Source: Phycisphaerales bacterium (lineage in GTDB: Bacteria > Planctomycetota > Phycisphaerae > Phycisphaerales > UBA1924). From it: a stretch of 64,000 nucleotides of DNA. A program made the position numbers and the translations under genes. The notes beneath the pieces are model-generated. The model did not search any database, was not told the origin of the DNA, and was given only the letters and a program-made list of their open reading frames with translations. Location of the stretch: NCBI GenBank assembly GCA_020427635.1, contig JAGQOH010000002.1:1-64000 (forward strand), read 5' to 3'. Shown piece by piece: positions 1 to 64,000 of this stretch (the first letter of the stretch is position 1; every line of letters starts with the position of its first letter).

Positions 1-684
1 CTGATAGTCGAGGATGCGCTCGCCCGTGAGCACGGGAGTGATGTCTGCTTTGACGCCGCGCGTCGTGCGGTTGAGGATCTCTGAGAGCTCGTTGCGGCCC
101 GAGTAGCCCACGACGAGCTTGAAGAAGAAGCGGTCGAGTTGCGCTTCGGGCAATGGATAGACGCCTTCTTGCTCGATGGGGTTCTGCGTGGCCATCACGA
201 AGAAGGGCGCAGGGAGCGCGTGCGTTTGCCCGCCCACGGTAACTGAGCGTTCCTGCATCGCTTCGAGCATCGCGGACTGTGTCTTGGGCGTGGCGCGGTT
301 GATTTCGTCGGCGAGAAGGATCTGCGCGAAGACCGGGCCTTTTTCGAACACGAAGTCGCGCCTGCCATCGACATCGCGCACGACCTCGGTGCCCGTAATG
401 TCCGCGGGCATGAGGTCGGGTGTGAACTGGATGCGCGAGAAATCGAGGTGCAGCGCTTGCGATAGCGTGCGCACGAGCAGGGTCTTGCCCAGTCCAGGGA
501 CGCCTTCGAGCAGGGCGTGCCCGCCCGTGAACAGGCACGTGAGCACGCCATCAACGACATGCTCGTGACCCACGACCGCTTTGCCCACCTCGGCGCGCAC
601 GGCAAGAAAGTCCCGACGAAAGGCTTCGGCGGCGGCCTTGGCTTCGTCGGGGCTCTTGGGGTCCGTGATGGAAGGGTCGGCCAT
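1..684 (-). CDS. MoxR-family AAA+ ATPase, 3' end outside window
   Basis: 228 residues are visible, from the ATG at 684 to the window edge, so the C-terminal lid is missing. Walker A is seen as GVPGLGKTLL near residues 60-69. Walker B is LLADEINRA near 122-130, followed by the family signature ATQNPIEQEGVYPLPEAQLD. MoxR ATPases are chaperone-like AAA+ proteins that usually act with von Willebrand factor A domain proteins in activating metalloproteins or envelope complexes. Those partners (DUF58, vWA) would be expected further left, beyond the window. A 42-residue membrane peptide gene lies 17 bp upstream on the same strand. The family call is firm; the substrate is unknown. Confidence 0.93.
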   Translation of the reverse strand, partial: MADPSITDPKSPDEAKAAAEAFRRDFLAVRAEVGKAVVGHEHVVDGVLTCLFTGGHALLEGVPGLGKTLLVRTLSQALHLDFSRIQFTPDLMPADITGTEVVRDVDGRRDFVFEKGPVFAQILLADEINRATPKTQSAMLEAMQERSVTVGGQTHALPAPFFVMATQNPIEQEGVYPLPEAQLDRFFFKLVVGYSGRNELSEILNRTTRGVKADITPVLTGERILDYQ

Positions 685-701
685 GCCTGGCGCGCCGGCG
701 A

Positions 702-830
702 TTAGGCCAGGCGGCGGCGGGCGATGCGCACGATCGCGGTCGCGACGAGCGCGAGGCTCGCGGCGATGGCGAACTCGGCGAGGTGGTTCGAGGGGCTGCC
801 ACAGAGGCTGCAAGCGATAAAGCTGGTCAT
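702..830 (-). CDS. small membrane protein with N-terminal CxxC (42 aa)
   Basis: Short open frame from the ATG at 830 to a TAA at 702-704. It has a Cys-x2-Cys pair (CSLC, residues 7-10), one hydrophobic helix at about residues 20-35, then a basic tail (RIARRRLA). This is the layout of a tiny inner-membrane peptide. It ends 17 bp before the MoxR start on the same strand and so is probably cotranscribed. No family was recognised and no clear ribosome binding site was seen. It could be a chance frame in GC-rich DNA, but the hydrophobic block followed by positive charges supports it. Confidence 0.45.
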   Translation of the reverse strand: MTSFIACSLCGSPSNHLAEFAIAASLALVATAIVRIARRRLA

Positions 831-936
831 TGTGGGGTACTCCAGTTGGGCCTGGCATGAGGCCAGGTCGTGGGGACGATATCGACCGATGGGGCGGCTG
901 TCTAGAGGGAATGAGAACGCATTCTCAGGGAGGGGC

Positions 937-2736
937 TTAGCGGTTCACCTCGACCGGGGGACTAAAGGTCGCGAGTTGCTTGCCATCGCCATTGGCGTCG
1001 ACCAGGACAAACCCGACGAGGCGAACGCCCTTCGTGGGGCGGTAGACCAGGATGAGGTTCTGATCGCGCTTGGTGCGCGAGAGCTGAATGGGCAGATCGC
1101 GGATCGTGCGAAGGGGGCTGTTGGGGGTGAAGCGGATCTTGATGAGCTCGCCCGATTCCTCGACATAGCCGATGGGCTGGAAGGTCTCGCCCGTGCTGGC
1201 CAGGAGCAGGGGGGCGAGGTTTGCGTCGGCGGCTTCGATACCTTCGCCGATCGTGCTCAGCCCAGCGCTGCTGGCGAGTTCGACCTGGACGATGCCCGTG
1301 GTGCGTGTCGAGGCAAAACGGTCGCGGAGCAGCTTGCGGTCGATGCCCTTGTTCTCGAGTTGATCGCGGCGGAGCGTGGCAGAGCCTCCGGAGACGCCAT
1401 CCCCATCGGGCTCGACGCCCAGGCCACCAGTGTCGTCTTTCTTGACGGAGTAGTTGTTCGGAAGCGCCGAGGAGTTCCGGACTTCGCCATTGCTCTCGCG
1501 CGGGTCGAGGCGCAACGTGACGGCAGAAGCGGTGTCGATGTTGCCAATGGCGCCGCCGGTCTTGATGCCGAGTTGGCTCAGTAGTTCGCCGCTGGAAAGG
1601 AGGTCGTCGCGGTCCTGCCAGCCATTGAGCGACTGGTCGAAGGTCGGTGTCTTGGCGATGTCCTTGCGCGCGTTCTTGAGCGTGAGGAACGTAGGCTGGT
1701 AGCCGGGCGGGACGACGAACTCGAAGACGAAGATGTTCTCGGCAGCGCCGCCCACGGTGGGTACGAAAATGTCGTTGGCGTCGATGCGAAAGCGGTAGAA
1801 GCCGCCCCCGCCTTCGGGCGGTGCGATGATGGCGATCGGCTGAAGGCCCAAGGCGTCGTCGGTGTTTGGTTTGCGCACGATGAGGCGGGCCTGGCCCGCG
1901 CCGAAGACGACCTGGCTGCCCGAGCGCTCGACGGCGCCGGAGCGCAGGCGCACCGCGACGCCTTCGATGGTCGAGCCTGCGGGGGGTGTGGAACCATCAG
2001 GCATCTTCACGGTCTGCACGCGATCGGGCAGATTCGCGTCGGCGAGCAGTGCGTTGCCCGAGCCTTCGACGGTATAGCGCCCAAGCACTTCGAAGTCATC
2101 GGGTTTGAGGCCAAAGCGCCCCATGCCCGATGCGCCGACGTAGACATGACGCGACATCGCGCCTTGCACATTGGCGGCGGGCATCACAAGGGCGAGCGGC
2201 GTGCTCGTGCGGAAGCCGCCCAGGCTCATGTATTCGTAGAGCTTGCATGTGAGCTTGTCGGCGGGGACCCACAAGGGCTTGTCGTAAACGAGGTTGCCAC
2301 GATCGTCGGTGACGGCGGCGTAGCCGGCGAAGGCGCGCCCGGTGCCCATGAACTGAAAGGCGGTCATGATGACGCCGGTGGTGATGATTGCTGCGACGAG
2401 GCCGCAGAGCGCGCCGCCCACGAGGTTCATGGTGTCGCTGAAGAAGACGTTCGCGCCGAGGAATGTGTCAAGCGCAAAGCGGAGCATGGCGAGCGAAACA
2501 ATGAAGGGAATGAGCAGGCCCGCGCCCCACGCGATGGAGTCGAGCAAGCCACCACTGCCCGCGGCACCGAGGAGCGCGTTGGCCACTGATTCCCACAGGC
2601 CAAAGGCGATGGCGCCGGCAACCAGCACGCACACCATGTTGAGGAAAGAGCTGAAAAAGCCCCGACCCTTGCCCGAGGTGGCCCAAAAGAAGGTGGGCAG
2701 TGCGATCATGGCGATGGCGATGATGTTGAGAATCAC
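937..2736 (-). CDS. CvpA-like membrane protein with long extracytoplasmic region
   Basis: 599 residues. The first 130 or so contain four hydrophobic segments (roughly 1-20, 30-52, 68-88, 100-128) in the pattern of CvpA/colicin V production proteins. The remaining 450 or so residues are soluble and beta-rich in appearance, with Gly/Asp-rich stretches, and end in PPVEVNR. CvpA proteins are normally about 160-200 residues, so this is a much extended form. It lies directly downstream of the pseudo-ATPase and pilT genes, with 29 bp to the former, which suggests one transcription unit linked to the envelope or pili. The function of the C-terminal region is unknown. The CvpA assignment rests on topology and is moderate. 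Confidence 0.6.
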   Translation of the reverse strand: MILNIIAIAMIALPTFFWATSGKGRGFFSSFLNMVCVLVAGAIAFGLWESVANALLGAAGSGGLLDSIAWGAGLLIPFIVSLAMLRFALDTFLGANVFFSDTMNLVGGALCGLVAAIITTGVIMTAFQFMGTGRAFAGYAAVTDDRGNLVYDKPLWVPADKLTCKLYEYMSLGGFRTSTPLALVMPAANVQGAMSRHVYVGASGMGRFGLKPDDFEVLGRYTVEGSGNALLADANLPDRVQTVKMPDGSTPPAGSTIEGVAVRLRSGAVERSGSQVVFGAGQARLIVRKPNTDDALGLQPIAIIAPPEGGGGFYRFRIDANDIFVPTVGGAAENIFVFEFVVPPGYQPTFLTLKNARKDIAKTPTFDQSLNGWQDRDDLLSSGELLSQLGIKTGGAIGNIDTASAVTLRLDPRESNGEVRNSSALPNNYSVKKDDTGGLGVEPDGDGVSGGSATLRRDQLENKGIDRKLLRDRFASTRTTGIVQVELASSAGLSTIGEGIEAADANLAPLLLASTGETFQPIGYVEESGELIKIRFTPNSPLRTIRDLPIQLSRTKRDQNLILVYRPTKGVRLVGFVLVDANGDGKQLATFSPPVEVNR

Positions 2737-2765
2737 GGATCGTTCTCCGGAATAGCGTTGTCACG

Positions 2766-4478
2766 TCAGGCGCTGGCGGGTGTGCTGCTGGGCTTTCGAG
2801 CTTGTTTTTGGCCACCGCCTTGGAAGACACGGGCGACCTCTTCCACAGAGGTTTCGCCTTGGACGACCAACTGCATGGCGGCGGAGGTCAATGAGTGCTG
2901 CTTGCGCTGGCGGAACGCGGCGCGCAGCGCGCCGAGTTCATTGGTGGCGATGAGCCGGCGGTCCTCTTCGCTGAACGGATGCACCGCAAACGCCGCGATC
3001 TGGCCAAAGTAGCCGGTGCCCTGCGAAAGTGGGTCGGCCTCGGCCTTGTCCTTCATCATGACCGTGCCCTCGGTGCGGTAGAGCGTCTTGACTTCCGGGG
3101 GAAGTCCGAGCTTCTTGAGTACGTCCGGCGCGGGGGTATACGGGATCTTGGCGTTGGGTGAGAGTTTGCGCAGCAGGCGCGTGCCGATGACCCCATGCAA
3201 AGAGTTTGCGGCAAGGTTCGCGTCGCCCACGGCGCGAGAGTAGATCTGAATCGCTTCAAAGACATCGGGGGCGCGCACGGAGAGATACACACGGCTGTGA
3301 TCATGATCGGCCCGGGCGACGACTTTGGCGGTCTCTTCGTCGTACATCTCCGCAATGCCCACTACGTCGGGGTCGCGGCGCAGGATCGATCGGACAGTCG
3401 TGGCGAATTCGCCACCGGAGTTGGAATCCCAAACAGTGTGGCGCACGCCCTCGATGGTGGCGCTTTGCTCAAGCTCGATCACTTGGACGTTTGAGGTGTA
3501 CGCGTCGTGTGCGCGGAGCAGTGCATAGAGCGTGCTGGTGCGTCCGTTATGTACGGGCGCCGCGAGGAGTACGACACCTTTGGCCTCCTCGATGATTGTG
3601 CGCAGGTCGGCCATCTGCTTCTCGAAGAGGCCCAGCGTGTCGATGCGGCGATCAACCTGCTGCGCCGGATCGACATAAAGCGAGAGTCGCATGCCCTTGC
3701 TGGAGCCTTGGGTCGACACGCGCAGCGGTGTCTTGCCTGGCCCACCAATGCCAAAGGCGATGTCGGTGATGTTGCGGCGTCGGCGGTCCTCAAGGTCAAA
3801 GCCGGCGATCGCCTTGTAGAAATTGATGATGGCAATGGCTTTGGGCGCGGGCACCTGCGAGATGGCGGTGCGCACACCATCGACCATACAAGTGGCGGCG
3901 TAGGCTGATTCGTTGAGCGGCGCAAGCTCCATGACTGGAGAGCGCCGATCAACAGCTTGCGAAAGCAGGTCTTCGGCGGCAAGGCGCACTTCGAACTCAG
4001 GCGAGCCTGCTTCGGGCGGCTCGGCGACGCCCCCCGGACCCTTGAAGAACATGCTGATGCCCTTCGCGAGCTTTGGATCCTTGCCCTTCTTCTTCTTGCC
4101 CTCGGAAGCCTTTTCGAACCAGACCGAGGGATTCATCGACCACTTCGAGCCCGCGGGCACGCGGTCCGATGCGTTGCGCATCTGCATGTAGATGAGCAGA
4201 TGCGCTGCGAGCAGGCCAGCGGCGATCGGGAACGTGATCAGGAAAGGCAGGGGGGCGAGGAACAGGACTGCAGTGGCGATGAGCGCCGCGCCCATGTGCA
4301 GGATGTTGTACTGCTCACGCTTGAGATGAAAGCGGGCGGCGTCTTTGTCGAAGATGGTGGAGACCACCCAAGCCCAGCCGGCGAGCGGAATGAGAAAGAG
4401 GATGGGCATCCACCATTGCAAGAGCATGGCGCCAGCAGCGAGTGTGGTCATCGAATCAAAGGAGATCATGTTGGGCAT
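2766..4478 (-). CDS. membrane-anchored GspE/PilB-like pseudo-ATPase
   Basis: 570 residues. Two or three hydrophobic segments at about 20-43 and 62-98 precede a secretion-ATPase-like domain (about 160-520). The Walker A region at 307-318 reads APVHNGRTSTLY where active GspE/PilT proteins have GPTGSGKTTTLY, so the catalytic Lys is Arg313 and the glycines are lost. The Walker B region at 369-378 reads DPDVVGIAEMYD instead of the usual DPD-hydrophobic-GE-x-R-D, so the Arg is Tyr. The alignment to the family is clear but ATP hydrolysis looks unlikely. An N-terminal membrane anchor is atypical for these soluble motors. It sits 63 bp downstream of an intact pilT and may scaffold or regulate it. Confidence 0.8.
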   Translation of the reverse strand: MPNMISFDSMTTLAAGAMLLQWWMPILFLIPLAGWAWVVSTIFDKDAARFHLKREQYNILHMGAALIATAVLFLAPLPFLITFPIAAGLLAAHLLIYMQMRNASDRVPAGSKWSMNPSVWFEKASEGKKKKGKDPKLAKGISMFFKGPGGVAEPPEAGSPEFEVRLAAEDLLSQAVDRRSPVMELAPLNESAYAATCMVDGVRTAISQVPAPKAIAIINFYKAIAGFDLEDRRRRNITDIAFGIGGPGKTPLRVSTQGSSKGMRLSLYVDPAQQVDRRIDTLGLFEKQMADLRTIIEEAKGVVLLAAPVHNGRTSTLYALLRAHDAYTSNVQVIELEQSATIEGVRHTVWDSNSGGEFATTVRSILRRDPDVVGIAEMYDEETAKVVARADHDHSRVYLSVRAPDVFEAIQIYSRAVGDANLAANSLHGVIGTRLLRKLSPNAKIPYTPAPDVLKKLGLPPEVKTLYRTEGTVMMKDKAEADPLSQGTGYFGQIAAFAVHPFSEEDRRLIATNELGALRAAFRQRKQHSLTSAAMQLVVQGETSVEEVARVFQGGGQKQARKPSSTPASA

Positions 4479-4541
4479 GGTCGTTCCTGGGATTGGATCT
4501 GGGCGAGGTCGGTGCGACGCCTTGGGGCGGGGCCGCGCAGT

Positions 4542-5696
4542 TTAGCCAATCCCCTTGAGGCGCATCTTGAGCTCATCCTGGTTGGGGGTGGATTCCATGG
4601 CAACGCGTGTGTGGATGAACTCGGTCTCGACGAGTTTTACGAGCGAGCCGTTGAAGTCGGTCATACCCATCTGGTTTGATTCCTGGCTCTTGATGACGTC
4701 GAGCAGTTCATCCTCGCGCCCCTCCATGATGTACTTACGCACGGACGCGGAGTTGATCAGGATCTCAACAGCGGGCACGCGCGGGACATCGGGCTTGAGC
4801 GTGGGCAGCAGCTTCTGGTAGATGATCGCGCGCATTTGGAACGCCATGATCTTGCGCACCTGATCGCGTTCCTCGGCGGCGAAGAGGTCATAGATACGCG
4901 CGAAGGTCTGCGGGGCGCTCGATGCGTGGATCGTGCCGAAGACAAGGTGGCCCGTCTCGGCCGCGTGCAGCGCCGCTTCGAACGTTTCGGCGTCACGCAT
5001 TTCGCCAATCAGCACGACATCGGGATTCTCGCGCACGAGAGCGCGCAGGCCAATCTTGAAGTCAAGGCAATCGAGCCCGATCTCGCGCTGGTGGATGGTC
5101 GACTTCTTGTCCTTGAAGATGTACTCGATCGGGTCTTCGAGGGTGACGATGTGTACTTGCTTGTTCTGGTTGATGTAGTCGAGCATCGACGCGATCGTCG
5201 TGCTCTTGCCCGAGCCCGTGACGCCCGCGAGGATGACAATGCCTTGGGGCTGGAGCGCGATCTCTGACATGATCGGCGGCAGGTGCAGCTTCTCGAAGGG
5301 AAGGATGTTGGAGGTGATGAGGCGGGCGGCGATGGAGTAGCTGCCGCGGCTTTGGAAGAGGTTGACGCGGAAGCGGTTGTCCCCGTCGTAGTCGTAGGCG
5401 AAGTCGACCGAGCCATACTTGTGGAGGTCCTCGATCTGCTCCGGACCCAGCAAGTGCTGGACGATGGCGTCGAAGTCTTCCTTGGAGACGGGATCGGTGT
5501 CGAGGGGCTTGAGCGCGCCGCGAAGGCGAAGCTTGGGCTGGACCCCGGTCTTCACGATGAGGTCGGAGCCGCCAAACTTGATGGCGGCCTGGAGGAACTT
5601 GCCAATGCGCGTGGCGTGGGGGTCATGGACCTTGGGGGCTGTGGCGATGTGGCCGGTGATCGATTCGCCGGAGATCGAGTCAGACAGGATGCTCAT
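4542..5696 (-). CDS. pilT: PilT-type pilus retraction ATPase
   Basis: 384 residues, the usual length plus a 25-residue N-terminal extension. Visible motifs are Walker A GVTGSGKST (158-166), the Asp box EDPIEY (187-192), Walker B PDVVLIGEMRD (225-235) and a His box ending GHLVFGTIHA (249-258). All catalytic elements are intact. The C-terminal part (SVRKYIMEGRED) matches the region that carries AIRNLIREGK in classical PilT. PilT powers retraction of type IV pili from the inner face of the inner membrane. No pilin, PilB or PilC gene is in the window. It is followed on the same strand by a degenerate relative. Start ATG at 5696. Confidence 0.9.
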   Translation of the reverse strand: MSILSDSISGESITGHIATAPKVHDPHATRIGKFLQAAIKFGGSDLIVKTGVQPKLRLRGALKPLDTDPVSKEDFDAIVQHLLGPEQIEDLHKYGSVDFAYDYDGDNRFRVNLFQSRGSYSIAARLITSNILPFEKLHLPPIMSEIALQPQGIVILAGVTGSGKSTTIASMLDYINQNKQVHIVTLEDPIEYIFKDKKSTIHQREIGLDCLDFKIGLRALVRENPDVVLIGEMRDAETFEAALHAAETGHLVFGTIHASSAPQTFARIYDLFAAEERDQVRKIMAFQMRAIIYQKLLPTLKPDVPRVPAVEILINSASVRKYIMEGREDELLDVIKSQESNQMGMTDFNGSLVKLVETEFIHTRVAMESTPNQDELKMRLKGIG

Positions 5697-5830
5697 GAGG
5701 CAGTTCTCTCTCGCTGCGCCTGAATGCTGAGTTGAAGGGCCGATCCATACGCGGGGAAGGACCGGTCGGGTCCCCCCGCGCGAGCCTCAGTGTACGGGAT
5801 CGGCCCGGGGGGCCGGGGTTCCCGGCGCGC

Positions 5831-5850
5831 GAAAAAACGCCGCAGGCGTT
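5831..5850 (-). terminator. Rho-independent terminator after the first chemoreceptor
   Basis: Read on the minus strand, 51 bp past the chemoreceptor stop: AACGCC-TGC-GGCGTT (5850-5836) followed at once by a T run. A perfect six-pair stem with a three-base loop and U tract is a textbook intrinsic terminator. It separates the chemoreceptor from pilT. Confidence 0.75.
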
Positions 5851-5900
5851 GGCCCCGCGGCGCCGTATCAATGGGATCTATTGCCTTGCTCGGCGGGCTC

Positions 5901-7514
5901 TCAGCGATTCACCCGGAACTGCCCGACAAGTGCGAGGAGGCCTTCGGCCTGGGCCGAGAGCTGGGCGGCGGCCCGAGCGGACTCGGAAGCGCCCCGCGAG
6001 GTCTCGGACGAGACCGCGTTGATTTCCTCGATGCTGCGCGAGATCTCCCCGGAAGCCTGGGATTGCTCTTGTGCCGCCGCTGCGATCTCGGTGACCATGG
6101 TGGCGACCCGTCGAGCACTATGGACGATCTGGTCGAGACTCTCGCCAGCGCGAACAGCGCTTTCGACGCCGTGACGCACGTGCTCGGTGCCCGCACTCAT
6201 GCGGTCCACTGCGCCCGAGGTCTCGGCCTGGATCGCCTGAATGGAGTGGGCAATCTCTTCGGTGGCCTTGGTCGTGCGATCTGCGAGCTTGCGGACCTCG
6301 TCGGCCACCACCGCAAAGCCACGACCATGCTCGCCGGCACGGGCCGCTTCGATCGCTGCGTTCAACGCCAGCAAGTTGGTCTGATCAGCAATGTCGTTGA
6401 TGACGGTGATGATCTCGCCGATCTGTTCGCCGCGCTTGCCGAGCTCTTGCACCGACTGCGCGGACGCCGAAACTGCATCGTTGATGTCGTTCATGCCTTC
6501 GATCGTCTGGCGGACGATCTGGCCACCCTCGGCAGCCGCGTCGCCAGAGCTGCGCGACTCGGTCGCGGTCTCGTTCGACTTGCGTGCAACCTCGTTGACG
6601 GACGCGGACATCTCTTCCACAGCCGAGGAGATCTGCGCGACTTGCGACGCCTGGCGTTGCATGCCGGAGGCCATTTCGTCACCGGAGGCTGCAATCTGGG
6701 TGGAGGCGGCGGCCACGCTTTGCGCCGCATCAAGGACCTCGACCATTGCGTCATGGACCCGCGTAATTGACGCGTTAAATGCGCGAGCGAGATCACCAAG
6801 CTCATCGCGGCCGTTGTACGTGGCTTGTGCGCGCAGGTCGCCCGCTGCAACCTGGGTGGTTGCGTTGCTCAGGTCGGCGATTGCGCGGGTGAGGCCTCGA
6901 ATGACCCACGTGCCAAGGGCAAGCACAAGGCACAGGCCCGGGACGCCAATGGCGAACATGAGGCGCTCGGCCGACGCGCCGACGCGCTGACCGTCAAGCC
7001 TGGCCGTCTCAGCCATCTGGGCAATGCGATCCGCCAAGCTTTCCATTTCTTCTTCAAGCGTACTGAACGCTTCAAGGAACTCAGGCATCATCGCCGCGGC
7101 GGCCGCCTTGTCAGCACGCGCGATCCCGCAGATCTTCTCCGCGGACGCGATGTAGTTCTCAAGTACGGGCTTCGTTGCTGTGAGTGCCTCGCGAACGTCT
7201 GGCGTGACGGTGTGCCGTTCGTTTTCCGCGATCATTGCGCGAAAGCTTGCCGCATGCTCGCGGACGTCGGCCATGACCGCGTCCTTGTCTGCTTGAGACT
7301 CGGCAAGCAGTGACGCGAGCGCGTCGCCGCGCAACGCATCATGCACCATGTCCGCAGCCATGTGGTTGCGCTGAACCTCACCAGCTTCGAGGATTCGGGC
7401 GGCGCTTTGGCGCATGTGGGAGTTGCCCCATTCGCCTGCAGCGCCCACCGCAACGGTGGCGATGGCCGCGCACCCGCCCAGTAACCAAAGCCGAGCCCGT
7501 ACCGTCAACTTCAT
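5901..7514 (-). CDS. methyl-accepting chemotaxis protein
   Basis: 537 residues from the ATG at 7514, chosen because AGGGGGAG lies five bases upstream; the frame stays open 54 bases further up but without homology or a better site. A transmembrane helix at about 8-26 is followed by a periplasmic four-helix-like sensor, a second helix near 186-206, a HAMP segment, and a full cytoplasmic signalling domain. The hairpin tip contains [20 protein letters not shown], which contacts CheA and CheW. It ends in LVGQFRVNR with no NWETF pentapeptide for CheR docking. Its last 270 or so residues are almost identical to those of the neighbouring receptor. The ligand is unknown. Confidence 0.93.
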
Positions 7515-7655
7515 GACTGCTCCCCCTGACATGTCCCCTTGCAAGACTCCCGGCAAGTTCGCCAACAAAGAGCCCGGGATTTCGTCGGGTCAATGGGGTT
7601 GTGTCGAGACTGAGTGTTTGGAAGGCACGACAATGGCTGGCACTGCCATTGGAAT

Positions 7656-7688
7656 ATGCCGGTCCGGGTGGAGTTCCCGGACCGGCAT
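7656..7688 (-). terminator. 13-bp perfect stem-loop between the two chemoreceptor genes
   Basis: ATGCCGGTCCGGG and its exact reverse complement are separated by 7 bases, starting 32 bp past the stop of the upstream receptor (7721) on the minus strand. The stem is strong but no U tract follows. It may act as a transcript-stabilising or attenuating hairpin and is not a classical terminator. Confidence 0.45.
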
Positions 7689-7720
7689 CGGTCCTTCATG
7701 GGTTGTCGTCAACGCTGGTA

Positions 7721-9499
7721 TCAGCGGTTGACGCGGAATTGACCGACGAGCGAGAGGAGGCCCTCGGCTTGGGCTGAGAGCTGGGCGGCAGCCCGAGCAG
7801 ACTCGGAAGCGCCCCGCGAGGTCTCGGACGACACCGCGTTGATTTCCTCGATGCTGCGCGAGATCTCACTGGAGGCCTGGGACTGCTCCTCAGCGGCGGC
7901 AGCGATCTCGTTGACCATGCCGGCGACCTGGCGGGCGCTATGCACGATCTGATCGAGGCTCTCACCGGCCTTGGTGGCGCGGTCGACACCCTGCTTCACA
8001 TGCGAGGTGCCGGCTTCCATGCGCTGGACCGCATCGACGGTTTCCTGCTGGATCGCCTTGATGGACTGGGCGATCTCTTCGGTGGCCTTGGTCGTGCGAT
8101 CGGCGAGCTTGCGAACCTCGTCGGCCACAACCGCAAAGCCACGACCATGCTCGCCGGCACGGGCCGCTTCGATCGCGGCGTTGAGCGCCAAGAGGTTGGT
8201 CTGATCAGCGATGTCATTGATGACCGTGATAATCTCGCCGATCTGTTCGCCGCGCTTACCGAGCTCTTGCACAGATTGAGCACTGGAGGCCACAGCGTCG
8301 TTAATCGCGTTCATCCCTTCGATGGTCTGACGCACGATCTGGCCACCCTCGGCAGCCGCGTCGCCAGAAGCGCGTGACTCTGTCGCGGTCTCGTTCGATT
8401 TGCGAGCAACCTCGTTGACTGATGCGGACATTTCTTCGACCGCCGAGGAGATCTGCGCGACCTGCGACGACTGACGCTGCATGCCCGAGGCCATTTCCTC
8501 GCCTGAAGCGGCGATTTGGGTCGAAGCCGCCGCAACGCCCTCAGCAGAACCCACAACCTCGAGAATCACGTCATGCACCTTGGTGATGAACAAGTTGAAG
8601 TACTTGCCGAGCGTACCAAGCTCGTCGCCGCTCTTGACGTCGACGCGCTGGGTGAGATCGCCCTCACCCTCGGCGATGTCACGCACGCGGGCGGTCAGTG
8701 CCGCCATGGGCTTCTGGAAGACCCAACGGAGCACGAAGATGAAGAGGACCACCGAGCCGATGAAGAGCGGTGCGGAGAACATGAGGCCACTTGAAATGAA
8801 GCTCGCGACCTGGGCGTCCATGGCCTTGAGCGGCATCTTGACCTCGTAGGCGCCGTGCATGTAACCGACTTTCCAGTCCTCCATCGGGAAGCCCACGATG
8901 TCTTTGCCATCGCCGTCGGGATCGCCCGCGCTGCCGCGTGCGCCGTGGCAGGTGAGGCAGTCGTCGCTGAGCTTGATGGCTCGCATGTAGTGCAGGGTGT
9001 TGGTCTTTGTGTTGGTCCCAGAGATCCACTCGGCTCCGCCTTGCTCAACCTGGGTGGTGAGCTTGCGAAGAAGATCTTCGCTGAAGGAGCCGCGGTCCGG
9101 TTCATTTTCCTTGTTGCGGGCTTCGAAGGATGTAATGGTGAAATCAATGCCTTCGCGCGAAGCCGCCTGCTGACCTGCCGTCCAACCAGCGACGACGGGC
9201 ACTGCCTTGAAGATGGCGGTGTCACGATAGGAGCCGCCCTTGGCTTGCACGTCCTGCAGCTCCTTGGCCAAGCCGACCGAGTCGAAGGCGCCGGTTTTGT
9301 GCAGGCTTGCCACGTGGTTCTTGGTTTCATCGGCGAGTGCCGTGAACGCGGCGGCGCGTTCAACCATGGCTTGTGCCGCCGAGTCCTTGTATTTGTTCAC
9401 AAAGACCACATAGTTGACTGCGATCAACGTAACGAGCACGACCACCGTCAGCGCGATGATGCGTGTGCCCAACCCGAGGTTCTTGAACCAAGATGCCAT
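7721..9499 (-). CDS. chemoreceptor with heme c-type (Tll0287/DUF3365-like) sensor
   Basis: 592 residues from the ATG at 9499, which has GAGGGGAG about eight bases upstream; the frame is open further up but lacks a site. A first membrane helix (about 13-34) and a periplasmic domain carry CLTCH (Cys181, Cys184, His185), the covalent heme-binding motif of DUF3365/Tll0287-type sensors. A second helix (about 235-262), HAMP and a complete methyl-accepting signalling domain follow. Such receptors are thought to sense redox state or small gases through heme. There is no CheR-docking pentapeptide. The C-terminal half is nearly identical to the downstream receptor (5901-7514), which implies a tandem duplication. 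Confidence 0.92.
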
Positions 9500-9648
9500 G
9501 GCGACGCTCCCCTCAATCGGCGCACGCGCCTCCCACGGCACGCGCAGTCGCGATCCTTGGAGTGCGTGTCGGCTACCCGTCAACGCGGATTCAGTGTGCG
9601 CATGGGGAAATGCGGCTACTTCCCCGGGTGCGGGGATGTCCGGAGAGC

Positions 9649-10617
9649 CTATTTCGGCTTGTTATCACCACCAAGCAGGTCGCCAAGGCCCTTGAGGGCC
9701 TTCTCGGCTTCTTTGCCGACCTTGTCGATTTCTTTGCCTACGCCTTCGACTTGCTTGCCAACCTCGTCCGCAATCTGCTGGGCTTGGCCTGCGATCTGCT
9801 GCACTTGACCATCGACGTCGGACATGACGGAGGCGACGCCCGCGTCGGCGAGTGATTGCAGTTGCGAGAGTTGGCCCTGGAGGTCGCCAAGCACATCGGC
9901 GGGAAGGTTGATGCCGGCGTTCGCGATGGATTGCAGGATTGCCTTGGTAATGATCGAGGCGAGTTGGCCCATATCGACGCCACCCTTGGAGCCAACGTCC
10001 TTCATCTCGATCTTGTCGATCTTGGCGTTGACGCGGGTGGCTTTGCCTCCAATGGGCAACACATCCGCGTGGACCGATATGTCGCGCAGTGTCAACTGCT
10101 TGATGACGAACTGTTTGCCGCTCTCCTTCGTTGGGGCCGGATCCTTCGACCCGCCCTTGCCTTCAAGCTTCTTGAGGTTGTCGAGGATGGCCTTGTAGTT
10201 GGCGCCCTGCGCGGACTTCTCGAGATTGATGTCGATGCCGCTGAGTTCAAACGTGGAGACCTCGACAGTCTCGGAACGCAACGAGCTGAGAGAGACGTCG
10301 ACCGATCCATCGTCGAGCGAAAGGAAGTGGGGCGTGGTGAAGCCGCTCGGGTTGGCGACGTTGAGGCCGTTGAGCGACACGCCCCCGGACAGCAGCTTGA
10401 CATCCGCGCTTCGTAGCGAAGTCTTGACGCCCAGGGCGTAGGAGCCACCTTGTTCAACGCCGGCCTTGGCGATGGAGTCCACATACATCGCGGCGACGAT
10501 GACAGCTGCAATGAGCAGCACCACGAGCGCAACCGGAATAGCAATGAGGATCTTCAGCAAGCCGCCCTTCTTCTTGGGTTCAGGAGCGGGTGCCGGCGCG
10601 TCGGTGTTGTCAGTCAT
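9649..10617 (-). CDS. AsmA-like single-pass envelope protein
   Basis: 322 residues. A short cytoplasmic Pro/Lys stretch precedes one transmembrane helix (about 20-44). The following region ([15 protein letters not shown]-like, then [20 protein letters not shown]) has the repeating beta pattern of the AsmA/TamB N-terminal domain. The last 90 residues form a long amphipathic helix rich in Gln, Val and Lys. AsmA-type proteins sit in the inner membrane, facing the periplasm, and are linked to lipid or outer-membrane protein trafficking. A ribosome binding site GGAGG lies 7 bases before the ATG. It follows asnS by 42 bp on the same strand. Family call moderate, role unknown. Confidence 0.6.
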
Positions 10618-10659
10618 GGTGAGCCTCCGTGCGAGAAGTGTAGGCCTGCAGCTTGGTGA

Positions 10660-12087
<1,428 letters not shown>

Positions 12088-12156
12088 GATGAGCGCTCCC
12101 GCGGTTGCGATTGAGCGATCAGCGTAGCCGGTCGTGCACGTTGGTTCTACCGCGGG

Positions 12157-12522
12157 TCAAGTCTTGGCGTGCGCATCGATACCTGTGCCCGCGGATGGTG
12201 GGGCAAAGATGTCGAGGACGACCGTGGTCTCGATGGCCTCTGCCGAATGCGGGCAGTTGGAGGGGAGGAGCAGCACGCCACCCGTGCAGACGGTTTCCTC
12301 TCGGTATTCAGGCGAACCCGGTTCGCCAAGCCCGAACTTGAGCTTGCCCGAGACGATGCAACTGATCTGCTCGTTGTCGTGCTGATGCGTCTGGAGCTTG
12401 AATCCCCTCTCGAGCGTGATGTGCGAGACCATGACCTTCTCGCCAATCATGCGCCGGCGCGTGAGCAAGGCCATTGGATGGTCCTTGGGCAAATCATTCC
12501 AGGCGGCAGCCCTGGCATCCAT
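12157..12522 (-). CDS. small cupin-domain protein
   Basis: 121 residues. The single cupin barrel has motif 1 spread over the stretch from GFKLQTHQHDNEQISCI to GKLKF, with His and Glu metal ligands, and motif 2 near LLLPSNCPHSAEA. This is the layout of small metal-binding cupins of the YdaE/quercetinase-like type. Function cannot be fixed from sequence; metal-dependent binding or isomerisation of a small molecule is common in the family. The start codon ATG (12522-12520) shares one base with the stop of the upstream DUF1328 gene (TGATG), so translation is coupled. Confidence 0.75.
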   Translation of the reverse strand: MDARAAAWNDLPKDHPMALLTRRRMIGEKVMVSHITLERGFKLQTHQHDNEQISCIVSGKLKFGLGEPGSPEYREETVCTGGVLLLPSNCPHSAEAIETTVVLDIFAPPSAGTGIDAHAKT

Positions 12523-12695
12523 CAGACTGGCCCCTTGCCTTTGGCGAGGTGCATGATCAAGCTCACAAGGAACATGATGATGAAGATCAAGAAGAGAACC
12601 TTCGCGATCTGTGTCGCAGCACCGGCGATCCCGCCAAAGCCGAGAATGGCTGCAATGATCGCCACGATGAAGAAGATGAGTGCCCAGCGAAGCAT
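12522..12695 (-). CDS. DUF1328 (YtjA-like) small membrane protein, 57 aa
   Basis: Two hydrophobic helices (about 3-20 and 31-50) with the family hallmarks: an [10 protein letters not shown] start, then GFGGIAGAA and IAKVLF. The length matches DUF1328/UPF0391 proteins (50-60 residues). These are inner-membrane proteins, frequently linked to stress responses, with no established biochemical role. The start ATG lies at 12695. The stop overlaps the start of the cupin gene by one base. Confidence 0.88.
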
Positions 12696-12712
12696 GGCGT
12701 TTCCTTCCGGCG

Positions 12713-14074
12713 CTAGCCCCGCACGGGGGTCAAGAGTTCATTCGGACGTTTGAGCAACTCGATGATCAGCGCAAGGCAACGAGCCGCATCGGCGCCGTCC
12801 ACGCTTCGATGATCGCAGGTGAGGCTCAGCGGGAGCAGCTTCGCGATGCGGATCGCGCCCTTGTCAGCAACAACGCCATCGCGCACACGTCCGGCAGCGA
12901 GGATCGCCACTTCGGGGTAGTTGATGATGGGTGTGGCATACCGCCCGGCATAGGAACCGACATTGCTGATCGTGAAGGTCGACCCCGAGAGCTTCTCGCG
13001 CGGAATCGAGCGATCGCGCACCATGCGGGCGATCTCACTGATATGCCGCGAAAGCTCGAGCACGCCCATCTCATCCGCGTTGTGGACGACCGGCACGCTC
13101 AGGCCTTGCTCGGTGTCGGCAGCGATGCCAAGATGGATCCGCGAATGACGAATGAGTTGCTCATTCTCGTCGTCCACATAGGCATTGAGCATCGGGAACT
13201 GTTTGATCGCCCGCATCACCGCAGCGGCGACGAACGGCAAGTAGCTCAAGGGTTCGCCGGAAGCCTTGCCAAGTGTCTTGCGCACTTCATCAACTTCGGT
13301 GACGTCGGCATCGTCCATGACGGAGAAATGCACGGCGCGATCGACAGACTCGCGCAGGCGGTTGGCGATGGTGCGCCGCACCCCGCGGATCGGAATGATC
13401 TGCGAGTCGCCTGACACATCGGGAATGAGCACCGGGGCGCGCTCGACGACGTGCTGTTGTGGCACGGTCGTGGCGAGTGGGCGTGCGGGCGCTGCGGGCT
13501 GTGGCGCAGGGGCGGGGCGCGCTGCTGGTGCTGGCGCGGGAGCGCCGCCCTGGGACGCCGCGCGGACATCGCGCTCAGTGACGCGTCCTGCCAGACCCGT
13601 ACCTCGAACCGAATCGATATCAACACCAAGGTCGCGTGCGATACGACGCACCGCGGGTGTCGCCAGCGCTTTGCCACCCTCCTTTGACACTGCACCGAGT
13701 GTGCCCGACACATTGCCAACCACGGTGCCGGCGTCTTCGCGATGGGCACTGCCATTTGTTTGCGCCGGCGCAGGGTCGCTGACGCGTGGCGCCGGAGCGC
13801 TCGCTGCACCGCCATCGGCACCCTCATACGTCCATGCCGGCTCGCCGACCTTCAGAATGTCGCCAACATTGCCAAATAGTTCCTTGATCGTGCCGGAGCG
13901 CGGCGATGGCACCTCAACGAGCGCCTTGTCCGTCTCCATCTCCGCAACGATGTCGTGTTCTTCAACCGTGTCGCCCGGACTCACCTTCCAGGCGATCAGC
14001 TCGGCTTCGTGTACGCCTTCGCCTAGGTCGGGCAGGATGAACACATTCGGATCACTGGAGACATGACCGGCCAT
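12713..14074 (-). CDS. dihydrolipoamide acyltransferase (E2) of a 2-oxoacid dehydrogenase
   Basis: 453 residues. The lipoyl domain (about 10-85) has [13 protein letters not shown] with the lipoylated lysine at 50. A Pro/Ala linker leads to the E3/E1-binding domain (about 135-172, [16 protein letters not shown]). A second Pro/Ala hinge follows, then the catalytic acyltransferase domain with DHRSVDG near the C-terminus (His422, Asp426). E2 moves the acyl group from lipoamide to CoA. The E1 genes lie 2.7 kb away on the same strand at 16784-19242, and no E3 gene is in the window. Pyruvate and branched-chain E2 proteins are hard to separate by eye; the leucine-degradation neighbours favour the branched-chain complex. 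Confidence 0.9.
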
Positions 14075-14202
14075 CAGAAGACCTCACTTTGCAATCGCCA
14101 GCCGCCGATGTTCGCCACTTGTTCGGCGTGCTGCGTCAGTGCAGTGTAGCAGGCCAGGGGGTGGCCCGGCTCGCTTCCCACGCCGGGATTACGATCCGCC
14201 CA

Positions 14203-15030
14203 ATGTCCGAACCCATCCCATTTGAGCCATGGCGCGTCGCGTCGATCGAGGAGCGGCGCATTGCCGACGTGCTAGGTGTTCTCGCGCATGAGAAACTCGA
14301 GTGGGCGGGAGGCGTCGCGGCATGCAGCGAGCCTGGTTCCTGGCTCAACCAAGTCATCGGCGCTGGCGATGGTGTTGCGGTGAGTGAAGCCGACGTTGAG
14401 GACGTCGCAAGGTGGTATGAAGCGCGCGGCGTCGAGCCCAAGATCGTCATCCATCCCTATGTGCATACGTCGCTCACGAGTGCGCTTGGAGCAGCCGGCT
14501 TTCGGTTGAAGACCGCAGAGATCGTCATCGGCGCGGAGTTGGACGGAACGTCGCGCGAGGCCGTGCCTGCGCCCCCCGAGGGCGTGACGATTGATGTGCT
14601 TGACAAGAACGATGCGCAGGCGGTTGAGGAAGTCGTGCAGATGTGCGCGCGATGCTTCCGCCCGGATGTTGAGCCGCCCGATCCGCATCTGGTCGATTCG
14701 ACCAGACGATCGATTCACCATCCGCGCGCGATCATGCTGGTCGCGAAGGTCGATGGCCAACTCGCAGCAGCGGGGGGGTTCGAGCAGTTTGAGAATCTTG
14801 CGGCGCTGTATGGCGCAGCAACGGCAAAGCCATTCCGCGGGCGCGGCATTCAGCAGGCGCTGATCTACAAGCGGTTGGATGTCGCGCGGGAGCGCGGGGC
14901 GAAGTGGGCTCTCGTGACGAGCCTGCCCAGGACGGGCACGGAGCGCAATGCGCTGCGCTGCGGCATGCGGCAATTCTATACGAGGCTGGAGTTTGTGCGG
15001 CCGGGGGAGGGGTTGGTGGCGAGTCCCTAG
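14203..15030 (+). CDS. GNAT-family N-acetyltransferase
   Basis: 275 residues from the ATG at 14203; the frame is open further upstream but the extra residues look non-coding. The C-terminal half carries a GNAT core: VAKVDGQLAAAGGF, then the acetyl-CoA pyrophosphate loop KPFRGRGIQQALIYKR (R/Q-x-x-G-x-G), then ERGAKWALVTSLP. The N-terminal half (about 1-110) is probably a second, degenerate GNAT-like domain. The substrate is unknown. The gene is divergent from E2 (128 bp gap) and ends 3 bp from the converging cupin lipoprotein. Confidence 0.82.
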   Translation: MSEPIPFEPWRVASIEERRIADVLGVLAHEKLEWAGGVAACSEPGSWLNQVIGAGDGVAVSEADVEDVARWYEARGVEPKIVIHPYVHTSLTSALGAAGFRLKTAEIVIGAELDGTSREAVPAPPEGVTIDVLDKNDAQAVEEVVQMCARCFRPDVEPPDPHLVDSTRRSIHHPRAIMLVAKVDGQLAAAGGFEQFENLAALYGAATAKPFRGRGIQQALIYKRLDVARERGAKWALVTSLPRTGTERNALRCGMRQFYTRLEFVRPGEGLVASP

Positions 15031-15033
15031 CGA

Positions 15034-15636
15034 CTACTGCTCGTCCGGCACATACAAAATCAGATCGTGCTCGTCGGCAATGCGCTGGAACTCTTCCGGG
15101 CTTAGCGGCTTCGGCGCTTGCCCGGGCGGGGCAGCGATCATGCGGAAGAAGCTCATCAGGCCTTCGTCGTCGTTTGGCACGGTCACAAATACGAGCGCCA
15201 GTGGTGTCGCGCCCGTGTTACGGATCGCGTGCCACACGCCGGGCGGGTTGTACCAGACATAGCCCGACGTCACGGGCATGGTTTGTTCGTTACCGTGGAG
15301 GTTCAGCCCGACCACATCGCCCTGGCCCGAGATGATGTAGGCAAACTCTTCGGTCTTGTCGTGGCGATGCATGGGCAGCGCACCGCCAACACTGAGCGTG
15401 TATTTCGCCATGCTGGCCCGCGCGTGCGGATGCGTGACGTGATCGACATAGATCTGCATCTCGCCGCCCGTGCCGAGGCTGTCTCTGCTTTCAGGAAAGA
15501 CCCAGAGAGTCTCGCCGGCGTTCGGCGCCATGATGATCGGTGCGTGCGAATGTGAATGCGAATGTGCGTGCTCGCTCGCGCAGCCGGCGACACACACGGC
15601 TGTTGCAGCGGCGAGGCAGATGGTGGAGAGGTTCAT
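15034..15636 (-). CDS. lipoprotein with His-rich segment and cupin domain
   Basis: 200 residues from the ATG at 15636. The signal peptide ends in a lipobox (AVCVAGC, Cys at about 18), so the mature protein should be lipid-anchored. A run of alternating His follows immediately (HAHSHSHSHA). The body is a cupin: YTLSVGGALPMHRHDKTEEF carries the HxH and Glu ligands, and WYNPPGVWHAIRNTG carries the second His motif. The His tract may bind or buffer Zn, Ni or Cu next to the metal site. Function unknown. Convergent with the acetyltransferase gene. Confidence 0.8.
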   Translation of the reverse strand: MNLSTICLAAATAVCVAGCASEHAHSHSHSHAPIIMAPNAGETLWVFPESRDSLGTGGEMQIYVDHVTHPHARASMAKYTLSVGGALPMHRHDKTEEFAYIISGQGDVVGLNLHGNEQTMPVTSGYVWYNPPGVWHAIRNTGATPLALVFVTVPNDDEGLMSFFRMIAAPPGQAPKPLSPEEFQRIADEHDLILYVPDEQ

Positions 15637-15680
15637 GGGGGGATGGTAGGGGATGGAAGAAGCCGATGGGACTGGCACAT

Positions 15681-15736
15681 TCCTACTCCCTCTCCCCGCT
15701 TGCGGGGAGAGGGTGGCGCTTCGCCGGGTGAGGGGC
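15681..15736 (+). repeat. dispersed repeat family 1, copy A
   Basis: Core CTCCCTCTCCCCGC-TT-GCGGGGAGAGGG, then TGGCG-CTTCGCC, then GGGTGAGGGGC. The last C of this copy is the first base of the antisense stop codon of the next gene (15736). Three other copies were found (16652-16715 inverted, 24681-24744, 53097-53160). They resemble REP-type palindromic units. Confidence 0.85.
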
Positions 15737-16647
15737 TAGTCGATGAACTCATCGACGTCGAAGCTTGCGCAGCCAAAGGGTGGCGCGAGTTGTGGCAACG
15801 CTTCAAGCGCTTTGCGTTGCAGATCACCTGGATACAAGTTATTGCGGATGCGCATCTTTGCGAGGCCGGGCTGCTCCCAAGCGCGAGATGTTCTCGGGTC
15901 GATTTTTCCACCCAACTCCTCAGCAGCGGACACAACGAGTTCTGTGGCAAGCTTCTTGTCGATGATGGTCGTGAGTACTGCACGCTTCGAATCTAGGTCG
16001 TAGGTGCCAACCTCAAGCGAGTACGCGGCGCATGCCACGACCCAGCGCAAGTCCGCCGGAAGTTGCTTGACTTCCTCCAGTACCGACTCGCTGTCGATGG
16101 CCGCGCTCTCGGGGATATCCAAGCTTGATATGTATTGCGGCATGTGCAGGGCATAGACCGAATCAGTTCTTGCCCTGTAAAGCCGCCACACCCACACGGT
16201 TACGAACGTGTCAGGATCAGCCTCTCCAATCAGTGCTTCGAACTCAGCAACGTCGTGTGGCACAACGCCAAACCAAGCGTGATAGATGTTGCTGAGTTGT
16301 CCGGCGATGGACTGTCGTTTGAAGGCATAGGTGTTGTGTACTCCGTTGACATCCGATGACGGTATCGACATGCGTGCGTCGTCGAGCAGCGCATGCAGTT
16401 CAAGCAACCGCGCAATGTCGCCGCGTTGATCGAGAACGAAGAGTGCCAGGCCTCGCTCCTCTGCAGTGCCGTTCTCAAGCATCTGGTTGAGTTGGTCGTC
16501 TTCGATAGTGCAGGCTTCAGCAAGAATTGGCCGCTCGTCAACTGGCACGCTTTGCCACTGTGCAAGTGCGCCGCGCGGCAACGCCCAAGGAAACTCTACG
16601 TTCGCTGAACAAAGGGCGAGGCTCGCAACGATCGGCGCAATGTTCAT
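15736..16647 (-). CDS. orphan exported protein bounded by inverted repeats
   Basis: 303 residues. A short signal-like N-terminus (MNIAPIVASLALCSANVEF) is followed by a soluble, mostly helical protein with many acidic residues and no motif I recognise (no HEAT, TPR or enzymatic signature that I trust). It ends FGCASFDVDEFID. The gene is enclosed by family 1 repeats in opposite orientation: copy A touches its stop codon, and copy B ends four bases before its start codon and supplies a GTGAGGGG sequence at the right distance for a ribosome binding site. Base composition is a little lower in GC than its neighbours. The arrangement suggests a transferred or mobilised cassette. Confidence 0.65.
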   Translation of the reverse strand: MNIAPIVASLALCSANVEFPWALPRGALAQWQSVPVDERPILAEACTIEDDQLNQMLENGTAEERGLALFVLDQRGDIARLLELHALLDDARMSIPSSDVNGVHNTYAFKRQSIAGQLSNIYHAWFGVVPHDVAEFEALIGEADPDTFVTVWVWRLYRARTDSVYALHMPQYISSLDIPESAAIDSESVLEEVKQLPADLRWVVACAAYSLEVGTYDLDSKRAVLTTIIDKKLATELVVSAAEELGGKIDPRTSRAWEQPGLAKMRIRNNLYPGDLQRKALEALPQLAPPFGCASFDVDEFID

Positions 16648-16651
16648 CAGT

Positions 16652-16715
16652 CACCCCTCACCCGACTCGCCTTTGGCGAGCCACCCTCTCCCCGCATGCG
16701 GGGCGAGGGAGCAAG
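16652..16715 (-). repeat. dispersed repeat family 1, copy B (inverted)
   Basis: Reverse complement of the family 1 unit: the palindrome CTCTCCCCGC-AT-GCGGGGCGAG, plus a small inner stem ACTCGCC-TTT-GGCGAG, plus CCCCTCACCCG. Its GTGAGGGG end faces the start codon of the orphan gene at 16647. Confidence 0.85.
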
Positions 16716-16783
16716 AACGTGGCCTTCGCAGACTCAGACCACGGCACCCGGACCCATTGCCCACTGCCCATTGACCATTGCCC

Positions 16784-17758
16784 CTAGTACCCCGCACACG
16801 CCATGACACCCTCGCCGATGCGCTTCGCATCCGGCAGGTACTGCATCTCCAGCTTGTAGTACGGCATCACGGTGTCAAAGCCGGTCACGCGCTGGATCGG
16901 CGCTTGCAAGCGCAGGAAGCAATGTTCCTGAATCGCGGTCGCGATCTCGGCGGCCATGGAGCCGGTCTTCGGCGCTTCGCAGGCGATCACGCACCGCCCG
17001 GTCTTGTTGACCGATTCGACAATCGTGTCGAGGTCATAGGGATAAATCGTGCGCAGGTCGATCAGCTCGACCGACAAATCCTCGGGCAAATTGTCCATCG
17101 CTTCGATGCACTGCAACGTCGTCGCGCCCCAGGTGATGAGCGTGAGGTCGGAGCCCTCTTCGACGATGCGGGCCTTGCCAATCTCGACGGTGTATTCGTC
17201 TTCCGGCACCTCCTGGCGGAACGCACGGTAAATCCGCTTCGGCTCGAAATAGACCACCGGGTCAGGATCGCGAATCGCGCTGATGAGCAGCCCCTTGGCG
17301 TCGTAGGGATTCGATGGCATGACGACCTTCAAGCCCGGCGTGTGCGCATAGATCACTTCGGGTGAATCGGAGTGCAATTCGGGGGCGTGAATACCACCCC
17401 CAACGGGAACGCGCACCGTGAGCGGAATCGTCACCGCGCCGCGCGAACGTGTGCGATAGCGTGCCGCGTGGTTGGTCAGCTGGTCATAGGCGGGCCCGAG
17501 GAAGCCTTCGAACTGAATCTCTGCGATGGGGCGGAGGCCACCCATGGCGAGTCCAATCGCGCTGCCCATGATGCCCGACTCAGCAAGCGGCGTATCGACG
17601 ACGCGGTCCTCACCAAAGCGTTGCTGCAGGCCCTCGGTGACGCGGAACACGCCGCCATTCTTGCCGACGTCTTCGCCAAGAATGAGCACGCGCTCGTCGG
17701 ATTCCATCTCTTGCGTGAGCGCGAGGTTGATTGCCTGGACGAGTGTGAGTTCAGCCAT
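16784..17758 (-). CDS. 2-oxoacid dehydrogenase E1 component, beta subunit
   Basis: 324 residues, normal length for PdhB/BkdB. Seen: the N-terminal MAELTLVQAINLALTQEM, the catalytic-type region LGEDVGKNGGVFRVTEGL, FGEDRVVDTPLAESGIMGSA and AEIQFEGFLGPAYDQL, and the C-terminal transketolase-like domain with PYYKLEMQYLPD. With E1 alpha it decarboxylates a 2-oxoacid using thiamine diphosphate and reductively acylates E2. GGAGC lies 8 bases before the ATG. It is separated from E1 alpha by an unrelated small gene. Pyruvate versus branched-chain specificity is not decided. Confidence 0.92.
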   Translation of the reverse strand: MAELTLVQAINLALTQEMESDERVLILGEDVGKNGGVFRVTEGLQQRFGEDRVVDTPLAESGIMGSAIGLAMGGLRPIAEIQFEGFLGPAYDQLTNHAARYRTRSRGAVTIPLTVRVPVGGGIHAPELHSDSPEVIYAHTPGLKVVMPSNPYDAKGLLISAIRDPDPVVYFEPKRIYRAFRQEVPEDEYTVEIGKARIVEEGSDLTLITWGATTLQCIEAMDNLPEDLSVELIDLRTIYPYDLDTIVESVNKTGRCVIACEAPKTGSMAAEIATAIQEHCFLRLQAPIQRVTGFDTVMPYYKLEMQYLPDAKRIGEGVMACAGY

Positions 17759-17799
17759 TGTTGTTGCTCCGTTGCTTCAATCGTTCCTCGGGTCGGTTT

Positions 17800-18081
17800 T
17801 CAACCGCCTGCGGCAGCGGCGGCAGCGGCCTGACGCTGTGCTTCTTCATCCGCGAGCGCGCTTGTTGCAGCGGCGCCCCACGCCGGCGAATCGGGCATCG
17901 CGGCGCTGATGCGGTCGGCCAGTTGCTGCGGGTCTTCTCGGGTCTTGATGATCGATGTGTTGTACGAACCACCGAAGCTGCCGCGCAAGATCGTGACGCC
18001 ACTCTTCGTGGTAACCGACTTGACATACAGTGGGTTCACCCACACATCGTTGTTCTTGGTGTCGACGACCTTGATGAGCAT
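17800..18081 (-). CDS. small protein between E1 subunit genes (93 aa), FlbD-like?
   Basis: The first 60 residues (MLIKVVDTKNNDVWVNPLY, then a beta-rich stretch ending KTREDPQQLADRI) weakly recall the FlbD fold (Met-Ile-x-hydrophobic... Asn-Pro). The tail is low-complexity Ala/Gln. The start lies 3 bp after the E1 alpha stop, and the gene ends 41 bp before E1 beta, so it is almost certainly cotranscribed and coupled with both. No enzyme motif or signal peptide is seen. It might be a regulatory or structural partner of the complex, or a hitch-hiker. Confidence 0.7.
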   Translation of the reverse strand: MLIKVVDTKNNDVWVNPLYVKSVTTKSGVTILRGSFGGSYNTSIIKTREDPQQLADRISAAMPDSPAWGAAATSALADEEAQRQAAAAAAAGG

Positions 18082-18084
18082 CGA

Positions 18085-19242
18085 TCATCGTGCTCCAGCG
18101 TGTGTGTGCGCGTTGAGGGTTTCTTGCGAAGGGTTCTGGCCAAGCGAGTGCGTGTGCATCGTGTCGCGCTGGCGAATGATTTCATCGGGCAGCGTCGCGA
18201 AGGTGTAATCGAAGATGTCGTCGCTCGTCGGCTTTGCGATGCCCTCGGCGTTCTTCACAATCTGCGAGACCATCTCCTTGGCCTTGGCTTCAAGGGCTGT
18301 CTGCTTGTCTGCGCTCCAGAGATTCTTTTTTTCGAGATACTTCCGCGTGCGGATGAGCGGATCCTTATTGAACCACGCCTCGACTTCCTTGGGATCGCGA
18401 TACCGGCGCGCATCGTCGGCGGTCGTGTGATCACCCAGGCGATAGGTCACCGCCTCGATGAACGTGGGCTTCATGTCGTTGCTGGCGCGCTCGATGGCGT
18501 CGCGCGTGACTTTGTACATCGCGAAGATGTCGTTGCCGTCGGCCTGCACGCCATGCATGCCATACGCGCACGCCTTCTGTACAACCGTTTCCGATCCCAT
18601 CTGCTTGGAAATGGGCACCGAGATCGCCCACCTGTTATTTTGACAAAGGAAGATGGCGGGCAGCTTGAGCGCGCTTGCGAAGTTCATTGCCTCATGGACG
18701 TCGCCTTCAGAGGAAGCGCCATCGCCAAAGAAGGAAATGACCACGCTGTTGTCGCGCGCTTCTTTCATCACGCGCTCGCGATACTTCAAACTCCAGGCCA
18801 AGCCCGACGCGTGCAGCGGGTGCGTGCCGATCGGAATCGAGATGGGCAGGATATTGACGCCATCGGGGATCTGATTGCCGCGCTCATCGCCCATCCAGTG
18901 CAGCAGAATCTTCTCCATGGGCAGGCCATTGAGGAACAGGGCCAGATTCTCGCGATAGCAGGGGACAAGCCACGAACCCGGCGCGTGCTTCTTGATGGCG
19001 AATCCGGCGCCTGCGGCGGCGGCTTCCTGCCCCTTGTTCTGCGGGTAGGTGCCCATGCGGCCTGAGCGCTGCAGCTTGAAGGCGATTTCGTCGTAGTGGC
19101 GGACGATCGTCATCTGCTCATAGAGAAACACTGCTTCGTCATCGCGCAGCGTTCCCGCGCCAAGCGATTCATCGAAGTTGGCGTGTTCGTCCAGGATTGA
19201 GATTGATTCGATTTCGATCTTGTAGGCGATGCGCTTGGGCAT
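18085..19242 (-). CDS. 2-oxoacid dehydrogenase E1 component, alpha subunit
   Basis: 385 residues from the ATG at 19242 (AGGAGC 9 bases upstream); the frame is open 260 bases further but lacks homology. The thiamine diphosphate motif is clear: GDGASSEGDVHEAMNFASA followed by QNN. Other landmarks are NKGQEAAAAGAGFAI, VPCYRENLALFLNGLP, the substrate-side HTTADDARRYRDP with the phosphorylation-loop-like segment, and DGNDIFAMY. It matches PdhA/BkdA-type alpha subunits of the alpha2beta2 class. The E1 alpha, small gene, E1 beta order forms one transcription unit. A 19-bp perfect palindrome lies 43 bp upstream of the start. Confidence 0.93.
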   Translation of the reverse strand: MPKRIAYKIEIESISILDEHANFDESLGAGTLRDDEAVFLYEQMTIVRHYDEIAFKLQRSGRMGTYPQNKGQEAAAAGAGFAIKKHAPGSWLVPCYRENLALFLNGLPMEKILLHWMGDERGNQIPDGVNILPISIPIGTHPLHASGLAWSLKYRERVMKEARDNSVVISFFGDGASSEGDVHEAMNFASALKLPAIFLCQNNRWAISVPISKQMGSETVVQKACAYGMHGVQADGNDIFAMYKVTRDAIERASNDMKPTFIEAVTYRLGDHTTADDARRYRDPKEVEAWFNKDPLIRTRKYLEKKNLWSADKQTALEAKAKEMVSQIVKNAEGIAKPTSDDIFDYTFATLPDEIIRQRDTMHTHSLGQNPSQETLNAHTHAGAR

Positions 19243-19284
19243 GATTGGTTGCTCCTGGCGGTCGTCGTCTTTCACTACGTCTTC

Positions 19285-19303
19285 CGAGCGTTCGGAACGC
19301 TCG
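19285..19303. promoter_or_regulatory. 19-bp perfect palindrome upstream of E1 alpha
   Basis: CGAGCGTTCGGAACGCTCG: nine-base arms around one central base, 43 bp before the E1 alpha start. On the minus strand a TATGCT sequence lies about 12 bases upstream, so the palindrome would overlap the transcription start. This is the size and position of a dimeric repressor operator; a hairpin in the leader is the alternative. Confidence 0.5.
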
Positions 19304-19399
19304 ATGTCACCACAGCATAGCTCAAGGATCGAGGCCGCGGCTGGTGCGATGCCTTGATCTTCGAGCGATTCAGATTGTTTCGTCCAGCACGGCGGTTCG

Positions 19400-21382
19400 T
19401 CAGTGTGAGGTCGTGCCGGCGGCGTATCGGTCGCCCGGAAACTGCTTGATGGCGTCTTGCTTGAGGCGACGCCCTTCTCCCTTCGCGACCGGGCTGCCTT
19501 CATGAATCACGAAGTCGCTGTTGGGCAGCGCATCGTTGCGCTTGATCGCAGCCTCGGCGGCCTTGCGCATTGTGTCATCCGGATTCGTGTTGAGCGCACG
19601 CCAATTCTCGCGCACCCAGAGCTCCGCCATGTCGATGAAGTGCAACGCTGCAGCCTTGTCGCGCTCGAACTCCAGGCCCTCTTCGCCCTTGCGAATCTGC
19701 ATATCGAGCTTGCTGAGCGTGCAGCCGATCGCGTGGATGTAGATGGCGTTGTCAGCGATGCGCGCCTGAATGATCTGGCGTTCGAGAATCTTTTCTTCAT
19801 GCACCTTCGACGCTCGCTTGAACTGGTGCGCATGCTCCTGCACCAGCTTGCTGAATGTGTCGGCGTGCTTGGCCAAGGAGTGATGCAGCTTCGTCACCGG
19901 CGGCGCGCCGCGTCGGATGCCAAGGTAGAGCTCGAAGGCCAACGGAATGGCCCGTGAGAGCACTTTGCCATTGGTCGCGCCACGCATGATGCGCGAGAGG
20001 TTGGCCCAAAAGCCTTCGTCGTTGCTCCAACCGATGCGTTCATTGAGTCCAACCATTTGCTCAGCGAGCGCTTTGCCACCATAGCCGAAGATAAAGGACT
20101 GCATCACTTCGTTCGCGCCCTCGACGATGAGGTTGATGCGCGAATCTCGGAAGATGCGCTCAATCTCATTCTCGATCATGTAGGACTCGCCGCCCATGAT
20201 CTGCATCGCGTCGTTGACAACCCGCCAACCCATCTCGGAGCAGAAGGTCTTGCAGATTGCGGTTTCGATGCGAATGTCCTTGTCGTGACGATCAAGAAAT
20301 CCGGTGGTCATGTAGAGCATGGCGTCCATCGCGTAGCAAAGTGCCGCCATGCGTGCGACGCGCACACGCACCAGTTCGAAGTCGCCCAACGGGCGCTGGA
20401 ACTGGTAGCGCGTCTGTCCCCACTTGATGCCTTGTTCCATCGCGCGCTTCGCGCCACCCAACATGCCCGCGCTGAGCGTGCAGCGCCCATAGTTCAGGCA
20501 CGTCAAGGCGACGTTCAGTCCCTTGCCCTCATGGTGCAGCAGGTGGCTTCGGGGCACGCGGCAGTTGTTGAAGCGAATGCGCGCTTGCCACGTGCCGCGG
20601 ATGCCGCACTTCGCTCGATTCTTTTCGAAGATGTCGACGCCTTCCATGTCAGGCGTGCAAACAAGCGCGGTGACGCGTTCTTTGCCGTTGGGCATCTTCT
20701 GCTTCGCCATGACGGTGAACAGTCCGGACAGCGCACCGCTGGTCGCCCACTTCTTCTCGCCATTGAGGATGAAGTGCTGCCCATCTTCTGACAGTTCGCA
20801 GTAGGTCTCCTGGCCGCCGGCGTCGCAGCCCACATTAGGCTCCGAAAGGCAAAACGCGCTCACCCAGTCCTTTGCCAGGTGCGGGAGCCAGCGCTGCTTT
20901 TGCTCTTCGTTGCCAAACAGCATGACAGCCTTGCAGCCAATGCTCTGGTGTGCGCTCACGAGTACTGCAGTTGAGCCGCAATACTCGCCAAGCTTTTCAA
21001 GCACGCGGACATAGCTGGTGACGCCCAGCCCAAGGCCACCTTGCTCCTTGGGGATCGTCATGCCCATGACGCCCAGTTCGAAGAGCTTGTCGATCACCCA
21101 ACGGGGGATTTCCTGCTCCTGGTCAATCTGGATCGCCGGGTGCTCGGTGCGGAGGTATTCATCAAGCTCCGCAAGCAGCTGATCGCATTTGGCCGTCTCT
21201 TCCGCGCTCGTTTGCGGGTAGGGGAAGATGAACTCTTCGCGGATATTTCCCCAAAACATGTTCTGGATGAAGCCCATCTCATCGGGATCTGGCCCGAGCA
21301 GCACTTCCGCGTCGGCCAGCATCTGCGCATCGCGCGCCGAAATGCCCTTCATGCTCTTTAGATCAGCTTTGATTTCGCTCAT
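19400..21382 (-). CDS. acyl-CoA dehydrogenase, long (VLCAD/ACAD9-like) form
   Basis: 660 residues against about 380-400 for ordinary family members; the extra C-terminal 200 or so residues match the very-long-chain type layout. Seen: WVIDKLFELGVMGMTIPKEQ, FCLSEPNVGCDAGG (FAD/substrate loop), GEKKWATSGALSG, IRGTWQARIRFNNCRVP, QFQRPLGDFELVRVRVA, and VEGANEVMQSF carrying the catalytic-base Glu region. The C-terminal helical extension (RRGAPPVTKLHHSL onward) may mediate dimer or membrane contact. It is an FAD enzyme that makes the 2,3-trans-enoyl-CoA. GAGGTG lies 5 bases before the ATG. It is transcribed after two enoyl-CoA hydratase genes. Confidence 0.92.
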   Translation of the reverse strand: MSEIKADLKSMKGISARDAQMLADAEVLLGPDPDEMGFIQNMFWGNIREEFIFPYPQTSAEETAKCDQLLAELDEYLRTEHPAIQIDQEQEIPRWVIDKLFELGVMGMTIPKEQGGLGLGVTSYVRVLEKLGEYCGSTAVLVSAHQSIGCKAVMLFGNEEQKQRWLPHLAKDWVSAFCLSEPNVGCDAGGQETYCELSEDGQHFILNGEKKWATSGALSGLFTVMAKQKMPNGKERVTALVCTPDMEGVDIFEKNRAKCGIRGTWQARIRFNNCRVPRSHLLHHEGKGLNVALTCLNYGRCTLSAGMLGGAKRAMEQGIKWGQTRYQFQRPLGDFELVRVRVARMAALCYAMDAMLYMTTGFLDRHDKDIRIETAICKTFCSEMGWRVVNDAMQIMGGESYMIENEIERIFRDSRINLIVEGANEVMQSFIFGYGGKALAEQMVGLNERIGWSNDEGFWANLSRIMRGATNGKVLSRAIPLAFELYLGIRRGAPPVTKLHHSLAKHADTFSKLVQEHAHQFKRASKVHEEKILERQIIQARIADNAIYIHAIGCTLSKLDMQIRKGEEGLEFERDKAAALHFIDMAELWVRENWRALNTNPDDTMRKAAEAAIKRNDALPNSDFVIHEGSPVAKGEGRRLKQDAIKQFPGDRYAAGTTSH

Positions 21383-21411
21383 CAGTCACCTCACACAACG
21401 AATGGTCTTCA

Positions 21412-22299
21412 TCATGCCTTGGCAGTTTTCGCAAAGAACGCTTCGATCGACGCCTTGCCTTGTGGCGTGTACCGAAGGCGGTTGAGTTCCTGCCGCTCCA
21501 TGTCGAGGGCCGCTTGCCAGCCCTGCTCGATGCCGCATTGCACGCACCGCGCCACAGTCTGCGCCGCATCAACACTGGGCAGCTTGGGCAGCACATCCTG
21601 CAAGCCCTGCTTCACGAGCGCCTTGACGTTGTCATCGCTCACGCAGTGCGGGCGGCCCGTGCCGCGCGGCCTCATCGCTTTCACGCGCGCCACAGCACGG
21701 TCGATCAGTTCGTTCGCCGGCGCCAGCTCCGCGATCAAGCCCGCCTCGGTCGCGTCGAACACAGTGATCGGTTTGCCGAGCGCCGTCATCTCGATGGCGC
21801 GGGCAGGGTCCATGCGTGCGGGCAGCATGTTCGTGCCGCCCCAGCCGGGGCAGATGTTGAGGCCCGCCTCAACAAGGCCCACCAGATAGGGCTTCGCGGG
21901 CTTCTCGGGTGTGCCCACAGGCTGAGCTGCGATCAGGTCGTCGCAGTGCATGGCGATCTCGAGTCCGCCGCCGAGGGCCGCGCCATTCAGCGCCGCCACG
22001 CTCGGCACGGGCAGCTTCGCAATCCTTCCATACACGCGCTGCCCAAAGGCCAGGTATTCATCGAGCTTCTTCTCATCAAGCCCGACGATTTCCTTGAGAT
22101 CGGCACCGGCCACAAACACGCGCGAGTCGGACGCGAGCACGAACCCCTTGAGGTTCGCCTCCGCCTCGACCTTGTCCATCGCCGCGTCAATCGCCTTGAG
22201 CAGCGCCCAATCCAAAACAACCACCGGGCGATCGGCTTGGCGCAGCGTCAGCACCGCCACGCCGTCAATCATCCTGTGGGTGGGTCCGGTGTCGCTCAC
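21412..22299 (-). CDS. enoyl-CoA hydratase/isomerase family protein
   Basis: 295 residues from a GTG at 22299, preferred over upstream ATG codons because AAAGGAGG lies 9 bases before it. The crotonase fold is evident: VFVAGADLKEI (oxyanion loop 1) and NGAALGGGLEIAMHCDDLIA (oxyanion loop 2). The segment CPGWGGTNMLPARM and the ending Y-T-P-Q-G-K-A-S-I-E-A-F are typical of the FadB-type hydratase domain. It hydrates or isomerises an enoyl-CoA in the cytoplasm, likely with the adjacent acyl-CoA dehydrogenase, whose start is 29 bp downstream of its stop. Confidence 0.88.
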   Translation of the reverse strand: MSDTGPTHRMIDGVAVLTLRQADRPVVVLDWALLKAIDAAMDKVEAEANLKGFVLASDSRVFVAGADLKEIVGLDEKKLDEYLAFGQRVYGRIAKLPVPSVAALNGAALGGGLEIAMHCDDLIAAQPVGTPEKPAKPYLVGLVEAGLNICPGWGGTNMLPARMDPARAIEMTALGKPITVFDATEAGLIAELAPANELIDRAVARVKAMRPRGTGRPHCVSDDNVKALVKQGLQDVLPKLPSVDAAQTVARCVQCGIEQGWQAALDMERQELNRLRYTPQGKASIEAFFAKTAKA

Positions 22300-22398
22300 G
22301 CGCGTGCGCCTCCTTTGAACACATGCCGGGTTAGGGAGGATCGAGGCCGCCACCGCCTCGGCACGGAAACAGAGTATAGCACCAGGGCTCCGCCCCGA

Positions 22399-23148
22399 TC
22401 AGCCCCCGTACACCTTCGCGAGCCGAGCCTGGGCCTCTTCCCCCGCGACCACGTCCGCTGAGATGTGCGCGCCCTTACGGACCAGTTCGCGGATACGCTC
22501 GCCTTCGATCTCGTTGAGGAGGCGCTTCGTCTCGCTGAGCGCACGGGGCCCCGCCTTGGCCAGGAGCGCCGCGCGTTCTTCAATGTGAGCATCGAGATCT
22601 TCCTTGGGCACACAGCTTGAGACGAGGCCTAGCTCGTAGGCTTCGAGGCCGGACATGACGCCGCCCGAAAGCAGGACTCGCCGCGCGCGGCCCGATCCGA
22701 TCGATGACACAAGCCAGGGCGCGACGACGGCCGGGCAGACGCCGAGGTCGACTTCGGGATAGCCGAGTTTCGCGTCGGGGTGCGTGGCAGCGATGTCGCA
22801 ACAGGCGACCAGGCCGCACCCGCCGCCGATCGCCGCGCCCTGGATGCGCCCAATCACCACGGCGGGATACGACCGCAGTCGAATCGTCAATTCCGCAATC
22901 GAGCTGAGCAGCTTCAACGGCGCACCGGGCTCTTTGAGCACCGCCTTCAAATCCATGCCCGCGCAGAACGAAGGACCCGCCCCGCCCAGGACAAGCGCGG
23001 AGACGTCATCGCGTGCTTCGAGTTCATCCAGCCGCGTGTGCAACGCGCCCAGCAAATCCAGCGACAACGCATTGCGCTTGTCCGCCCGGTTGAGCGTCAG
23101 CCGCGCGACGGGGGCGTCGATGGCGAGTTGGGCGAGGTCGTTACTCAC
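22399..23148 (-). CDS. enoyl-CoA hydratase/isomerase family protein
   Basis: 249 residues, GTG start at 23148 with no strong ribosome binding site. Crotonase features: LNRADKRNALSLDLL, GAGPSFCAGMDLKAVL (oxyanion loop 1, the usual DL after AG-M), and GAAIGGGCGLVACCDIAATH (loop 2). The C-terminal helices fit the 250-residue short form. It probably takes part in fatty or branched-chain acyl-CoA breakdown with the flanking genes. It is followed 99 bp downstream by the second hydratase gene. Confidence 0.87.
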   Translation of the reverse strand: MSNDLAQLAIDAPVARLTLNRADKRNALSLDLLGALHTRLDELEARDDVSALVLGGAGPSFCAGMDLKAVLKEPGAPLKLLSSIAELTIRLRSYPAVVIGRIQGAAIGGGCGLVACCDIAATHPDAKLGYPEVDLGVCPAVVAPWLVSSIGSGRARRVLLSGGVMSGLEAYELGLVSSCVPKEDLDAHIEERAALLAKAGPRALSETKRLLNEIEGERIRELVRKGAHISADVVAGEEAQARLAKVYGG

Positions 23149-23174
23149 GATGGCAGGATAGCGGTTGGCGGTTT

Positions 23175-23256
23175 GGGTGCCCGGGCTTGCTTGTCAAGCC
23201 CGGTCTGAGCGATGTGCGGTCTTGCAGACCCGGTTTGCAAGCAAACCGGGGCACCC
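23175..23256. repeat. dispersed repeat family 2, double-hairpin copy
   Basis: Outer stem GGGTGCCC (23175-23182) with GGGCACCC (23249-23256) encloses two inner hairpins: GGGCTTG-CTTGT-CAAGCCC (23183-23201) and CCCGGTTTGC-AA-GCAAACCGGG (23229-23250). The first inner hairpin matches the core of the other family 2 copies. Confidence 0.8.
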
Positions 23257-23266
23257 TGAGCCGGGC

Positions 23267-23464
23267 TCAGGTCGTTACGACGCCGGCCCGCAGCATCCGC
23301 TCGGTGCGTTGATCAGCCTTGTGGTCATGCACGATGAACAAGGCATGCACCGCGCCGGGGATCCAGAAGCACAACGTCAACAGCAAATTGAACAGCGCCA
23401 GGAACGGCCGCCCGCACAACAGCACCGCCACCGGCGGCAAGATGATCGCCAGGAGATATCGCAT
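23267..23464 (-). CDS. YqaE/Pmp3 family small membrane protein
   Basis: 65 residues. Two hydrophobic helices, with the signature ILPPVAVLLCGRPFLALFNLL and LCFWIPGAVHALFIV, are the Pmp3/UPF0057 pattern. These proteolipids sit in the plasma membrane; the yeast homologue affects membrane potential and salt tolerance, while the bacterial role is uncertain. The C-terminal tail (DHKADQRTERMLRAG) is charged. It is enclosed by two family 2 repeats. Confidence 0.85.
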   Translation of the reverse strand: MRYLLAIILPPVAVLLCGRPFLALFNLLLTLCFWIPGAVHALFIVHDHKADQRTERMLRAGVVTT

Positions 23465-23502
23465 ACCACCTTATTGGGAAACCGCGCCACCGCATTTCTC
23501 GA

Positions 23503-23560
23503 CAAGCCCCAAGCGCAAGCGTCGGGTGGCCCGACTTGCTAGTCAAGTCGGGTTTGTCAC
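23503..23560 (+). repeat. dispersed repeat family 2, single copy
   Basis: AAGCCCCAAGCGCAAGCG, TCGGGTGG, then the hairpin CCCGACTTG-CTAGT-CAAGTCGGG (23529-23551), then TTTGTC. The same order recurs at 32877-32935. Confidence 0.85.
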
Positions 23561-23603
23561 GCCGGGTGCCGTGGTCTGAGGCCGCGAAGGCCACGCCCGA
23601 CTC

Positions 23604-23897
23604 TCATTCCGGTTCTGGAAACTTCGCGTTGTCCATGATCTCGGCGTCGCGAGCCTGAAGATCAGCGCGCACTCTAGACTTGTCAAAGTGCACCGGTCTG
23701 CCACTCAATTGCACGCGGGCTTCAAATCTGCAGTCAGAACAGGCGAACCAACTGCGAAACCTCCCGGGTTGTGCCTCGGTGAACCAGACCTCAACGGTAG
23801 GGCGATCGCATTGCGGGCAAGTCAAGCCGGAGACCTTGCCCGTTGACTTATGTGCTTTGAGCAACTCGACCGCCTTATTGACCGAGTCCTTGCTCAC
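23604..23897 (-). CDS. small zinc-ribbon protein (97 aa)
   Basis: GTG start at 23897 overlapping the TGA of the HMG-CoA lyase/hydratase gene (GTGA), so translation is coupled. Two Cys pairs, CPQC (near 27-30) and CSDC (near 53-56), form a treble-clef or ribbon-type zinc site. An N-terminal amphipathic helix (SVNKAVELLKAHKS) precedes it and an acidic tail follows. No enzymatic motif is seen. It could bind nucleic acid or a protein partner. Confidence 0.65.
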   Translation of the reverse strand: MSKDSVNKAVELLKAHKSTGKVSGLTCPQCDRPTVEVWFTEAQPGRFRSWFACSDCRFEARVQLSGRPVHFDKSRVRADLQARDAEIMDNAKFPEPE

Positions 23898-25654
23898 TTT
23901 CCACTTCGTCTGTTCATCTCTGCGTCTTTTCGTCTCTCCATAGCCACCTGCTCCTCACCACCGACAAGTCCCAACGAAACCTCCAGCGCCCGCTCCATCC
24001 ACGCATCAACATCATCCGCCGCGATTTCGTTCAGCCACGCCTTCGTCGTCGCAAATGCCTGGGGCGGCTTGGCCGCAAATTCCTGTGCACGAAGTTGCGC
24101 CCGGGGCGTGACATCCTCCGGCAGTTGCACCACCTGATGCACAAGCCCGATCTGCCGAGCTTCCGCCGCATCAATCAACTTCGGCTCAAGCAGACGCGTG
24201 CGTGCGGGCCCGCCCGCAGTCATTGCGCGTAACGTCGGGGCGCTCACCGCAGGTGAAATGCCAAGCAGCGTCACGGGATACCCGAACTTCGCCACCTCAT
24301 CCGCCACTACGAAGTCAGCGCCGCCAAGCAACGCACAACCGCCCGCAACCGCTGCGCCCTGCACGCCGACAACCACCGCCTTGGGTGCCGCCCGCATCGC
24401 GCGAACGGCGGCGCTGAGTCCTTTGAGCAATGCAGGGAGCGCTTCGGGATCACTGTGACAAACGTCAAGATCAAACCCAGCGCAGAACGATTTGCCCTCG
24501 CCGCGCAGCACGATCGCATGGACCGAGTCGTCGTGCGCGAGTTCGTCAATGGCGGTGATGATTGCATCGAGCATCGCCGGTGTGAGCGCATTGCGCTTCT
24601 CGGGCCGATCGAGCACGACTTCGCCAAATGACGCCGCAACGCCCGGCGAGCCCGCCGTATGCCGCACGATGCGCACAGGATCTTGCTCCTTCGCCCCGCT
24701 TGCGGGGAGTGGTTGGTCCGCCGAAGGCAGATCGGGTGAGGGGCGTCTGTTCCTCAATTGAACTGCGATCGTCTCAGTCTCAGCCAAACGCTCCCGATCC
24801 ACACCTGTCGCAAATCCTTCGCGCTCAATCGTCTCAACTAACAGCTCCGTCGCGATGTTGCCCGGCGCGCGCTTGCCCACAGCGCTCGTGGCATATGGAC
24901 ACCCGCCCAGCCCGCCCGCCGAGCCATCGAAACTGCGCACGCCGGCGTGGAGCGCCGCGCGCACGCAGTCCGCTGCCCGCCCGTAGGTGTCATGCAAGTG
25001 AATCGTCAGCTGTTTGATCTCCTCGGCTGAGAACGCTGCCAGAAGCGCCGCGATGTCCGCCGGATGCGCCACACCGATCGTGTCGCCCAGGTCGATATCC
25101 ACCTTGCCGCGCGCCGCTTGTGGGAAGATTGCCAACACATCATCGACGACCTTGCGCACTTGTAGCGGCGCAATCGCCCCCTCGAACGGGCACGCCACCG
25201 CGCACGACACATACACCCGGATCGGCATCCCGGCTTCAATCGCTCGCGGCACGATCGGACGAAACCGCTCAATGCTTTCGGCGATCGTCGCGTTGATGTT
25301 CTTGCGGTTGAAGGACTCCGATGCCGCGGTGAACAGCGCGATCTTCAGCGGCAGCCCGCCCTGGTGCACTTCCAGTGCGCGCTCGAATCCTTTCTCGTTT
25401 GGCACGAGCGCGGAGATGAGCGGGGAACTGGGGCGAGCTGCAAGCAGGCGCCGGACGCCCGCCAACACCTCAGCGGCATCGCCGAGCTGCGGCACCCACG
25501 CCGGGCTCACGAAGCTCGTCGCTTCAATCTCCGCCAGGTTGCAGGCGAGCAGCATGTCGATCAGTCGGACTTTGTCCGCAGCAGAAATCACGCCCGGTTC
25601 GTTCTGCAAACCGTCGCGCGGAGCAACATCGCAGATGCGCACATGCTTTGTCAT
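23894..25654 (-). CDS. fused HMG-CoA lyase and enoyl-CoA (methylglutaconyl-CoA?) hydratase
   Basis: 586 residues. Residues 1-295 are a complete HMG-CoA lyase: APRDGLQNE at the N-terminus, HDTYGRA metal-binding, and the active-site signature GGLGGCPYA. Residues about 329-586 are a complete crotonase: SFCAGFDLDVC and GAAVAGGCALLGGADFV. Together they could carry out two consecutive leucine-degradation steps, hydration of 3-methylglutaconyl-CoA and cleavage of HMG-CoA to acetoacetate and acetyl-CoA. The linker (about 303-324) is encoded by a family 1 repeat. Just after it a GTG preceded by AAGGAG could start the hydratase separately. No frame break is seen. Confidence 0.88.
   Translation of the reverse strand: MTKHVRICDVAPRDGLQNEPGVISAADKVRLIDMLLACNLAEIEATSFVSPAWVPQLGDAAEVLAGVRRLLAARPSSPLISALVPNEKGFERALEVHQGGLPLKIALFTAASESFNRKNINATIAESIERFRPIVPRAIEAGMPIRVYVSCAVACPFEGAIAPLQVRKVVDDVLAIFPQAARGKVDIDLGDTIGVAHPADIAALLAAFSAEEIKQLTIHLHDTYGRAADCVRAALHAGVRSFDGSAGGLGGCPYATSAVGKRAPGNIATELLVETIEREGFATGVDRERLAETETIAVQLRNRRPSPDLPSADQPLPASGAKEQDPVRIVRHTAGSPGVAASFGEVVLDRPEKRNALTPAMLDAIITAIDELAHDDSVHAIVLRGEGKSFCAGFDLDVCHSDPEALPALLKGLSAAVRAMRAAPKAVVVGVQGAAVAGGCALLGGADFVVADEVAKFGYPVTLLGISPAVSAPTLRAMTAGGPARTRLLEPKLIDAAEARQIGLVHQVVQLPEDVTPRAQLRAQEFAAKPPQAFATTKAWLNEIAADDVDAWMERALEVSLGLVGGEEQVAMERRKDAEMNRRSGK
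24681..24744 (+). repeat. dispersed repeat family 1, copy C, inside a coding region
   Basis: TTGCTCC-TTCGCCCCGC-TT-GCGGGGAG, then GGTCCGCCGAAGG and GGGTGAGGGGC. It lies within the fused lyase/hydratase gene and encodes its inter-domain linker in frame. Confidence 0.8.
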
Positions 25655-25690
25655 GGCGCACTCACAATAGCCGCTTGCAATTCTTTGGCC

Positions 25691-25990
25691 CTAGGAAGGC
25701 GTGTCTGCAGTCTCATCGACCACGTCTTCGGCAGCCTCGTCAGGCTCGGCGACGTCTGTCGCAGCATCAGGGCGCGCGTCGCGGTCGCCGGCGGTTGGCG
25801 GCAGGTGCGAAATGTCCTTCGGAGTGGGCAGCTCGTGGCTCGTCGCCAGGTTCTTAGAGATGTCACTGAGCAGGAATCCAATGACAAAGCCCACGATCGC
25901 AGTGACGATCGGCAGGATGAGGTTGATCGGGCGTTCGCCGCCCGGGGCCTTGGCCGAAGCGGGGGCAGGGTGGTCGGCGGGGTCGCTCAT
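25691..25990 (-). CDS. small single-pass membrane protein with acidic tail (99 aa)
   Basis: A Pro/Ala-rich N-terminus is followed by one hydrophobic helix (about 24-45, INLILPIVTAIVGFVIGFLL) and a hydrophilic C-terminal half very rich in Asp, Glu and Ala. No family was recognised. It has the same strand as its neighbours; the start is 60 bp downstream of the desuccinylase-like gene stop, and its own stop is 36 bp before the HMG-CoA lyase start. It could be an envelope scaffold peptide. Confidence 0.6.
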   Translation of the reverse strand: MSDPADHPAPASAKAPGGERPINLILPIVTAIVGFVIGFLLSDISKNLATSHELPTPKDISHLPPTAGDRDARPDAATDVAEPDEAAEDVVDETADTPS

Positions 25991-26050
25991 GGTGAGCCAA
26001 GCCTACCACGGATGGCACGGCCCGGAAACCGGGGATTTGTAAGGAAGTGT

Positions 26051-27130
26051 TTAACCCGGAGCTTCTTCGGCGGGCTCAGTGACATGGATGTTGCGGGCAA
26101 GGTCCCCCCGCACACGCTCATGAAGGCTCGATTCCGGGAGGCGGGCTCGGGCGCCAAGAAGGGCATGAGCCTCCGCCTCGGTGGGGAATGCGAGGTGGCA
26201 GATGGGATCGCCCGGGGCGACTGCCGGCATGGTGGTCATCCCCAGGACCACGCCGTCGCGTGGCGCGTCGAGGGTGTTCTGGTTGTCCCCGAAAATGCTG
26301 GTGTTGGTCGCGATGGGATCGCCCTTGGCCACGAAGTCCCCCGGGGCGATGTGGAATTGGAGGAACCCGCCCAGCTTTGCGCGCACCCACTTGGTCGATG
26401 AAGCCTCAATGCGGTAGTGGGGCTCGATCGGCTTCGCCTTGATCATCCCCAGGTGAGCGAGAGTGTTGGAGATCCCGCGCGTTGCATACTCCACGACCGC
26501 CGGTTCGACCTTCCAGGCTTCGCCCGCTTCAAGAATGATCGTTCGGCAGCCAATGGCACAGGCCGATCGGCGGAGCGAGCCCTGCGGCCCCTTGCCGTTG
26601 ACGATCAACTCCGCGCCAAACGCGCGAGCAAGCTCGGCGACCTCCGGCGACGTCATGTCGGCGCGCACATTTGGAAAGTTCGTGCGCCGGATCGCGGCGG
26701 TATGCAGGTCGATGCAGGCGTCGCAGCGTCGGATCACATGGTCAAAGAACGACCGCGCCATTCTGCTGGCCAGGCTGCCGCCCTTCGCGCCCGGGAAGCT
26801 GCGGTTGAGGTCCCGCCGGTCGGGCAGATAGCGGGAGAGCCGCTCGAAGCCAAGCACGTTGACGACCGGCGCCAACACGACCGTGCCCTTGCGAAGCTCA
26901 AACGGTTGCTCCGTGATGATGTGGCGGACGATGCCCGTGCCATTGATCTCATCACCATGCACCGCAGCGATGATCGCCACAGTCGGGCCTGGCGCCTTGC
27001 CTCGCCACACGACCAGTGGCACGCGGATATCGGCCCCGAAGTAGCTTGACGAAACCAGCAAACTCGTCGAGGCGCGTGCACCAGGCGCGACCTCTGTCTC
27101 GCCCCAAAAATGGTCAGGGAGGGCTTTCAT
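26051..27130 (-). CDS. succinylglutamate desuccinylase/aspartoacylase family protein (RimK-associated)
   Basis: 359 residues from the ATG at 27130. A zinc carboxypeptidase-like fold shows HGDEING (His58, Glu61) and DLHTA (His143) as the metal ligands, with DLNRSFPG between them. The C-terminal part (about 240-330) has the beta-barrel pattern of this family (FLQFHIAPGDFVAKGD). Members beside RimK genes are known as a conserved cluster; they may remove or trim an acyl or glutamyl group. Its ATG overlaps the stop of the RimK gene (ATGA). Confidence 0.85.
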   Translation of the reverse strand: MKALPDHFWGETEVAPGARASTSLLVSSSYFGADIRVPLVVWRGKAPGPTVAIIAAVHGDEINGTGIVRHIITEQPFELRKGTVVLAPVVNVLGFERLSRYLPDRRDLNRSFPGAKGGSLASRMARSFFDHVIRRCDACIDLHTAAIRRTNFPNVRADMTSPEVAELARAFGAELIVNGKGPQGSLRRSACAIGCRTIILEAGEAWKVEPAVVEYATRGISNTLAHLGMIKAKPIEPHYRIEASSTKWVRAKLGGFLQFHIAPGDFVAKGDPIATNTSIFGDNQNTLDAPRDGVVLGMTTMPAVAPGDPICHLAFPTEAEAHALLGARARLPESSLHERVRGDLARNIHVTEPAEEAPG

Positions 27131-28335
27131 TGCGATTCCGCCAGGCGATCCAGCGTGGATTCGTCGAGCTTCTGCACCTTCACGCGCTTGGACTTGCGCC
27201 GGCGCTCTGGCACCAGATCGCGCATGGCTTCGAGCTTGCCGTAGCACAGCAATCGATCGCCCGCTTCGAGCACCCGTGTGCCCTTCGGGTTGGAGATGAC
27301 GGTGGTGCCGCGGTTCAACGTGAGCACGACGATATCGCGCTCGCGCAGACCAGAATCGACGATGGACTTCCCGATGAGATCAAATCCATCTGGAATCATC
27401 AATTCCGCCACGCCGTACCCCTTGGAGACTGTGAGTCGCTGGCGGATGTCAAGCTCTGGGAAAGCGACTTGCGATGCGATGTAGTCGACGACGGCGCCCG
27501 CGATATCAAGCCCCGTTGCGCCTTCGATGCCCTCGAGGCCCGGAGAAGAGTTGACCTCCATGATTTGGGGGCCATCGGCGCCTTCAAGCATGTCGACGCC
27601 TGCGACTCGGAGACCCATGATCTGCGCAGCGCGCACCGCGGTTTCTTCAAACCGTGGATCAAGTTCAATCGGTTCGGCCCTGCCACCCCGATGGACGTTG
27701 CTGCGAAACTCTTCGCCTTGCGCGACGCGGCGCATCGCAGCGACAACCCGGTCGCCCACGACGAATGCGCGGATGTCCTTGCCCTTGCTCTCCTTGACAA
27801 ACGACTGGATCAGTACGTTTTGCTTGGCGCTCTGCAGCGTCTCGATGATCGCCTCGGCGACCTTGTTCGTTTCGGCAAGAATGACGCCAATGCCCTGCGT
27901 GCCTTCCAAGATCTTGATGACCACAGGCGCGCCGCCAACGCGTTCGATCGCCGGCAGCACATCCTTGCGATCACGCACAAAGATCGTGCGCGGGATGCCG
28001 ATGTCATGGCGGCTCAGAATCTGCAGCGAGCGCAACTTGTCCCGCGAGTTCGTGATGCCGTTCGCCGTGTTTGGCGTGAACACATCCATCTGCTCGAACT
28101 GGCGCACGACCGCGGTGCCGAAGTACGTGATCGAAGCGCCAATGCGCGGCAGAATGGCGTCATACTCGCTCAGAAGCTTCGAGCGGAGGTAGAGGTCCGG
28201 TTCGCCATGGCTCAACTCGATGGCAAAGCGCAGCGTGTTGAGCACTTTGGCGGTGTGGCCGCGTTCCTCAGCAGCCTGCTTGAGTCGACGCGTTGAATAG
28301 CATTTGGGAGCGGTCGAAAGAATGCCGAGTTTCAT
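27127..28335 (-). CDS. RimK-type ATP-grasp ligase with C-terminal TrkA_C-like domain
   Basis: 402 residues from the ATG at 28335 (AAGGAGA 5 bases upstream). Residues 1-290 are a RimK family ATP-grasp ligase: KILEGTQGIGVILAE (ATP loop), SFVKESKGKDIRAFVVGD, and IMEVNSSPGLEGIEGATG with metal-binding Glu and Asn. RimK adds glutamate to a protein C-terminus such as ribosomal S6 or builds poly-glutamate. Residues about 305-375 (ELMIPDGFDLIGKSI, then VLTLNRG and EAGDRLLCYG) match RCK_C/TrkA_C domains that bind small ligands. A basic tail follows. Coupled to both neighbours by ATGA overlaps. Confidence 0.88.
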   Translation of the reverse strand: MKLGILSTAPKCYSTRRLKQAAEERGHTAKVLNTLRFAIELSHGEPDLYLRSKLLSEYDAILPRIGASITYFGTAVVRQFEQMDVFTPNTANGITNSRDKLRSLQILSRHDIGIPRTIFVRDRKDVLPAIERVGGAPVVIKILEGTQGIGVILAETNKVAEAIIETLQSAKQNVLIQSFVKESKGKDIRAFVVGDRVVAAMRRVAQGEEFRSNVHRGGRAEPIELDPRFEETAVRAAQIMGLRVAGVDMLEGADGPQIMEVNSSPGLEGIEGATGLDIAGAVVDYIASQVAFPELDIRQRLTVSKGYGVAELMIPDGFDLIGKSIVDSGLRERDIVVLTLNRGTTVISNPKGTRVLEAGDRLLCYGKLEAMRDLVPERRRKSKRVKVQKLDESTLDRLAESQ

Positions 28336-28781
28336 GAAGTCTCCTTGGTGGATCGATTGGGCTTCTTGGTCAGCAGATAGGTCGAGTTGGGATCGACAGC
28401 GACGCCTTGCAGCGCCATGCGCCCGATCAACATCCGGCACAGCATGCCCTTGCGGCACACCAGGCTCACATCGATTTCGCGCTCGATCGGGCCCAGCCTG
28501 ATTCGCGTTCGACAGACGATGCGCTGCTGCACCTCGCCGCTCGACGGCTTGACCAATGATTCTCGGTGGGGTTCAGCTTCAACCCAGACACTCTTGCGCG
28601 TTGGGCGTTCGCGCGTCACCACTTCAAAGCGAATCCGCCCATCGGGCAGATCCTCGATTTCTCCAACATGTATCGCGCTCGTGCGTGCGCCGGTGTCAAG
28701 CTTCGCCTTGATCGACTTGATGCCCCAGTCAGGCAGGGCCACGCGTTCACGCCAGCCGGCGGTCAGAAGTGGTGCGCTCAT
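28332..28781 (-). CDS. RimB-like retropepsin-type protease (RimK-associated)
   Basis: 149 residues from the ATG at 28781. The pattern KAKLDTGARTSAIH (residues 26-38) is the DTGA motif of retropepsin-like aspartic proteases. Proteins of this family are often annotated as ATP-dependent zinc proteases and occur beside RimK. LIGRMAL near the C-terminus is the typical second conserved block. In Pseudomonas the related RimB is reported to act against RimK-modified product. First gene of a three-gene coupled unit (protease, ligase, desuccinylase-like) with ATGA overlaps throughout. Confidence 0.82.
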   Translation of the reverse strand: MSAPLLTAGWRERVALPDWGIKSIKAKLDTGARTSAIHVGEIEDLPDGRIRFEVVTRERPTRKSVWVEAEPHRESLVKPSSGEVQQRIVCRTRIRLGPIEREIDVSLVCRKGMLCRMLIGRMALQGVAVDPNSTYLLTKKPNRSTKETS

Positions 28782-28812
28782 ACAACGTCGAGTATAGCCC
28801 GTAGGCCTCGGC

Positions 28813-30645
28813 TTACGTTTGCAGCACACCCGTGGCAAACGACTTGCTGTAGTCCCAGTGGCAGGTCGCACGGAGGGCCATGGCAACTTCGCGGCGCGTC
28901 TCGTGCGGCTGAATGATCCGGTCAAGCCAACCCCGCGCGGCGCCGTGGCGAATGTCCTGTTGTTCGTTGTACGAGTCGGCCACCGCTTGCAGAATCTGTT
29001 TGTGCGTCTCGGCGTCGATCGTTTCGCCCTTGCGCTCGCGGGAACGCTCTTCGATCATCGCAAGTACGCCCGTCGCCTGGGCCGCGCCCATGACGGCGCA
29101 CTTCGCACTGGGCCACGCAAGAGTGATGAATGGATCGAATGCCCGCCCGCACATGGCATAGTTGCCCGCGCCGTAGCTGCCCCCCGTGATGAGCACGATC
29201 TTCGGCACGACGCAATTGCTCATCGCGTTCACCATCTTCGCGCCCGCGCGGATGATGCCCATCTCCTCAGAATCGCGCCCGACCATAAACCCGGTCGTGT
29301 CGTGCATGAACAGAATCGGGATCTTGCGCTGGTTGCAATCCATGATGAACCGCGCGGCCTTGTCAGCCGAGTCGTCATAGATCACGCCCGGCATCGACAC
29401 CGAATAGGTCGGCCCGCCCTTGCCGCCGTGCTTTTGCCCGCCGAGCGTGCGCTGTGTGAGCTTCTTCTGGTTGGCGACGATGCCCAGCGCCTGGCCTTCG
29501 AGTGAGCCATAGCCGCACACGATCGACCCGCCATACTCCGCCTTGTACTCGTCGAAGTCCGCTTCGCCGTCTTTCTCATCAAGGATGCAGGCCAGCAACT
29601 CGCGCACGTCGTATTGCGCGCCGGGTGCAGTTGTGAAAATGTCGTAGATGTCTTCGGGGTTGCGAGCAGGTTTTTCGTCAGCGATGTGCTCGTCATTGCC
29701 TTTGCGCGCCGCCTCCTGCATCCGCCGAGACATACGCTCAAAGTGCGCCTTCAACTCCGCTCGTTCTTCGTCCGTCCAATCCGCCGAATCCCACGGCAAT
29801 TCGATGTTGGCATCTGGGTACTCGCCGTACTTCGCGATCAGCGACCGGATCCGCTTGATGCAGCTCTCGTCGTCCTTCTCCTTGAAGTCGATCGTGCCGC
29901 TGATCGCCGCGTGCATTGACGCGCCGCCGAGCTCTTCGTCGGTCACTTCCTGGCCGATTGCTGCCTTCACGAGCGCTGGCCCTGCCAGATACAAACCCGA
30001 CCCCTCGGTCATGAGCAACGTGTCGCACAGCACCGGCAGGTATCCGCCGCCCGCCACGCAATACCCCATGATCGCAGCGATCTGCGGCACACCATCCGCG
30101 CTGATCACGGCGTTGTTCCGAAAAATGCGCCCAAAGTCATCCGTATCCGGAAACACATCCTCCTGCAGCGGCAGGAACACACCTGCGGAATCCACGAGGT
30201 AAATCAACGGCAGCCGTGCCATCATCGCAATCGTCTGCGCACGGATGATCTTCTTGCACGTCATCGGGAAGAAGGCGCCGGCCTTCACCGTCGCATCATT
30301 GGCAATGATCATGCAGGGGCGGCCTTCGACTTCGCCCACGCCCGTGACCACACCTGCTGCCGGTGCGCCGCCGTGCTCCGCGTACATGTTGTACGCGCAC
30401 CACAGCCCGAACTCCTGAAAGCCCTTAGAGTCATCGACCAGCCTGTCGATACGCTCGCGCGCTGTCAGGCGCTGCTTCTTGTGCTGACGCTCAATGGCCT
30501 TGTGCCCACCACCCAGCATGAGCTCACGCTCCGTTGCCTGGTGCTCTTCGTTGAGCGCGCGGAGCGCATTGATGCCGTCCGTCGCGGCGCCGTTGGCGCT
30601 GACGTTGGCCGGGTCGGTCGACTTGCTGGACTTGGCTCGGGGCAT
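28813..30645 (-). CDS. acyl-CoA carboxylase, carboxyltransferase (beta) subunit, MccB-like
   Basis: 610 residues. Both carboxyltransferase halves are complete: RLTARERIDRLVD, AGVVTGVGEVEGRPC, DSAGVFLPLQEDVFPD, YCVAGGGYLPVLCD, then the second-half segments GGSIVCGYGSLEGQ, DTTGFMVGRD and GGSYGAGNYAMCGRAF. The VAGGGYLP and GSYGAGNYAMCG forms fit methylcrotonyl- or geranyl-CoA carboxylase beta more than propionyl-CoA carboxylase. It would transfer CO2 from biotin on an alpha subunit, which is not in the window. With the nearby HMG-CoA lyase and dehydrogenase it supports a leucine route. The start was taken at the first ATG. Confidence 0.9.
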   Translation of the reverse strand: MPRAKSSKSTDPANVSANGAATDGINALRALNEEHQATERELMLGGGHKAIERQHKKQRLTARERIDRLVDDSKGFQEFGLWCAYNMYAEHGGAPAAGVVTGVGEVEGRPCMIIANDATVKAGAFFPMTCKKIIRAQTIAMMARLPLIYLVDSAGVFLPLQEDVFPDTDDFGRIFRNNAVISADGVPQIAAIMGYCVAGGGYLPVLCDTLLMTEGSGLYLAGPALVKAAIGQEVTDEELGGASMHAAISGTIDFKEKDDESCIKRIRSLIAKYGEYPDANIELPWDSADWTDEERAELKAHFERMSRRMQEAARKGNDEHIADEKPARNPEDIYDIFTTAPGAQYDVRELLACILDEKDGEADFDEYKAEYGGSIVCGYGSLEGQALGIVANQKKLTQRTLGGQKHGGKGGPTYSVSMPGVIYDDSADKAARFIMDCNQRKIPILFMHDTTGFMVGRDSEEMGIIRAGAKMVNAMSNCVVPKIVLITGGSYGAGNYAMCGRAFDPFITLAWPSAKCAVMGAAQATGVLAMIEERSRERKGETIDAETHKQILQAVADSYNEQQDIRHGAARGWLDRIIQPHETRREVAMALRATCHWDYSKSFATGVLQT

Positions 30646-30666
30646 CGGAGAAGTGTACAGATCGGC

Positions 30667-32862
30667 CTAATCCGCCCGCTTGATGACCACCATCGTCACA
30701 TCGTCCTCCTGCGGCTGGCTCTCCCGGAAGGCAATGACATCCGCAATGACTGCGTCGCAGATCGCCTGGGCCGAGCCGGTGGCAGACTTGCGGATGGACG
30801 CCGCGAATCGCTCGTGTCCAAACATGTCCCCCTGCGGATTGCGCGCCTCCCAGATGCCGTCGGTGCCGACGACGATGACCTGCCCCGGCGCCAACGGCTC
30901 GTGCTGCAGCGTGTCGTACTGCCAGTCGGAGTCGATCGCGAGGGGGATGCCGCTTGTGCCCTGGAGGCGCGTGACGGTGTCGCTCGCCGGGTCATACAGG
31001 AAAGGTTCGTCGTGGCCCGCATTCACCCAGTGCAAGCGGCCCGGCGATCCATCGGGCAGCGACGCGATCTCAAGCACGCAGAGCGTCATAAAGCGATCGT
31101 CCGCGGCGTCGTGATCGAGATCCCGATTCACTTTCATGAGCTGATCCGCCAACACGCCAGCTTGGGAGAGGTGCGAGCGAATAAGCGCCCGCGCCGTGGT
31201 CATGAGCAACGCGCTTGGCAATCCATGCCCTGTAATGTCACCCACGATGGCGATGAGTCGCTTAGGTGACGCTTTCTCAATGACAAAGAAATCGTAGTAG
31301 TCGCCGCCCGTTTCGTCGCAATAAATAGACGCGCCGGCGATGTCGAGGCCATCGAGCTTGGGTGGCTCTTTCGGAAGCAACTGCTGCTGCACGTCCATGG
31401 CAAGTCGCAGCGAGTCCCGCAGCTTTACCTGGTCTTGCAATCGCGGGATCATGTCATTAAAGGCGGTGGCCAGGGCGCCGATTTCGTCCTGCGTCGCAAC
31501 CTCCGCCCGGGCATCGAGATCCCCACTGGCGATTTGCTCTGCAACGCCCGCGAGGGCACGCACGGGCTTCGTGACGCTGCGCGATGCGCCCAGCGCCAGG
31601 ACGATCACCACCGCGACTGCACCCAGGATCACGCCGCCGTAGCCCTTGAGCTGCGTTGCAATTTGCTCGCGAAAGCTCGCCTCGATGTTTTGCGGGATCG
31701 CCTCAAGCGACGCGAGGGGCACCGTGAGCAGCAGCACGCCGCCATCAGCTGGGTCGTGCGTGTTGAAGGGCGTGTATGCACAGAGCGAGCGCACGCCGCC
31801 AATCATCGTGTCGACGATATTGCTTTGGCCTGTGGCAAGCTCGCGCAGCATCTGCTCATGCTGCGATCGATCGTCGAGGCGGAACGTCTCCGCCTGCGGC
31901 CGCGCGTTCCAATCAAGACCTTTGGAGGTGTCGTTGCGCTCCGCGAGGATGATGATCGCATCTTCGTCGATGCCTTCTTCCGATCGGCGGTCGTCAAAGG
32001 TCGGATAACGCCCCGCCACCGGGCGCAGCGCGACAAACGCTTTCGCCTCCTCCGCCCAAGGCAAGGTCTCGGGCATGCCCGCCATCACGTCGCGCACGCG
32101 CACGTCAATCCCCGCCACGCCCACCGCCTCGCCGCTTGGCAGGCGCACCGGCATCGACACCGTCATCATCAGCTTGCCCGTAGTCGCATCGACGATCGGA
32201 GGTCCCCATTGCGGGCGATCCCAGTTCGGATCGCGATCGAGCGCATGCGTCACGATCATGTACCAGGTGCGCTGCGCGGGGCGAAAGTCCTCGGGATAGC
32301 CGCCATGGCCCGGGTACTTCGCGTGCACACCATCAAACGTGGAGATGTACTGCCCCCACACAAGCAGCGGGGGATTGTCCGCGATGAGTTCATACAGCTT
32401 GGTAAGACTCGTGAGCTGCAACGCATGGCGCTCGCGCTCGTCCGTCCGGGGCTCGACGAACAGGAATGATTGATGCAGCCAGCTGACCAGTTGCGATTCA
32501 ACATTGCCTGGCTCGCGCCGGCGCAGCCCTGGCACGCTGTCGGGCCCCGGCTCAAAGTCGACCCGCGCGTCATAGATCGTCGTGAACTTGGGCGGCGTGC
32601 CATCGAGCGCTTCGCCCGCGGCATTCGCTTGGATGGCGAGTAGGCGTTCCAGCTCCGACGCGCGCGACCGAATCGTCTCGGCGAGTGATTGCGCCACCAG
32701 CGCAAGCTGCTCGCGCTCGTCGTCGATGACACGCTGCCTAGCTTCATTGGTCAGGCGGTGGCCCATGTCGCGGACGGAGGCGCGCCCGAGCCACGCCGCC
32801 ACCAACAGCGGCGTGACCGCCAACACAAGCAGCAGGATCAGCAGCTTGATCCGGATCGACAT
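30667..32862 (-). CDS. sensor phosphatase: Cache-HAMP-SpoIIE (PP2C)
   Basis: 731 residues. An N-terminal helix (about 5-25) and a large periplasmic sensor (about 30-400, Cache-like, with DFRPAQRTWYMIVTHALDR and GVAGIDVRVRDVM) precede a second helix near 408-430. A HAMP segment follows (SVTKPVRALAGVAEQIASGD), then a short coiled coil. The SpoIIE-type PP2C domain has GGDYYDFFVIE, IVGDITGHGLPSALLM, VNAGHDEPFLYD, and GTDGIWEARN with metal-binding Asp residues. Such proteins dephosphorylate anti-anti-sigma factors in partner switching in response to an external signal. No STAS or anti-sigma gene lies nearby. Confidence 0.9.
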   Translation of the reverse strand: MSIRIKLLILLLVLAVTPLLVAAWLGRASVRDMGHRLTNEARQRVIDDEREQLALVAQSLAETIRSRASELERLLAIQANAAGEALDGTPPKFTTIYDARVDFEPGPDSVPGLRRREPGNVESQLVSWLHQSFLFVEPRTDERERHALQLTSLTKLYELIADNPPLLVWGQYISTFDGVHAKYPGHGGYPEDFRPAQRTWYMIVTHALDRDPNWDRPQWGPPIVDATTGKLMMTVSMPVRLPSGEAVGVAGIDVRVRDVMAGMPETLPWAEEAKAFVALRPVAGRYPTFDDRRSEEGIDEDAIIILAERNDTSKGLDWNARPQAETFRLDDRSQHEQMLRELATGQSNIVDTMIGGVRSLCAYTPFNTHDPADGGVLLLTVPLASLEAIPQNIEASFREQIATQLKGYGGVILGAVAVVIVLALGASRSVTKPVRALAGVAEQIASGDLDARAEVATQDEIGALATAFNDMIPRLQDQVKLRDSLRLAMDVQQQLLPKEPPKLDGLDIAGASIYCDETGGDYYDFFVIEKASPKRLIAIVGDITGHGLPSALLMTTARALIRSHLSQAGVLADQLMKVNRDLDHDAADDRFMTLCVLEIASLPDGSPGRLHWVNAGHDEPFLYDPASDTVTRLQGTSGIPLAIDSDWQYDTLQHEPLAPGQVIVVGTDGIWEARNPQGDMFGHERFAASIRKSATGSAQAICDAVIADVIAFRESQPQEDDVTMVVIKRAD

Positions 32863-32876
32863 GACACAAGACTACC

Positions 32877-32935
32877 AGCCCCAAGCGCAAGTGCGTCGGG
32901 TGGCCCGACTTGCTTGTCAAGTCGGGTTTGTCTTG
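32877..32935 (+). repeat. dispersed repeat family 2, single copy
   Basis: AGCCCCAAGCGCAAG, GCGTCGGGTGG, then CCCGACTTG-CTTGT-CAAGTCGGG (32904-32926) and TTTGTCTTG. Almost identical to 23503-23560. On the minus strand it would form the C-terminal end of the frameshifted zinc-ribbon gene. Confidence 0.85.
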
Positions 32936-32993
32936 TTCGGGGCACTCATGCCCACATTCGGGACAGGTGTTCGTCGGCAGTCCCACGATCGAA

Positions 32994-33179
32994 CTAGCGG
33001 CAGTTCGGGCATTGCGATGCACGGAGGCGCCGTGCTTCGCGGATGCGCGCGAGGTTGAGGCGGATGCTCCAGATGAGGAGCACGAGTGTGGTAAGGGTGA
33101 TGGCGTCGTGTGCTATGCCGAGGGGGAGGAGGCGGGAGTGTGCGTAAGAGCCGGTTGCGACGAGTACGAGCGGCTCCAT
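32994..33179 (-). pseudogene. small membrane protein with frameshifted zinc ribbon
   Basis: The intact frame gives 61 residues: a hydrophobic helix (about 26-42), a basic segment (RIREARRLRAS), then CPNCR and a TAG stop at 32996-32994. One base out of frame the sequence continues as SIVGLPTNTCPECGHE. Removing a single base at the stop would give CPNCRYSIVGLPTNTCPECG, a double C-x2-C ribbon of a kind common in planctomycete membrane proteins. So the gene is either truncated by a one-base insertion or carries a sequencing error. The start is 20 bp from the divergent DUF4145 gene, with no clear ribosome binding site. Confidence 0.55.
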
Positions 33180-33199
33180 TGGAGGTAGTATGGGTCAAT

Positions 33200-33826
33200 A
33201 TGGCCGTCACTCCAGAAAAGGCGCTGCGTTTACCCAGGTGTCCCCACTGCAACGCTGCCGATCCCTATCTAGGTCTCAAGACGAATTTTGTTGAACACGA
33301 CAGCCAGGGCAATGAGAAAACTTGGGGGATATATGTATGCGGGCGCTGTGCCGGAGTAGTATCAGCACATTGGAAGGCCAAGGGGTCTTTCCAGAGCTTC
33401 CCGAAGCTACAACAGGCAGTGGCTTCGTCGGACATACCCGAACGCCCGCGAGCCTTCATTCAAGAAGCGATGGGTGAAGACAAACCACATTCGACGTGCC
33501 TGTTGTTGGCAAGCGCTCTCGACGCCATGCTAAAGGAGAAAGGGCTCGTTACAGGCTCTCTCTTCAGACGGATCCAGCAGGCAACTGAAGGCGACGCTCC
33601 ACTGTTTACGAAGAGTATGGCCGAGTGGGCACACGACATAAGGCTCGACGCCAACGACCATCGACACGCCGACCCGAATGCGCCCTTGGCAACAATGGCG
33701 GATGCACGGCGATTGCTTGAGTTCACCACAATGATTGCCGAGTTGCTCTACGTGCTGCCTGCCCGTGTTGAACGGGGGAGAGCAGCAGCGCCGGTGACAG
33801 AGCATGCAACCACACTGTCGCGTTGA
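33200..33826 (+). CDS. DUF4145 domain protein with N-terminal zinc finger
   Basis: 208 residues from the ATG at 33200. An N-terminal ribbon (CPHC near 13-16, CGRC near 45-48) is followed by the helical DUF4145 domain: IPERPRAFIQEAM, then STCLLLASALDAMLKEKG, then TKSMAEWAHDIRLDAN and the second half ending ARRLLEFTTMIAELLYVLP. DUF4145 proteins turn up beside restriction and other defence genes but their activity is unknown. Base composition here is clearly lower in GC than the flanks. GGAGG lies 14 bases before this ATG, rather far, so the start is uncertain. Confidence 0.75.
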   Translation: MAVTPEKALRLPRCPHCNAADPYLGLKTNFVEHDSQGNEKTWGIYVCGRCAGVVSAHWKAKGSFQSFPKLQQAVASSDIPERPRAFIQEAMGEDKPHSTCLLLASALDAMLKEKGLVTGSLFRRIQQATEGDAPLFTKSMAEWAHDIRLDANDHRHADPNAPLATMADARRLLEFTTMIAELLYVLPARVERGRAAAPVTEHATTLSR

Positions 33827-33871
33827 GAGCTGTTCTGGCTGTGTAGAACTAACGTGCCCACTGTAGCCAGG

Positions 33872-34453
33872 TCATTGAGCCCGAAATGCGGTAATAGCCG
33901 CTCTGCGGGCCGCAGGTGTAAGAATGTGCAGATCATGGCTCGACAGTGGAAGGCCCATTGCCCAACGGCGGGCAAGCTGGAACTGACGAACATTGGGCAG
34001 GTACATCATTAGGTCGAAGGTACTAATCCCCTGCTCATCGCCCGATTTCCACTCTCCGAATGTGTCGTGTACGATCTGCCACGCAGAATTGCACAACTCT
34101 TTTGCAAGCCAACACACTTGAGCGTCATTCGGGTATTGCATCGCAAATCGGCACGCATCATCGACCAGAAACAATCGTGCGGCGTACCACAAGGCGCAGC
34201 ATTGTTCTATGTCGTCGGTAAATTGCTCTGCTCGCTTGCAAGTGCGTTCAAACGACACGCGTGTGTCGAAATTGGCGGTTGAAGCTTCCTTGTCTACTAC
34301 TTCGCAAACGCAGGCAGTGAATCTTTCTCTTCGTGCATGTCGATCACCGGAGTTTTGGTTGTAAGCCTGGACATATCGCTTGAAACTTTGTGCAAGGTGA
34401 GCCTCAGCACGATGTGAGATTCCTTCTATCGCTGCGAACTCACTCGTCTTCAT
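33872..34453 (-). CDS. hypothetical soluble protein, low-GC gene
   Basis: 193 residues from the ATG at 34453 (a GTG at 34474 is an alternative start). Rich in Cys, Trp and aromatic residues, apparently all-helical, with no signal peptide or membrane segment. The C-terminal stretch GISTFDLMMYLPNVRQF and the ending ARRAAITAFRAQ suggest a folded domain, but no family is recognised. GC content is about 47-50 percent in several 60-base rows, below the flanking genes, and this gene converges with the DUF4145 gene, which has a similar composition. The pair may have been acquired together. Confidence 0.55.
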   Translation of the reverse strand: MKTSEFAAIEGISHRAEAHLAQSFKRYVQAYNQNSGDRHARRERFTACVCEVVDKEASTANFDTRVSFERTCKRAEQFTDDIEQCCALWYAARLFLVDDACRFAMQYPNDAQVCWLAKELCNSAWQIVHDTFGEWKSGDEQGISTFDLMMYLPNVRQFQLARRWAMGLPLSSHDLHILTPAARRAAITAFRAQ

Positions 34454-34491
34454 TTTTCTGGTGAATAGTCTCACGCTGGAGTGTACCCCCG

Positions 34492-34510
34492 CGCTTGCGC
34501 TTGGGGCTTG
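34492..34510 (-). repeat. dispersed repeat family 2, truncated copy
   Basis: Only the left arm is kept, in inverted orientation: CAAGCCCCAAGCGCAAGCG on the minus strand, identical over 19 bases to the start of the 23503 copy. It lies at the boundary of the lower-GC patch and just after the citrate synthase stop codon (34515). Confidence 0.7.
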
Positions 34511-34514
34511 TAGG

Positions 34515-35660
34515 TCACTTCCAACTCAACCCCAGCGGCCCGACATATTCCGCGATCGGGCGGATCAGCTTGTTGTTCGCGTGCTGTTCCATGATGTGTG
34601 CGCACCACCCGGTGATGCGCGACGCCACGAAGATCGGGGTGTATTGCGGCACGGGGATGCCCATGACGAAATACGTCATGCCGCAGGGGAAGTCGACATT
34701 CGGGTGAATGTTCTTGTCGCGCAGCATGATCGCCTGCACTTGGTCGCCCAAGTCGAACCACTTGGTCGAATCTTTTCCTTGCTTCTCCGCCATCGCGCGG
34801 CCGAGCTTGTTCAGGATGCCCGCGCGGTGGTCGCCGTTCTTATAGACGCGGTGGCCAAAGCCCATGAGCTTGCGCTTCTCGTCAAAGGCGCGCTGCATCC
34901 ATTGTTCGACGGTCATCTTGCCGCCGGCGGTGTCGGTGGCGATGTCCTTGAGCATGTCCATCGCGGCTTCGTTGGCGCCGCCGTGGAGCGGACCCTTGAG
35001 TGCTGCGATGCCGCCGCAGACGGCGCCGTGCATGTCGGACATGGTGCCCGCGATGACGCGCGTCGTGAAGGTCGAGGCGTTGAAGTCATGCTCGGCGTAA
35101 AGCACGAGCGAGACATCCATGACGTGCGCGGCTTCGGCTGAGGGCTTCTTGCCGGTCATCATGTAAAGAAGGTTCGCTGCGTGCGAGAGTGATGCATCGG
35201 GTTCGACGAGGTCGCGGCCATCGATCACGTTTTGCATGTGACCAATGATGGTCGGGATCTTCGCAAGCAGGCGCTTTGCCTTGGCGAGGTCCGCTTCGGG
35301 CGACACATCCTGGCACTGCGGATCAAGATGCCCGAGTACGCTCACGGCGCTGCGCAGAATGTCCATCGGCACTGCGTTGGGAAGCGTCGCGGTCTTGCGA
35401 ATCACTTCGGTGACGATCGCGGGCAGGTTGCGCTCGCCGGCAATCTCTCTCTTGAACGCGGCGAGCTCGGCGGCACTCGGCTTGTGTCCGATGAGCAACA
35501 GGAAGGCGACTTCTTCAAAGGTGGCGTTTGCGGCGAGGTCCGCGATTTCATAGCCGCGATAGATCAGTTCGGTTTGGTTGACGGCGCAGATGGCGGTCTT
35601 GCCGGCGATCTGACCTTGCAGTCCAGAGCTCTTGAGTTCAGGCGTAGCGGTCGCGGACAT
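34515..35660 (-). CDS. prpC: 2-methylcitrate synthase / citrate synthase
   Basis: 381 residues. Short, bacterial type II-like citrate synthase. Catalytic landmarks are FGHRVYKNGDHRA (active His270), ARITGWCAHIMEQ (catalytic Asp region) and PLHGGANEAAMDML. The length and the immediate neighbours prpB and prpD favour 2-methylcitrate synthase, which condenses propionyl-CoA with oxaloacetate, over a TCA cycle enzyme, though such proteins often accept both substrates. Last gene of the prpD-prpB-prpC order on the minus strand, 77 bp after prpB. Confidence 0.88.
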   Translation of the reverse strand: MSATATPELKSSGLQGQIAGKTAICAVNQTELIYRGYEIADLAANATFEEVAFLLLIGHKPSAAELAAFKREIAGERNLPAIVTEVIRKTATLPNAVPMDILRSAVSVLGHLDPQCQDVSPEADLAKAKRLLAKIPTIIGHMQNVIDGRDLVEPDASLSHAANLLYMMTGKKPSAEAAHVMDVSLVLYAEHDFNASTFTTRVIAGTMSDMHGAVCGGIAALKGPLHGGANEAAMDMLKDIATDTAGGKMTVEQWMQRAFDEKRKLMGFGHRVYKNGDHRAGILNKLGRAMAEKQGKDSTKWFDLGDQVQAIMLRDKNIHPNVDFPCGMTYFVMGIPVPQYTPIFVASRITGWCAHIMEQHANNKLIRPIAEYVGPLGLSWK

Positions 35661-35737
35661 GGCGGAAACCCCCCTGTGGTTTGTTGTTGAGCGGCATCAG
35701 TTGAGCGGACAAGTGTAGGCGATGTGCGAAGTCGGTG

Positions 35738-36631
35738 CTACGAGCCCCGGGGGAAGGTCCAGGGCTTGCCCGGCGTGTAGCGCAGTGCCTTGTACAACTG
35801 TTCGCGGGATTGCATGGTGTTGAGGGAAGCGGAGACGTCGCCACTTGTTTTGAGTGATTCCAGGAAGCGTGCCACTTCGCCCATTGCGATTCTCAAAGTC
35901 GAGACGGGCCAGATGACGCAGTGGTAGCCCATCTTGGCGAACTGCTCGAGCGGCATGATCGGCGTCTTACCAAACTCGGTCATGTTCGCGAGCAGGTATG
36001 TGCGCGGGCTGTGCGTGCGGAGGCTGTCGGCGACGTTGGCAAAGTCGCCTTCGCTCTTGAGGCCTTCGGGGAAGATCATGTCAGCGCCGGCATCGATGTA
36101 CGCCTTGGCGCGCGCGACGCAGGCGTCAACGCCTTCGACACCCGCAGCATCCGTGCGCGCGCAGATGATGAAGTCATTGCCCATCGCATCGCGCGCCTTC
36201 GTCGCGAACTCAAGTTTCGCGATGAAGTCGTCCGCCGTGAGCAACGTCTTGCCATCCAGGTGGCCGCAGCGCTTGGGGAAGACCTGATCCTCCATGTGCA
36301 AACCCGCGGCCCCGGCCCGCGCATACTCATGGACTGTCCGCGCGAGCATCTCGCCCTCGCCAAAGCCAGTATCCGCATCAGCAATCACAGGCAGGTTCGA
36401 CGCTCGGCAGACCTGCTCGATGACGTTGCAGAACTCATTGAGCGTGACCAGGCCAATGTCGGGCACGCCGAAACTTGCCGAGACCGCCGCCCCAGAGACA
36501 TAGAGGCCTTCGAAGCCGGCGTCGGCGGCGATGCGCGCGACCATGCCGTTGAATGCGCCGGGCAGGCCCACCGTGTGATCGTTCATGAGGGCCCGCAGGC
36601 GCGCGCCGGGCGATGGATGAGGCGTCGTCAT
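35738..36631 (-). CDS. prpB: methylisocitrate lyase
   Basis: 297 residues from the ATG at 36631; the frame extends upstream without homology. Isocitrate lyase superfamily: ADADTGFG (84-91) holds metal-binding Asp residues, and KRCGH (120-124) is the catalytic-loop signature. MVARIAADAGFEGLYVSGAA and the C-terminal YTPGKPWTF also fit PrpB. It cleaves 2-methylisocitrate to pyruvate and succinate, the last step of propionate oxidation through the methylcitrate cycle. It lies between prpC and prpD. Confidence 0.92.
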   Translation of the reverse strand: MTTPHPSPGARLRALMNDHTVGLPGAFNGMVARIAADAGFEGLYVSGAAVSASFGVPDIGLVTLNEFCNVIEQVCRASNLPVIADADTGFGEGEMLARTVHEYARAGAAGLHMEDQVFPKRCGHLDGKTLLTADDFIAKLEFATKARDAMGNDFIICARTDAAGVEGVDACVARAKAYIDAGADMIFPEGLKSEGDFANVADSLRTHSPRTYLLANMTEFGKTPIMPLEQFAKMGYHCVIWPVSTLRIAMGEVARFLESLKTSGDVSASLNTMQSREQLYKALRYTPGKPWTFPRGS

Positions 36632-36670
36632 GGCCCCATGGTAGGGCTTCCCTATGATGCGGGCGACGCG

Positions 36671-36922
36671 ATGGATGAGCAGCAGATGCAATCTTCAAAG
36701 CGCGCGGGTTGGCGCTGGTTGGTGCTGTCGGGCGTGGCGGCAGGGGCGTTCTTCCTGCCGACTGCGATGGTGGGGGCGGCGCACGCGCTCAGCGCGATCA
36801 ATGCCAGTTCAACCGGCGCGATGAAGAAGGCGCGGCGGCATCACCGACTCGCCACGGCTTGGTGTGTCGTGTCCGCGCTGATAGGAATCGTCGTCGCTAT
36901 TCAAAGCGGCCACGTTCTATGA
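36671..36922 (+). CDS. small two-helix membrane protein (CD225-like?), 83 aa
   Basis: ATG at 36671, opposite in direction to the prp genes around it. Two hydrophobic helices (about 16-40 and 62-80) are joined by a basic loop (SSTGAMKKARRHHRLATAW). This layout, with Ser/Ala between the helices and a Lys/Arg-rich connection, recalls the CD225/dispanin family, but the match is loose. Its last 26 bases overlap the 3' end of prpD on the other strand. It would start 39 bp from the divergent prpB start. It could also be a chance frame. Confidence 0.45.
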   Translation: MDEQQMQSSKRAGWRWLVLSGVAAGAFFLPTAMVGAAHALSAINASSTGAMKKARRHHRLATAWCVVSALIGIVVAIQSGHVL

Positions 36923-38534
36923 ACGGCAACGTGTAAAGACTCTGAATATCGTCCGCTGACTTGGCGCTCAGGTTGCTCAGGCGCTGGATGCCCTGTTCGG
37001 GTTTCTCCATCGCGATGCGGCCCAGCATGTGGAACTTGTGATGCAAGATGTTCGCAAGGTCCGCGGTCGTATTGCGCGCGTGCCCCGCGGGATACATGAT
37101 GAAGCCCGAGCGGAAGAGGTTGCCGCCCGTGTCGGTGATGTCGACGGAGGTGGGGATGCCATCGGGGTATTTGCTGTCGTATTCGGCGCCGCCGTGGCGG
37201 AAGCGAATCTTGTTCATCAGGGAGCGCGTGAGCGGGTTGAAGATGGCGGTGTCGTCGACCTTGTAGTCGTAGGGCGAGAGCATGAGCGTCTTCCACATCA
37301 TGTCGTGCGCGCCGCCTGCGGTGTCGATGCCGCCCGCGGTTTCGCGCAGGTGCAGCGCCTTGCGGATGAGCGTGGCGACGATGTAGGCCATGGAGTGGTC
37401 AGCACTCTGGCGCGTGGTCGGGTTCATCTTGGCGGGGTTGCCGATGATGCCGAAGGCGGGTTCGTAGGCCGCGATTTCGATGCGCTCGATGTTCGCGCCG
37501 GTCTTGTCCTTGAGCAGTTCGGGATGTTTCGCGAGCAGGTTGATGATGCCCTGCAACGCGCCTGCGGACTGGTGCTCATAGAGGCCAAGCTTGAAGTGCA
37601 TGCCCATGACTGCGAAGTCGTCGCCCGTGTGCGCGAGCTGCAACTCGAAGGGCGATGGCGCCATCTCGGTCCAGCGTTCAGAGCCCGATGTCGTGGGCTC
37701 GAAGAAGCGGAAAATGGCTTCAGGATTGCGGAAGATGTCCTTGGGACCAACGAATCCACGCATAGCGCGCTTGGCGCTCAGCACGGCAACTTCGGAACTG
37801 ATCGCAGCCGAGGCGCCCTTGGAATCGGACAACTGCTTGCCGGCACGAATCGCGCGCCAGGGAATGTAGTGGGCGACAACCATGCCGATGGCGGATTCAA
37901 TCTGTTCTGCTGTGCCGCCATGGAGCGCGGTATAGACCGCAGCAGAAGCAATCGCACCATGCACAACGTGATCGATCTTGTAGGTCTTGAGGGAGAAGAC
38001 TTCCGCAAGGCGGCCGCGGATTTCATCAAGGCAGATCATCGCACGCAGCGCAGTCTTGCCATCGAGGCCCTTCTCCTGGCACGCTGCGATGACGACGGGA
38101 TAGAAATCGTTGTGCCCAAACTCGCCTGCGGTGTTGTTGAGGCGCGCGTTGAAGCCAAAATTGGTGCCGTTGGAGTCCCATTCGCGCACCGCGCTCGAGT
38201 TCGCGACAACCGCTTTCTCAGGCTTCACACGCGTCGGCGAACCAAAGACCGTCGCGCCCTTCTCATTCGCGCCTGCGGGATACCCAAGTGCTTCCTGGCG
38301 AAGCAGTGTCGGCGCGTTGGTGCCGAGCGCGAGGGCGGACAAGCCGCAGAACACAGAGTCAGTATGAAACTGCTCTGTTCGCTCAAGCACCGACCTGTCA
38401 GGGCCCGTGCCAAGCTTGCTTGCGAGAAAGTCGATGGCGTATTGCCCAATCCCCAGCGCCTGATTGGAATCTGGGGGAAGAATGACGTACTGATCTGTAG
38501 TCGTGGCAGCGGCAGCGGACGCGGTGGCGGTCAT
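36897..38534 (-). CDS. prpD: 2-methylcitrate dehydratase (MmgE/PrpD family)
   Basis: 545 residues, the longer PrpD type and not the 450-residue MmgE/IDS type. Recognisable are QYAIDFLASKLG, the region ending NDFYPVVIAACQE, EIRGRLAEVFSLKTYKIDHVVHG and LANILHHKFHMLG. It dehydrates 2-methylcitrate to 2-methyl-cis-aconitate in the cytoplasm. GGAGC lies 7 bases before the ATG. First gene of the prpD-prpB-prpC series, with a 265-bp gap to prpB that holds a small gene on the other strand. No PrpR-type regulator or prpE is in the window. Confidence 0.9.
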   Translation of the reverse strand: MTATASAAAATTTDQYVILPPDSNQALGIGQYAIDFLASKLGTGPDRSVLERTEQFHTDSVFCGLSALALGTNAPTLLRQEALGYPAGANEKGATVFGSPTRVKPEKAVVANSSAVREWDSNGTNFGFNARLNNTAGEFGHNDFYPVVIAACQEKGLDGKTALRAMICLDEIRGRLAEVFSLKTYKIDHVVHGAIASAAVYTALHGGTAEQIESAIGMVVAHYIPWRAIRAGKQLSDSKGASAAISSEVAVLSAKRAMRGFVGPKDIFRNPEAIFRFFEPTTSGSERWTEMAPSPFELQLAHTGDDFAVMGMHFKLGLYEHQSAGALQGIINLLAKHPELLKDKTGANIERIEIAAYEPAFGIIGNPAKMNPTTRQSADHSMAYIVATLIRKALHLRETAGGIDTAGGAHDMMWKTLMLSPYDYKVDDTAIFNPLTRSLMNKIRFRHGGAEYDSKYPDGIPTSVDITDTGGNLFRSGFIMYPAGHARNTTADLANILHHKFHMLGRIAMEKPEQGIQRLSNLSAKSADDIQSLYTLPFIERGRFE

Positions 38535-38732
38535 GTTCGGGCTCCGTTCAATACTGATGAACCGAATATGGTAGCAGCGCGTGCTCCAGGCCAGGTGGTG
38601 CGGTCTGCACTTGAGAAATCAGTCCACTTTCCTGCTTGGCCACCTCCGTGGATGCGGGTAGGTTTGACCAAGACAGGAGGCGCGCGGCTGCGTGCGGAAC
38701 GATGTTGTTGCGCCTGGGAAGGAGCATGAATC

Positions 38733-40574
38733 ATGGGAATCCTCGGACGAATGACGATTGGCGCGCTTGCCGTCATGGCGGCGACGCCCGCGTGGACGGT
38801 TGCGGCACCACTCACCAGCGACTTCACCTATCAGGGCCGACTCAGGCAGGCAGGCCTGCCGGTGAACACCAACGCCGATTTTAGGTTTGTCCTTTTCGAT
38901 GCTGAGGTCGGCGGAGTGCAGGTGAGCTCGCTGATCACGCGCGCGAATGTGCCAGTGCAAGGTGGCGTGTTCAATGTGCCACTAGACTTCGGATTCGATG
39001 TCTTCGATGGCCAGGAGCGTTGGCTCGTCGTGCAGGTGCGCGTCCCGGCGGGCGCCGGTGTTTACACAACGCTGAATCCGCGCCAGCCGTTAACCGCGAC
39101 ACCATATGCGATGCAGCCGCGCGGCTTCTTCGTGGATGGCGCGACGTTGAATGTCGGCATGGGGACAACGTCGCCGTCAGCCCGCCTTGATGTTGCCGAC
39201 GGATCGGGCGACTCGCAGGTGCAACTTGACTCCGTCGGTGGCGGCGGCGTGATTCGCACGCTCGCGCTCGGCACAGTGACCTCAGATACGCGGACCGTGG
39301 CTGGCGCATTCACGAGCTACAACGACACTTCTGGCGCTTTGCTCAATCAATTGGGCGTCGCCTCGGCGGGCAACGGATTCTTCAATGTCCGCAACGGAAA
39401 TGGCTTGTCCACGCTCGTCGGCATTGGCGGCGTCGGCAGCGACGGGCCAACCCTGTCACTGCGCAATGGCAGCGGCGCCACCCGATTCTTGATGCTCGGC
39501 GAAGGCACGCTCGCCGGCGCCGAACTGCAGATGTTCAGCGCAGAGGGTGTCCAGACGATCGGGCTGCTGGGCGACGACAGCACGGGCGGCGCGTTTGAGA
39601 TGTTCAACGATCTCGGCGTGCAAACCGTATCGATCGATGGCGATTCGGTGAGCGGGGCGTTCATGAGCCTACGCAACGACGCAGGCAGCACGAGAGTGTC
39701 TCTTGACGGTGACAACGCCGACGGAGGCTCGATCCTGCTTTCTGCTGCTGATGGCAGCAGCACGGTGTTCCTGGATGGCGAGTCAAACGCCGCGGGCGTC
39801 ATCGAAGTACGCAACAATGTGAGCGCGACGCGCGTCGTCATCGATGGCGAAGAGACTGGCACTCTTGGCGGGTTCATCGACGTGCGCGATGAGACTGGCG
39901 CTAGCGCTATCCGACTCCGCGGCGAAGAGTTCGCAGGAGGCGGGAACGGAGCAGTGTTCGAAATGGATGCCGAGGACGGCACCGAGGTCATCGAGATCGA
40001 CTCCGGTGGTTCCGCCGGCGGCGCGTTCCTCTACGTCGATGGTTCGGTCTCCGCCGATGTCAAGAATGCAGTCGTGCGCACGTCGCCCAACACGCGGCAC
40101 CTCATGTACTGCGTTGAGGGGCCTGAGCTGGTCTTCGAAGATGTCGGGTCTGGGCAACTGATCAATGGCATCGCCGAGGTCAAGATCGATCCGCTCTTGC
40201 GTTCGGTCATGACCATCAACGAGCGGTACCCGATGCGCGTGCTGGTCACGCTGACCGGCGACTGCAATGGCGTGTTCGTCATCAAGGGGACGGAAGGCTT
40301 CATCGTGAAGGAACTCATGAACGGGCGCTCAAACGCGACCTTTGACTACAAAGTCATCGCGAAGCGCGCCGGGCATGAATTGAAGCGCATGGAGCCGTTC
40401 TTCGGGCCCGGACAAGAGCAGTGGCCCGATGTCGACCGTCATGTGCCGCACGAGCACCTGGGCGATCCGACGGATGGCGCCGCGGTGCGCAATGAACCGG
40501 TCAAGCGCGCCAAGATCGCGGAGCAAGCAGGTCCGGAGGATGCAGCGGCGAGTGGCGAATCGCTCGACGATTGA
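38733..40574 (+). CDS. secreted protein with 23-residue tandem repeats
   Basis: 613 residues. The signal peptide (about 1-24) precedes FTYQGRLRQAGLPVNTNADF, a domain start often seen in planctomycete exported proteins. Residues about 256-437 hold about eight 23-residue repeats of the form G-D/E-x-x-x-G-G-x-hydrophobic...-G-x-x-T/S-hydrophobic-D, likely a beta-helix or beta-roll. The C-terminal module (ELVFEDVGSGQLINGIAEV, then GFIVKELMNGRSNATFDYKV) resembles the end of tail-fibre-like proteins. A 40-residue charged tail follows. Probably a cell-surface adhesin or fibre. A strong terminator lies 30 bp after the stop. Confidence 0.75.
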   Translation: MGILGRMTIGALAVMAATPAWTVAAPLTSDFTYQGRLRQAGLPVNTNADFRFVLFDAEVGGVQVSSLITRANVPVQGGVFNVPLDFGFDVFDGQERWLVVQVRVPAGAGVYTTLNPRQPLTATPYAMQPRGFFVDGATLNVGMGTTSPSARLDVADGSGDSQVQLDSVGGGGVIRTLALGTVTSDTRTVAGAFTSYNDTSGALLNQLGVASAGNGFFNVRNGNGLSTLVGIGGVGSDGPTLSLRNGSGATRFLMLGEGTLAGAELQMFSAEGVQTIGLLGDDSTGGAFEMFNDLGVQTVSIDGDSVSGAFMSLRNDAGSTRVSLDGDNADGGSILLSAADGSSTVFLDGESNAAGVIEVRNNVSATRVVIDGEETGTLGGFIDVRDETGASAIRLRGEEFAGGGNGAVFEMDAEDGTEVIEIDSGGSAGGAFLYVDGSVSADVKNAVVRTSPNTRHLMYCVEGPELVFEDVGSGQLINGIAEVKIDPLLRSVMTINERYPMRVLVTLTGDCNGVFVIKGTEGFIVKELMNGRSNATFDYKVIAKRAGHELKRMEPFFGPGQEQWPDVDRHVPHEHLGDPTDGAAVRNEPVKRAKIAEQAGPEDAAASGESLDD

Positions 40575-40603
40575 CATGATGGCCAATTGGTTCTTCTCAG
40601 TAG

Positions 40604-40633
40604 GCGGGGTGTGCACAATGCGCCCCGCTTTTT
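40604..40633 (+). terminator. Rho-independent terminator of the secreted repeat protein
   Basis: GCGGGG-(13 bases)-CCCCGC followed directly by TTTTT, 30 bp past the stop at 40574. It also lies just outside the 3' end of the converging hydrolase gene (stop at 40646). Confidence 0.75.
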
Positions 40634-40645
40634 CTTTGCGCACAC

Positions 40646-41695
40646 TCAGTTGCTGGCGAAGTGCTCCGTCATCCAGTCACCAATGCATTGGACGGCCGCA
40701 GGATCGATGGGCCCTGTGAGATCGCCAACCTGACGCCCAAGCTGGTGATTGAGATCGGGGAGGACCACAAGCTCAAGTCTTGTGATTGCCCCGGTGTGCT
40801 TCAGGAAGTCGAGCGCAGGCGCATGCACGGCCGTCGGGTCCAGGTTGCCGTAGATGGCCAGCTTTGGCACTTTCAGAATGCGCAGCAGTCTGACAGGTGT
40901 TATGTCGCCCTCGAAATCGGCGGGGATGTCTTTATCAATATGCAACATGCCAAACTTGTAGGCCGCGATATCTCCGATGCCGGCTTCTTCCCAATCCTGC
41001 ACCGTGCCATCCTTGTCAAAGTCGTACAGTGCGAGGTGTCTTTCTTCGGACCATTCCGTGGGCTTGCCGAGCAGTGCATTCGCCTTTTGCGTCGCTCGGA
41101 TGCTTTGTTCGATCATCTTGCTTGGCGCCATGAAATGAAGAGAGACGTACGCGCCCGACAGCATCGCAATCCCCGCCGTTGACGCATCCGCAATCTGGCA
41201 TGCCCGCGCAGCGCCAAGCGAATGCCCAAGCAGAACGATGCGGTTGGCTTTGACACCATCGAGTGTGCATGCGTGGGCGACTGCTGCTTGAGAGAGCTCT
41301 CGCAGTTGACGGTACGTTGCGCCGCGGGCCAGGGCTGGATTGGCCAGTCCAGTCGCATCATCGCTCGGAATCGAGCTCCACTGAAAGACCCGGAATCCGC
41401 GCTTCACGAGCTCGGCGGTGATCGTGTCCGCATCGTGATAGTCAACACCGTCGATTGTGACGTTGACGTGCGAGCCTTCGATGTCGTAGCTCGCGGGCGT
41501 CGTCCAATGTTCATCAAAGGCGAAGCCGCCGCCAAGCATGATGACGGTGACATCGCTTGTCGGCTCCTTCGGTGTCGTCAGGCGGGTCGCAAACTCCTGG
41601 CCGTTCCAGTGAAGTGTTGTAGCGGTCACGTCGGGGCTGCGCTCGCACGCAGCAAGCACCGGAACAACGAGGAGCAGAAGCAGCATCCGATTCAT
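40646..41695 (-). CDS. alpha/beta-hydrolase-like lipoprotein
   Basis: 349 residues from the ATG at 41695. The signal peptide ends in a lipobox (LVVPVLAAC, Cys about 17). The mature part is an alpha/beta hydrolase: VTVIMLGGGFAFDEHW (possible oxyanion region), the nucleophile elbow LLGHSLGAARA with catalytic Ser, and a late VLPDLNHQLG giving the His. An Asp would be expected near YGNLDPTAV. So a lipid-anchored serine hydrolase of unknown substrate. Its ATG overlaps the stop of the CPBP gene upstream (ATGA). Confidence 0.8.
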   Translation of the reverse strand: MNRMLLLLLVVPVLAACERSPDVTATTLHWNGQEFATRLTTPKEPTSDVTVIMLGGGFAFDEHWTTPASYDIEGSHVNVTIDGVDYHDADTITAELVKRGFRVFQWSSIPSDDATGLANPALARGATYRQLRELSQAAVAHACTLDGVKANRIVLLGHSLGAARACQIADASTAGIAMLSGAYVSLHFMAPSKMIEQSIRATQKANALLGKPTEWSEERHLALYDFDKDGTVQDWEEAGIGDIAAYKFGMLHIDKDIPADFEGDITPVRLLRILKVPKLAIYGNLDPTAVHAPALDFLKHTGAITRLELVVLPDLNHQLGRQVGDLTGPIDPAAVQCIGDWMTEHFASN

Positions 41696-42426
41696 CCCGC
41701 CACCACCCGCGATGCCCCCGCGTAAAACAGACTTCCCAGCCCAATGGTCCACACCCAGTCGCCAAACAGCGAATGCTCGAGCCACGCCGCGGCCGTCGAG
41801 CGCGATCGATGATATGTCCACGCCATGAGCAGGCCGCCCACGAACGTAAGCGCGACGGACAACTCGGCATCCCAGGCAATGCGCGGGTTATCGAAGAGGT
41901 GGTGCGCCCAGCCGAACGCCGCGGCGGACGCGAAGATCATCATCGCCGGATGCCGAAACACACACGCATACCGATGGAAGAAGAACGTGCGGTAGATCAG
42001 TTCCTGTGGATACACACTGAAGATCGGATAGGCGGTCATCACGATCGCGTAGAAGGCTGGGTTGCGCCGCGGAAAGCCAAACAGCCCGATGCGACCTTGA
42101 AACTGCAGCCACGTGGAGAGCCACCACGTCAAGCCAATAAGTCCGATTGCACCCAGTGCGAACGTCGAAAGCATGAACCGCAACTCGCGCTTGGCGCCTG
42201 CAATGTTCACGAAGCGCCTGCGTTCAAAGGTCGGATCGCGCCAGAGGACAAACAGAAGAATCGCACAGCCAAGAATCAGACCCGGGATGATCCCGACACG
42301 GACCACGCCAAATACAACCGGGAGCGCCCCATAGAGGCCGGCGAACTCGACGATGCGCATCGCAACGAGGCGCCTGGACACGGGCGAAGGGCAAGCGCCA
42401 GCCAAGTTGGTCGCATGAGTCGACAT
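41692..42426 (-). CDS. CPBP-family intramembrane protease-like protein
   Basis: 244 residues from the ATG at 42426. About six hydrophobic segments. The Abi/CPBP motifs are recognisable: YPQELIYRTFFFHRY (motif 1; the usual Glu-Glu-x3-Arg is Gln141-Glu142-x3-Arg146), FGWAHHLF (motif 2, about 171-178) and LEHSLFGDW (motif 3, His218). CPBP proteases are glutamic or metal-dependent intramembrane enzymes related to CAAX prenyl proteases. Loss of the first Glu may reduce activity or alter it. Translationally coupled to the lipoprotein hydrolase downstream. Confidence 0.8.
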   Translation of the reverse strand: MSTHATNLAGACPSPVSRRLVAMRIVEFAGLYGALPVVFGVVRVGIIPGLILGCAILLFVLWRDPTFERRRFVNIAGAKRELRFMLSTFALGAIGLIGLTWWLSTWLQFQGRIGLFGFPRRNPAFYAIVMTAYPIFSVYPQELIYRTFFFHRYACVFRHPAMMIFASAAAFGWAHHLFDNPRIAWDAELSVALTFVGGLLMAWTYHRSRSTAAAWLEHSLFGDWVWTIGLGSLFYAGASRVVAG

Positions 42427-42569
42427 CGTGGTGGATGGTAATAGGGGATCTTTCCTCGAAGGTCCCGGCGGGTGCGGGCGGCTGCTACCATGTCGCCCCG
42501 CGCGGGCCATTGCCGCCTCGATGGACCGCGTTCTTCATCATTGGACCACTTGCCTGAACGGAGCAACCC

Positions 42570-43787
42570 ATGTCCGCTGCCGCCACCACCCCCGTGATTC
42601 TCTCCGCCAAGCGCACGCCCATCGGCCGATTCTTTGGCGGGCTGTCGAACGTGCCCGCCGTCAAGCTCGGGGCCTATGCGATTCGTGCGGCGCTGGATGA
42701 AGTCGGGGCGCTCAAAGGCGATGCCGCCGGCAAGCACGTCGACGAGTGCATCATGGGCCATGTCATTCAGGCTGGCTGCGGACAGAACCCCGCGCGCCAG
42801 GCGGGGCTCGGCGCGGGCCTGCCCGATTCGCTCAACGCGCAAACAATCAACAAGGTCTGCGGCAGCGGCCTGCAAGCCGTCATGCTCGCGGCTCAGTCCA
42901 TCAGAGCGGGCGACAACCAACTCGTCGTCGCGGGCGGCCAAGAGAACATGACCATGGCGCCGCACTTCGTGCATGCGCGCAACGGCATCAAGTTTGGCGA
43001 AGCGCCGCTGAAGGACGCTATGGCGCACGATGGCCTGTTCTGCGCATTTGAGCAGTGCATGATGGGCAACAGTGCCGACTGGGTGGCCAATGAATACAAG
43101 ATCACGCGCGAGGAGCAGGACGCCTTCGCAGCCGATAGCCAGCAGAAGGCGGGCAAGGCCCAGGCAGCGGGCTGGTTTGACAGGGAGATCGTCGCGCTCA
43201 CGGGCGAGCAGGTTGGCAATCGCAAGGTCCCCGGACCCGAAGGTGGCGTGAGTAAGGACGAAGGCATCCGGGGCGATTCGACCGCCGAGGGACTGGGCAA
43301 ACTGCGCGCAGCGTTCACAAAGGACGGTACCGTCACCGCGGGCAATGCCTCCACAATCAATGACGGCGGCGCTGCGGTCGTCGTCGCGTCGCTCGCGAAG
43401 GCCGAGGCACTCGGTGCCAAGCCCATTGCGCGCATCGTCGCCTATCACACTTCGGGTGTGAAGCCGCAGGCAATCTTCACAGCCCCGGCCCTTGCCGTGC
43501 CGGCCGTGATTGAGAAAGCCGGGCTCAAGATGAGCGACATCGATCTCTTCGAACTCAACGAAGCGTTCGCTGCGCAGAGTTTGCAGAACATTAAGGCCGC
43601 GGGCGTGCCGGCGGAAAAATGCAACGTCGCGGGCGGCGCGATCGCCCTGGGCCATCCGATCGGCGCGTCGGGCGCGCGTGTGCTTGTGACCCTGCTGCAC
43701 AACATGATGCGGCTCGACGCCAAGCGGGGCCTGGCGGCCCTCTGTTTGGGGGGTGGCAACGCCGTGGCGATGATCGTCGAGCGATAA
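42570..43787 (+). CDS. acetyl-CoA acetyltransferase (thiolase)
   Basis: 405 residues. Thiolase catalytic residues are all present: Cys97 in NKVCGSGLQAV, His in GGAIALGHPIGASG, and Cys392 in ALCLGGGNAVAM. The Asn-Glu-Ala-Phe-Ala loop is seen as FELNEAFAAQSL. Biosynthetic (class II) or degradative acetoacetyl-CoA thiolases both fit. With the downstream 3-hydroxyacyl-CoA dehydrogenase it suggests conversion between acetyl-CoA and 3-hydroxybutyryl-CoA, or the last step of beta-oxidation. Ribosome binding site GGAGC upstream. Cotranscribed with the globin gene, which starts 74 bp downstream. Confidence 0.95.
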   Translation: MSAAATTPVILSAKRTPIGRFFGGLSNVPAVKLGAYAIRAALDEVGALKGDAAGKHVDECIMGHVIQAGCGQNPARQAGLGAGLPDSLNAQTINKVCGSGLQAVMLAAQSIRAGDNQLVVAGGQENMTMAPHFVHARNGIKFGEAPLKDAMAHDGLFCAFEQCMMGNSADWVANEYKITREEQDAFAADSQQKAGKAQAAGWFDREIVALTGEQVGNRKVPGPEGGVSKDEGIRGDSTAEGLGKLRAAFTKDGTVTAGNASTINDGGAAVVVASLAKAEALGAKPIARIVAYHTSGVKPQAIFTAPALAVPAVIEKAGLKMSDIDLFELNEAFAAQSLQNIKAAGVPAEKCNVAGGAIALGHPIGASGARVLVTLLHNMMRLDAKRGLAALCLGGGNAVAMIVER

Positions 43788-43861
43788 ACAGGTTCAGCGA
43801 TGCCTGCGGGAAGCCGAAGTGGTGGACTCGGGCCTATCCGGTCCCCCATGGAGGCTTTCAC

Positions 43862-44293
43862 ATGAACACGCAGCAGATGGACCTGATTGAGTCCAGCTTC
43901 AACGCCCTGTCGGGTCAGGCGCACGCCATTGTGGCGCGGTTCTACGAGTTGCTCTTCTCGGAGCATCCGGAGCTTCGCTCGATCTTTCCGGCAGACCTGA
44001 CCGAGCAGCGCAAGCACCTCGTCGGTGCCATTGGTCTCGTCGTGAAGAACGTGCGCGATCTCGAGAAGATTGAACCGGGCCTGGAAGAGATGGGTGCCCG
44101 GCACGTTGGCTATGGCGCCAAGCCGGAGCACTATGGCGTCGTGGCGAGCACACTCATCGCTTCGCTCAAAGAATTCGCGGGCGACCTCTGGACGCCTGAG
44201 ATTGAACACGCGTGGAGCCAGGCGCTGAATGCCGTTGCTACGGTCATGTTGCACGGCGCCGAGAGAGCCGGAACATCGCGCAAGGCCGCCTGA
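43862..44293 (+). CDS. single-domain globin (flavohemoglobin-like)
   Basis: 143 residues from the ATG at 43862 (GGAGG 7 bases upstream). Globin landmarks: Tyr29 at B10 (VARFYELLF), Phe42 at CD1 (LRSIFP), and proximal His81 (ARHVGYGAKPEHY), followed by the GVVASTLIASLKEF helix. The sequence resembles the globin half of flavohemoglobin without the reductase domain. It would bind O2 or NO in the cytoplasm; Tyr B10 is consistent with NO or O2 chemistry. Placed between thiolase and 3-hydroxybutyryl-CoA dehydrogenase genes, an odd location with no obvious metabolic link. Confidence 0.9.
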   Translation: MNTQQMDLIESSFNALSGQAHAIVARFYELLFSEHPELRSIFPADLTEQRKHLVGAIGLVVKNVRDLEKIEPGLEEMGARHVGYGAKPEHYGVVASTLIASLKEFAGDLWTPEIEHAWSQALNAVATVMLHGAERAGTSRKAA

Positions 44294-44338
44294 TTTCGGC
44301 GCGCGTCCGCGCTCACATCATCCGGTATCATTGGACCC

Positions 44339-44375
44339 CCGCCCGGCGCCGCTCGCCGCGGGCGGCTTTGCTTTT
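44339..44375 (+). terminator. Rho-independent terminator after the globin gene
   Basis: CCGCCC and GGGCGG enclose an inner GGCG-CCGCT-CGCC stem, followed by CTTTGCTTTT. It lies 46 bp past the globin stop and 15 bp before the next start codon, so it may also act as an attenuator for the dehydrogenase gene. Confidence 0.55.
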
Positions 44376-44389
44376 GGCAGGGGGATCCG

Positions 44390-45268
44390 ATGAGCGATGT
44401 CAAGACAATGGGTGTGATCGGCGCGGGACAAATGGGCGGCGGCATCTCGCAGATCGCCGCAGTCGCCAGCATGGATGTGGTCGTGTACGACGCACACCAA
44501 GCGGCCCTGGACAAGTGCAAGGCGACGCATCAGAAGCTGCTCGCACGGGCTGTTGAAAAGGGCAAGATGGCGCAAGGCGATTGCGACGCGGCCCTGAAGC
44601 GCATCAAGTACACCGCGAATTGGAACGACCTGGCGGGCGTTGACTGGGCCGTCGAAGCGGTCGTCGAGAACGCCGACGTCAAGGCCGAGATCTTCGCAAA
44701 GCTCGCAACCACGCTCACCAAACCCGATGCCGTTCTCGCGACGAACACCTCGTCGATCAGCATCACGCAGATCGCCGCCGCCGCCGACAAGGCCAAGTCC
44801 GGCATCGCCTCGCGCGTCGTCGGTATGCACTTCTTCTTTCCCGTGCCCGTGATGAAGCTCGTCGAGATCATCAAGGGCTTGCAGACCGACGATGCGATCG
44901 TCGCGCGCACGAGCGCCCTCGCCGAGCGCATGGGCAAGACACCCCTCACCGCCAACGATCGTGCGGGCTTCGTTTCCAACCGCGTGCTTATGCCCATGAT
45001 CAACGAAGGCTTCTATGCCCTCATGGAAGGCGTCGCCGAGCCCGAAGCAATCGATGGCATCATGACGCTCGGCTGCAACTTCCCGATGGGCCCGCTGCGC
45101 CTTGCCGATTTCATTGGCCTCGACACCTGCGCACACATCATGGATGTGCTCGCCGAGGGGCTCAACAGCGAGCGCTACCGCCCCTGCCCGCTCATCCGCC
45201 AACTCGTCGCCGCCGGACGCCTCGGCAACAAGACCGGCCGTGGAGTGTTTGATTACACGCAGAAGTAA
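44390..45268 (+). CDS. 3-hydroxybutyryl-CoA dehydrogenase
   Basis: 292 residues. An NAD-binding Rossmann start GVIGAGQMGGG (residues 8-18), the segment ATNTSSISITQIA, the catalytic-His region GMHFFFPVPVMKLVEI (His147), and the C-terminal domain with RAGFVSNRVLMPMINEGFY and NFPMGPLRLADFIGLD. This is the monofunctional short-form (Hbd/FadB2) enzyme that oxidises 3-hydroxyacyl-CoA. It follows thiolase and globin. GGGGGATCCG lies before the ATG. Substrate chain length is not predictable beyond short. Confidence 0.93.
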   Translation: MSDVKTMGVIGAGQMGGGISQIAAVASMDVVVYDAHQAALDKCKATHQKLLARAVEKGKMAQGDCDAALKRIKYTANWNDLAGVDWAVEAVVENADVKAEIFAKLATTLTKPDAVLATNTSSISITQIAAAADKAKSGIASRVVGMHFFFPVPVMKLVEIIKGLQTDDAIVARTSALAERMGKTPLTANDRAGFVSNRVLMPMINEGFYALMEGVAEPEAIDGIMTLGCNFPMGPLRLADFIGLDTCAHIMDVLAEGLNSERYRPCPLIRQLVAAGRLGNKTGRGVFDYTQK

Positions 45269-45352
45269 GCTGAAACGAGCACGGTCACAGAACCCTACGT
45301 ACGCACAGGCTGGTTTGCCCGGGGACCAGGTGCGTCCCGCTACACTGCTCCC

Positions 45353-46984
45353 ATGGCCTACACCGTCCTCGCACGCAGGTACCGCTCGCAAGGCTTCGAC
45401 GAGGTCGTCGGGCAGGAGGCGATCGCCAAGACGCTGGCCAACGCCATCGCTCAGGGCCGCGTCGCGCACGCGTATCTGTTTGTCGGGACGCGGGGCGTGG
45501 GCAAGACCTCGATGGCACGCATTTTCGCCAAGGCTCTCAATGGAGGGAGCCCCGAGGTGGATGCTGCCATCATGCGGGGCGATGACACCGATGTGATCGA
45601 GATCGACGCCGCGTCGAATCGTGGTGTGGAAGAGGCGCGCGAACTGATCGCCAACTCGATCTACCGCCCACTCCGCGGCAAGTACAAGATCTACATCATC
45701 GACGAAGTCCACATGCTCACGCGCGAGGCGTTCAACACCCTCCTCAAGACGATGGAGGAGCCCCCCCAGCATGTGAAGTTCATCCTGTGTACGACCGAGG
45801 CGCACAAGGTGCTGCCGACGATCCAGAGCCGCTGCCAGCGCTTCGACTTCCGGTCGCTCAGCGCTAAGGAAATCGCGGCCCATCTCGTCAGCGTCGCCAA
45901 GGGCGAGTCCGTCAACGCTGACAATGATGTGCTGTATGAGCTGGGGCGACTGGCCAACGGGTCGATGCGCGACGGATTGAGCCTGCTCGATCGCGTGATG
46001 GCGGCAGCCGGCAAAGGCGAAACACTCACCCTTGAATTGCTCAGCCGTGTGCTTGGGTTGCCCGAGCGGGCGCTGATCGATGCGATCGTCGAAGCGATTG
46101 CTGGCAGCGACGCCTCCGGGACACTGCAAGCCGCCGATGCTGCGATGGCGCAGGGCGTTGAGATGTTCCAGATGCTTGAAGCGCTCGCCGACCGTTTCCG
46201 CGATCTCATGGTCGTCGCAGCGTGTGGCGAAGACTCAGAGGTCCTCGAAGTGCGCGGCGAAGCGCGCAAGGCAATCGTTGCCCAATCGGCAAGCTTCGAT
46301 GCGCCCGCGTGTGTCCACATGATCGCGCTGGTCGAGTCGATCTCACGGATGGCCAAGTCCAGTTCCACCCCCCGGGCACTCGTCGATGCACTCATGGTGC
46401 GCTTGGCATTGACCGAGCAGATGGCCGACGTTGCGGCGCTACTCTCAGGACAAGCACCCGCGCCCAAGCCAGTCGCGGCATCGACCGCGGGCGCGAAAAA
46501 AAAACAGCAGGTCGGGGAGCTAGAGCCGACACCGACCCCACCGCCAAGCCCGCCACCACCCAAAAGCGCGACAAGCGCTGAACCGACACCGCCCAAACTG
46601 ACCGACCCCGGCGCGATCTGGGACAAGGTGCTCGAGCGCGTCTCGGCCAACCAAGGCCTTGCATCGATCTTCGACTCAGTCGAGCTCACGTCGCTCGCTC
46701 CGGACGGCGCTGCGATCATCACCTTGAACGACGCCACCAAGAAGTTCTACATCGAGCCCAAACTCGACCTTATTGCGCAGCACGTCTCAGAAGTTGCAGG
46801 CGTCAAGGTGATGCCTTCGCTCAAGATCGCAGCGCCGAGCGCTGGGCAGGCTGAGCATCCGCACCAGGTTTCAGAGCGACGCCAGAAGCTTATGGCCGAG
46901 GCGTCGCGCGATCCGATGGTGCAGCGGGCGCGGGAGCTCTTTGATGCGCGGCTCATCGACGTCGAGGAAGACACAGAGGATTGA
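45353..46984 (+). CDS. dnaX: DNA polymerase III clamp loader subunit (tau/gamma)
   Basis: 543 residues. AAA+ clamp loader: Walker A VGTRGVGKTSMA (44-55), Walker B YIIDEVHML (114-122), CTTEAHKVLPTIQSRCQRFDF (sensor and arginine-finger region). The four-Cys zinc module expected between Walker A and the ASNRGV segment is absent (ALNGGSPEVDAAIMRGDDTD, 61-80). Domain III (about 225-350) and a Pro-rich linker follow, then a C-terminal tau domain. Residues 382-384 are three Lys encoded by nine consecutive A, a likely slippage site that would make a short gamma form. It loads the sliding clamp. The order dnaX-ybaB-recR is conserved among bacteria. Confidence 0.93.
   Translation: MAYTVLARRYRSQGFDEVVGQEAIAKTLANAIAQGRVAHAYLFVGTRGVGKTSMARIFAKALNGGSPEVDAAIMRGDDTDVIEIDAASNRGVEEARELIANSIYRPLRGKYKIYIIDEVHMLTREAFNTLLKTMEEPPQHVKFILCTTEAHKVLPTIQSRCQRFDFRSLSAKEIAAHLVSVAKGESVNADNDVLYELGRLANGSMRDGLSLLDRVMAAAGKGETLTLELLSRVLGLPERALIDAIVEAIAGSDASGTLQAADAAMAQGVEMFQMLEALADRFRDLMVVAACGEDSEVLEVRGEARKAIVAQSASFDAPACVHMIALVESISRMAKSSSTPRALVDALMVRLALTEQMADVAALLSGQAPAPKPVAASTAGAKKKQQVGELEPTPTPPPSPPPPKSATSAEPTPPKLTDPGAIWDKVLERVSANQGLASIFDSVELTSLAPDGAAIITLNDATKKFYIEPKLDLIAQHVSEVAGVKVMPSLKIAAPSAGQAEHPHQVSERRQKLMAEASRDPMVQRARELFDARLIDVEEDTED
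46496..46537 (+). other. A9 slippage/frameshift signal in dnaX
   Basis: Nine A (46496-46504) span codons 382-384, followed by a 5-base spacer and a GGTCGG/CCGACC stem (46510-46515 with 46532-46537). A -1 shift gives 25 further residues and a stop ending at 46581 (409 residues total). Loss of one A gives a stop at 46521-46523 (389 residues). This copies the layout by which Thermus and E. coli make gamma from dnaX. Confidence 0.6.
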
Positions 46985-47003
46985 ACACGGAGGAATTATT
47001 CGC

Positions 47004-47354
47004 ATGCTGGACCAAATGAAGGCGATGGGGGCGCTCGCGGGGCTCCTGCGCGACAAAGACAAGATTCAGCGTATGGGTGACCAGTTCAAAGCCAAGCTCG
47101 CGCAGATGCGCATCACCGGCGTTGCAGGCGGCTCACAAGTCCGTGTGACAATCAGTGGCAATATGCAAGTCTCCGAAGTCTTCATCGACCCGGACGCAGT
47201 CGCGCAAGGGACCGATGCATTGCAAGACCTCGTGCGCGAGGCCACCAACGATGCGCTCCAACGTGCACAGGCGGTCATCGCGGAGGAAACGCAGAAGATG
47301 TCTCAAGAGCTTGGCCTGCCCGCCATGCCCGGCATCGAAAAGCTGCTCGGGTAG
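47004..47354 (+). CDS. YbaB/EbfC nucleoid-associated protein
   Basis: 116 residues from the ATG at 47004 (GGAGGAA about 10 bases upstream). Helical N-terminus (MLDQMKAMGALAGLLRDKDK), then the conserved beta hairpin GGSQVRVTISGNMQVSEVFI and the C-terminal helix. YbaB dimers bind DNA non-specifically and are usually coded between dnaX and recR, as here. It starts 20 bp after dnaX and ends 3 bp before recR, clearly one unit. Confidence 0.92.
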   Translation: MLDQMKAMGALAGLLRDKDKIQRMGDQFKAKLAQMRITGVAGGSQVRVTISGNMQVSEVFIDPDAVAQGTDALQDLVREATNDALQRAQAVIAEETQKMSQELGLPAMPGIEKLLG

Positions 47355-47356
47355 CC

Positions 47357-48028
47357 ATGGCGCGCAAGCCTTCCAACGCCGCCGGCAAAGGCAATGCATT
47401 CGATCCGCGCCCCGGCTACCCGGATTCAGTGAACCGCCTCCTCGCCGGGCTTGCAAAGTTGCCGGGCATCGGGCGTCGTTCTGCCGAGCGCCTGGCGTTC
47501 CACATCCTCAAGCAGGACAAGGACGAAGCCCTCGCGCTTGCCAAAGCGATCCACGATGTCAAGACCACCGTGCGCCACTGCCCGGTGTGCTTCAATTTCG
47601 CCGACGACAAACTCTGCGCCGTCTGCGCTGAGCCCAGGCGAGATCACGCAATGGTGATGGTCGTTGAGCAGCCGCGCGATCTCATCGCGATCGAATCCAC
47701 GGGCATGTACCGCGGGCTCTACCACGTGCTCATGGGGCGCCTCTCCCCCCTCGAAGGCGTCGGGCCCGGAGACATCACGATCGCGCAACTCATGGATCGG
47801 ATCACCAAGCCAAAGGGCAATCCCGGCGGCATCGCCATCAATGAGGTCATCCTCGCGCTCAATCCAACGCTGGAAGGTGACGGCACCGCGCTCTACCTCA
47901 ACGAGACCATTGGCGCCAAAGGCGTGAAGGTGACGCGCCTCGCTCGGGGTCTTCCTGCCGGCGGCCAGCTTGAGTTCGTCACAAAGGCAGTGCTCGCCGA
48001 CGCCATCGAAGGGCGGCGTTTGGTGTAG
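47357..48028 (+). CDS. recR: recombination protein RecR
   Basis: 223 residues. N-terminal helix-hairpin-helix LAKLPGIGRRSAERLAFHIL, the four-Cys zinc finger (HCPVCFNFADDKLCAVC), then the Toprim domain with VVEQPRDLIAIESTGMYRG and EVILALNPTLEGDGTALYL. RecR works with RecF and RecO in loading RecA at single-strand gaps. Slightly longer than the usual 200 residues because of an N-terminal Lys-rich extension. It starts 3 bp after ybaB. Confidence 0.95.
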   Translation: MARKPSNAAGKGNAFDPRPGYPDSVNRLLAGLAKLPGIGRRSAERLAFHILKQDKDEALALAKAIHDVKTTVRHCPVCFNFADDKLCAVCAEPRRDHAMVMVVEQPRDLIAIESTGMYRGLYHVLMGRLSPLEGVGPGDITIAQLMDRITKPKGNPGGIAINEVILALNPTLEGDGTALYLNETIGAKGVKVTRLARGLPAGGQLEFVTKAVLADAIEGRRLV

Positions 48029-48117
48029 CCGACGCTCCTGGCAGCGCACCTTCGGCGCTCCAAGGGCGTGGCCTGCATGAAATACTGCTCAATCATAGGC
48101 CGACGACCCCACTGGCA

Positions 48118-48146
48118 TTGAAGCTCGATTGACTGGATGCTATTGA
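48118..48146 (+). promoter_or_regulatory. possible sigma-70-type promoter for rpoN
   Basis: TTGAAG (48118-48123), a 17-base spacer, then TATTGA (48141-48146), 54 bp before the rpoN start. The -10 match is poor (3 of 6), so this is only a candidate. The 171-bp gap between recR and rpoN holds nothing else recognised. Confidence 0.3.
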
Positions 48147-48199
48147 TGGTTGGCGCGGGCGTGTGCCCCCGCAGTCGGCATCATGTTGGAGGTTCGCGC

Positions 48200-49753
48200 A
48201 TGCGGTTTGAAACCGCCCAACATATGAAGCTCGCCCAGCAGATGAAGCTGGCGCCGCGGATGATCCAGTCCATGGAGATTCTGCAGATGCCGCTGCTCGC
48301 GCTGGAGGAGCGCATCGAGCAAGAGCTCGAGTCCAACGTCACGCTTGAGACCTTCCAGCCGACCGCCGACCGCGAAGCCATCGAAGAACAGCGCGCCCAG
48401 GTCGAGCGCGACGCGCGTGAGAACGAGCGCGAACTGAATGTTGACGGCTCGGGTTCTGCCGATGACTTTGAGCGCCTCGACAATCTGGAGTCAAGCTACA
48501 GCGAGGCCTTCGACAACGCCTACGAAGGTCGCAGCTACAAGCAATCCGAAGAGTACGAGCCCACCTATTCCCCACGCCGTATGGCGGGCGAGCGCGACGC
48601 CAAGATGGATGCGATGGCCAACACCGAGGCCCGCCCTAGGTCGCTGCACGACCAGTTGCTCGAGCAGTGGATGTTCGCCGATGTCGACGATGACACCCGC
48701 GAGGCCGGCAAGCTGCTCATCGAGCGCATCGACGACGACGGCTACATGCGCATCGACTTGGCGGAGATTGCCGCGCAGTCGCGCTTTGACATCGAGGCCC
48801 TCAAGGCTGCCCTGGAAGCGCTGCAGCATGGGCTCGAACCGCCCGGCATGGCCGCCCGGGATGTACGCGAGTGTCTGTTGCTGCAGATCGACGCGCTCGC
48901 CCATGACGCAGCGCTCACCGCAAAGACCAACGGACACCCCGCCGCCGACTGGGCGATCGTGCGCTTGCTCGTCGAAGAGCACCTGGACGATCTCATCCAC
49001 AACCGCATTCCGCGCATCGCCCAGCGCACCGAACTCACGGTCGACCAGGTCAAACAGGCGATGGAGCACATGCACCGCCTGATGCTGCATCCCGGCCGAG
49101 CGCTCGTGAACGAAACCCCGCCCACGATCATTCCCGACGCAATCGTCGAGTACGACGACGACTTGGACGACTACATGGCCTACCTCACCGATGCGCGCCT
49201 CCCCAACCTGCGCATCAATCGCGAGTATGCCCTCATGGCCCGCGACCGCAGCCTCGCCAAGCAGGATCGCGAGTTCATCCGCACGAACCTCGGCAACGCA
49301 CAGTGGCTCATCGACGCGGTCAACCAGCGACAGAACACACTGCTCCGTGTCGTGAAAGCAGTCGTCGCCGCGCAACGCGACTATCTCGACCAGGGCCAGC
49401 AGGCCCTCAAGCCCTTGCCCATGTCACAGGTCGCCGATCAGCTCGGCATGCACGTCGCAACCGTCTCCCGCGCCGTCGCGGGCAAGTATCTCCAGACCCC
49501 GCGCGGCGTCGTCGCCCTCCGCAAGCTCTTCACGGGCGGCACGCAGACCGACTCAGGCGAAGATGTCTCCTGGGAAACCATCAAGGCCGCGCTGCAGGAA
49601 GTCGTCGCAGGCGAAGACAAGGCCAAGCCCCTGAGCGATGAAGCGCTCGTCGCCGAACTCAAGAAACGCGGCATCGAAATCGCCCGGCGCACGATCGCCA
49701 AATACCGCGGGCAACTCGACATCCCGCCGGCACGGCTGCGGAAAGAGTTCTAG
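48200..49753 (+). CDS. rpoN: RNA polymerase sigma-54 factor
   Basis: 517 residues from the ATG at 48200 (GGAGG 6 bases upstream). The Gln/Leu-rich region I (MKLAQQMKLAPRMIQSMEIL) interacts with enhancer-binding activators. An acidic region II follows (about 60-140). The core-binding domain has DIEALKAALEALQHGLEPPG. The DNA-binding part includes VSRAVAGKYLQTPRGVVAL. The RpoN box is present at the C-terminus as ARRTIAKYRGQLDIPPA (canonical ARRTVAKYR). The factor recognises -24/-12 promoters. No sigma-54 activator gene is in the window. It ends in a 4-base overlap with the converging DUF1570-type gene. Confidence 0.96.
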   Translation: MRFETAQHMKLAQQMKLAPRMIQSMEILQMPLLALEERIEQELESNVTLETFQPTADREAIEEQRAQVERDARENERELNVDGSGSADDFERLDNLESSYSEAFDNAYEGRSYKQSEEYEPTYSPRRMAGERDAKMDAMANTEARPRSLHDQLLEQWMFADVDDDTREAGKLLIERIDDDGYMRIDLAEIAAQSRFDIEALKAALEALQHGLEPPGMAARDVRECLLLQIDALAHDAALTAKTNGHPAADWAIVRLLVEEHLDDLIHNRIPRIAQRTELTVDQVKQAMEHMHRLMLHPGRALVNETPPTIIPDAIVEYDDDLDDYMAYLTDARLPNLRINREYALMARDRSLAKQDREFIRTNLGNAQWLIDAVNQRQNTLLRVVKAVVAAQRDYLDQGQQALKPLPMSQVADQLGMHVATVSRAVAGKYLQTPRGVVALRKLFTGGTQTDSGEDVSWETIKAALQEVVAGEDKAKPLSDEALVAELKKRGIEIARRTIAKYRGQLDIPPARLRKEF

Positions 49754-51039
49754 CGCCTTTCCTGTCGCATCCACTGGCGCTCGAGCGCCTCGATGTCGCC
49801 AAACCGCGCCTCGAACAACTCCACCTGCCGCTTGGGACTGATCCGCCCCGCAGGTTCGCGCTGAATGTCGCGGAAGTACGCCGCAAGCGCCTCGCGCTCA
49901 TACCGGAACAGATAGCGAAACAGCGCATACGCCTGCGCATACGCCACCGCAGCTTCTTCGTTGTTGTGCGCGTGGTCGAGCCCTACGAGGCCCACCAATT
50001 GCCGCAGCGGCATCTGCTTGCCCTCATCAAGCACACGGTCCCACTCCGCCTCGCGCGTTTCGCTGGCAATGTCCGGACCGAAGGCTCGGCGTGGATCGGG
50101 CGGCTCGAAGCACGTCGCCAATCCTTCTGTCAGCCAGAACGGATACTGATGCGCCCGGCTTTGCAGATTGCAATTAAACGCCACCTGATGCGTCGCCTCG
50201 TGCACCGCCTTCGCGTCAGAGATCTCGCGCAGCACGCCTTCAATGCGCTTGCGCTCCGACGCCGCCAGCGAATCCATGTACCGCGCATGCTCCGCTGCGG
50301 CCCTGGCATAGTCCCGCTCGCCCGCCTGGCGCGCATCCATGGCGACCATCGCGGCCTGTTCCGCCTGCCCATCCAACTCGCCAAGCTGCTGCGCAAGACG
50401 CTCAAACGTCGGCCCCGTCGCGTCGTCATACATCACGATGCGGTTGCTGAGTGATGCGTAATAGCCCGCCACCCACGGCGCTTCGACTCGATCATGCAAA
50501 GACGCGAATCGCTGATAGTCCCCGTGGTCCGCGATCAGCACACACAGCATCTTCTGCTGCGGCGGCACCACCTCCAGCCCCAGTTGATTCATCACGCGCG
50601 AAAACTGGTGGTGCGCACGCTCCAGCAGCGCCGAGCGCTGCCGCGTCCACTTCGAGTCGCCATTCGACAACACGACAAAGTGGTCCGTCTCCGTTTGCCG
50701 ATAGTCGGGCCCCAGCGCACCGAGCGTCTGCTGCAGTGCCGTCTCGTCAACGGGCAATTCAAACCCGCGCGCCGTGTACAGCTCGCGCAACAGCAGCGCC
50801 GCGCCCGCGTGATCCGGCTCACGCTCGATGATTTCGCGCAAGAGCGTGTCCGCTTCCTGTGGGCGATTCCCCTCGACCGCCAGGATCGCCGCGTCCATCG
50901 TCGCCGACAGATCAATCGCCGAGGTCGCGTGCGCCGTCGCGGGCCCAAAACCCAACCGACCCACAGCAACCGCCGAGGCCAACAGCCCCGCCAGCGCCAA
51001 AGCGCGGCCAAGTGAACGTCCTCCAAGCGAGTTCGGCAT
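49750..51039 (-). CDS. exported DUF1570-type protein with HExxH-like motif
   Basis: 429 residues. A signal-like N-terminus with a hydrophobic stretch (about 12-36), a TPR-like helical region (AILAVEGNRPQEADTLLREI, 48-75), then an alpha/beta part and VHEATHQVAFNC near residue 280, an HE-x2-H zinc-protease-like motif, with FWLTEGLATCFEPPD 28 residues later carrying a third-ligand Glu. The DUF1570 family in planctomycetes has the same EGLA pattern. It is probably a periplasmic gluzincin-like enzyme or its remnant; the substrate is unknown. Confidence 0.75.
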   Translation of the reverse strand: MPNSLGGRSLGRALALAGLLASAVAVGRLGFGPATAHATSAIDLSATMDAAILAVEGNRPQEADTLLREIIEREPDHAGAALLLRELYTARGFELPVDETALQQTLGALGPDYRQTETDHFVVLSNGDSKWTRQRSALLERAHHQFSRVMNQLGLEVVPPQQKMLCVLIADHGDYQRFASLHDRVEAPWVAGYYASLSNRIVMYDDATGPTFERLAQQLGELDGQAEQAAMVAMDARQAGERDYARAAAEHARYMDSLAASERKRIEGVLREISDAKAVHEATHQVAFNCNLQSRAHQYPFWLTEGLATCFEPPDPRRAFGPDIASETREAEWDRVLDEGKQMPLRQLVGLVGLDHAHNNEEAAVAYAQAYALFRYLFRYEREALAAYFRDIQREPAGRISPKRQVELFEARFGDIEALERQWMRQERR

Positions 51040-51215
51040 CGATCACGAAATCGGCCCGCCGCCCCCGCGCGCGTGACCAATCTCTCGCCGCGCAAGCCGT
51101 GCGCTCACATCCCAGGCACGCTGACCGCTTCACCCTCGCTGCCTTGACCTGGTTTCCGGACCGCCGTCATCAAACCCTCACACAAGCCCTCATGGGCCAC
51201 CAATACAATCGCCCC

Positions 51216-51986
51216 ATGAAGAACCCAAGTGCCGGCGACGCAGGTGGCCACAGCGCCATCAAGGTCCCCGAAGTCGTCTTTCTGTTCTGGATCATCAAGA
51301 TCGCCGCGACCACCCTTGGTGAAACCGGTGGCGACGCGGTCTCGATGTCCATGAACCTCGGCTACCTCGTTGGCACGGCGATCTTCGCCGCCATCTTCAT
51401 CGCAATGGTCGTCGCGCAGATCCTCGCCAAGAGGTTTCACCCGATGCTGTATTGGGGCACGATCATCGCCTCCACCACCGTCGGCACGACACTCGCCGAC
51501 TACGCCACGCGCGACATCGGCATTGGCTACGCCGGCGGCTCGATCCTACTCGCCGCCCTCCTAGCCGCCTCGCTCGCTGCCTGGAAGTTCACGCTGGGCA
51601 CCGTGTCGATTACGAGCGTAAGTTCGCCAAGAGCCGAGTCCTTCTACTGGCTCACCATCATGTTCTCACAAACGCTCGGCACGGCCCTGGGTGACTGGAC
51701 CGCCGACTCCGGGCTGGGCTATCAAGGCGCCGCACTTGTCTTCAGCGCGATGATCGCCGTCGTCGCAGTGCTGTATTTCGCGACGCGCACGTCCCACGTC
51801 GTGCTCTTCTGGGCCGCATTCATTCTCACGCGCCCGCTCGGAGCCGCAGTGGGCGACCTGCTCGACAAACCCGTCGCGTCCGGCGGCCTGGCCCTCAGCC
51901 GCTACACCGCCTCCGCTGTGCTCTTCGCCTTCATCGCCGCTTGCGTCCTCTTCTTCCCACACCGGGCCGCCAAGAGCGCCCACTAG
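51216..51986 (+). CDS. DUF347/COG4705 multi-pass membrane protein
   Basis: 256 residues from the ATG at 51216 (an in-frame ATG at 51192 is possible). Eight or so hydrophobic helices with repeated G/D motifs: [53 protein letters not shown] and [18 protein letters not shown]. These are four copies of the DUF347 repeat, in which a G-[ED]-x2-[GA]-D pattern recurs at helix ends. Members are inner-membrane proteins of unknown transport or binding role. Ends 14 bp before nuoB. Confidence 0.87.
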
Positions 51987-52000
51987 CTATCATCCCCCAC

Positions 52001-52567
52001 ATGGGCATTGAAGCCGCCATCCACGCCGAGGGGTTCCTCACCACCCAGCTCCAGCACATCATCAACTGGGCGCGCCGCTCATCGCTCTGGCCCATGCCCT
52101 TCGCCACCGCTTGCTGCGGCATCGAACTCATGGCCACCGCTTCGTCCCGCTATGACATCGCCCGCTTTGGCATGGAGCGCATGGGTTTCTCCCCCCGCCA
52201 GTCCGACCTGCTGATCGTCGCCGGGCGCATCGCCATCAAGTCCATGCCCGTCCTCCAGCGCATCTACATGCAGATGGCCGAGCCCAAGTGGGTCATCTCC
52301 ATGGGCGCCTGCGCCTCCACTGGCGGCGTGTTCGACACCTACGCCGTCGTCCAGGGCTGCGACCAGTTCATTCCCGTCGATGTCTATGTCCCGGGTTGCC
52401 CGCCACGCCCTGAGCAACTCTTCGAAGGCATCATGGCGATCCAACGCCACATCGACGCCGAAGGTATGCCCCCCAAGGGTCCCGACGGCAAGCGCGTGCC
52501 CCTCGGCATCGCGCTTCAACCGACCCACGCCCCCAAGCCGCAACCCGTGCCGCTGACCGTCGGATAG
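52001..52567 (+). CDS. nuoB: NADH-quinone oxidoreductase subunit B
   Basis: 188 residues from the ATG at 52001. The four ligands of iron-sulfur cluster N2 are present with canonical spacing: Cys38-Cys39 ([11 protein letters not shown]), Cys104 (MGACASTGG) and Cys133 ([12 protein letters not shown]). N2 hands electrons to quinone in complex I. Here nuoB comes before nuoA and no nuoC follows, unlike the common nuoA-B-C order. A 32-residue micro-gene lies between nuoB and nuoA. Confidence 0.96.
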
Positions 52568-52573
52568 GGAGGC

Positions 52574-52672
52574 ATGAACGAGCGGCGCGTCTGGCTTCGC
52601 CGATTCAAGCTGTTTGCGATCGGGTTTTCGGCAGTGTGGATCGGACTCGTTGTTTGGGTGCTCCTGCGGTAG
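52574..52672 (+). CDS. micro-gene between nuoB and nuoA: 32-aa membrane peptide
   Basis: ATG at 52574, 6 bp after the nuoB stop, ending 10 bp before nuoA. The sequence begins with a basic segment (MNERRVWLRRFK) followed by one hydrophobic helix (LFAIGFSAVWIGLVVWVLLR). GGGAGG precedes the ATG but with a spacing of only one base, shorter than ideal. The topology (positive inside, one helix) fits a small single-pass inner-membrane protein. It is not one of the usual complex I subunits I know. Confidence 0.55.
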   Translation: MNERRVWLRRFKLFAIGFSAVWIGLVVWVLLR

Positions 52673-52682
52673 ACTCTTCGCC

Positions 52683-53096
52683 ATGACGCACCTCGCGCCG
52701 CAACTCCTCGCCGCCGACATTGGCCTCGCCGCGTACATCACGGTCATGATGCTCATCTCGATGGCGGTGGCCTTCGCGGTGGCGAACATCGTCCTCTCGC
52801 TCATCATCGGCCCGCGCCGCACGGGCCAAGTCAAAGCGATGACCTACGAGTCGGGCATGGAGCCCGTCGGCACCGCGCGCAAGCGCTTCAACGTGCGCTT
52901 CTACATTATCGCGATGACCTTCCTGCTCTTCGATGTCGAAGTCATCTTCCTCTACCCCTGGGCCGTCACCTACGCGAACATCGACCCCTCCAGCGCATAC
53001 CAGCCCGTGTTCTTGGGCCGCGTGCTCTTCTTCATGCTCACGACGGTCGTTGCCTACCTCTATGGCTACCGCAAGGGTGTGTTCCGGTTTGATTGA
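52683..53096 (+). CDS. nuoA: NADH-quinone oxidoreductase subunit A
   Basis: 137 residues, ATG at 52683. Three transmembrane helices. The hallmark loop is present: YESGMEPVGTARKRFNVRFYI between helices 1 and 2, followed by FLLFDVEVIFLYPWAV with the conserved Asp and Glu pair. Complex I subunit A helps link the membrane arm to the quinone site. The family usually has about 120-150 residues. It follows nuoB and the micro-gene, and its stop is immediately followed by a family 1 repeat. Confidence 0.95.
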   Translation: MTHLAPQLLAADIGLAAYITVMMLISMAVAFAVANIVLSLIIGPRRTGQVKAMTYESGMEPVGTARKRFNVRFYIIAMTFLLFDVEVIFLYPWAVTYANIDPSSAYQPVFLGRVLFFMLTTVVAYLYGYRKGVFRFD

Positions 53097-53160
53097 TTCC
53101 TGCTCCCTCGCCCCGCGCGCGGGGAGAGGGTGCCGAGCAACGCGAGGCGGGTGAGGGGCC
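53097..53160 (+). repeat. dispersed repeat family 1, copy D
   Basis: TTCCTGCTCCCTCGCCCCGC-GC-GCGGGGAGAGGG, then an imperfect middle part, then GGGTGAGGGG. It fills the space between the nuoA stop codon (53096) and the MOSC gene start (53162) with about one spare base on each side. Its GAGGGG end is the only ribosome-binding-like sequence before that start. Confidence 0.85.
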
Positions 53161-53161
53161 C

Positions 53162-53881
53162 ATGTCTTCATCGCATGACTCGTCACTTGTTGCCCGCGTC
53201 GCTGCCCTCTGGCGCTATCCCGTCAAGTCCATGGCCGCTGAAGCACTCAACGAAGCCGATGTCTCCTGGCAAGGCATCGCGGGCGACCGCCGCTGGGCCT
53301 TCGTGCGCCCCAACCTCGAGCAAAGCGGCTTCCCCTGGCTCACCCTCCGCCAGCGCGCGGACATGAACGCCTACCGCCCCGCATTCACCGACCCCGCCAA
53401 CCCCGACACCTCGCCCACCCGCGTGCGCACACCCACCGGCGCCGTGCTCGATGTCACCGACCCCGCGCTCGCCGCCGAACTCGACGGCGCGCGCATCATC
53501 CGACAAAAGCGAGGCATCTTCGACGCCTTCCCCCTCGCACTCATTACCACGCAAACCATTGCGCAGCTGAGCGATCTCGTCGGCATGCCCCTCGACCCGC
53601 AGCGCTTCCGCCCCAACATCCTGATCGATGCGCACGACGACACGCCCTTCCCCGAAGATGCCTGGGTCGGCCGCACGGTGCGCATTGGCGGCATGCGCAT
53701 GCGCATCGACAAGCGCGATGGCCGCTGCGTCGTCATCACCATCGATCCCGCAACAGGCGAACGCCGCCCCGAAATCCTCAAGACCGTCGCCGACCACCGC
53801 CAGGGTTGCCTGGGTGTCTACGGCTCAATCGTCACGCCCGGCCGCGTCGTACTGGGCGATGAGGTTGTGCTTGAGCAATGA
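53162..53881 (+). CDS. MOSC domain protein
   Basis: 239 residues from the ATG at 53162. N-terminal beta-barrel (RVAALWRYPVKSMAAEAL, YPVKSM signature) and the MOSC core containing RFRPNILID and MRIDKRDGRCVVITIDP with the conserved Cys. MOSC proteins deliver sulfur to molybdenum-cofactor or nitrogen-oxide substrates and share a fold with molybdenum cofactor sulfurase. The ribosome binding site appears to be the GAGGGG end of repeat D. Specific substrate unknown. Confidence 0.88.
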   Translation: MSSSHDSSLVARVAALWRYPVKSMAAEALNEADVSWQGIAGDRRWAFVRPNLEQSGFPWLTLRQRADMNAYRPAFTDPANPDTSPTRVRTPTGAVLDVTDPALAAELDGARIIRQKRGIFDAFPLALITTQTIAQLSDLVGMPLDPQRFRPNILIDAHDDTPFPEDAWVGRTVRIGGMRMRIDKRDGRCVVITIDPATGERRPEILKTVADHRQGCLGVYGSIVTPGRVVLGDEVVLEQ

Positions 53882-54055
53882 AGTCTGCAGCCGTTCCGCC
53901 CGCCGCCAAGGCGCGCCAACTTCTCCACACCCCTAAACACCCGCCGACCCACCCTCTGTCACTTTTGCGCCTTCCGCAAGTGCTTATCGGACAATGACTT
54001 ACGAGATTGCGCACAGGTCCTGCACACTTTGCACTTCATTTTGGGGTTGAGGGGG
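53882..54055. other. intergenic stretch between MOSC gene and dcd promoter
   Basis: First part of a 396-bp gap without a convincing gene. It contains a 26-codon Cys/Lys-rich frame on the minus strand (53959-54039) with no ribosome binding site; I do not count it as a gene. No terminator with a U tract was seen after the MOSC gene. Confidence 0.5.
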
Positions 54056-54083
54056 TTGTAGCCACTACACCTAGTGGTATATT
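54056..54083 (+). promoter_or_regulatory. promoter upstream of dcd with palindromic spacer
   Basis: TTGTAG (54056-54061), a 16-base spacer, then TATATT (54078-54083). The whole spacer is CCACTA-CACC-TAGTGG, a perfect six-base inverted repeat, so a dimeric regulator could sit between the -35 and -10 boxes. Transcription would start near 54090. Confidence 0.5.
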
Positions 54084-54089
54084 CACCTC

Positions 54090-54277
54090 CCGCCTCGGAA
54101 GTGCCCACTGCGGGAACACCCCCGAGGCTGGTCGGGTTCGCGAAATCCAAAAGCCCACGCGGCAGGCAAAAGACCACCACCCGTGGTCCGCGCGATCGGT
54201 CTGCCCCGTCGGTTTGGTTGGGATCTGTTGGGTACGGAAATCCACGCGCCACGCTCGGCGCGAACGAGGGTCTGGAC
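54090..54277 (+). other. about 190-nt untranslated leader of dcd
   Basis: Between the predicted start and the dcd ATG there is no recognisable gene. A GCCTCGG/CCGAGGC stem near 54094-54129 with a 21-base loop could form. No cobalamin or other known riboswitch motif was recognised. The RBS candidate GAGGG lies 8 bases before the ATG at 54278. Confidence 0.4.
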
Positions 54278-54850
54278 ATGGCCGTCCTGTGCGATACGCA
54301 GATTCGCGAACTCATTTCCATCGAGCCATTCGAAGACGCCGTGAAGCGTCCGGGGCGCATCAGCTATGGCGTGTCGAGCTATGGCTATGACGTGCGCGTC
54401 GGTGGGCGCTTCAAGATCTTTACGCCCGTGCCGGCGAGCGGCGGGGCCGCGATCGTCGATCCGAAGCTCTTCACGGATGACTTCATGGTCGAGGTCGATC
54501 TCGACGGCACCGGGGCTGACCACATCATCATCCCGCCCAACAGCTTCGCCCTGTGCGAAACCGTCGAGACCTTCACCATCCCGCGCGATGTGCTCGTGCT
54601 TTGCGTTGGCAAGAGCACCTATGCCCGCTGCGGCTTGATCGTGAATGTCACGCCGCTCGAGCCCGAATGGCGCGGCAAGGTGACACTCGAAATCAGCAAC
54701 ACCACACCCCTGCCGGCGCGCGTGTATGCCAATGAAGGCATCGCGCAGCTTGTGTTCCTGAAGGCTGATCGCGTGTGCGCGATGAGCTACGCGGACAAGC
54801 AAGGGAAGTATCAGGATCAGGGTGGATTGACGTTGCCGAAAGTCGACTAA
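54278..54850 (+). CDS. dcd: dCTP deaminase
   Basis: 190 residues from the ATG at 54278 (GAGGG upstream). The active-site strand [20 protein letters not shown] (111-130) is followed by catalytic Glu138 in [21 protein letters not shown] and [18 protein letters not shown] also match. The enzyme turns dCTP into dUTP (monofunctional type) or dUMP (bifunctional type); these cannot be separated by eye. It supplies dUMP for thymidylate synthesis. It lies 45 bp before nrdJ in one transcription unit, so deaminase and ribonucleotide reductase are likely expressed together. Confidence 0.93.
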
Positions 54851-54895
54851 CAAATTGGATGATCATTGGCTTCGTGAGCAAGGAAGCGCCCACGT

Positions 54896-57800
54896 ATGAA
54901 GATTGCCCGTCACTTCACCAAACTCGGAACCGACCCCTTCGCCACAGTTGAGTGGGCCAGGCGGTCGAGTCGCATCTCCAATCCTGACGGCTCGGTCGTC
55001 TTTGAGATGAATGATGTCGAGATGCCGGCGCAATGGAGCCAGCTCGCGGTTGACATCATGGTGAGCAAGTATTTTCGGAAAGCCGGAGTTCCTCGCGAAG
55101 ATGGCACGTCGGGGCCTGAAACCTCTGCGCGGCAAGTGATTCATCGCTTGGCCGGCTGCTGGCGGCACTGGGGCGAAGCGCACGGCTACTTCGATTCCAA
55201 GGATGATGCGCAGGCGTTTTACGATGAGCTTGCGTACATGATGCTGCACCAGATGTGTGCGCCGAACAGTCCGCAGTGGTTCAACACGGGGCTCAACTGG
55301 GCGTATGGCATCAACGGGCCCGCGCAGGGGCACTGGTATGCCGATGCGAAGACGGGCGAGGTGCGCCTGAGCGAGGATTCGTATACGCATCCGCAGCCGC
55401 ACGCGTGCTTTATTCAGAGTGTGAGCGACGATCTTGTCAATGACGGCGGGATCATGGACTTGTGGACGCGCGAGGCGCGCCTGTTCAAGTATGGCTCGGG
55501 CACGGGCACGAACTTTTCCGGCTTGCGCGGCGAGGGCGAACTGCTTTCGGGCGGCGGCAAGTCGAGCGGGTTGATGAGCTGGCTCAAGATTGGCGACCGT
55601 GCTGCGGGGGCGATCAAGAGCGGCGGCACAACGCGGCGCGCAGCGAAGATGGTCTGCCTGGATATGGATCATCCGGACATCGAGAACTTCGTGAACTGGA
55701 AGGTGCGCGAAGAGCTGAAGGTCGCGGCATTGGTCGAAGGGCTCAAGGCGCTGCCGGGCGATCAGCGAGAACTCGCGAGGGAACTCGGGCTCGAGCTGAG
55801 CTACGACTTCAATGGCGAGGCGTACCAGACTGTTTCGGGGCAGAACGCGAACAACTCGGTGCGCATTGGCGATGATTTCTTTGATGCGATCGACAAGGAT
55901 GGCGATTGGGTTCTGCGCAATAGAACAGACGACGAAGTTGCCAAGACGATCAAGGCGCGCGGGCTGTGGGACCAGATCAATCGGGCGGCGTGGCGCTGTG
56001 CTGACCCGGGCGTGCAATATGACACGACGATCAATGCGTGGCACACATGCCCGCAAGGTGGCCGCATCAACGCGAGCAACCCGTGTTCTGAATACATGTT
56101 CCTGGACGACACGGCGTGCAATCTTGCGTCGCTCAATCTGCTGACATTCTGGAATGCTGAGGATCGCACGTTCGATGTTGAGCGTTTTGAGCACGGCGTC
56201 GATCTGTGGACGATGGTGCTCGAGATTTCGGTGCTGATGGCGCAGTATCCATCGCGCGAGATCGCACAGAAAAGCTATGACTATCGCACGCTTGGCCTGG
56301 GCTACGCCAATATCGGTGCGATGCTCATGCAGGCCGGCATGGCGTATGACTCGGACGAGTCGCGTGCCGTCGCCGGCATGATCACTGCGATCATGACCGG
56401 GCGTTCGTATCGCATGAGCGCGCTGATGGCCAAGGAACTCGGCGCTTTTGCGAAGTTTAACGACAACCGCGAAGACATGCTCCGCGTGATGCGCAACCAC
56501 CGCCGCGCTGCGCATGGCGTCGATCGCGATGCCAAGCAGTGGGAGAGTCTGCGCATTCGCCCAGTGTCGATCGAGCATCGCATTGTGCGCGATGGGCGCG
56601 TGAAGATCGCCAACGCCGATGACATGCTCGAACGCGCTGCCGGCGCGTGGGATGATGCGCTGAAGCTTGGCGAGAAGCACGGCTATCGCAACGCACAGAC
56701 GACGGTCATCGCGCCGACGGGCACGATCGGCCTGCTCATGGATTGCGACACGACCGGCGTCGAGCCCGACTTCGCACTCGTGAAGTTCAAGAAGCTCGCG
56801 GGTGGCGGCTACTTCCGCATTGTCAATCAATCGGTCGTGCCCGCCCTGCGCGCACTTGGTTACGCAGAGCCGCATATCAAGGACATCATTGAGTACGTGC
56901 TCGGCGCACAGCGTTTGGATGTCAAGCTGCCGCCCGCACGACCGGGCGAATCGGCGCCGGGCATCACGCTCGCCGGCTGGCTACGCAGCAAGGGCTTGAA
57001 TGGCGACGACCTGGCGAGCATCGAGAAAACACTGCCCGGCATGTTCGAAATCGGCTTCGCCTTCAGCGCTTGGGCGCTGGGTGACGATGCGCTTGAGCGC
57101 GTCGACATCGAAGCATCCGCCGCCAAGGCCAACCCAAAATTCAACCTGCTCGAGAAGCTTGGCCTCAGTAAGCATCAGATTGATCGCCTCAACGAGATCA
57201 TCTGCGGCACGCAAACCATCGAAGGCGCGCCGCACCTGCGCTCAGAGCACTTTGCGGTCTTCGATTGCGCCAACCCGTGCGGCAAGAAGGGCACGCGGTT
57301 CATCGCGGCGCAGGGCCACATTCGCATGATGGCTGCGACGCAGCCTTTCATCTCCGGCGCGATCAGCAAAACGATCAATTTGCCCAACAGCGCAACGGAG
57401 GAGGACATTGCAGCGGCTTATCGCCTCAGCTGGGAGCTTGGCCTCAAGGCCAACGCCCTCTATCGCGACGGGTGCAAGCTGAGCCAACCGCTCAACACGA
57501 AGAGCGACGACGCCAAGGAAGAGACGCACGACGTGCGTGAACCCGCGGATGTCATCGCCGACTTCGACGACGACGAAGACGCCCTCGAGGCCGCACGTAC
57601 CGAAGTTGCGGACGAAGTGCGCGAGGTCGCGGTGTCAATCTCCGATGGCGATACATCGCGCACTGTGCGCATGACCGAACACATCGTTCATCGTCCAATG
57701 CGCCGCCGCTTGCCCGACACGCGCCAATCGATCACCCACAAGTTCAACATCGCCGGGCATGAGGGCTACCTCACCGTCGGTCTTTATGAAGACGGCTCGC

Positions 57801-58420
57801 CCGGCGAACTCTTCATCACCATGGCCAAGGAAGGCTCCACCATCGGCGGCCTCATGGATTCTCTTGGCACCGCGACTTCTGTCGCCCTCCAATACGGCGT
57901 CCCCATCGACTCGCTCGTGCGCAAGTTCACGCACCAGCGCTTCGAACCCGCGGGCATGACTACCAACCGCGACATCCCGATCGCGAAGTCACTCGTCGAC
58001 TACATCTTCCGCTGGATGGGCATGCAGTTCATCGAGGGCTATCGCGAAGCCAATGCGCCTAGGCGAGAGCCGCCGGCCGAGCCCGCGCCGAACAGCGCCG
58101 TCGAGGCCAAGCCCACTTCCACACCATCGCGCGGCAGCGCGCCGACGGTGGGGGCCAATCGACTCGCAACCGCCACGACCAGGCACACCAGTGACAGCGC
58201 GCCCGTCATGCAAGCGCGCACCGATGGCACAAGCGCCTTGCGCCTGGCACAGACGGACGAAGCTGCGGAGCCCGTTGCGATCGCCACATCAGTACTCAGT
58301 GTGTCACTGACTGAACAGCAACAAGATGCGCCCGCGTGTGACGTGTGCGGCACAATCACCGTGCGATCAGGCACTTGCTACAAGTGCCTGAATTGCGGCG
58401 CAAGCATGGGGTGCAGTTGA
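54896..58420 (+). CDS. nrdJ: vitamin B12-dependent (class II) ribonucleotide reductase
   Basis: 1174 residues. The ten-stranded barrel catalytic core: NSPQWFNTGLNWAYG, FKYGSGTGTNFSGLRGEGE, NPCSEYMFLDDTACNLASLN with radical Cys397 and Glu399 (about residue 395 onward), and PTGTIGLLMDCDTTGVEPDF. The C-terminal 240 or so residues contain a second Gly-rich block (GLYEDGSPGELFITMAKEG) and end in a Cys-rich tail, CDVC...CYKCLNCGASMGC, a zinc/redox finger typical of NrdJ. It reduces ribonucleotides using adenosylcobalamin and so works with or without oxygen. AAGGAAG precedes the ATG. No intein was found. Confidence 0.95.
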   Translation: MKIARHFTKLGTDPFATVEWARRSSRISNPDGSVVFEMNDVEMPAQWSQLAVDIMVSKYFRKAGVPREDGTSGPETSARQVIHRLAGCWRHWGEAHGYFDSKDDAQAFYDELAYMMLHQMCAPNSPQWFNTGLNWAYGINGPAQGHWYADAKTGEVRLSEDSYTHPQPHACFIQSVSDDLVNDGGIMDLWTREARLFKYGSGTGTNFSGLRGEGELLSGGGKSSGLMSWLKIGDRAAGAIKSGGTTRRAAKMVCLDMDHPDIENFVNWKVREELKVAALVEGLKALPGDQRELARELGLELSYDFNGEAYQTVSGQNANNSVRIGDDFFDAIDKDGDWVLRNRTDDEVAKTIKARGLWDQINRAAWRCADPGVQYDTTINAWHTCPQGGRINASNPCSEYMFLDDTACNLASLNLLTFWNAEDRTFDVERFEHGVDLWTMVLEISVLMAQYPSREIAQKSYDYRTLGLGYANIGAMLMQAGMAYDSDESRAVAGMITAIMTGRSYRMSALMAKELGAFAKFNDNREDMLRVMRNHRRAAHGVDRDAKQWESLRIRPVSIEHRIVRDGRVKIANADDMLERAAGAWDDALKLGEKHGYRNAQTTVIAPTGTIGLLMDCDTTGVEPDFALVKFKKLAGGGYFRIVNQSVVPALRALGYAEPHIKDIIEYVLGAQRLDVKLPPARPGESAPGITLAGWLRSKGLNGDDLASIEKTLPGMFEIGFAFSAWALGDDALERVDIEASAAKANPKFNLLEKLGLSKHQIDRLNEIICGTQTIEGAPHLRSEHFAVFDCANPCGKKGTRFIAAQGHIRMMAATQPFISGAISKTINLPNSATEEDIAAAYRLSWELGLKANALYRDGCKLSQPLNTKSDDAKEETHDVREPADVIADFDDDEDALEAARTEVADEVREVAVSISDGDTSRTVRMTEHIVHRPMRRRLPDTRQSITHKFNIAGHEGYLTVGLYEDGSPGELFITMAKEGSTIGGLMDSLGTATSVALQYGVPIDSLVRKFTHQRFEPAGMTTNRDIPIAKSLVDYIFRWMGMQFIEGYREANAPRREPPAEPAPNSAVEAKPTSTPSRGSAPTVGANRLATATTRHTSDSAPVMQARTDGTSALRLAQTDEAAEPVAIATSVLSVSLTEQQQDAPACDVCGTITVRSGTCYKCLNCGASMGCS

Positions 58421-58676
58421 TGACCTGAACAGAACACGGTGAACCATGCGCACGGAAGCGCATCGATGCGTTGTCGATGGCCGCCCGAGCGCGACAGTTG
58501 GAGAGACTGGCGGGTTGACAAGCCCGAACTCCATGGCGGGAGGACGAGTCGAAAGGCGCGTGCCCGCAAGTCAAGTGCGATGTGAGCAGCTCCGATGCTT
58601 GCCAACCGCACATGCCAAGGAGGTGAGAAGAGCAGCTTGATGCGAGCGTTCATTCGGTCGGCATGGAAAGGACACC

Positions 58677-58778
58677 ATGCCGCTCGCGCCCTGCACGGAG
58701 TGCGGGACGCCTGACCGCCGAGTTGAACGCCGGAAGAATCGGCGGGGTGCATGCAAATGCACCGGCGCCACGGACTGA
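58677..58778 (+). CDS. possible 33-aa Cys-rich zinc-binding peptide
   Basis: ATG at 58677 preceded by GGAAAGGA about 4-5 bases upstream; TGA at 58776-58778. CTEC (6-9) and CKC (26-28) flank a very basic segment (RRVERRKNRR), so it could bind zinc and nucleic acid. It lies upstream of the strong terminator and downstream of nrdJ on the same strand. Nothing else supports it. Confidence 0.3.
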   Translation: MPLAPCTECGTPDRRVERRKNRRGACKCTGATD

Positions 58779-58870
58779 CCGGCATTCGACACGCTCGAAC
58801 CGAATTTGCTCACTTGCCTCCGCGGCTTTCTGCGTCGCGCGAAAGCGCGACGGCCTTGAGCCCACCAGCT

Positions 58871-58962
58871 GAGGGCTGCAGCGTTCTGCAACGGAATGCA
58901 CAACGCAGCCCTCCCTTTGCCTGACCCCCGGGTGGTCCCACCACTGCCCGGGGGCGTTTTTT
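58871..58962 (+). terminator. double hairpin with strong intrinsic terminator
   Basis: Hairpin 1: GAGGGCTGC (58871-58879) pairs with GCAGCCCTC (58905-58913). Hairpin 2: CCCCCGGG (58925-58932) pairs with CCCGGGGG (58947-58954), with an inner TGG/CCA pair, then CG and TTTTTT (58957-58962). The second is a classic terminator. The nearest annotated gene upstream ends 500 bp earlier, so a short transcript or small RNA may end here. Confidence 0.75.
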
Positions 58963-59142
58963 GCTGCCCTGTGTCCGCCTCTGATCGGCGCGCTCAACAT
59001 CCCGCCGCGAATCGAGAACCACGCGCGGACCAGGCCCGGGCCCATGCGGTCAGGGGAGATCGCCCGCAGCAACCATGCGTTGGTGGGCAAAGGCAGTGGC
59101 GTGCGCCGACCGCGTGGGTCACTCTCTATTCACGGCGGGTGC

Positions 59143-59165
59143 CCCGACTTGCTTGCCAAGTCGGA
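59143..59165 (+). repeat. dispersed repeat family 2, partial copy
   Basis: GGGTG precedes CCCGACTTG-CTTGC-CAAGTCGGA, then TTTGTCTGG. The hairpin core is kept but the AAGCCCCAAGCGCAAG left arm is missing. Confidence 0.7.
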
Positions 59166-59301
59166 TTTGTCTGGCCGGCATTGTCATGTCCATCTCCGAG
59201 CCCCAGCGGCGATATGACCCTTCCATCGGCCCGACCGCCCGGGAAGCAAGTAGTTCCCACACTTTGCGGAATCCGTGCGCGCGGTCGTACTCTCTTTGCC
59301 A

Positions 59302-60195
59302 ATGCGTGCCGCTCCCCCCGTCATCCTGCCCGACCCCCCCGAGCCCCCGGAGCCCATGGGCCTCATCGCCGGTGGTGGTCGCCTGCCAATCCTGGTCGCT
59401 GAGGGCATGCGCTCGATGGGCCATCCGGTGCGCTGCCTGGGCCTGCGCGGCCAATACCCCGACGAACTCCCCGCACTCTGCGATCGCTTTGACGAAGCCG
59501 CCGCCCTGCGCCTCGGCAGTTGGGGCCCGCGCCTGCGCCGCCTGGGCGTGCGCTATGCGGTCATGGTCGGCCGCGTCGACAAAGCCAAGCTCATGCACAA
59601 CTGGTGGGGCATCATCGCCAACCGTCCCGACTGGCGCGCCATCAGGCTATGGTTACGCATCTCCAAGGATCGCCGAAGCCACCTTATGCTCGCTGCGATC
59701 GCCAACGAACTCACCCGCGACGGAGTGCAACTCATCGACTCGACCGCGCACATCATGGATCACATGGCCTCCGTCGGCATCATGGGTCACATTCAACCCA
59801 CCACGCGCCAAAAGTCCGACTTCGCGCTGGGCTGGCCACTGCTGCAGGAAATGCTGCGCCTCGATGTGGGCCAGGCAATCGCCGTGCGAGAAGGCGATGT
59901 CGTCGCAGTCGAAGCGGTCGAAGGCACCGATCGCATGATCGAGCGCGTGGGCGAACTGTGTCGCAGCGGCGGATGGACCCTCCTCAAGGGCGCGCGCGCG
60001 GGCCATGATCGCCGCGCCGATGTGCCCACCGTCGGCCCCGACACGATCGAACTGATGCACAAAAAAGGCGGACGCTGCCTGGTCCTCGCGGCCGGCGATG
60101 TCATCATCATCGATCGCCCGAAGACCGTCGCGCTCGCCGATCGTCTGGGCGTCGCAATGGTCGGCATCGGGCCCGAGGGCATCGAAGGTGCATAG
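59302..60195 (+). CDS. lpxI: UDP-2,3-diacylglucosamine pyrophosphatase LpxI
   Basis: 297 residues from the ATG at 59302; an ATG nine codons earlier is in frame. The N-terminal nucleotide-binding-like domain has MGLIAGGGRLPILVAEGMR. The C-terminal DUF1009 domain includes QLIDSTAHIMDHM, LGWPLLQEMLRLDVGQAIAV, EAVEGTDRMIERVGELC and KGARAGHDRRADVPTVGPD. LpxI replaces LpxH in many bacteria and cleaves UDP-2,3-diacylglucosamine to lipid X, the fourth step of lipid A synthesis. This points to an LPS-type outer membrane. The Pro-rich start differs from most relatives. Confidence 0.93.
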   Translation: MRAAPPVILPDPPEPPEPMGLIAGGGRLPILVAEGMRSMGHPVRCLGLRGQYPDELPALCDRFDEAAALRLGSWGPRLRRLGVRYAVMVGRVDKAKLMHNWWGIIANRPDWRAIRLWLRISKDRRSHLMLAAIANELTRDGVQLIDSTAHIMDHMASVGIMGHIQPTTRQKSDFALGWPLLQEMLRLDVGQAIAVREGDVVAVEAVEGTDRMIERVGELCRSGGWTLLKGARAGHDRRADVPTVGPDTIELMHKKGGRCLVLAAGDVIIIDRPKTVALADRLGVAMVGIGPEGIEGA

Positions 60196-60225
60196 GCCGG
60201 TTGACGTCAGCGCCGGGAAGCGCAG

Positions 60226-61464
60226 ATGAGCGTCGAGCAGGTGCATGCGCAGTGCAGCATTGCGGGCGGCGGGCCCGCCGGAATGATGTTGGGCTTCCTG
60301 CTGGCGCGAGCTGGCATCGATGTCATTGTCTTCGAGAAGCACAACGACTTCTTGCGCGACTTCCGTGGCGACACAATCCATCCATCCACGATGGAACTCA
60401 TGCACGAGTTGGGACTGCTTGAAGCATTCTTGAAGCTACCCCACGTGAAGGCGCCGCAGATCAATGCGCAGTTTGGCGAGCTCGCGACAACAGTCGGTGA
60501 TTTCTCACATTTGCACGTGCAGTGTCCGTACATCGCCTTCATGCCGCAGTGGGATTTCTTGGACTTCCTGGCGGATCATGCCAAGCGGTATCCGAGCTTC
60601 CAGCTCCGCATGAGCACCAAGGTGACGGGCCTCATCGAGGAACACGCCAAAGTCGTCGGCCTGCGCGCAGAAGGACCAGCCGGCGAACTTGATGTGCATT
60701 GCGACCTCGTTGTCGGTGCCGATGGGCGACACTCAACCGTGCGCGAGGCCGCTGGCCTTGCCATCGAGGAATACGGCGCGCCGATGGACGTACTGTGGTT
60801 CCGGTTGTCGCGGAAGCCCACCGATCCTGGTGATCCACAGGGTCGCTTCGATGCCGGACGCATCACGATCATGCTCAATCGTGGCGACTATTGGCAATGT
60901 GGGTTCGTCATTCCGAAGGGACACAACGAGCGCATTCGTGCGGAAGGACTCGATGCGTTTCGCACCAAGCTCGCGGCCGCGGCGCCATTTGCTGCCGATC
61001 GCGTTGAAGAGCTGCAGGATTGGGAACCCATCAAGCTGCTCACGGTGCAAGTCGATCGCCTGACACAATGGGCCAAGCCGGGATTCCTCTGCATCGGGGA
61101 TGCGGCTCACGCGATGTCGCCCGTCGGTGGCGTGGGGATCAATCTGGCCATTCAGGATGCAGTTGCGACCGCGAACGCGCTGTGGAAACCCTTGCGCGAG
61201 GGCGTACCGACAATGGCCGAACTGCATCGCGTGCAGAGCCGCCGCATGTGGCCCACGACAATGACTCAGCGCCTTCAATTGTTCTTGCAGAACCGCGTGA
61301 TTGCCAAGGTGTTGCAGAGTCATCAGTCGCTCAGGCCACCGCTGGTGTTGCGCTTGATTGCGAAGTTTCCGCTGCTGCGGCGCATCCCCGCACGGCTCAT
61401 CGGCATCGGCTTCCGCGCTGAACATGTTCGCACACCGGAAGCGCACGTTGGCGGCGTGACATGA
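60226..61464 (+). CDS. FAD-dependent aromatic-type monooxygenase
   Basis: 412 residues, ATG at 60226. FAD-binding GGGPAG (14-19), DG motif GADGRHSTVR and the second FAD motif GDAAHAMSPVGGVGINLAIQD, the pattern of the p-hydroxybenzoate hydroxylase class. The flavin site also has RDFRGDTIHPSTMELM. The last 40 residues (LIAKFPLLRRIPARLIGIGF) look like a membrane-associating helical extension also seen in several planctomycete homologues. It may hydroxylate a quinone precursor or an aromatic; the substrate is unknown. Its stop overlaps the next start by four bases. Confidence 0.88.
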   Translation: MSVEQVHAQCSIAGGGPAGMMLGFLLARAGIDVIVFEKHNDFLRDFRGDTIHPSTMELMHELGLLEAFLKLPHVKAPQINAQFGELATTVGDFSHLHVQCPYIAFMPQWDFLDFLADHAKRYPSFQLRMSTKVTGLIEEHAKVVGLRAEGPAGELDVHCDLVVGADGRHSTVREAAGLAIEEYGAPMDVLWFRLSRKPTDPGDPQGRFDAGRITIMLNRGDYWQCGFVIPKGHNERIRAEGLDAFRTKLAAAAPFAADRVEELQDWEPIKLLTVQVDRLTQWAKPGFLCIGDAAHAMSPVGGVGINLAIQDAVATANALWKPLREGVPTMAELHRVQSRRMWPTTMTQRLQLFLQNRVIAKVLQSHQSLRPPLVLRLIAKFPLLRRIPARLIGIGFRAEHVRTPEAHVGGVT

Positions 61465-62054
61465 CGACGAGCACCTACGTCTCACGCGGCGGCGCCAAAC
61501 TCGAGCACGCACTGCACGAGTTCAACCGCGATGTGACCGGCCTTGTGTGCGCCGATTTGGGCTGCTCAACCGGCGGCTTCACCGATTGCCTGTTGCAGCA
61601 CGGCGCCGCAAAGGTCCACGCAGTCGACACGGGGTACGGCGTGCTCGAATACAAGCTGCGCGTCGATCCGCGCGTGGTGGTGCATGAGCGCACGAATGCG
61701 CTGCACATGGAATCCGCGGAGCCGGTTGACCTGGTCGTGCTTGATCTGGGGTGGACACCCCAACGGCTGGCGATCCCTGCAGCGCTGCAATGGCTGAAAC
61801 CCGAGGGGCGCATCGTGTCGCTCATCAAGCCGCACTATGAGGCGACGGGGCCCTATCGTGAACAGTTTTCCGATCACCTGGCAGAGGGTGTGCTGCCTGA
61901 TGATGATGCAGCCGCCCTGTTGCAATTGGTGCTCGATGACATGCCGGCACTGGGCGTGCAAGTGCAGGGCGTGACGCAATCACCTGTCCGCGGCTCAGGC
62001 GGCAAAGGCAACATCGAATACCTCGCACTTCTTACCCTAGTGCCCAGTGCCTAG
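61461..62054 (+). CDS. TlyA-like FtsJ-family methyltransferase without S4 domain
   Basis: 197 residues. YVSRGGAKLEHAL (6-18) is the TlyA signature that normally follows an S4 RNA-binding domain; here it starts almost at the N-terminus, so that domain is missing. The SAM site DLGCSTGGFTDCLLQHGA (32-49) is intact, with AVDTGYGVL and DLVVLDLGWTP, and KPHYEATGPYR later. TlyA enzymes make 2'-O-methyl-C in rRNA. Start ATG overlaps the FAD monooxygenase stop (ATGA). Confidence 0.85.
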   Translation: MTTSTYVSRGGAKLEHALHEFNRDVTGLVCADLGCSTGGFTDCLLQHGAAKVHAVDTGYGVLEYKLRVDPRVVVHERTNALHMESAEPVDLVVLDLGWTPQRLAIPAALQWLKPEGRIVSLIKPHYEATGPYREQFSDHLAEGVLPDDDAAALLQLVLDDMPALGVQVQGVTQSPVRGSGGKGNIEYLALLTLVPSA

Positions 62055-63294
62055 TCCCCAGTGTCTCCAATTCGACATCGACGCCCGTTCGCGCACATGC
62101 AACGCGCGCACGGGCCGCGTCACCACGCGCCATGGCAGCTTCGATACGCCCGCGTTCATGCCCGTCGGCACGCAAGGCACCGTGAAGGGCCTATTGCCGT
62201 GGGACATCGCCAAGAGCGGCGCGCAGATCATCCTGGGCAATACCTATCACCTCATGTTGCGCCCGGGCTCGGAATTAATCGCGCGGCGTGGGGGGCTCCA
62301 TCCATTCATCGGCTGGCCAGGGCCCATCCTCACCGACTCGGGCGGCTATCAGGCCTATTCGCTGAGTGATACCAACAAGATCGACGAAGACGGCGTGACC
62401 TTCAAGTCTGGTATCGATGGCTCGATGGTGCGCCTGACGCCCGAGCGTGCGATCGAGGTGCAGAACGAACTCGGCGCCGACATCATCATGGCCTTTGATG
62501 ATTGCCCGCCATCAGTTGATCCCAAGACGCTCAATGAGACGCGGCGCCGCATGACCAACGCGCGCGGCGGTCGCAACATCGTCGATCACGATGCTCGCCT
62601 CGAAGAAGCGCTTGAGCGCACGACGCGCTGGCTTGAACGCTGCGCGCGCGCACACGGCAGGCCCAATGAACAATCGCTCTTTGGCATTGTCCAGGGGGGC
62701 ACCGACCTCGAACGGCGCACGCGCTCGGCCAAGGAGATCACAGCGATCGACCTGCCCGGGTATGCCATTGGCGGCGTCGCGGTGGGGGAAGGGCCCGACG
62801 AAATCAAGCGCGTCGTCGAACACACCGCGCCCCTGCTCCCCGAAGACAAGCCGCGGTACCTCATGGGCGTCGGCTACGAACGCGACATTCTGGCCGCGGT
62901 CCGGGCCGGGGTCGACATGTTCGACTGCGTCCTGCCGACCCGCAACGGACGGAACGCAAACGCCTTCACCCGCACCGGACAGATCCGCCTGCGAAATGCC
63001 CAATACGCTGAGGACGACGGCCCCATCGACCCCGCCTGCGGGTGCCCTGTCTGCAGTCCCGCCGCCAATGGCTGGGCCACCATCAACGAACGCCCCTTCG
63101 GCCGGGCCTACCTCCGGCATCTCTTCCAGGCTGGGGAGATGCTCGGGGGCGTTTTGGTGAGCCTCCACAACGTCTGGCACTTCCAGGCCCTGCTGTTGGA
63201 CATCCGGCGGGCGATCCGGGATGATGGTTGGTCTGCACTCGCGGCGGCCTGGCCCGTCCTGGTGGAGCGGTCTGCGCCCACAGGCACGGCATAA
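62047..63294 (+). CDS. tgt: tRNA-guanine transglycosylase (queuine/preQ1)
   Basis: 415 residues, GTG start at 62047 overlapping the methyltransferase stop. Seen: MPVGTQGTVKGLLPWDI, the catalytic TDSGGYQAYSL (Asp97), FDDCPPS, YAIGGVAVGEG and the nucleophile-region FDCVLPTRNGRNA. Zinc ligands are CGCPVC with a later HNVW. It exchanges guanine-34 for preQ1 in GUN-anticodon tRNAs. The order tgt-yajC-secD is common among bacteria. Confidence 0.95.
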   Translation: MPSPQCLQFDIDARSRTCNARTGRVTTRHGSFDTPAFMPVGTQGTVKGLLPWDIAKSGAQIILGNTYHLMLRPGSELIARRGGLHPFIGWPGPILTDSGGYQAYSLSDTNKIDEDGVTFKSGIDGSMVRLTPERAIEVQNELGADIIMAFDDCPPSVDPKTLNETRRRMTNARGGRNIVDHDARLEEALERTTRWLERCARAHGRPNEQSLFGIVQGGTDLERRTRSAKEITAIDLPGYAIGGVAVGEGPDEIKRVVEHTAPLLPEDKPRYLMGVGYERDILAAVRAGVDMFDCVLPTRNGRNANAFTRTGQIRLRNAQYAEDDGPIDPACGCPVCSPAANGWATINERPFGRAYLRHLFQAGEMLGGVLVSLHNVWHFQALLLDIRRAIRDDGWSALAAAWPVLVERSAPTGTA

Positions 63295-63394
63295 CGTCGC
63301 CCCGGGCGAGTGCGCGCGCACGGGGTAGGTGCGGGAGCGTGGAACAGGCAGCGGCGCGGCGCGGTGGCGTCGTCGTTCGCATGAGGCGGATGTC

Positions 63395-63841
63395 ATGATC
63401 GATTCAGTCGCGGTCCAGATGGTCACCACAAGCGTGCTCGGCGCACCGCCTCCTGCAGGAGCACCCGCCGGCGTGCCCATCCAAGGCGCACCAAACGGCG
63501 GCAACGGCGCAGCGCCGCAGGGCAACTTCAACCCCATGACCTTCATGCTCCCGATCCTGGCCATCTTCCTGCTCATGATGGTCCTGAGTGGTGGTGCCGC
63601 CAAGAAGGAAAAGAAGAAGCGCGCTGCAATGATGGGTTCGCTTGGCAAGCATGATCGCGTGCAAACCGCTGGCGGCGTCATCGGAACCATCGTCGAAATC
63701 AAAGACGACGAGGTCGTCCTCAAAGTCGACGACAACACAAACACGCGCATCCGCTTCACCAAGTCATCCGTCACCAACGTCCTGCGCAAGGGCAAGGGCG
63801 CCAATGAGAGCATGCTCGGAGAAGCAGTCGAGGCCAAGTAA
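63395..63841 (+). CDS. yajC: preprotein translocase accessory subunit YajC
   Basis: 148 residues from the ATG at 63395. One transmembrane helix (about 47-66, NPMTFMLPILAIFLLMMVLS) with the characteristic Lys-rich segment (KKEKKKRAAMMGSLGKHDRVQTAGG) and beta-rich tail (VIGTIVEIKDDEVVLKVDDN). The N-terminal 45 residues are a Pro/Gly/Ala extension, longer than usual. YajC associates with SecDF. The gene sits 100 bp after tgt and is followed by secD. No signal peptide is needed. Confidence 0.93.
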   Translation: MIDSVAVQMVTTSVLGAPPPAGAPAGVPIQGAPNGGNGAAPQGNFNPMTFMLPILAIFLLMMVLSGGAAKKEKKKRAAMMGSLGKHDRVQTAGGVIGTIVEIKDDEVVLKVDDNTNTRIRFTKSSVTNVLRKGKGANESMLGEAVEAK

Positions 63842-63913
63842 TACAAGCCACCAAGCGCACGCGAGGGGCACGGCACAGGCACGAAGCACGAAGGCACGTA
63901 GGGACGCAACACC

Positions 63914-64000
63914 GTGATTCATCATCTCTATCGCAACACCATTCTCGTCGTCCTGCTGCTGCTCCTCGCAGCAACGGTCATCTATCCGCCCAAGGAGAAC
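63914..64000 (+). CDS. secD: start of SecD, 3' end outside window
   Basis: 29 residues visible, beginning at a GTG (63914) and running in frame to the window edge. A basic start (HHLYRN) precedes one hydrophobic helix (TILVVLLLLLAATVIYPPKEN), the typical N-terminus of SecD. The yajC neighbour supports the call. The sequence is too short to confirm by motifs. Confidence 0.75.
   Translation, partial: MIHHLYRNTILVVLLLLLAATVIYPPKEN

Follow-up and report, generated by a model that had tools for sequence, protein, structure and literature searches.

The 303-aa open reading frame (ORF) at 15736..16647 (minus strand) of the window, the 64,000 nt stretch of Phycisphaerales DNA analysed here, lies between two inverted copies of a dispersed repeat, with the tails of both copies directed into the gene. 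The same bracket was found around DUF559 nuclease genes in the genome of the window (G000) and in a sister species of the same genus (G001). The lasting result of the study is this repeat bracket around DUF559, which resembles a REPtron with a different nuclease. We consider it probable that the copies bordering the ORF belong to a family of REP-like mosaic elements with a dedicated gene for a small DUF559 (Vsr/homing-type) endonuclease in the place of RAYT, and that the bracket around the window gene arose from separate arrivals of two copies.

Repeat copy A (15677..15735, plus strand) comprises a first hairpin, CCCTCTCCCCGC/GCGGGGAGAGGG, a second hairpin, GGCGCTTCGCC, which is the commonest subtype, and a GGGTGAGGGG tail that abuts the ORF stop codon. 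The GAGGGG of copy A ends at 15735 and is immediately followed by CTA, the antisense TAG stop, at 15736-15738. Repeat copy B (16649..16720, minus strand) contains hairpin 1, a second hairpin CTCGCC-AAA-GGCGAG and a GGGTGAGGGG tail that ends six bases before the ORF ATG (16645-16647). The two copies are in opposite orientation, with 51-nt arms that are 82% complementary and 962 nt apart. In gene direction copy B reads ...CGGGTGAGGGGTGACTG-ATG into the ORF, and an in-frame TGA is present just 5' of the start (TGA CTG ATG). Since the GAGGGG in the tail of copy B was the sole SD-like motif ahead of the ORF, copy B is the apparent source of its Shine-Dalgarno sequence. The original prediction had placed copy A on the antisense stop codon and copy B just before the gene start in opposite orientation, supplying the apparent ribosome binding site; all of this was borne out, as was the lower GC of the gene (0.566, vs 0.624 for the whole window and 0.62-0.64 for the neighbours). 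In a generic element scan of the 57 window genes, no gene other than the 303-aa ORF was flanked on both sides by tail-inward elements. The prediction had further described gene and repeats as a neat inverted-repeat cassette. The bracket itself stood, but the second hairpins of A and B differ in sequence and represent different subtypes, so that the two copies do not constitute matching terminal repeats.

A search profile constructed from copies A and B gave 52 matches, mostly intergenic, in stretches fetched from G000 around known copies, a survey in which brackets elsewhere may be missed; the predicted dispersed nature of the repeats was thus confirmed. Because both border copies belong to this family, with E-values of 6e-21 and 3e-15, they are not chance matches. 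Two further copies were detected by the profile in the window, at 24679..24748 and 53097..53159 (both plus strand). In the element, TTCTTGCTCCCTCKCCCCGC-NN-GCGGGGAGAGGGTGG is followed by a variable stem-loop and this in turn by CGGGTGAGGGGC, i.e. a conserved C/G hairpin, a second pairing hairpin of varying sequence and the G-rich tail. Among 45 readable copies 24 different middle segments were found; their perfect stems averaged 5.1 bp, vs 3.0 bp (maximum 3.5) after shuffling. From the stems retained across these variants we concluded that the second hairpin is preserved even as its sequence varies. The 34-nt outer motif of copy B (16718..16751, minus strand) recurs beside other copies in the genome too, as in bacterial mosaic elements (BIME-like). 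A solitary copy in G001 (L191) was missing from the orthologous gap of G000 (L070), which indicates that repeat copies come and go.

As a short palindrome in many intergenic copies, the repeat is a REP-like element. CGTC-tagged REPs, a large superfamily without a partner enzyme in a 2013 survey, are described with 8-9 bp stems starting A-T (PMC3733652); the element shares with them the position of a REP superfamily for which a dedicated enzyme had not been found (PMC3733652), but it lacks that combination of CGTC tag and stem, its own stems being C/G-rich and of CCCTCKCCCCGC type. Nor do A and B form a REPIN, i.e. two inverted REPs with a short spacer, given the distance between their arms. 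An Rfam search returned nothing, and a literature search with the exact sequences returned only matches that seemed unrelated by title.

In the stretches of G000, inward-tail brackets enclosed three genes, namely the window gene and two DUF559 (PF04480) genes, and both DUF559 genes of G001 were likewise bracketed by inward-tail copies. Inverted inward-tail copies around a DUF559 gene thus occur in this repeat family; the window gene itself is not a nuclease. We compared 49 DUF559 genes from 101 genomes of relatives with 15 E1-beta genes as controls. An inverted match between the upstream and downstream flanks, above 100 dinucleotide shuffles, was found for 35/49 DUF559 genes vs 0/15 controls, and a scan for the C/G hairpin with G-rich tail detected inward elements on both sides of 27/49 DUF559 genes vs 0/165 control genes, and elements on either side of 41/49 vs 5/165. 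Outward elements on both sides were also frequent in the generic scan (13/49), because copies are grouped and the scan hairpin is palindromic and in places readable both ways. DUF559 was present in 16 of the 19 genomes with two or more repeats, vs 16 of the 82 others (Fisher p=2e-7, with counts assembled by hand from the genome survey tables). The absence of a significant inverted pair in 14/49 DUF559 genes, and the three repeat-bearing genomes with no strong DUF559 match (G080, G068 and G270), count against DUF559 as the dedicated gene. The nearest DUF559 neighbour in another genome had the same repeat type in 25/35 cases (permutation mean 11.9; reached in 0/2000 permutations), a covariation that could have its source in shared ancestry.

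The pattern was found outside the phylum as well. In DUF559 loci of other phyla, taken from a plasmid collection, 6/16 had significant inverted repeats and several more had a single element at the start codon; the inverted-repeat pattern was seen in alphaproteobacteria, cyanobacteria and Deinococcus. On a Sphingomonas plasmid (L206) a DUF559 gene with a hairpin repeat ahead of it was situated between NAD(P) transhydrogenase subunit genes. The profile of these DUF559 proteins matched the endonuclease-like structure 3hrl and the mobile-intron nuclease 3r3p. One DUF559 unit (L066/L185 and L183) was located at an orthologous place in G000 and G001 with conserved flanks; at least one unit is therefore old and vertically inherited, not recently mobile, a point against the explanation that we favour. 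A link between DUF559 and repeats was not found in the searchable literature, which leaves subscription papers and preprints outside.

The original prediction had called the window gene an orphan with no recognised family. The latter held, as the ORF had no match in Pfam, NCBIfam or Rfam, but distant relatives were found, in about 1-2% of related genomes. They were present in 3/61, 5/400, 6/397 and 4/163 genomes of samples drawn from relatives, order, class and family, respectively; the four samples overlap and each includes the query genome itself. The relative in G383 shared 37% identity over query residues 13-265. The ORF is predicted to be mostly helical with a weak N-terminal signal-like segment, and its predicted fold (mean pLDDT 77) had no PDB match at E<=0.001. 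The best structural matches were to 14-3-3 proteins, and these were set aside as E was above 0.1 and TM low. Searching the PDB by sequence with the ORF family gave nothing meaningful, and scans with protein P0001 and with a DUF559 protein for named relatives confirmed none.

The usual position of the homologues is immediately or shortly downstream of a transglutaminase-like gene, as seen in G051, G383, G590, G683, G636 and G064. In this rare two-gene module (L092, L093, L010, L053, L097 and L098) the gene for a transglutaminase-like protein precedes a member of the helical family to which the window ORF belongs. In G064 four or more tandem paralogues of the ORF are present beside the transglutaminase-like gene, which resembles an enzyme with a multiplying partner. 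No match to the transglutaminase-like gene was found in G000. A search for the gene with the same repeat borders at other loci or in other genomes had been suggested along with the prediction; in a profile search of fetched stretches the repeat family was absent around the homologues in G383, G051, G064, G590, G683, G636 and G027. Relatives keeping the gene without repeats, which the prediction had named as evidence against it if found at the same locus, do exist, but at other loci. As the homologues sit by a transglutaminase-like gene and without the repeat, we concluded that the window gene is not repeat-specific; judged by sequence it appears to be a stray, distant member of the rare transglutaminase-linked module. 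That no relative of it is bordered by these repeats counts against our favoured explanation.

Downstream of the ORF lies a cupin-domain gene (15034..15678, minus strand), whose annotated GTG start is reached by the head of copy A and for which a lipoprotein start at 15636 is likelier. Upstream, with 63 bp between it and the copy B head, lies a 2-oxoacid dehydrogenase E1-beta gene (16784..17758, minus strand). The E2 gene (12713..14074, minus strand) forms the other edge of the gap. In G012 about 83 bp separate E1-beta from E2, in G001 the gap holds toxin-antitoxin-like genes and genes of unidentified family, and in G017 it holds another gene set; the window gene and the cupin gene were absent from the gap in all three. 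The window gene is thus accessory, and the gap that it occupies between two catabolic genes is variable. For the empty-site comparison no clean empty site could be defined, because the gap is variable and lacks a matching cupin neighbour in the relatives. With its toxin-antitoxin-like genes, the G001 gap (L032 3600-5245) resembles an integration hotspot in this clade. Elsewhere in the window, 5901-6456 and 7721-8276, which lie 1820 nt apart, share 84-86% identity across about 550 nt; this long direct repeat probably represents duplicated genes.

How the bracket around the window gene arose can be read in two ways. With somewhat better than an even chance it is a coincidence, in which repeats settle in gaps and happen to occupy both gaps of one gene tail-inward, with no functional link between gene and repeat. 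When 45 elements were randomly placed in gaps of 50 bp or more, at the gene spacing of the window, 0.11-0.14 inward brackets, the same number of outward brackets and 0.20-0.27 direct brackets were obtained per genome. The single inward bracket in G000 is therefore unremarkable by itself, and real copies cluster clearly more than in this model. A chance origin also agrees with the many copies that adjoin stop codons of ordinary genes and with the repeat-free relatives of the window gene, but it does not account well for the exact abutment at both gene ends, the identical architecture of the DUF559 units, or the three further inward brackets in G001, which enclose two beta-helix genes and one pair of small ORFs. 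The beta-helix repeat genes are at L188 6249-7889 and L190 1354-3265, and related beta-helix sequences are near copies in G000 too (L081 and L061). Alternatively, and with a modest chance, the window gene was caught as a passenger by a pair of inward repeats and travels together with them, with the DUF559 nucleases of the genome acting in trans. Architecture and junctions would then be the same as in the DUF559 units, as observed, and accessory non-nuclease cargo is held by the other inward brackets, i.e. those of G001 and one around a WG-repeat gene in G080. The absence of the window gene from G001, where no homologue was found, and its low GC fit as well. Among the gene-distance brackets in the lists examined, five were inward with non-nuclease cargo, none outward and about ten direct; the five-to-nil excess is suggestive of passenger capture, but p=0.03 one-sided at best, for a set not defined in advance, and the direct pairs weaken it. 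The different subtypes of A and B also speak against a passenger, though the DUF559 units of G000 have mismatched subtypes as well, and neither a second copy nor an empty site was recovered. The predicted cassette is thus partly supported: it is possibly mobile, but a single such bracket in a genome is close to what chance would give.

Two other readings concern the repeats themselves. They may be host bidirectional terminators or mRNA stabilisers into which nuclease genes inserted, so that the DUF559 link would not reflect repeat mobilisation. The strong predicted hairpins (-36.7 and -37.6 kcal/mol) and the positions after stop codons agree with this, but it does not readily explain why the repeats on either side of the nucleases are inverted and face inward, or why DUF559 covaries with repeat type, and we regard it as unlikely. 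A RAYT-type transposase, for which a check of the genome had been suggested along with the prediction, was found: a RAYT-like Y1 transposase (Y1_Tnp) gene is present at C40:35083-35328 (L048). This gene, however, is not bracketed by the A/B repeat and sits among another palindromic repeat, CCCGGCTTG..CAAGCCGGG, and RAYT as partner of the A/B repeat was rejected on the grounds that its own repeats differ. With the GTAG tag also absent from the element sequences of the A/B family, it is very improbable that A and B are RAYT-mobilised GTAG REPs. Two REP systems coexist in G000, and the RAYT-associated family is found in the window too, at 23170-23209, 23519-23558, 32893-32932 and 59132-59171.

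In the explanation that we favour, with DUF559 as the dedicated gene, the home unit of the element would be [head-hairpins-tail> DUF559 <tail-hairpins-head]. The nuclease may introduce nicks or breaks at, or close to, the hairpin repeats or a target; single repeats and whole units could then spread through repair or through recombination among dispersed copies, in the way proposed for RAYT and GTAG REPs. In the window, the place of the nuclease within a bracket of this kind is taken by the 303-aa ORF. Most likely two copies reached the short gaps beside it separately and would now serve as a terminator-like 3' end and a ribosome-binding 5' end; in principle, such a bracket could also be open to mobilisation as a passenger.

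GTAG-superfamily REPs with RAYT transposases are known as REPtrons (PMC3733652, PMC2817692). The present element resembles them as a short dispersed intergenic palindrome with mosaic groups and enrichment after stop codons, and in having one dedicated nuclease gene bracketed by repeats. It differs in having no GTAG tag, in its two consecutive hairpins, the second of which is variable, and in its bracketed gene, which encodes a DUF559 Vsr-like nuclease and not a Y1 HUH transposase. By profile the nucleases belong to the same family as 3r3p and Caulobacter VsrA, a DUF559 protein needed for the DNA-damage response on removal of its partner methyltransferase (PMC12907096); unlike Vsr/DUF559 nucleases as described in the searchable literature, they are linked here to dispersed repeats. 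With a small repeat in inverted orientation at either end of a gene, the arrangement also recalls MITE-bounded or composite passenger cassettes, but the repeats here are of mismatched subtypes.

Many bacterial genomes are strewn with C/G-rich palindromic repeats for which no enzyme is known. The inward bracket around DUF559 nucleases, which is consistent, points to a candidate enzyme and a substrate, both open to test, and suggests what a family that is still called a 'domain of unknown function' might do. It is rather doubtful that DUF559 Vsr-like nucleases are dedicated mobilisers of a widespread, cross-phylum class of C/G-rich double-hairpin REPs whose inward brackets carry accessory genes as passengers. 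If passenger genes do move in such brackets, these would constitute a small gene-capture route independent of transposases and integrons.
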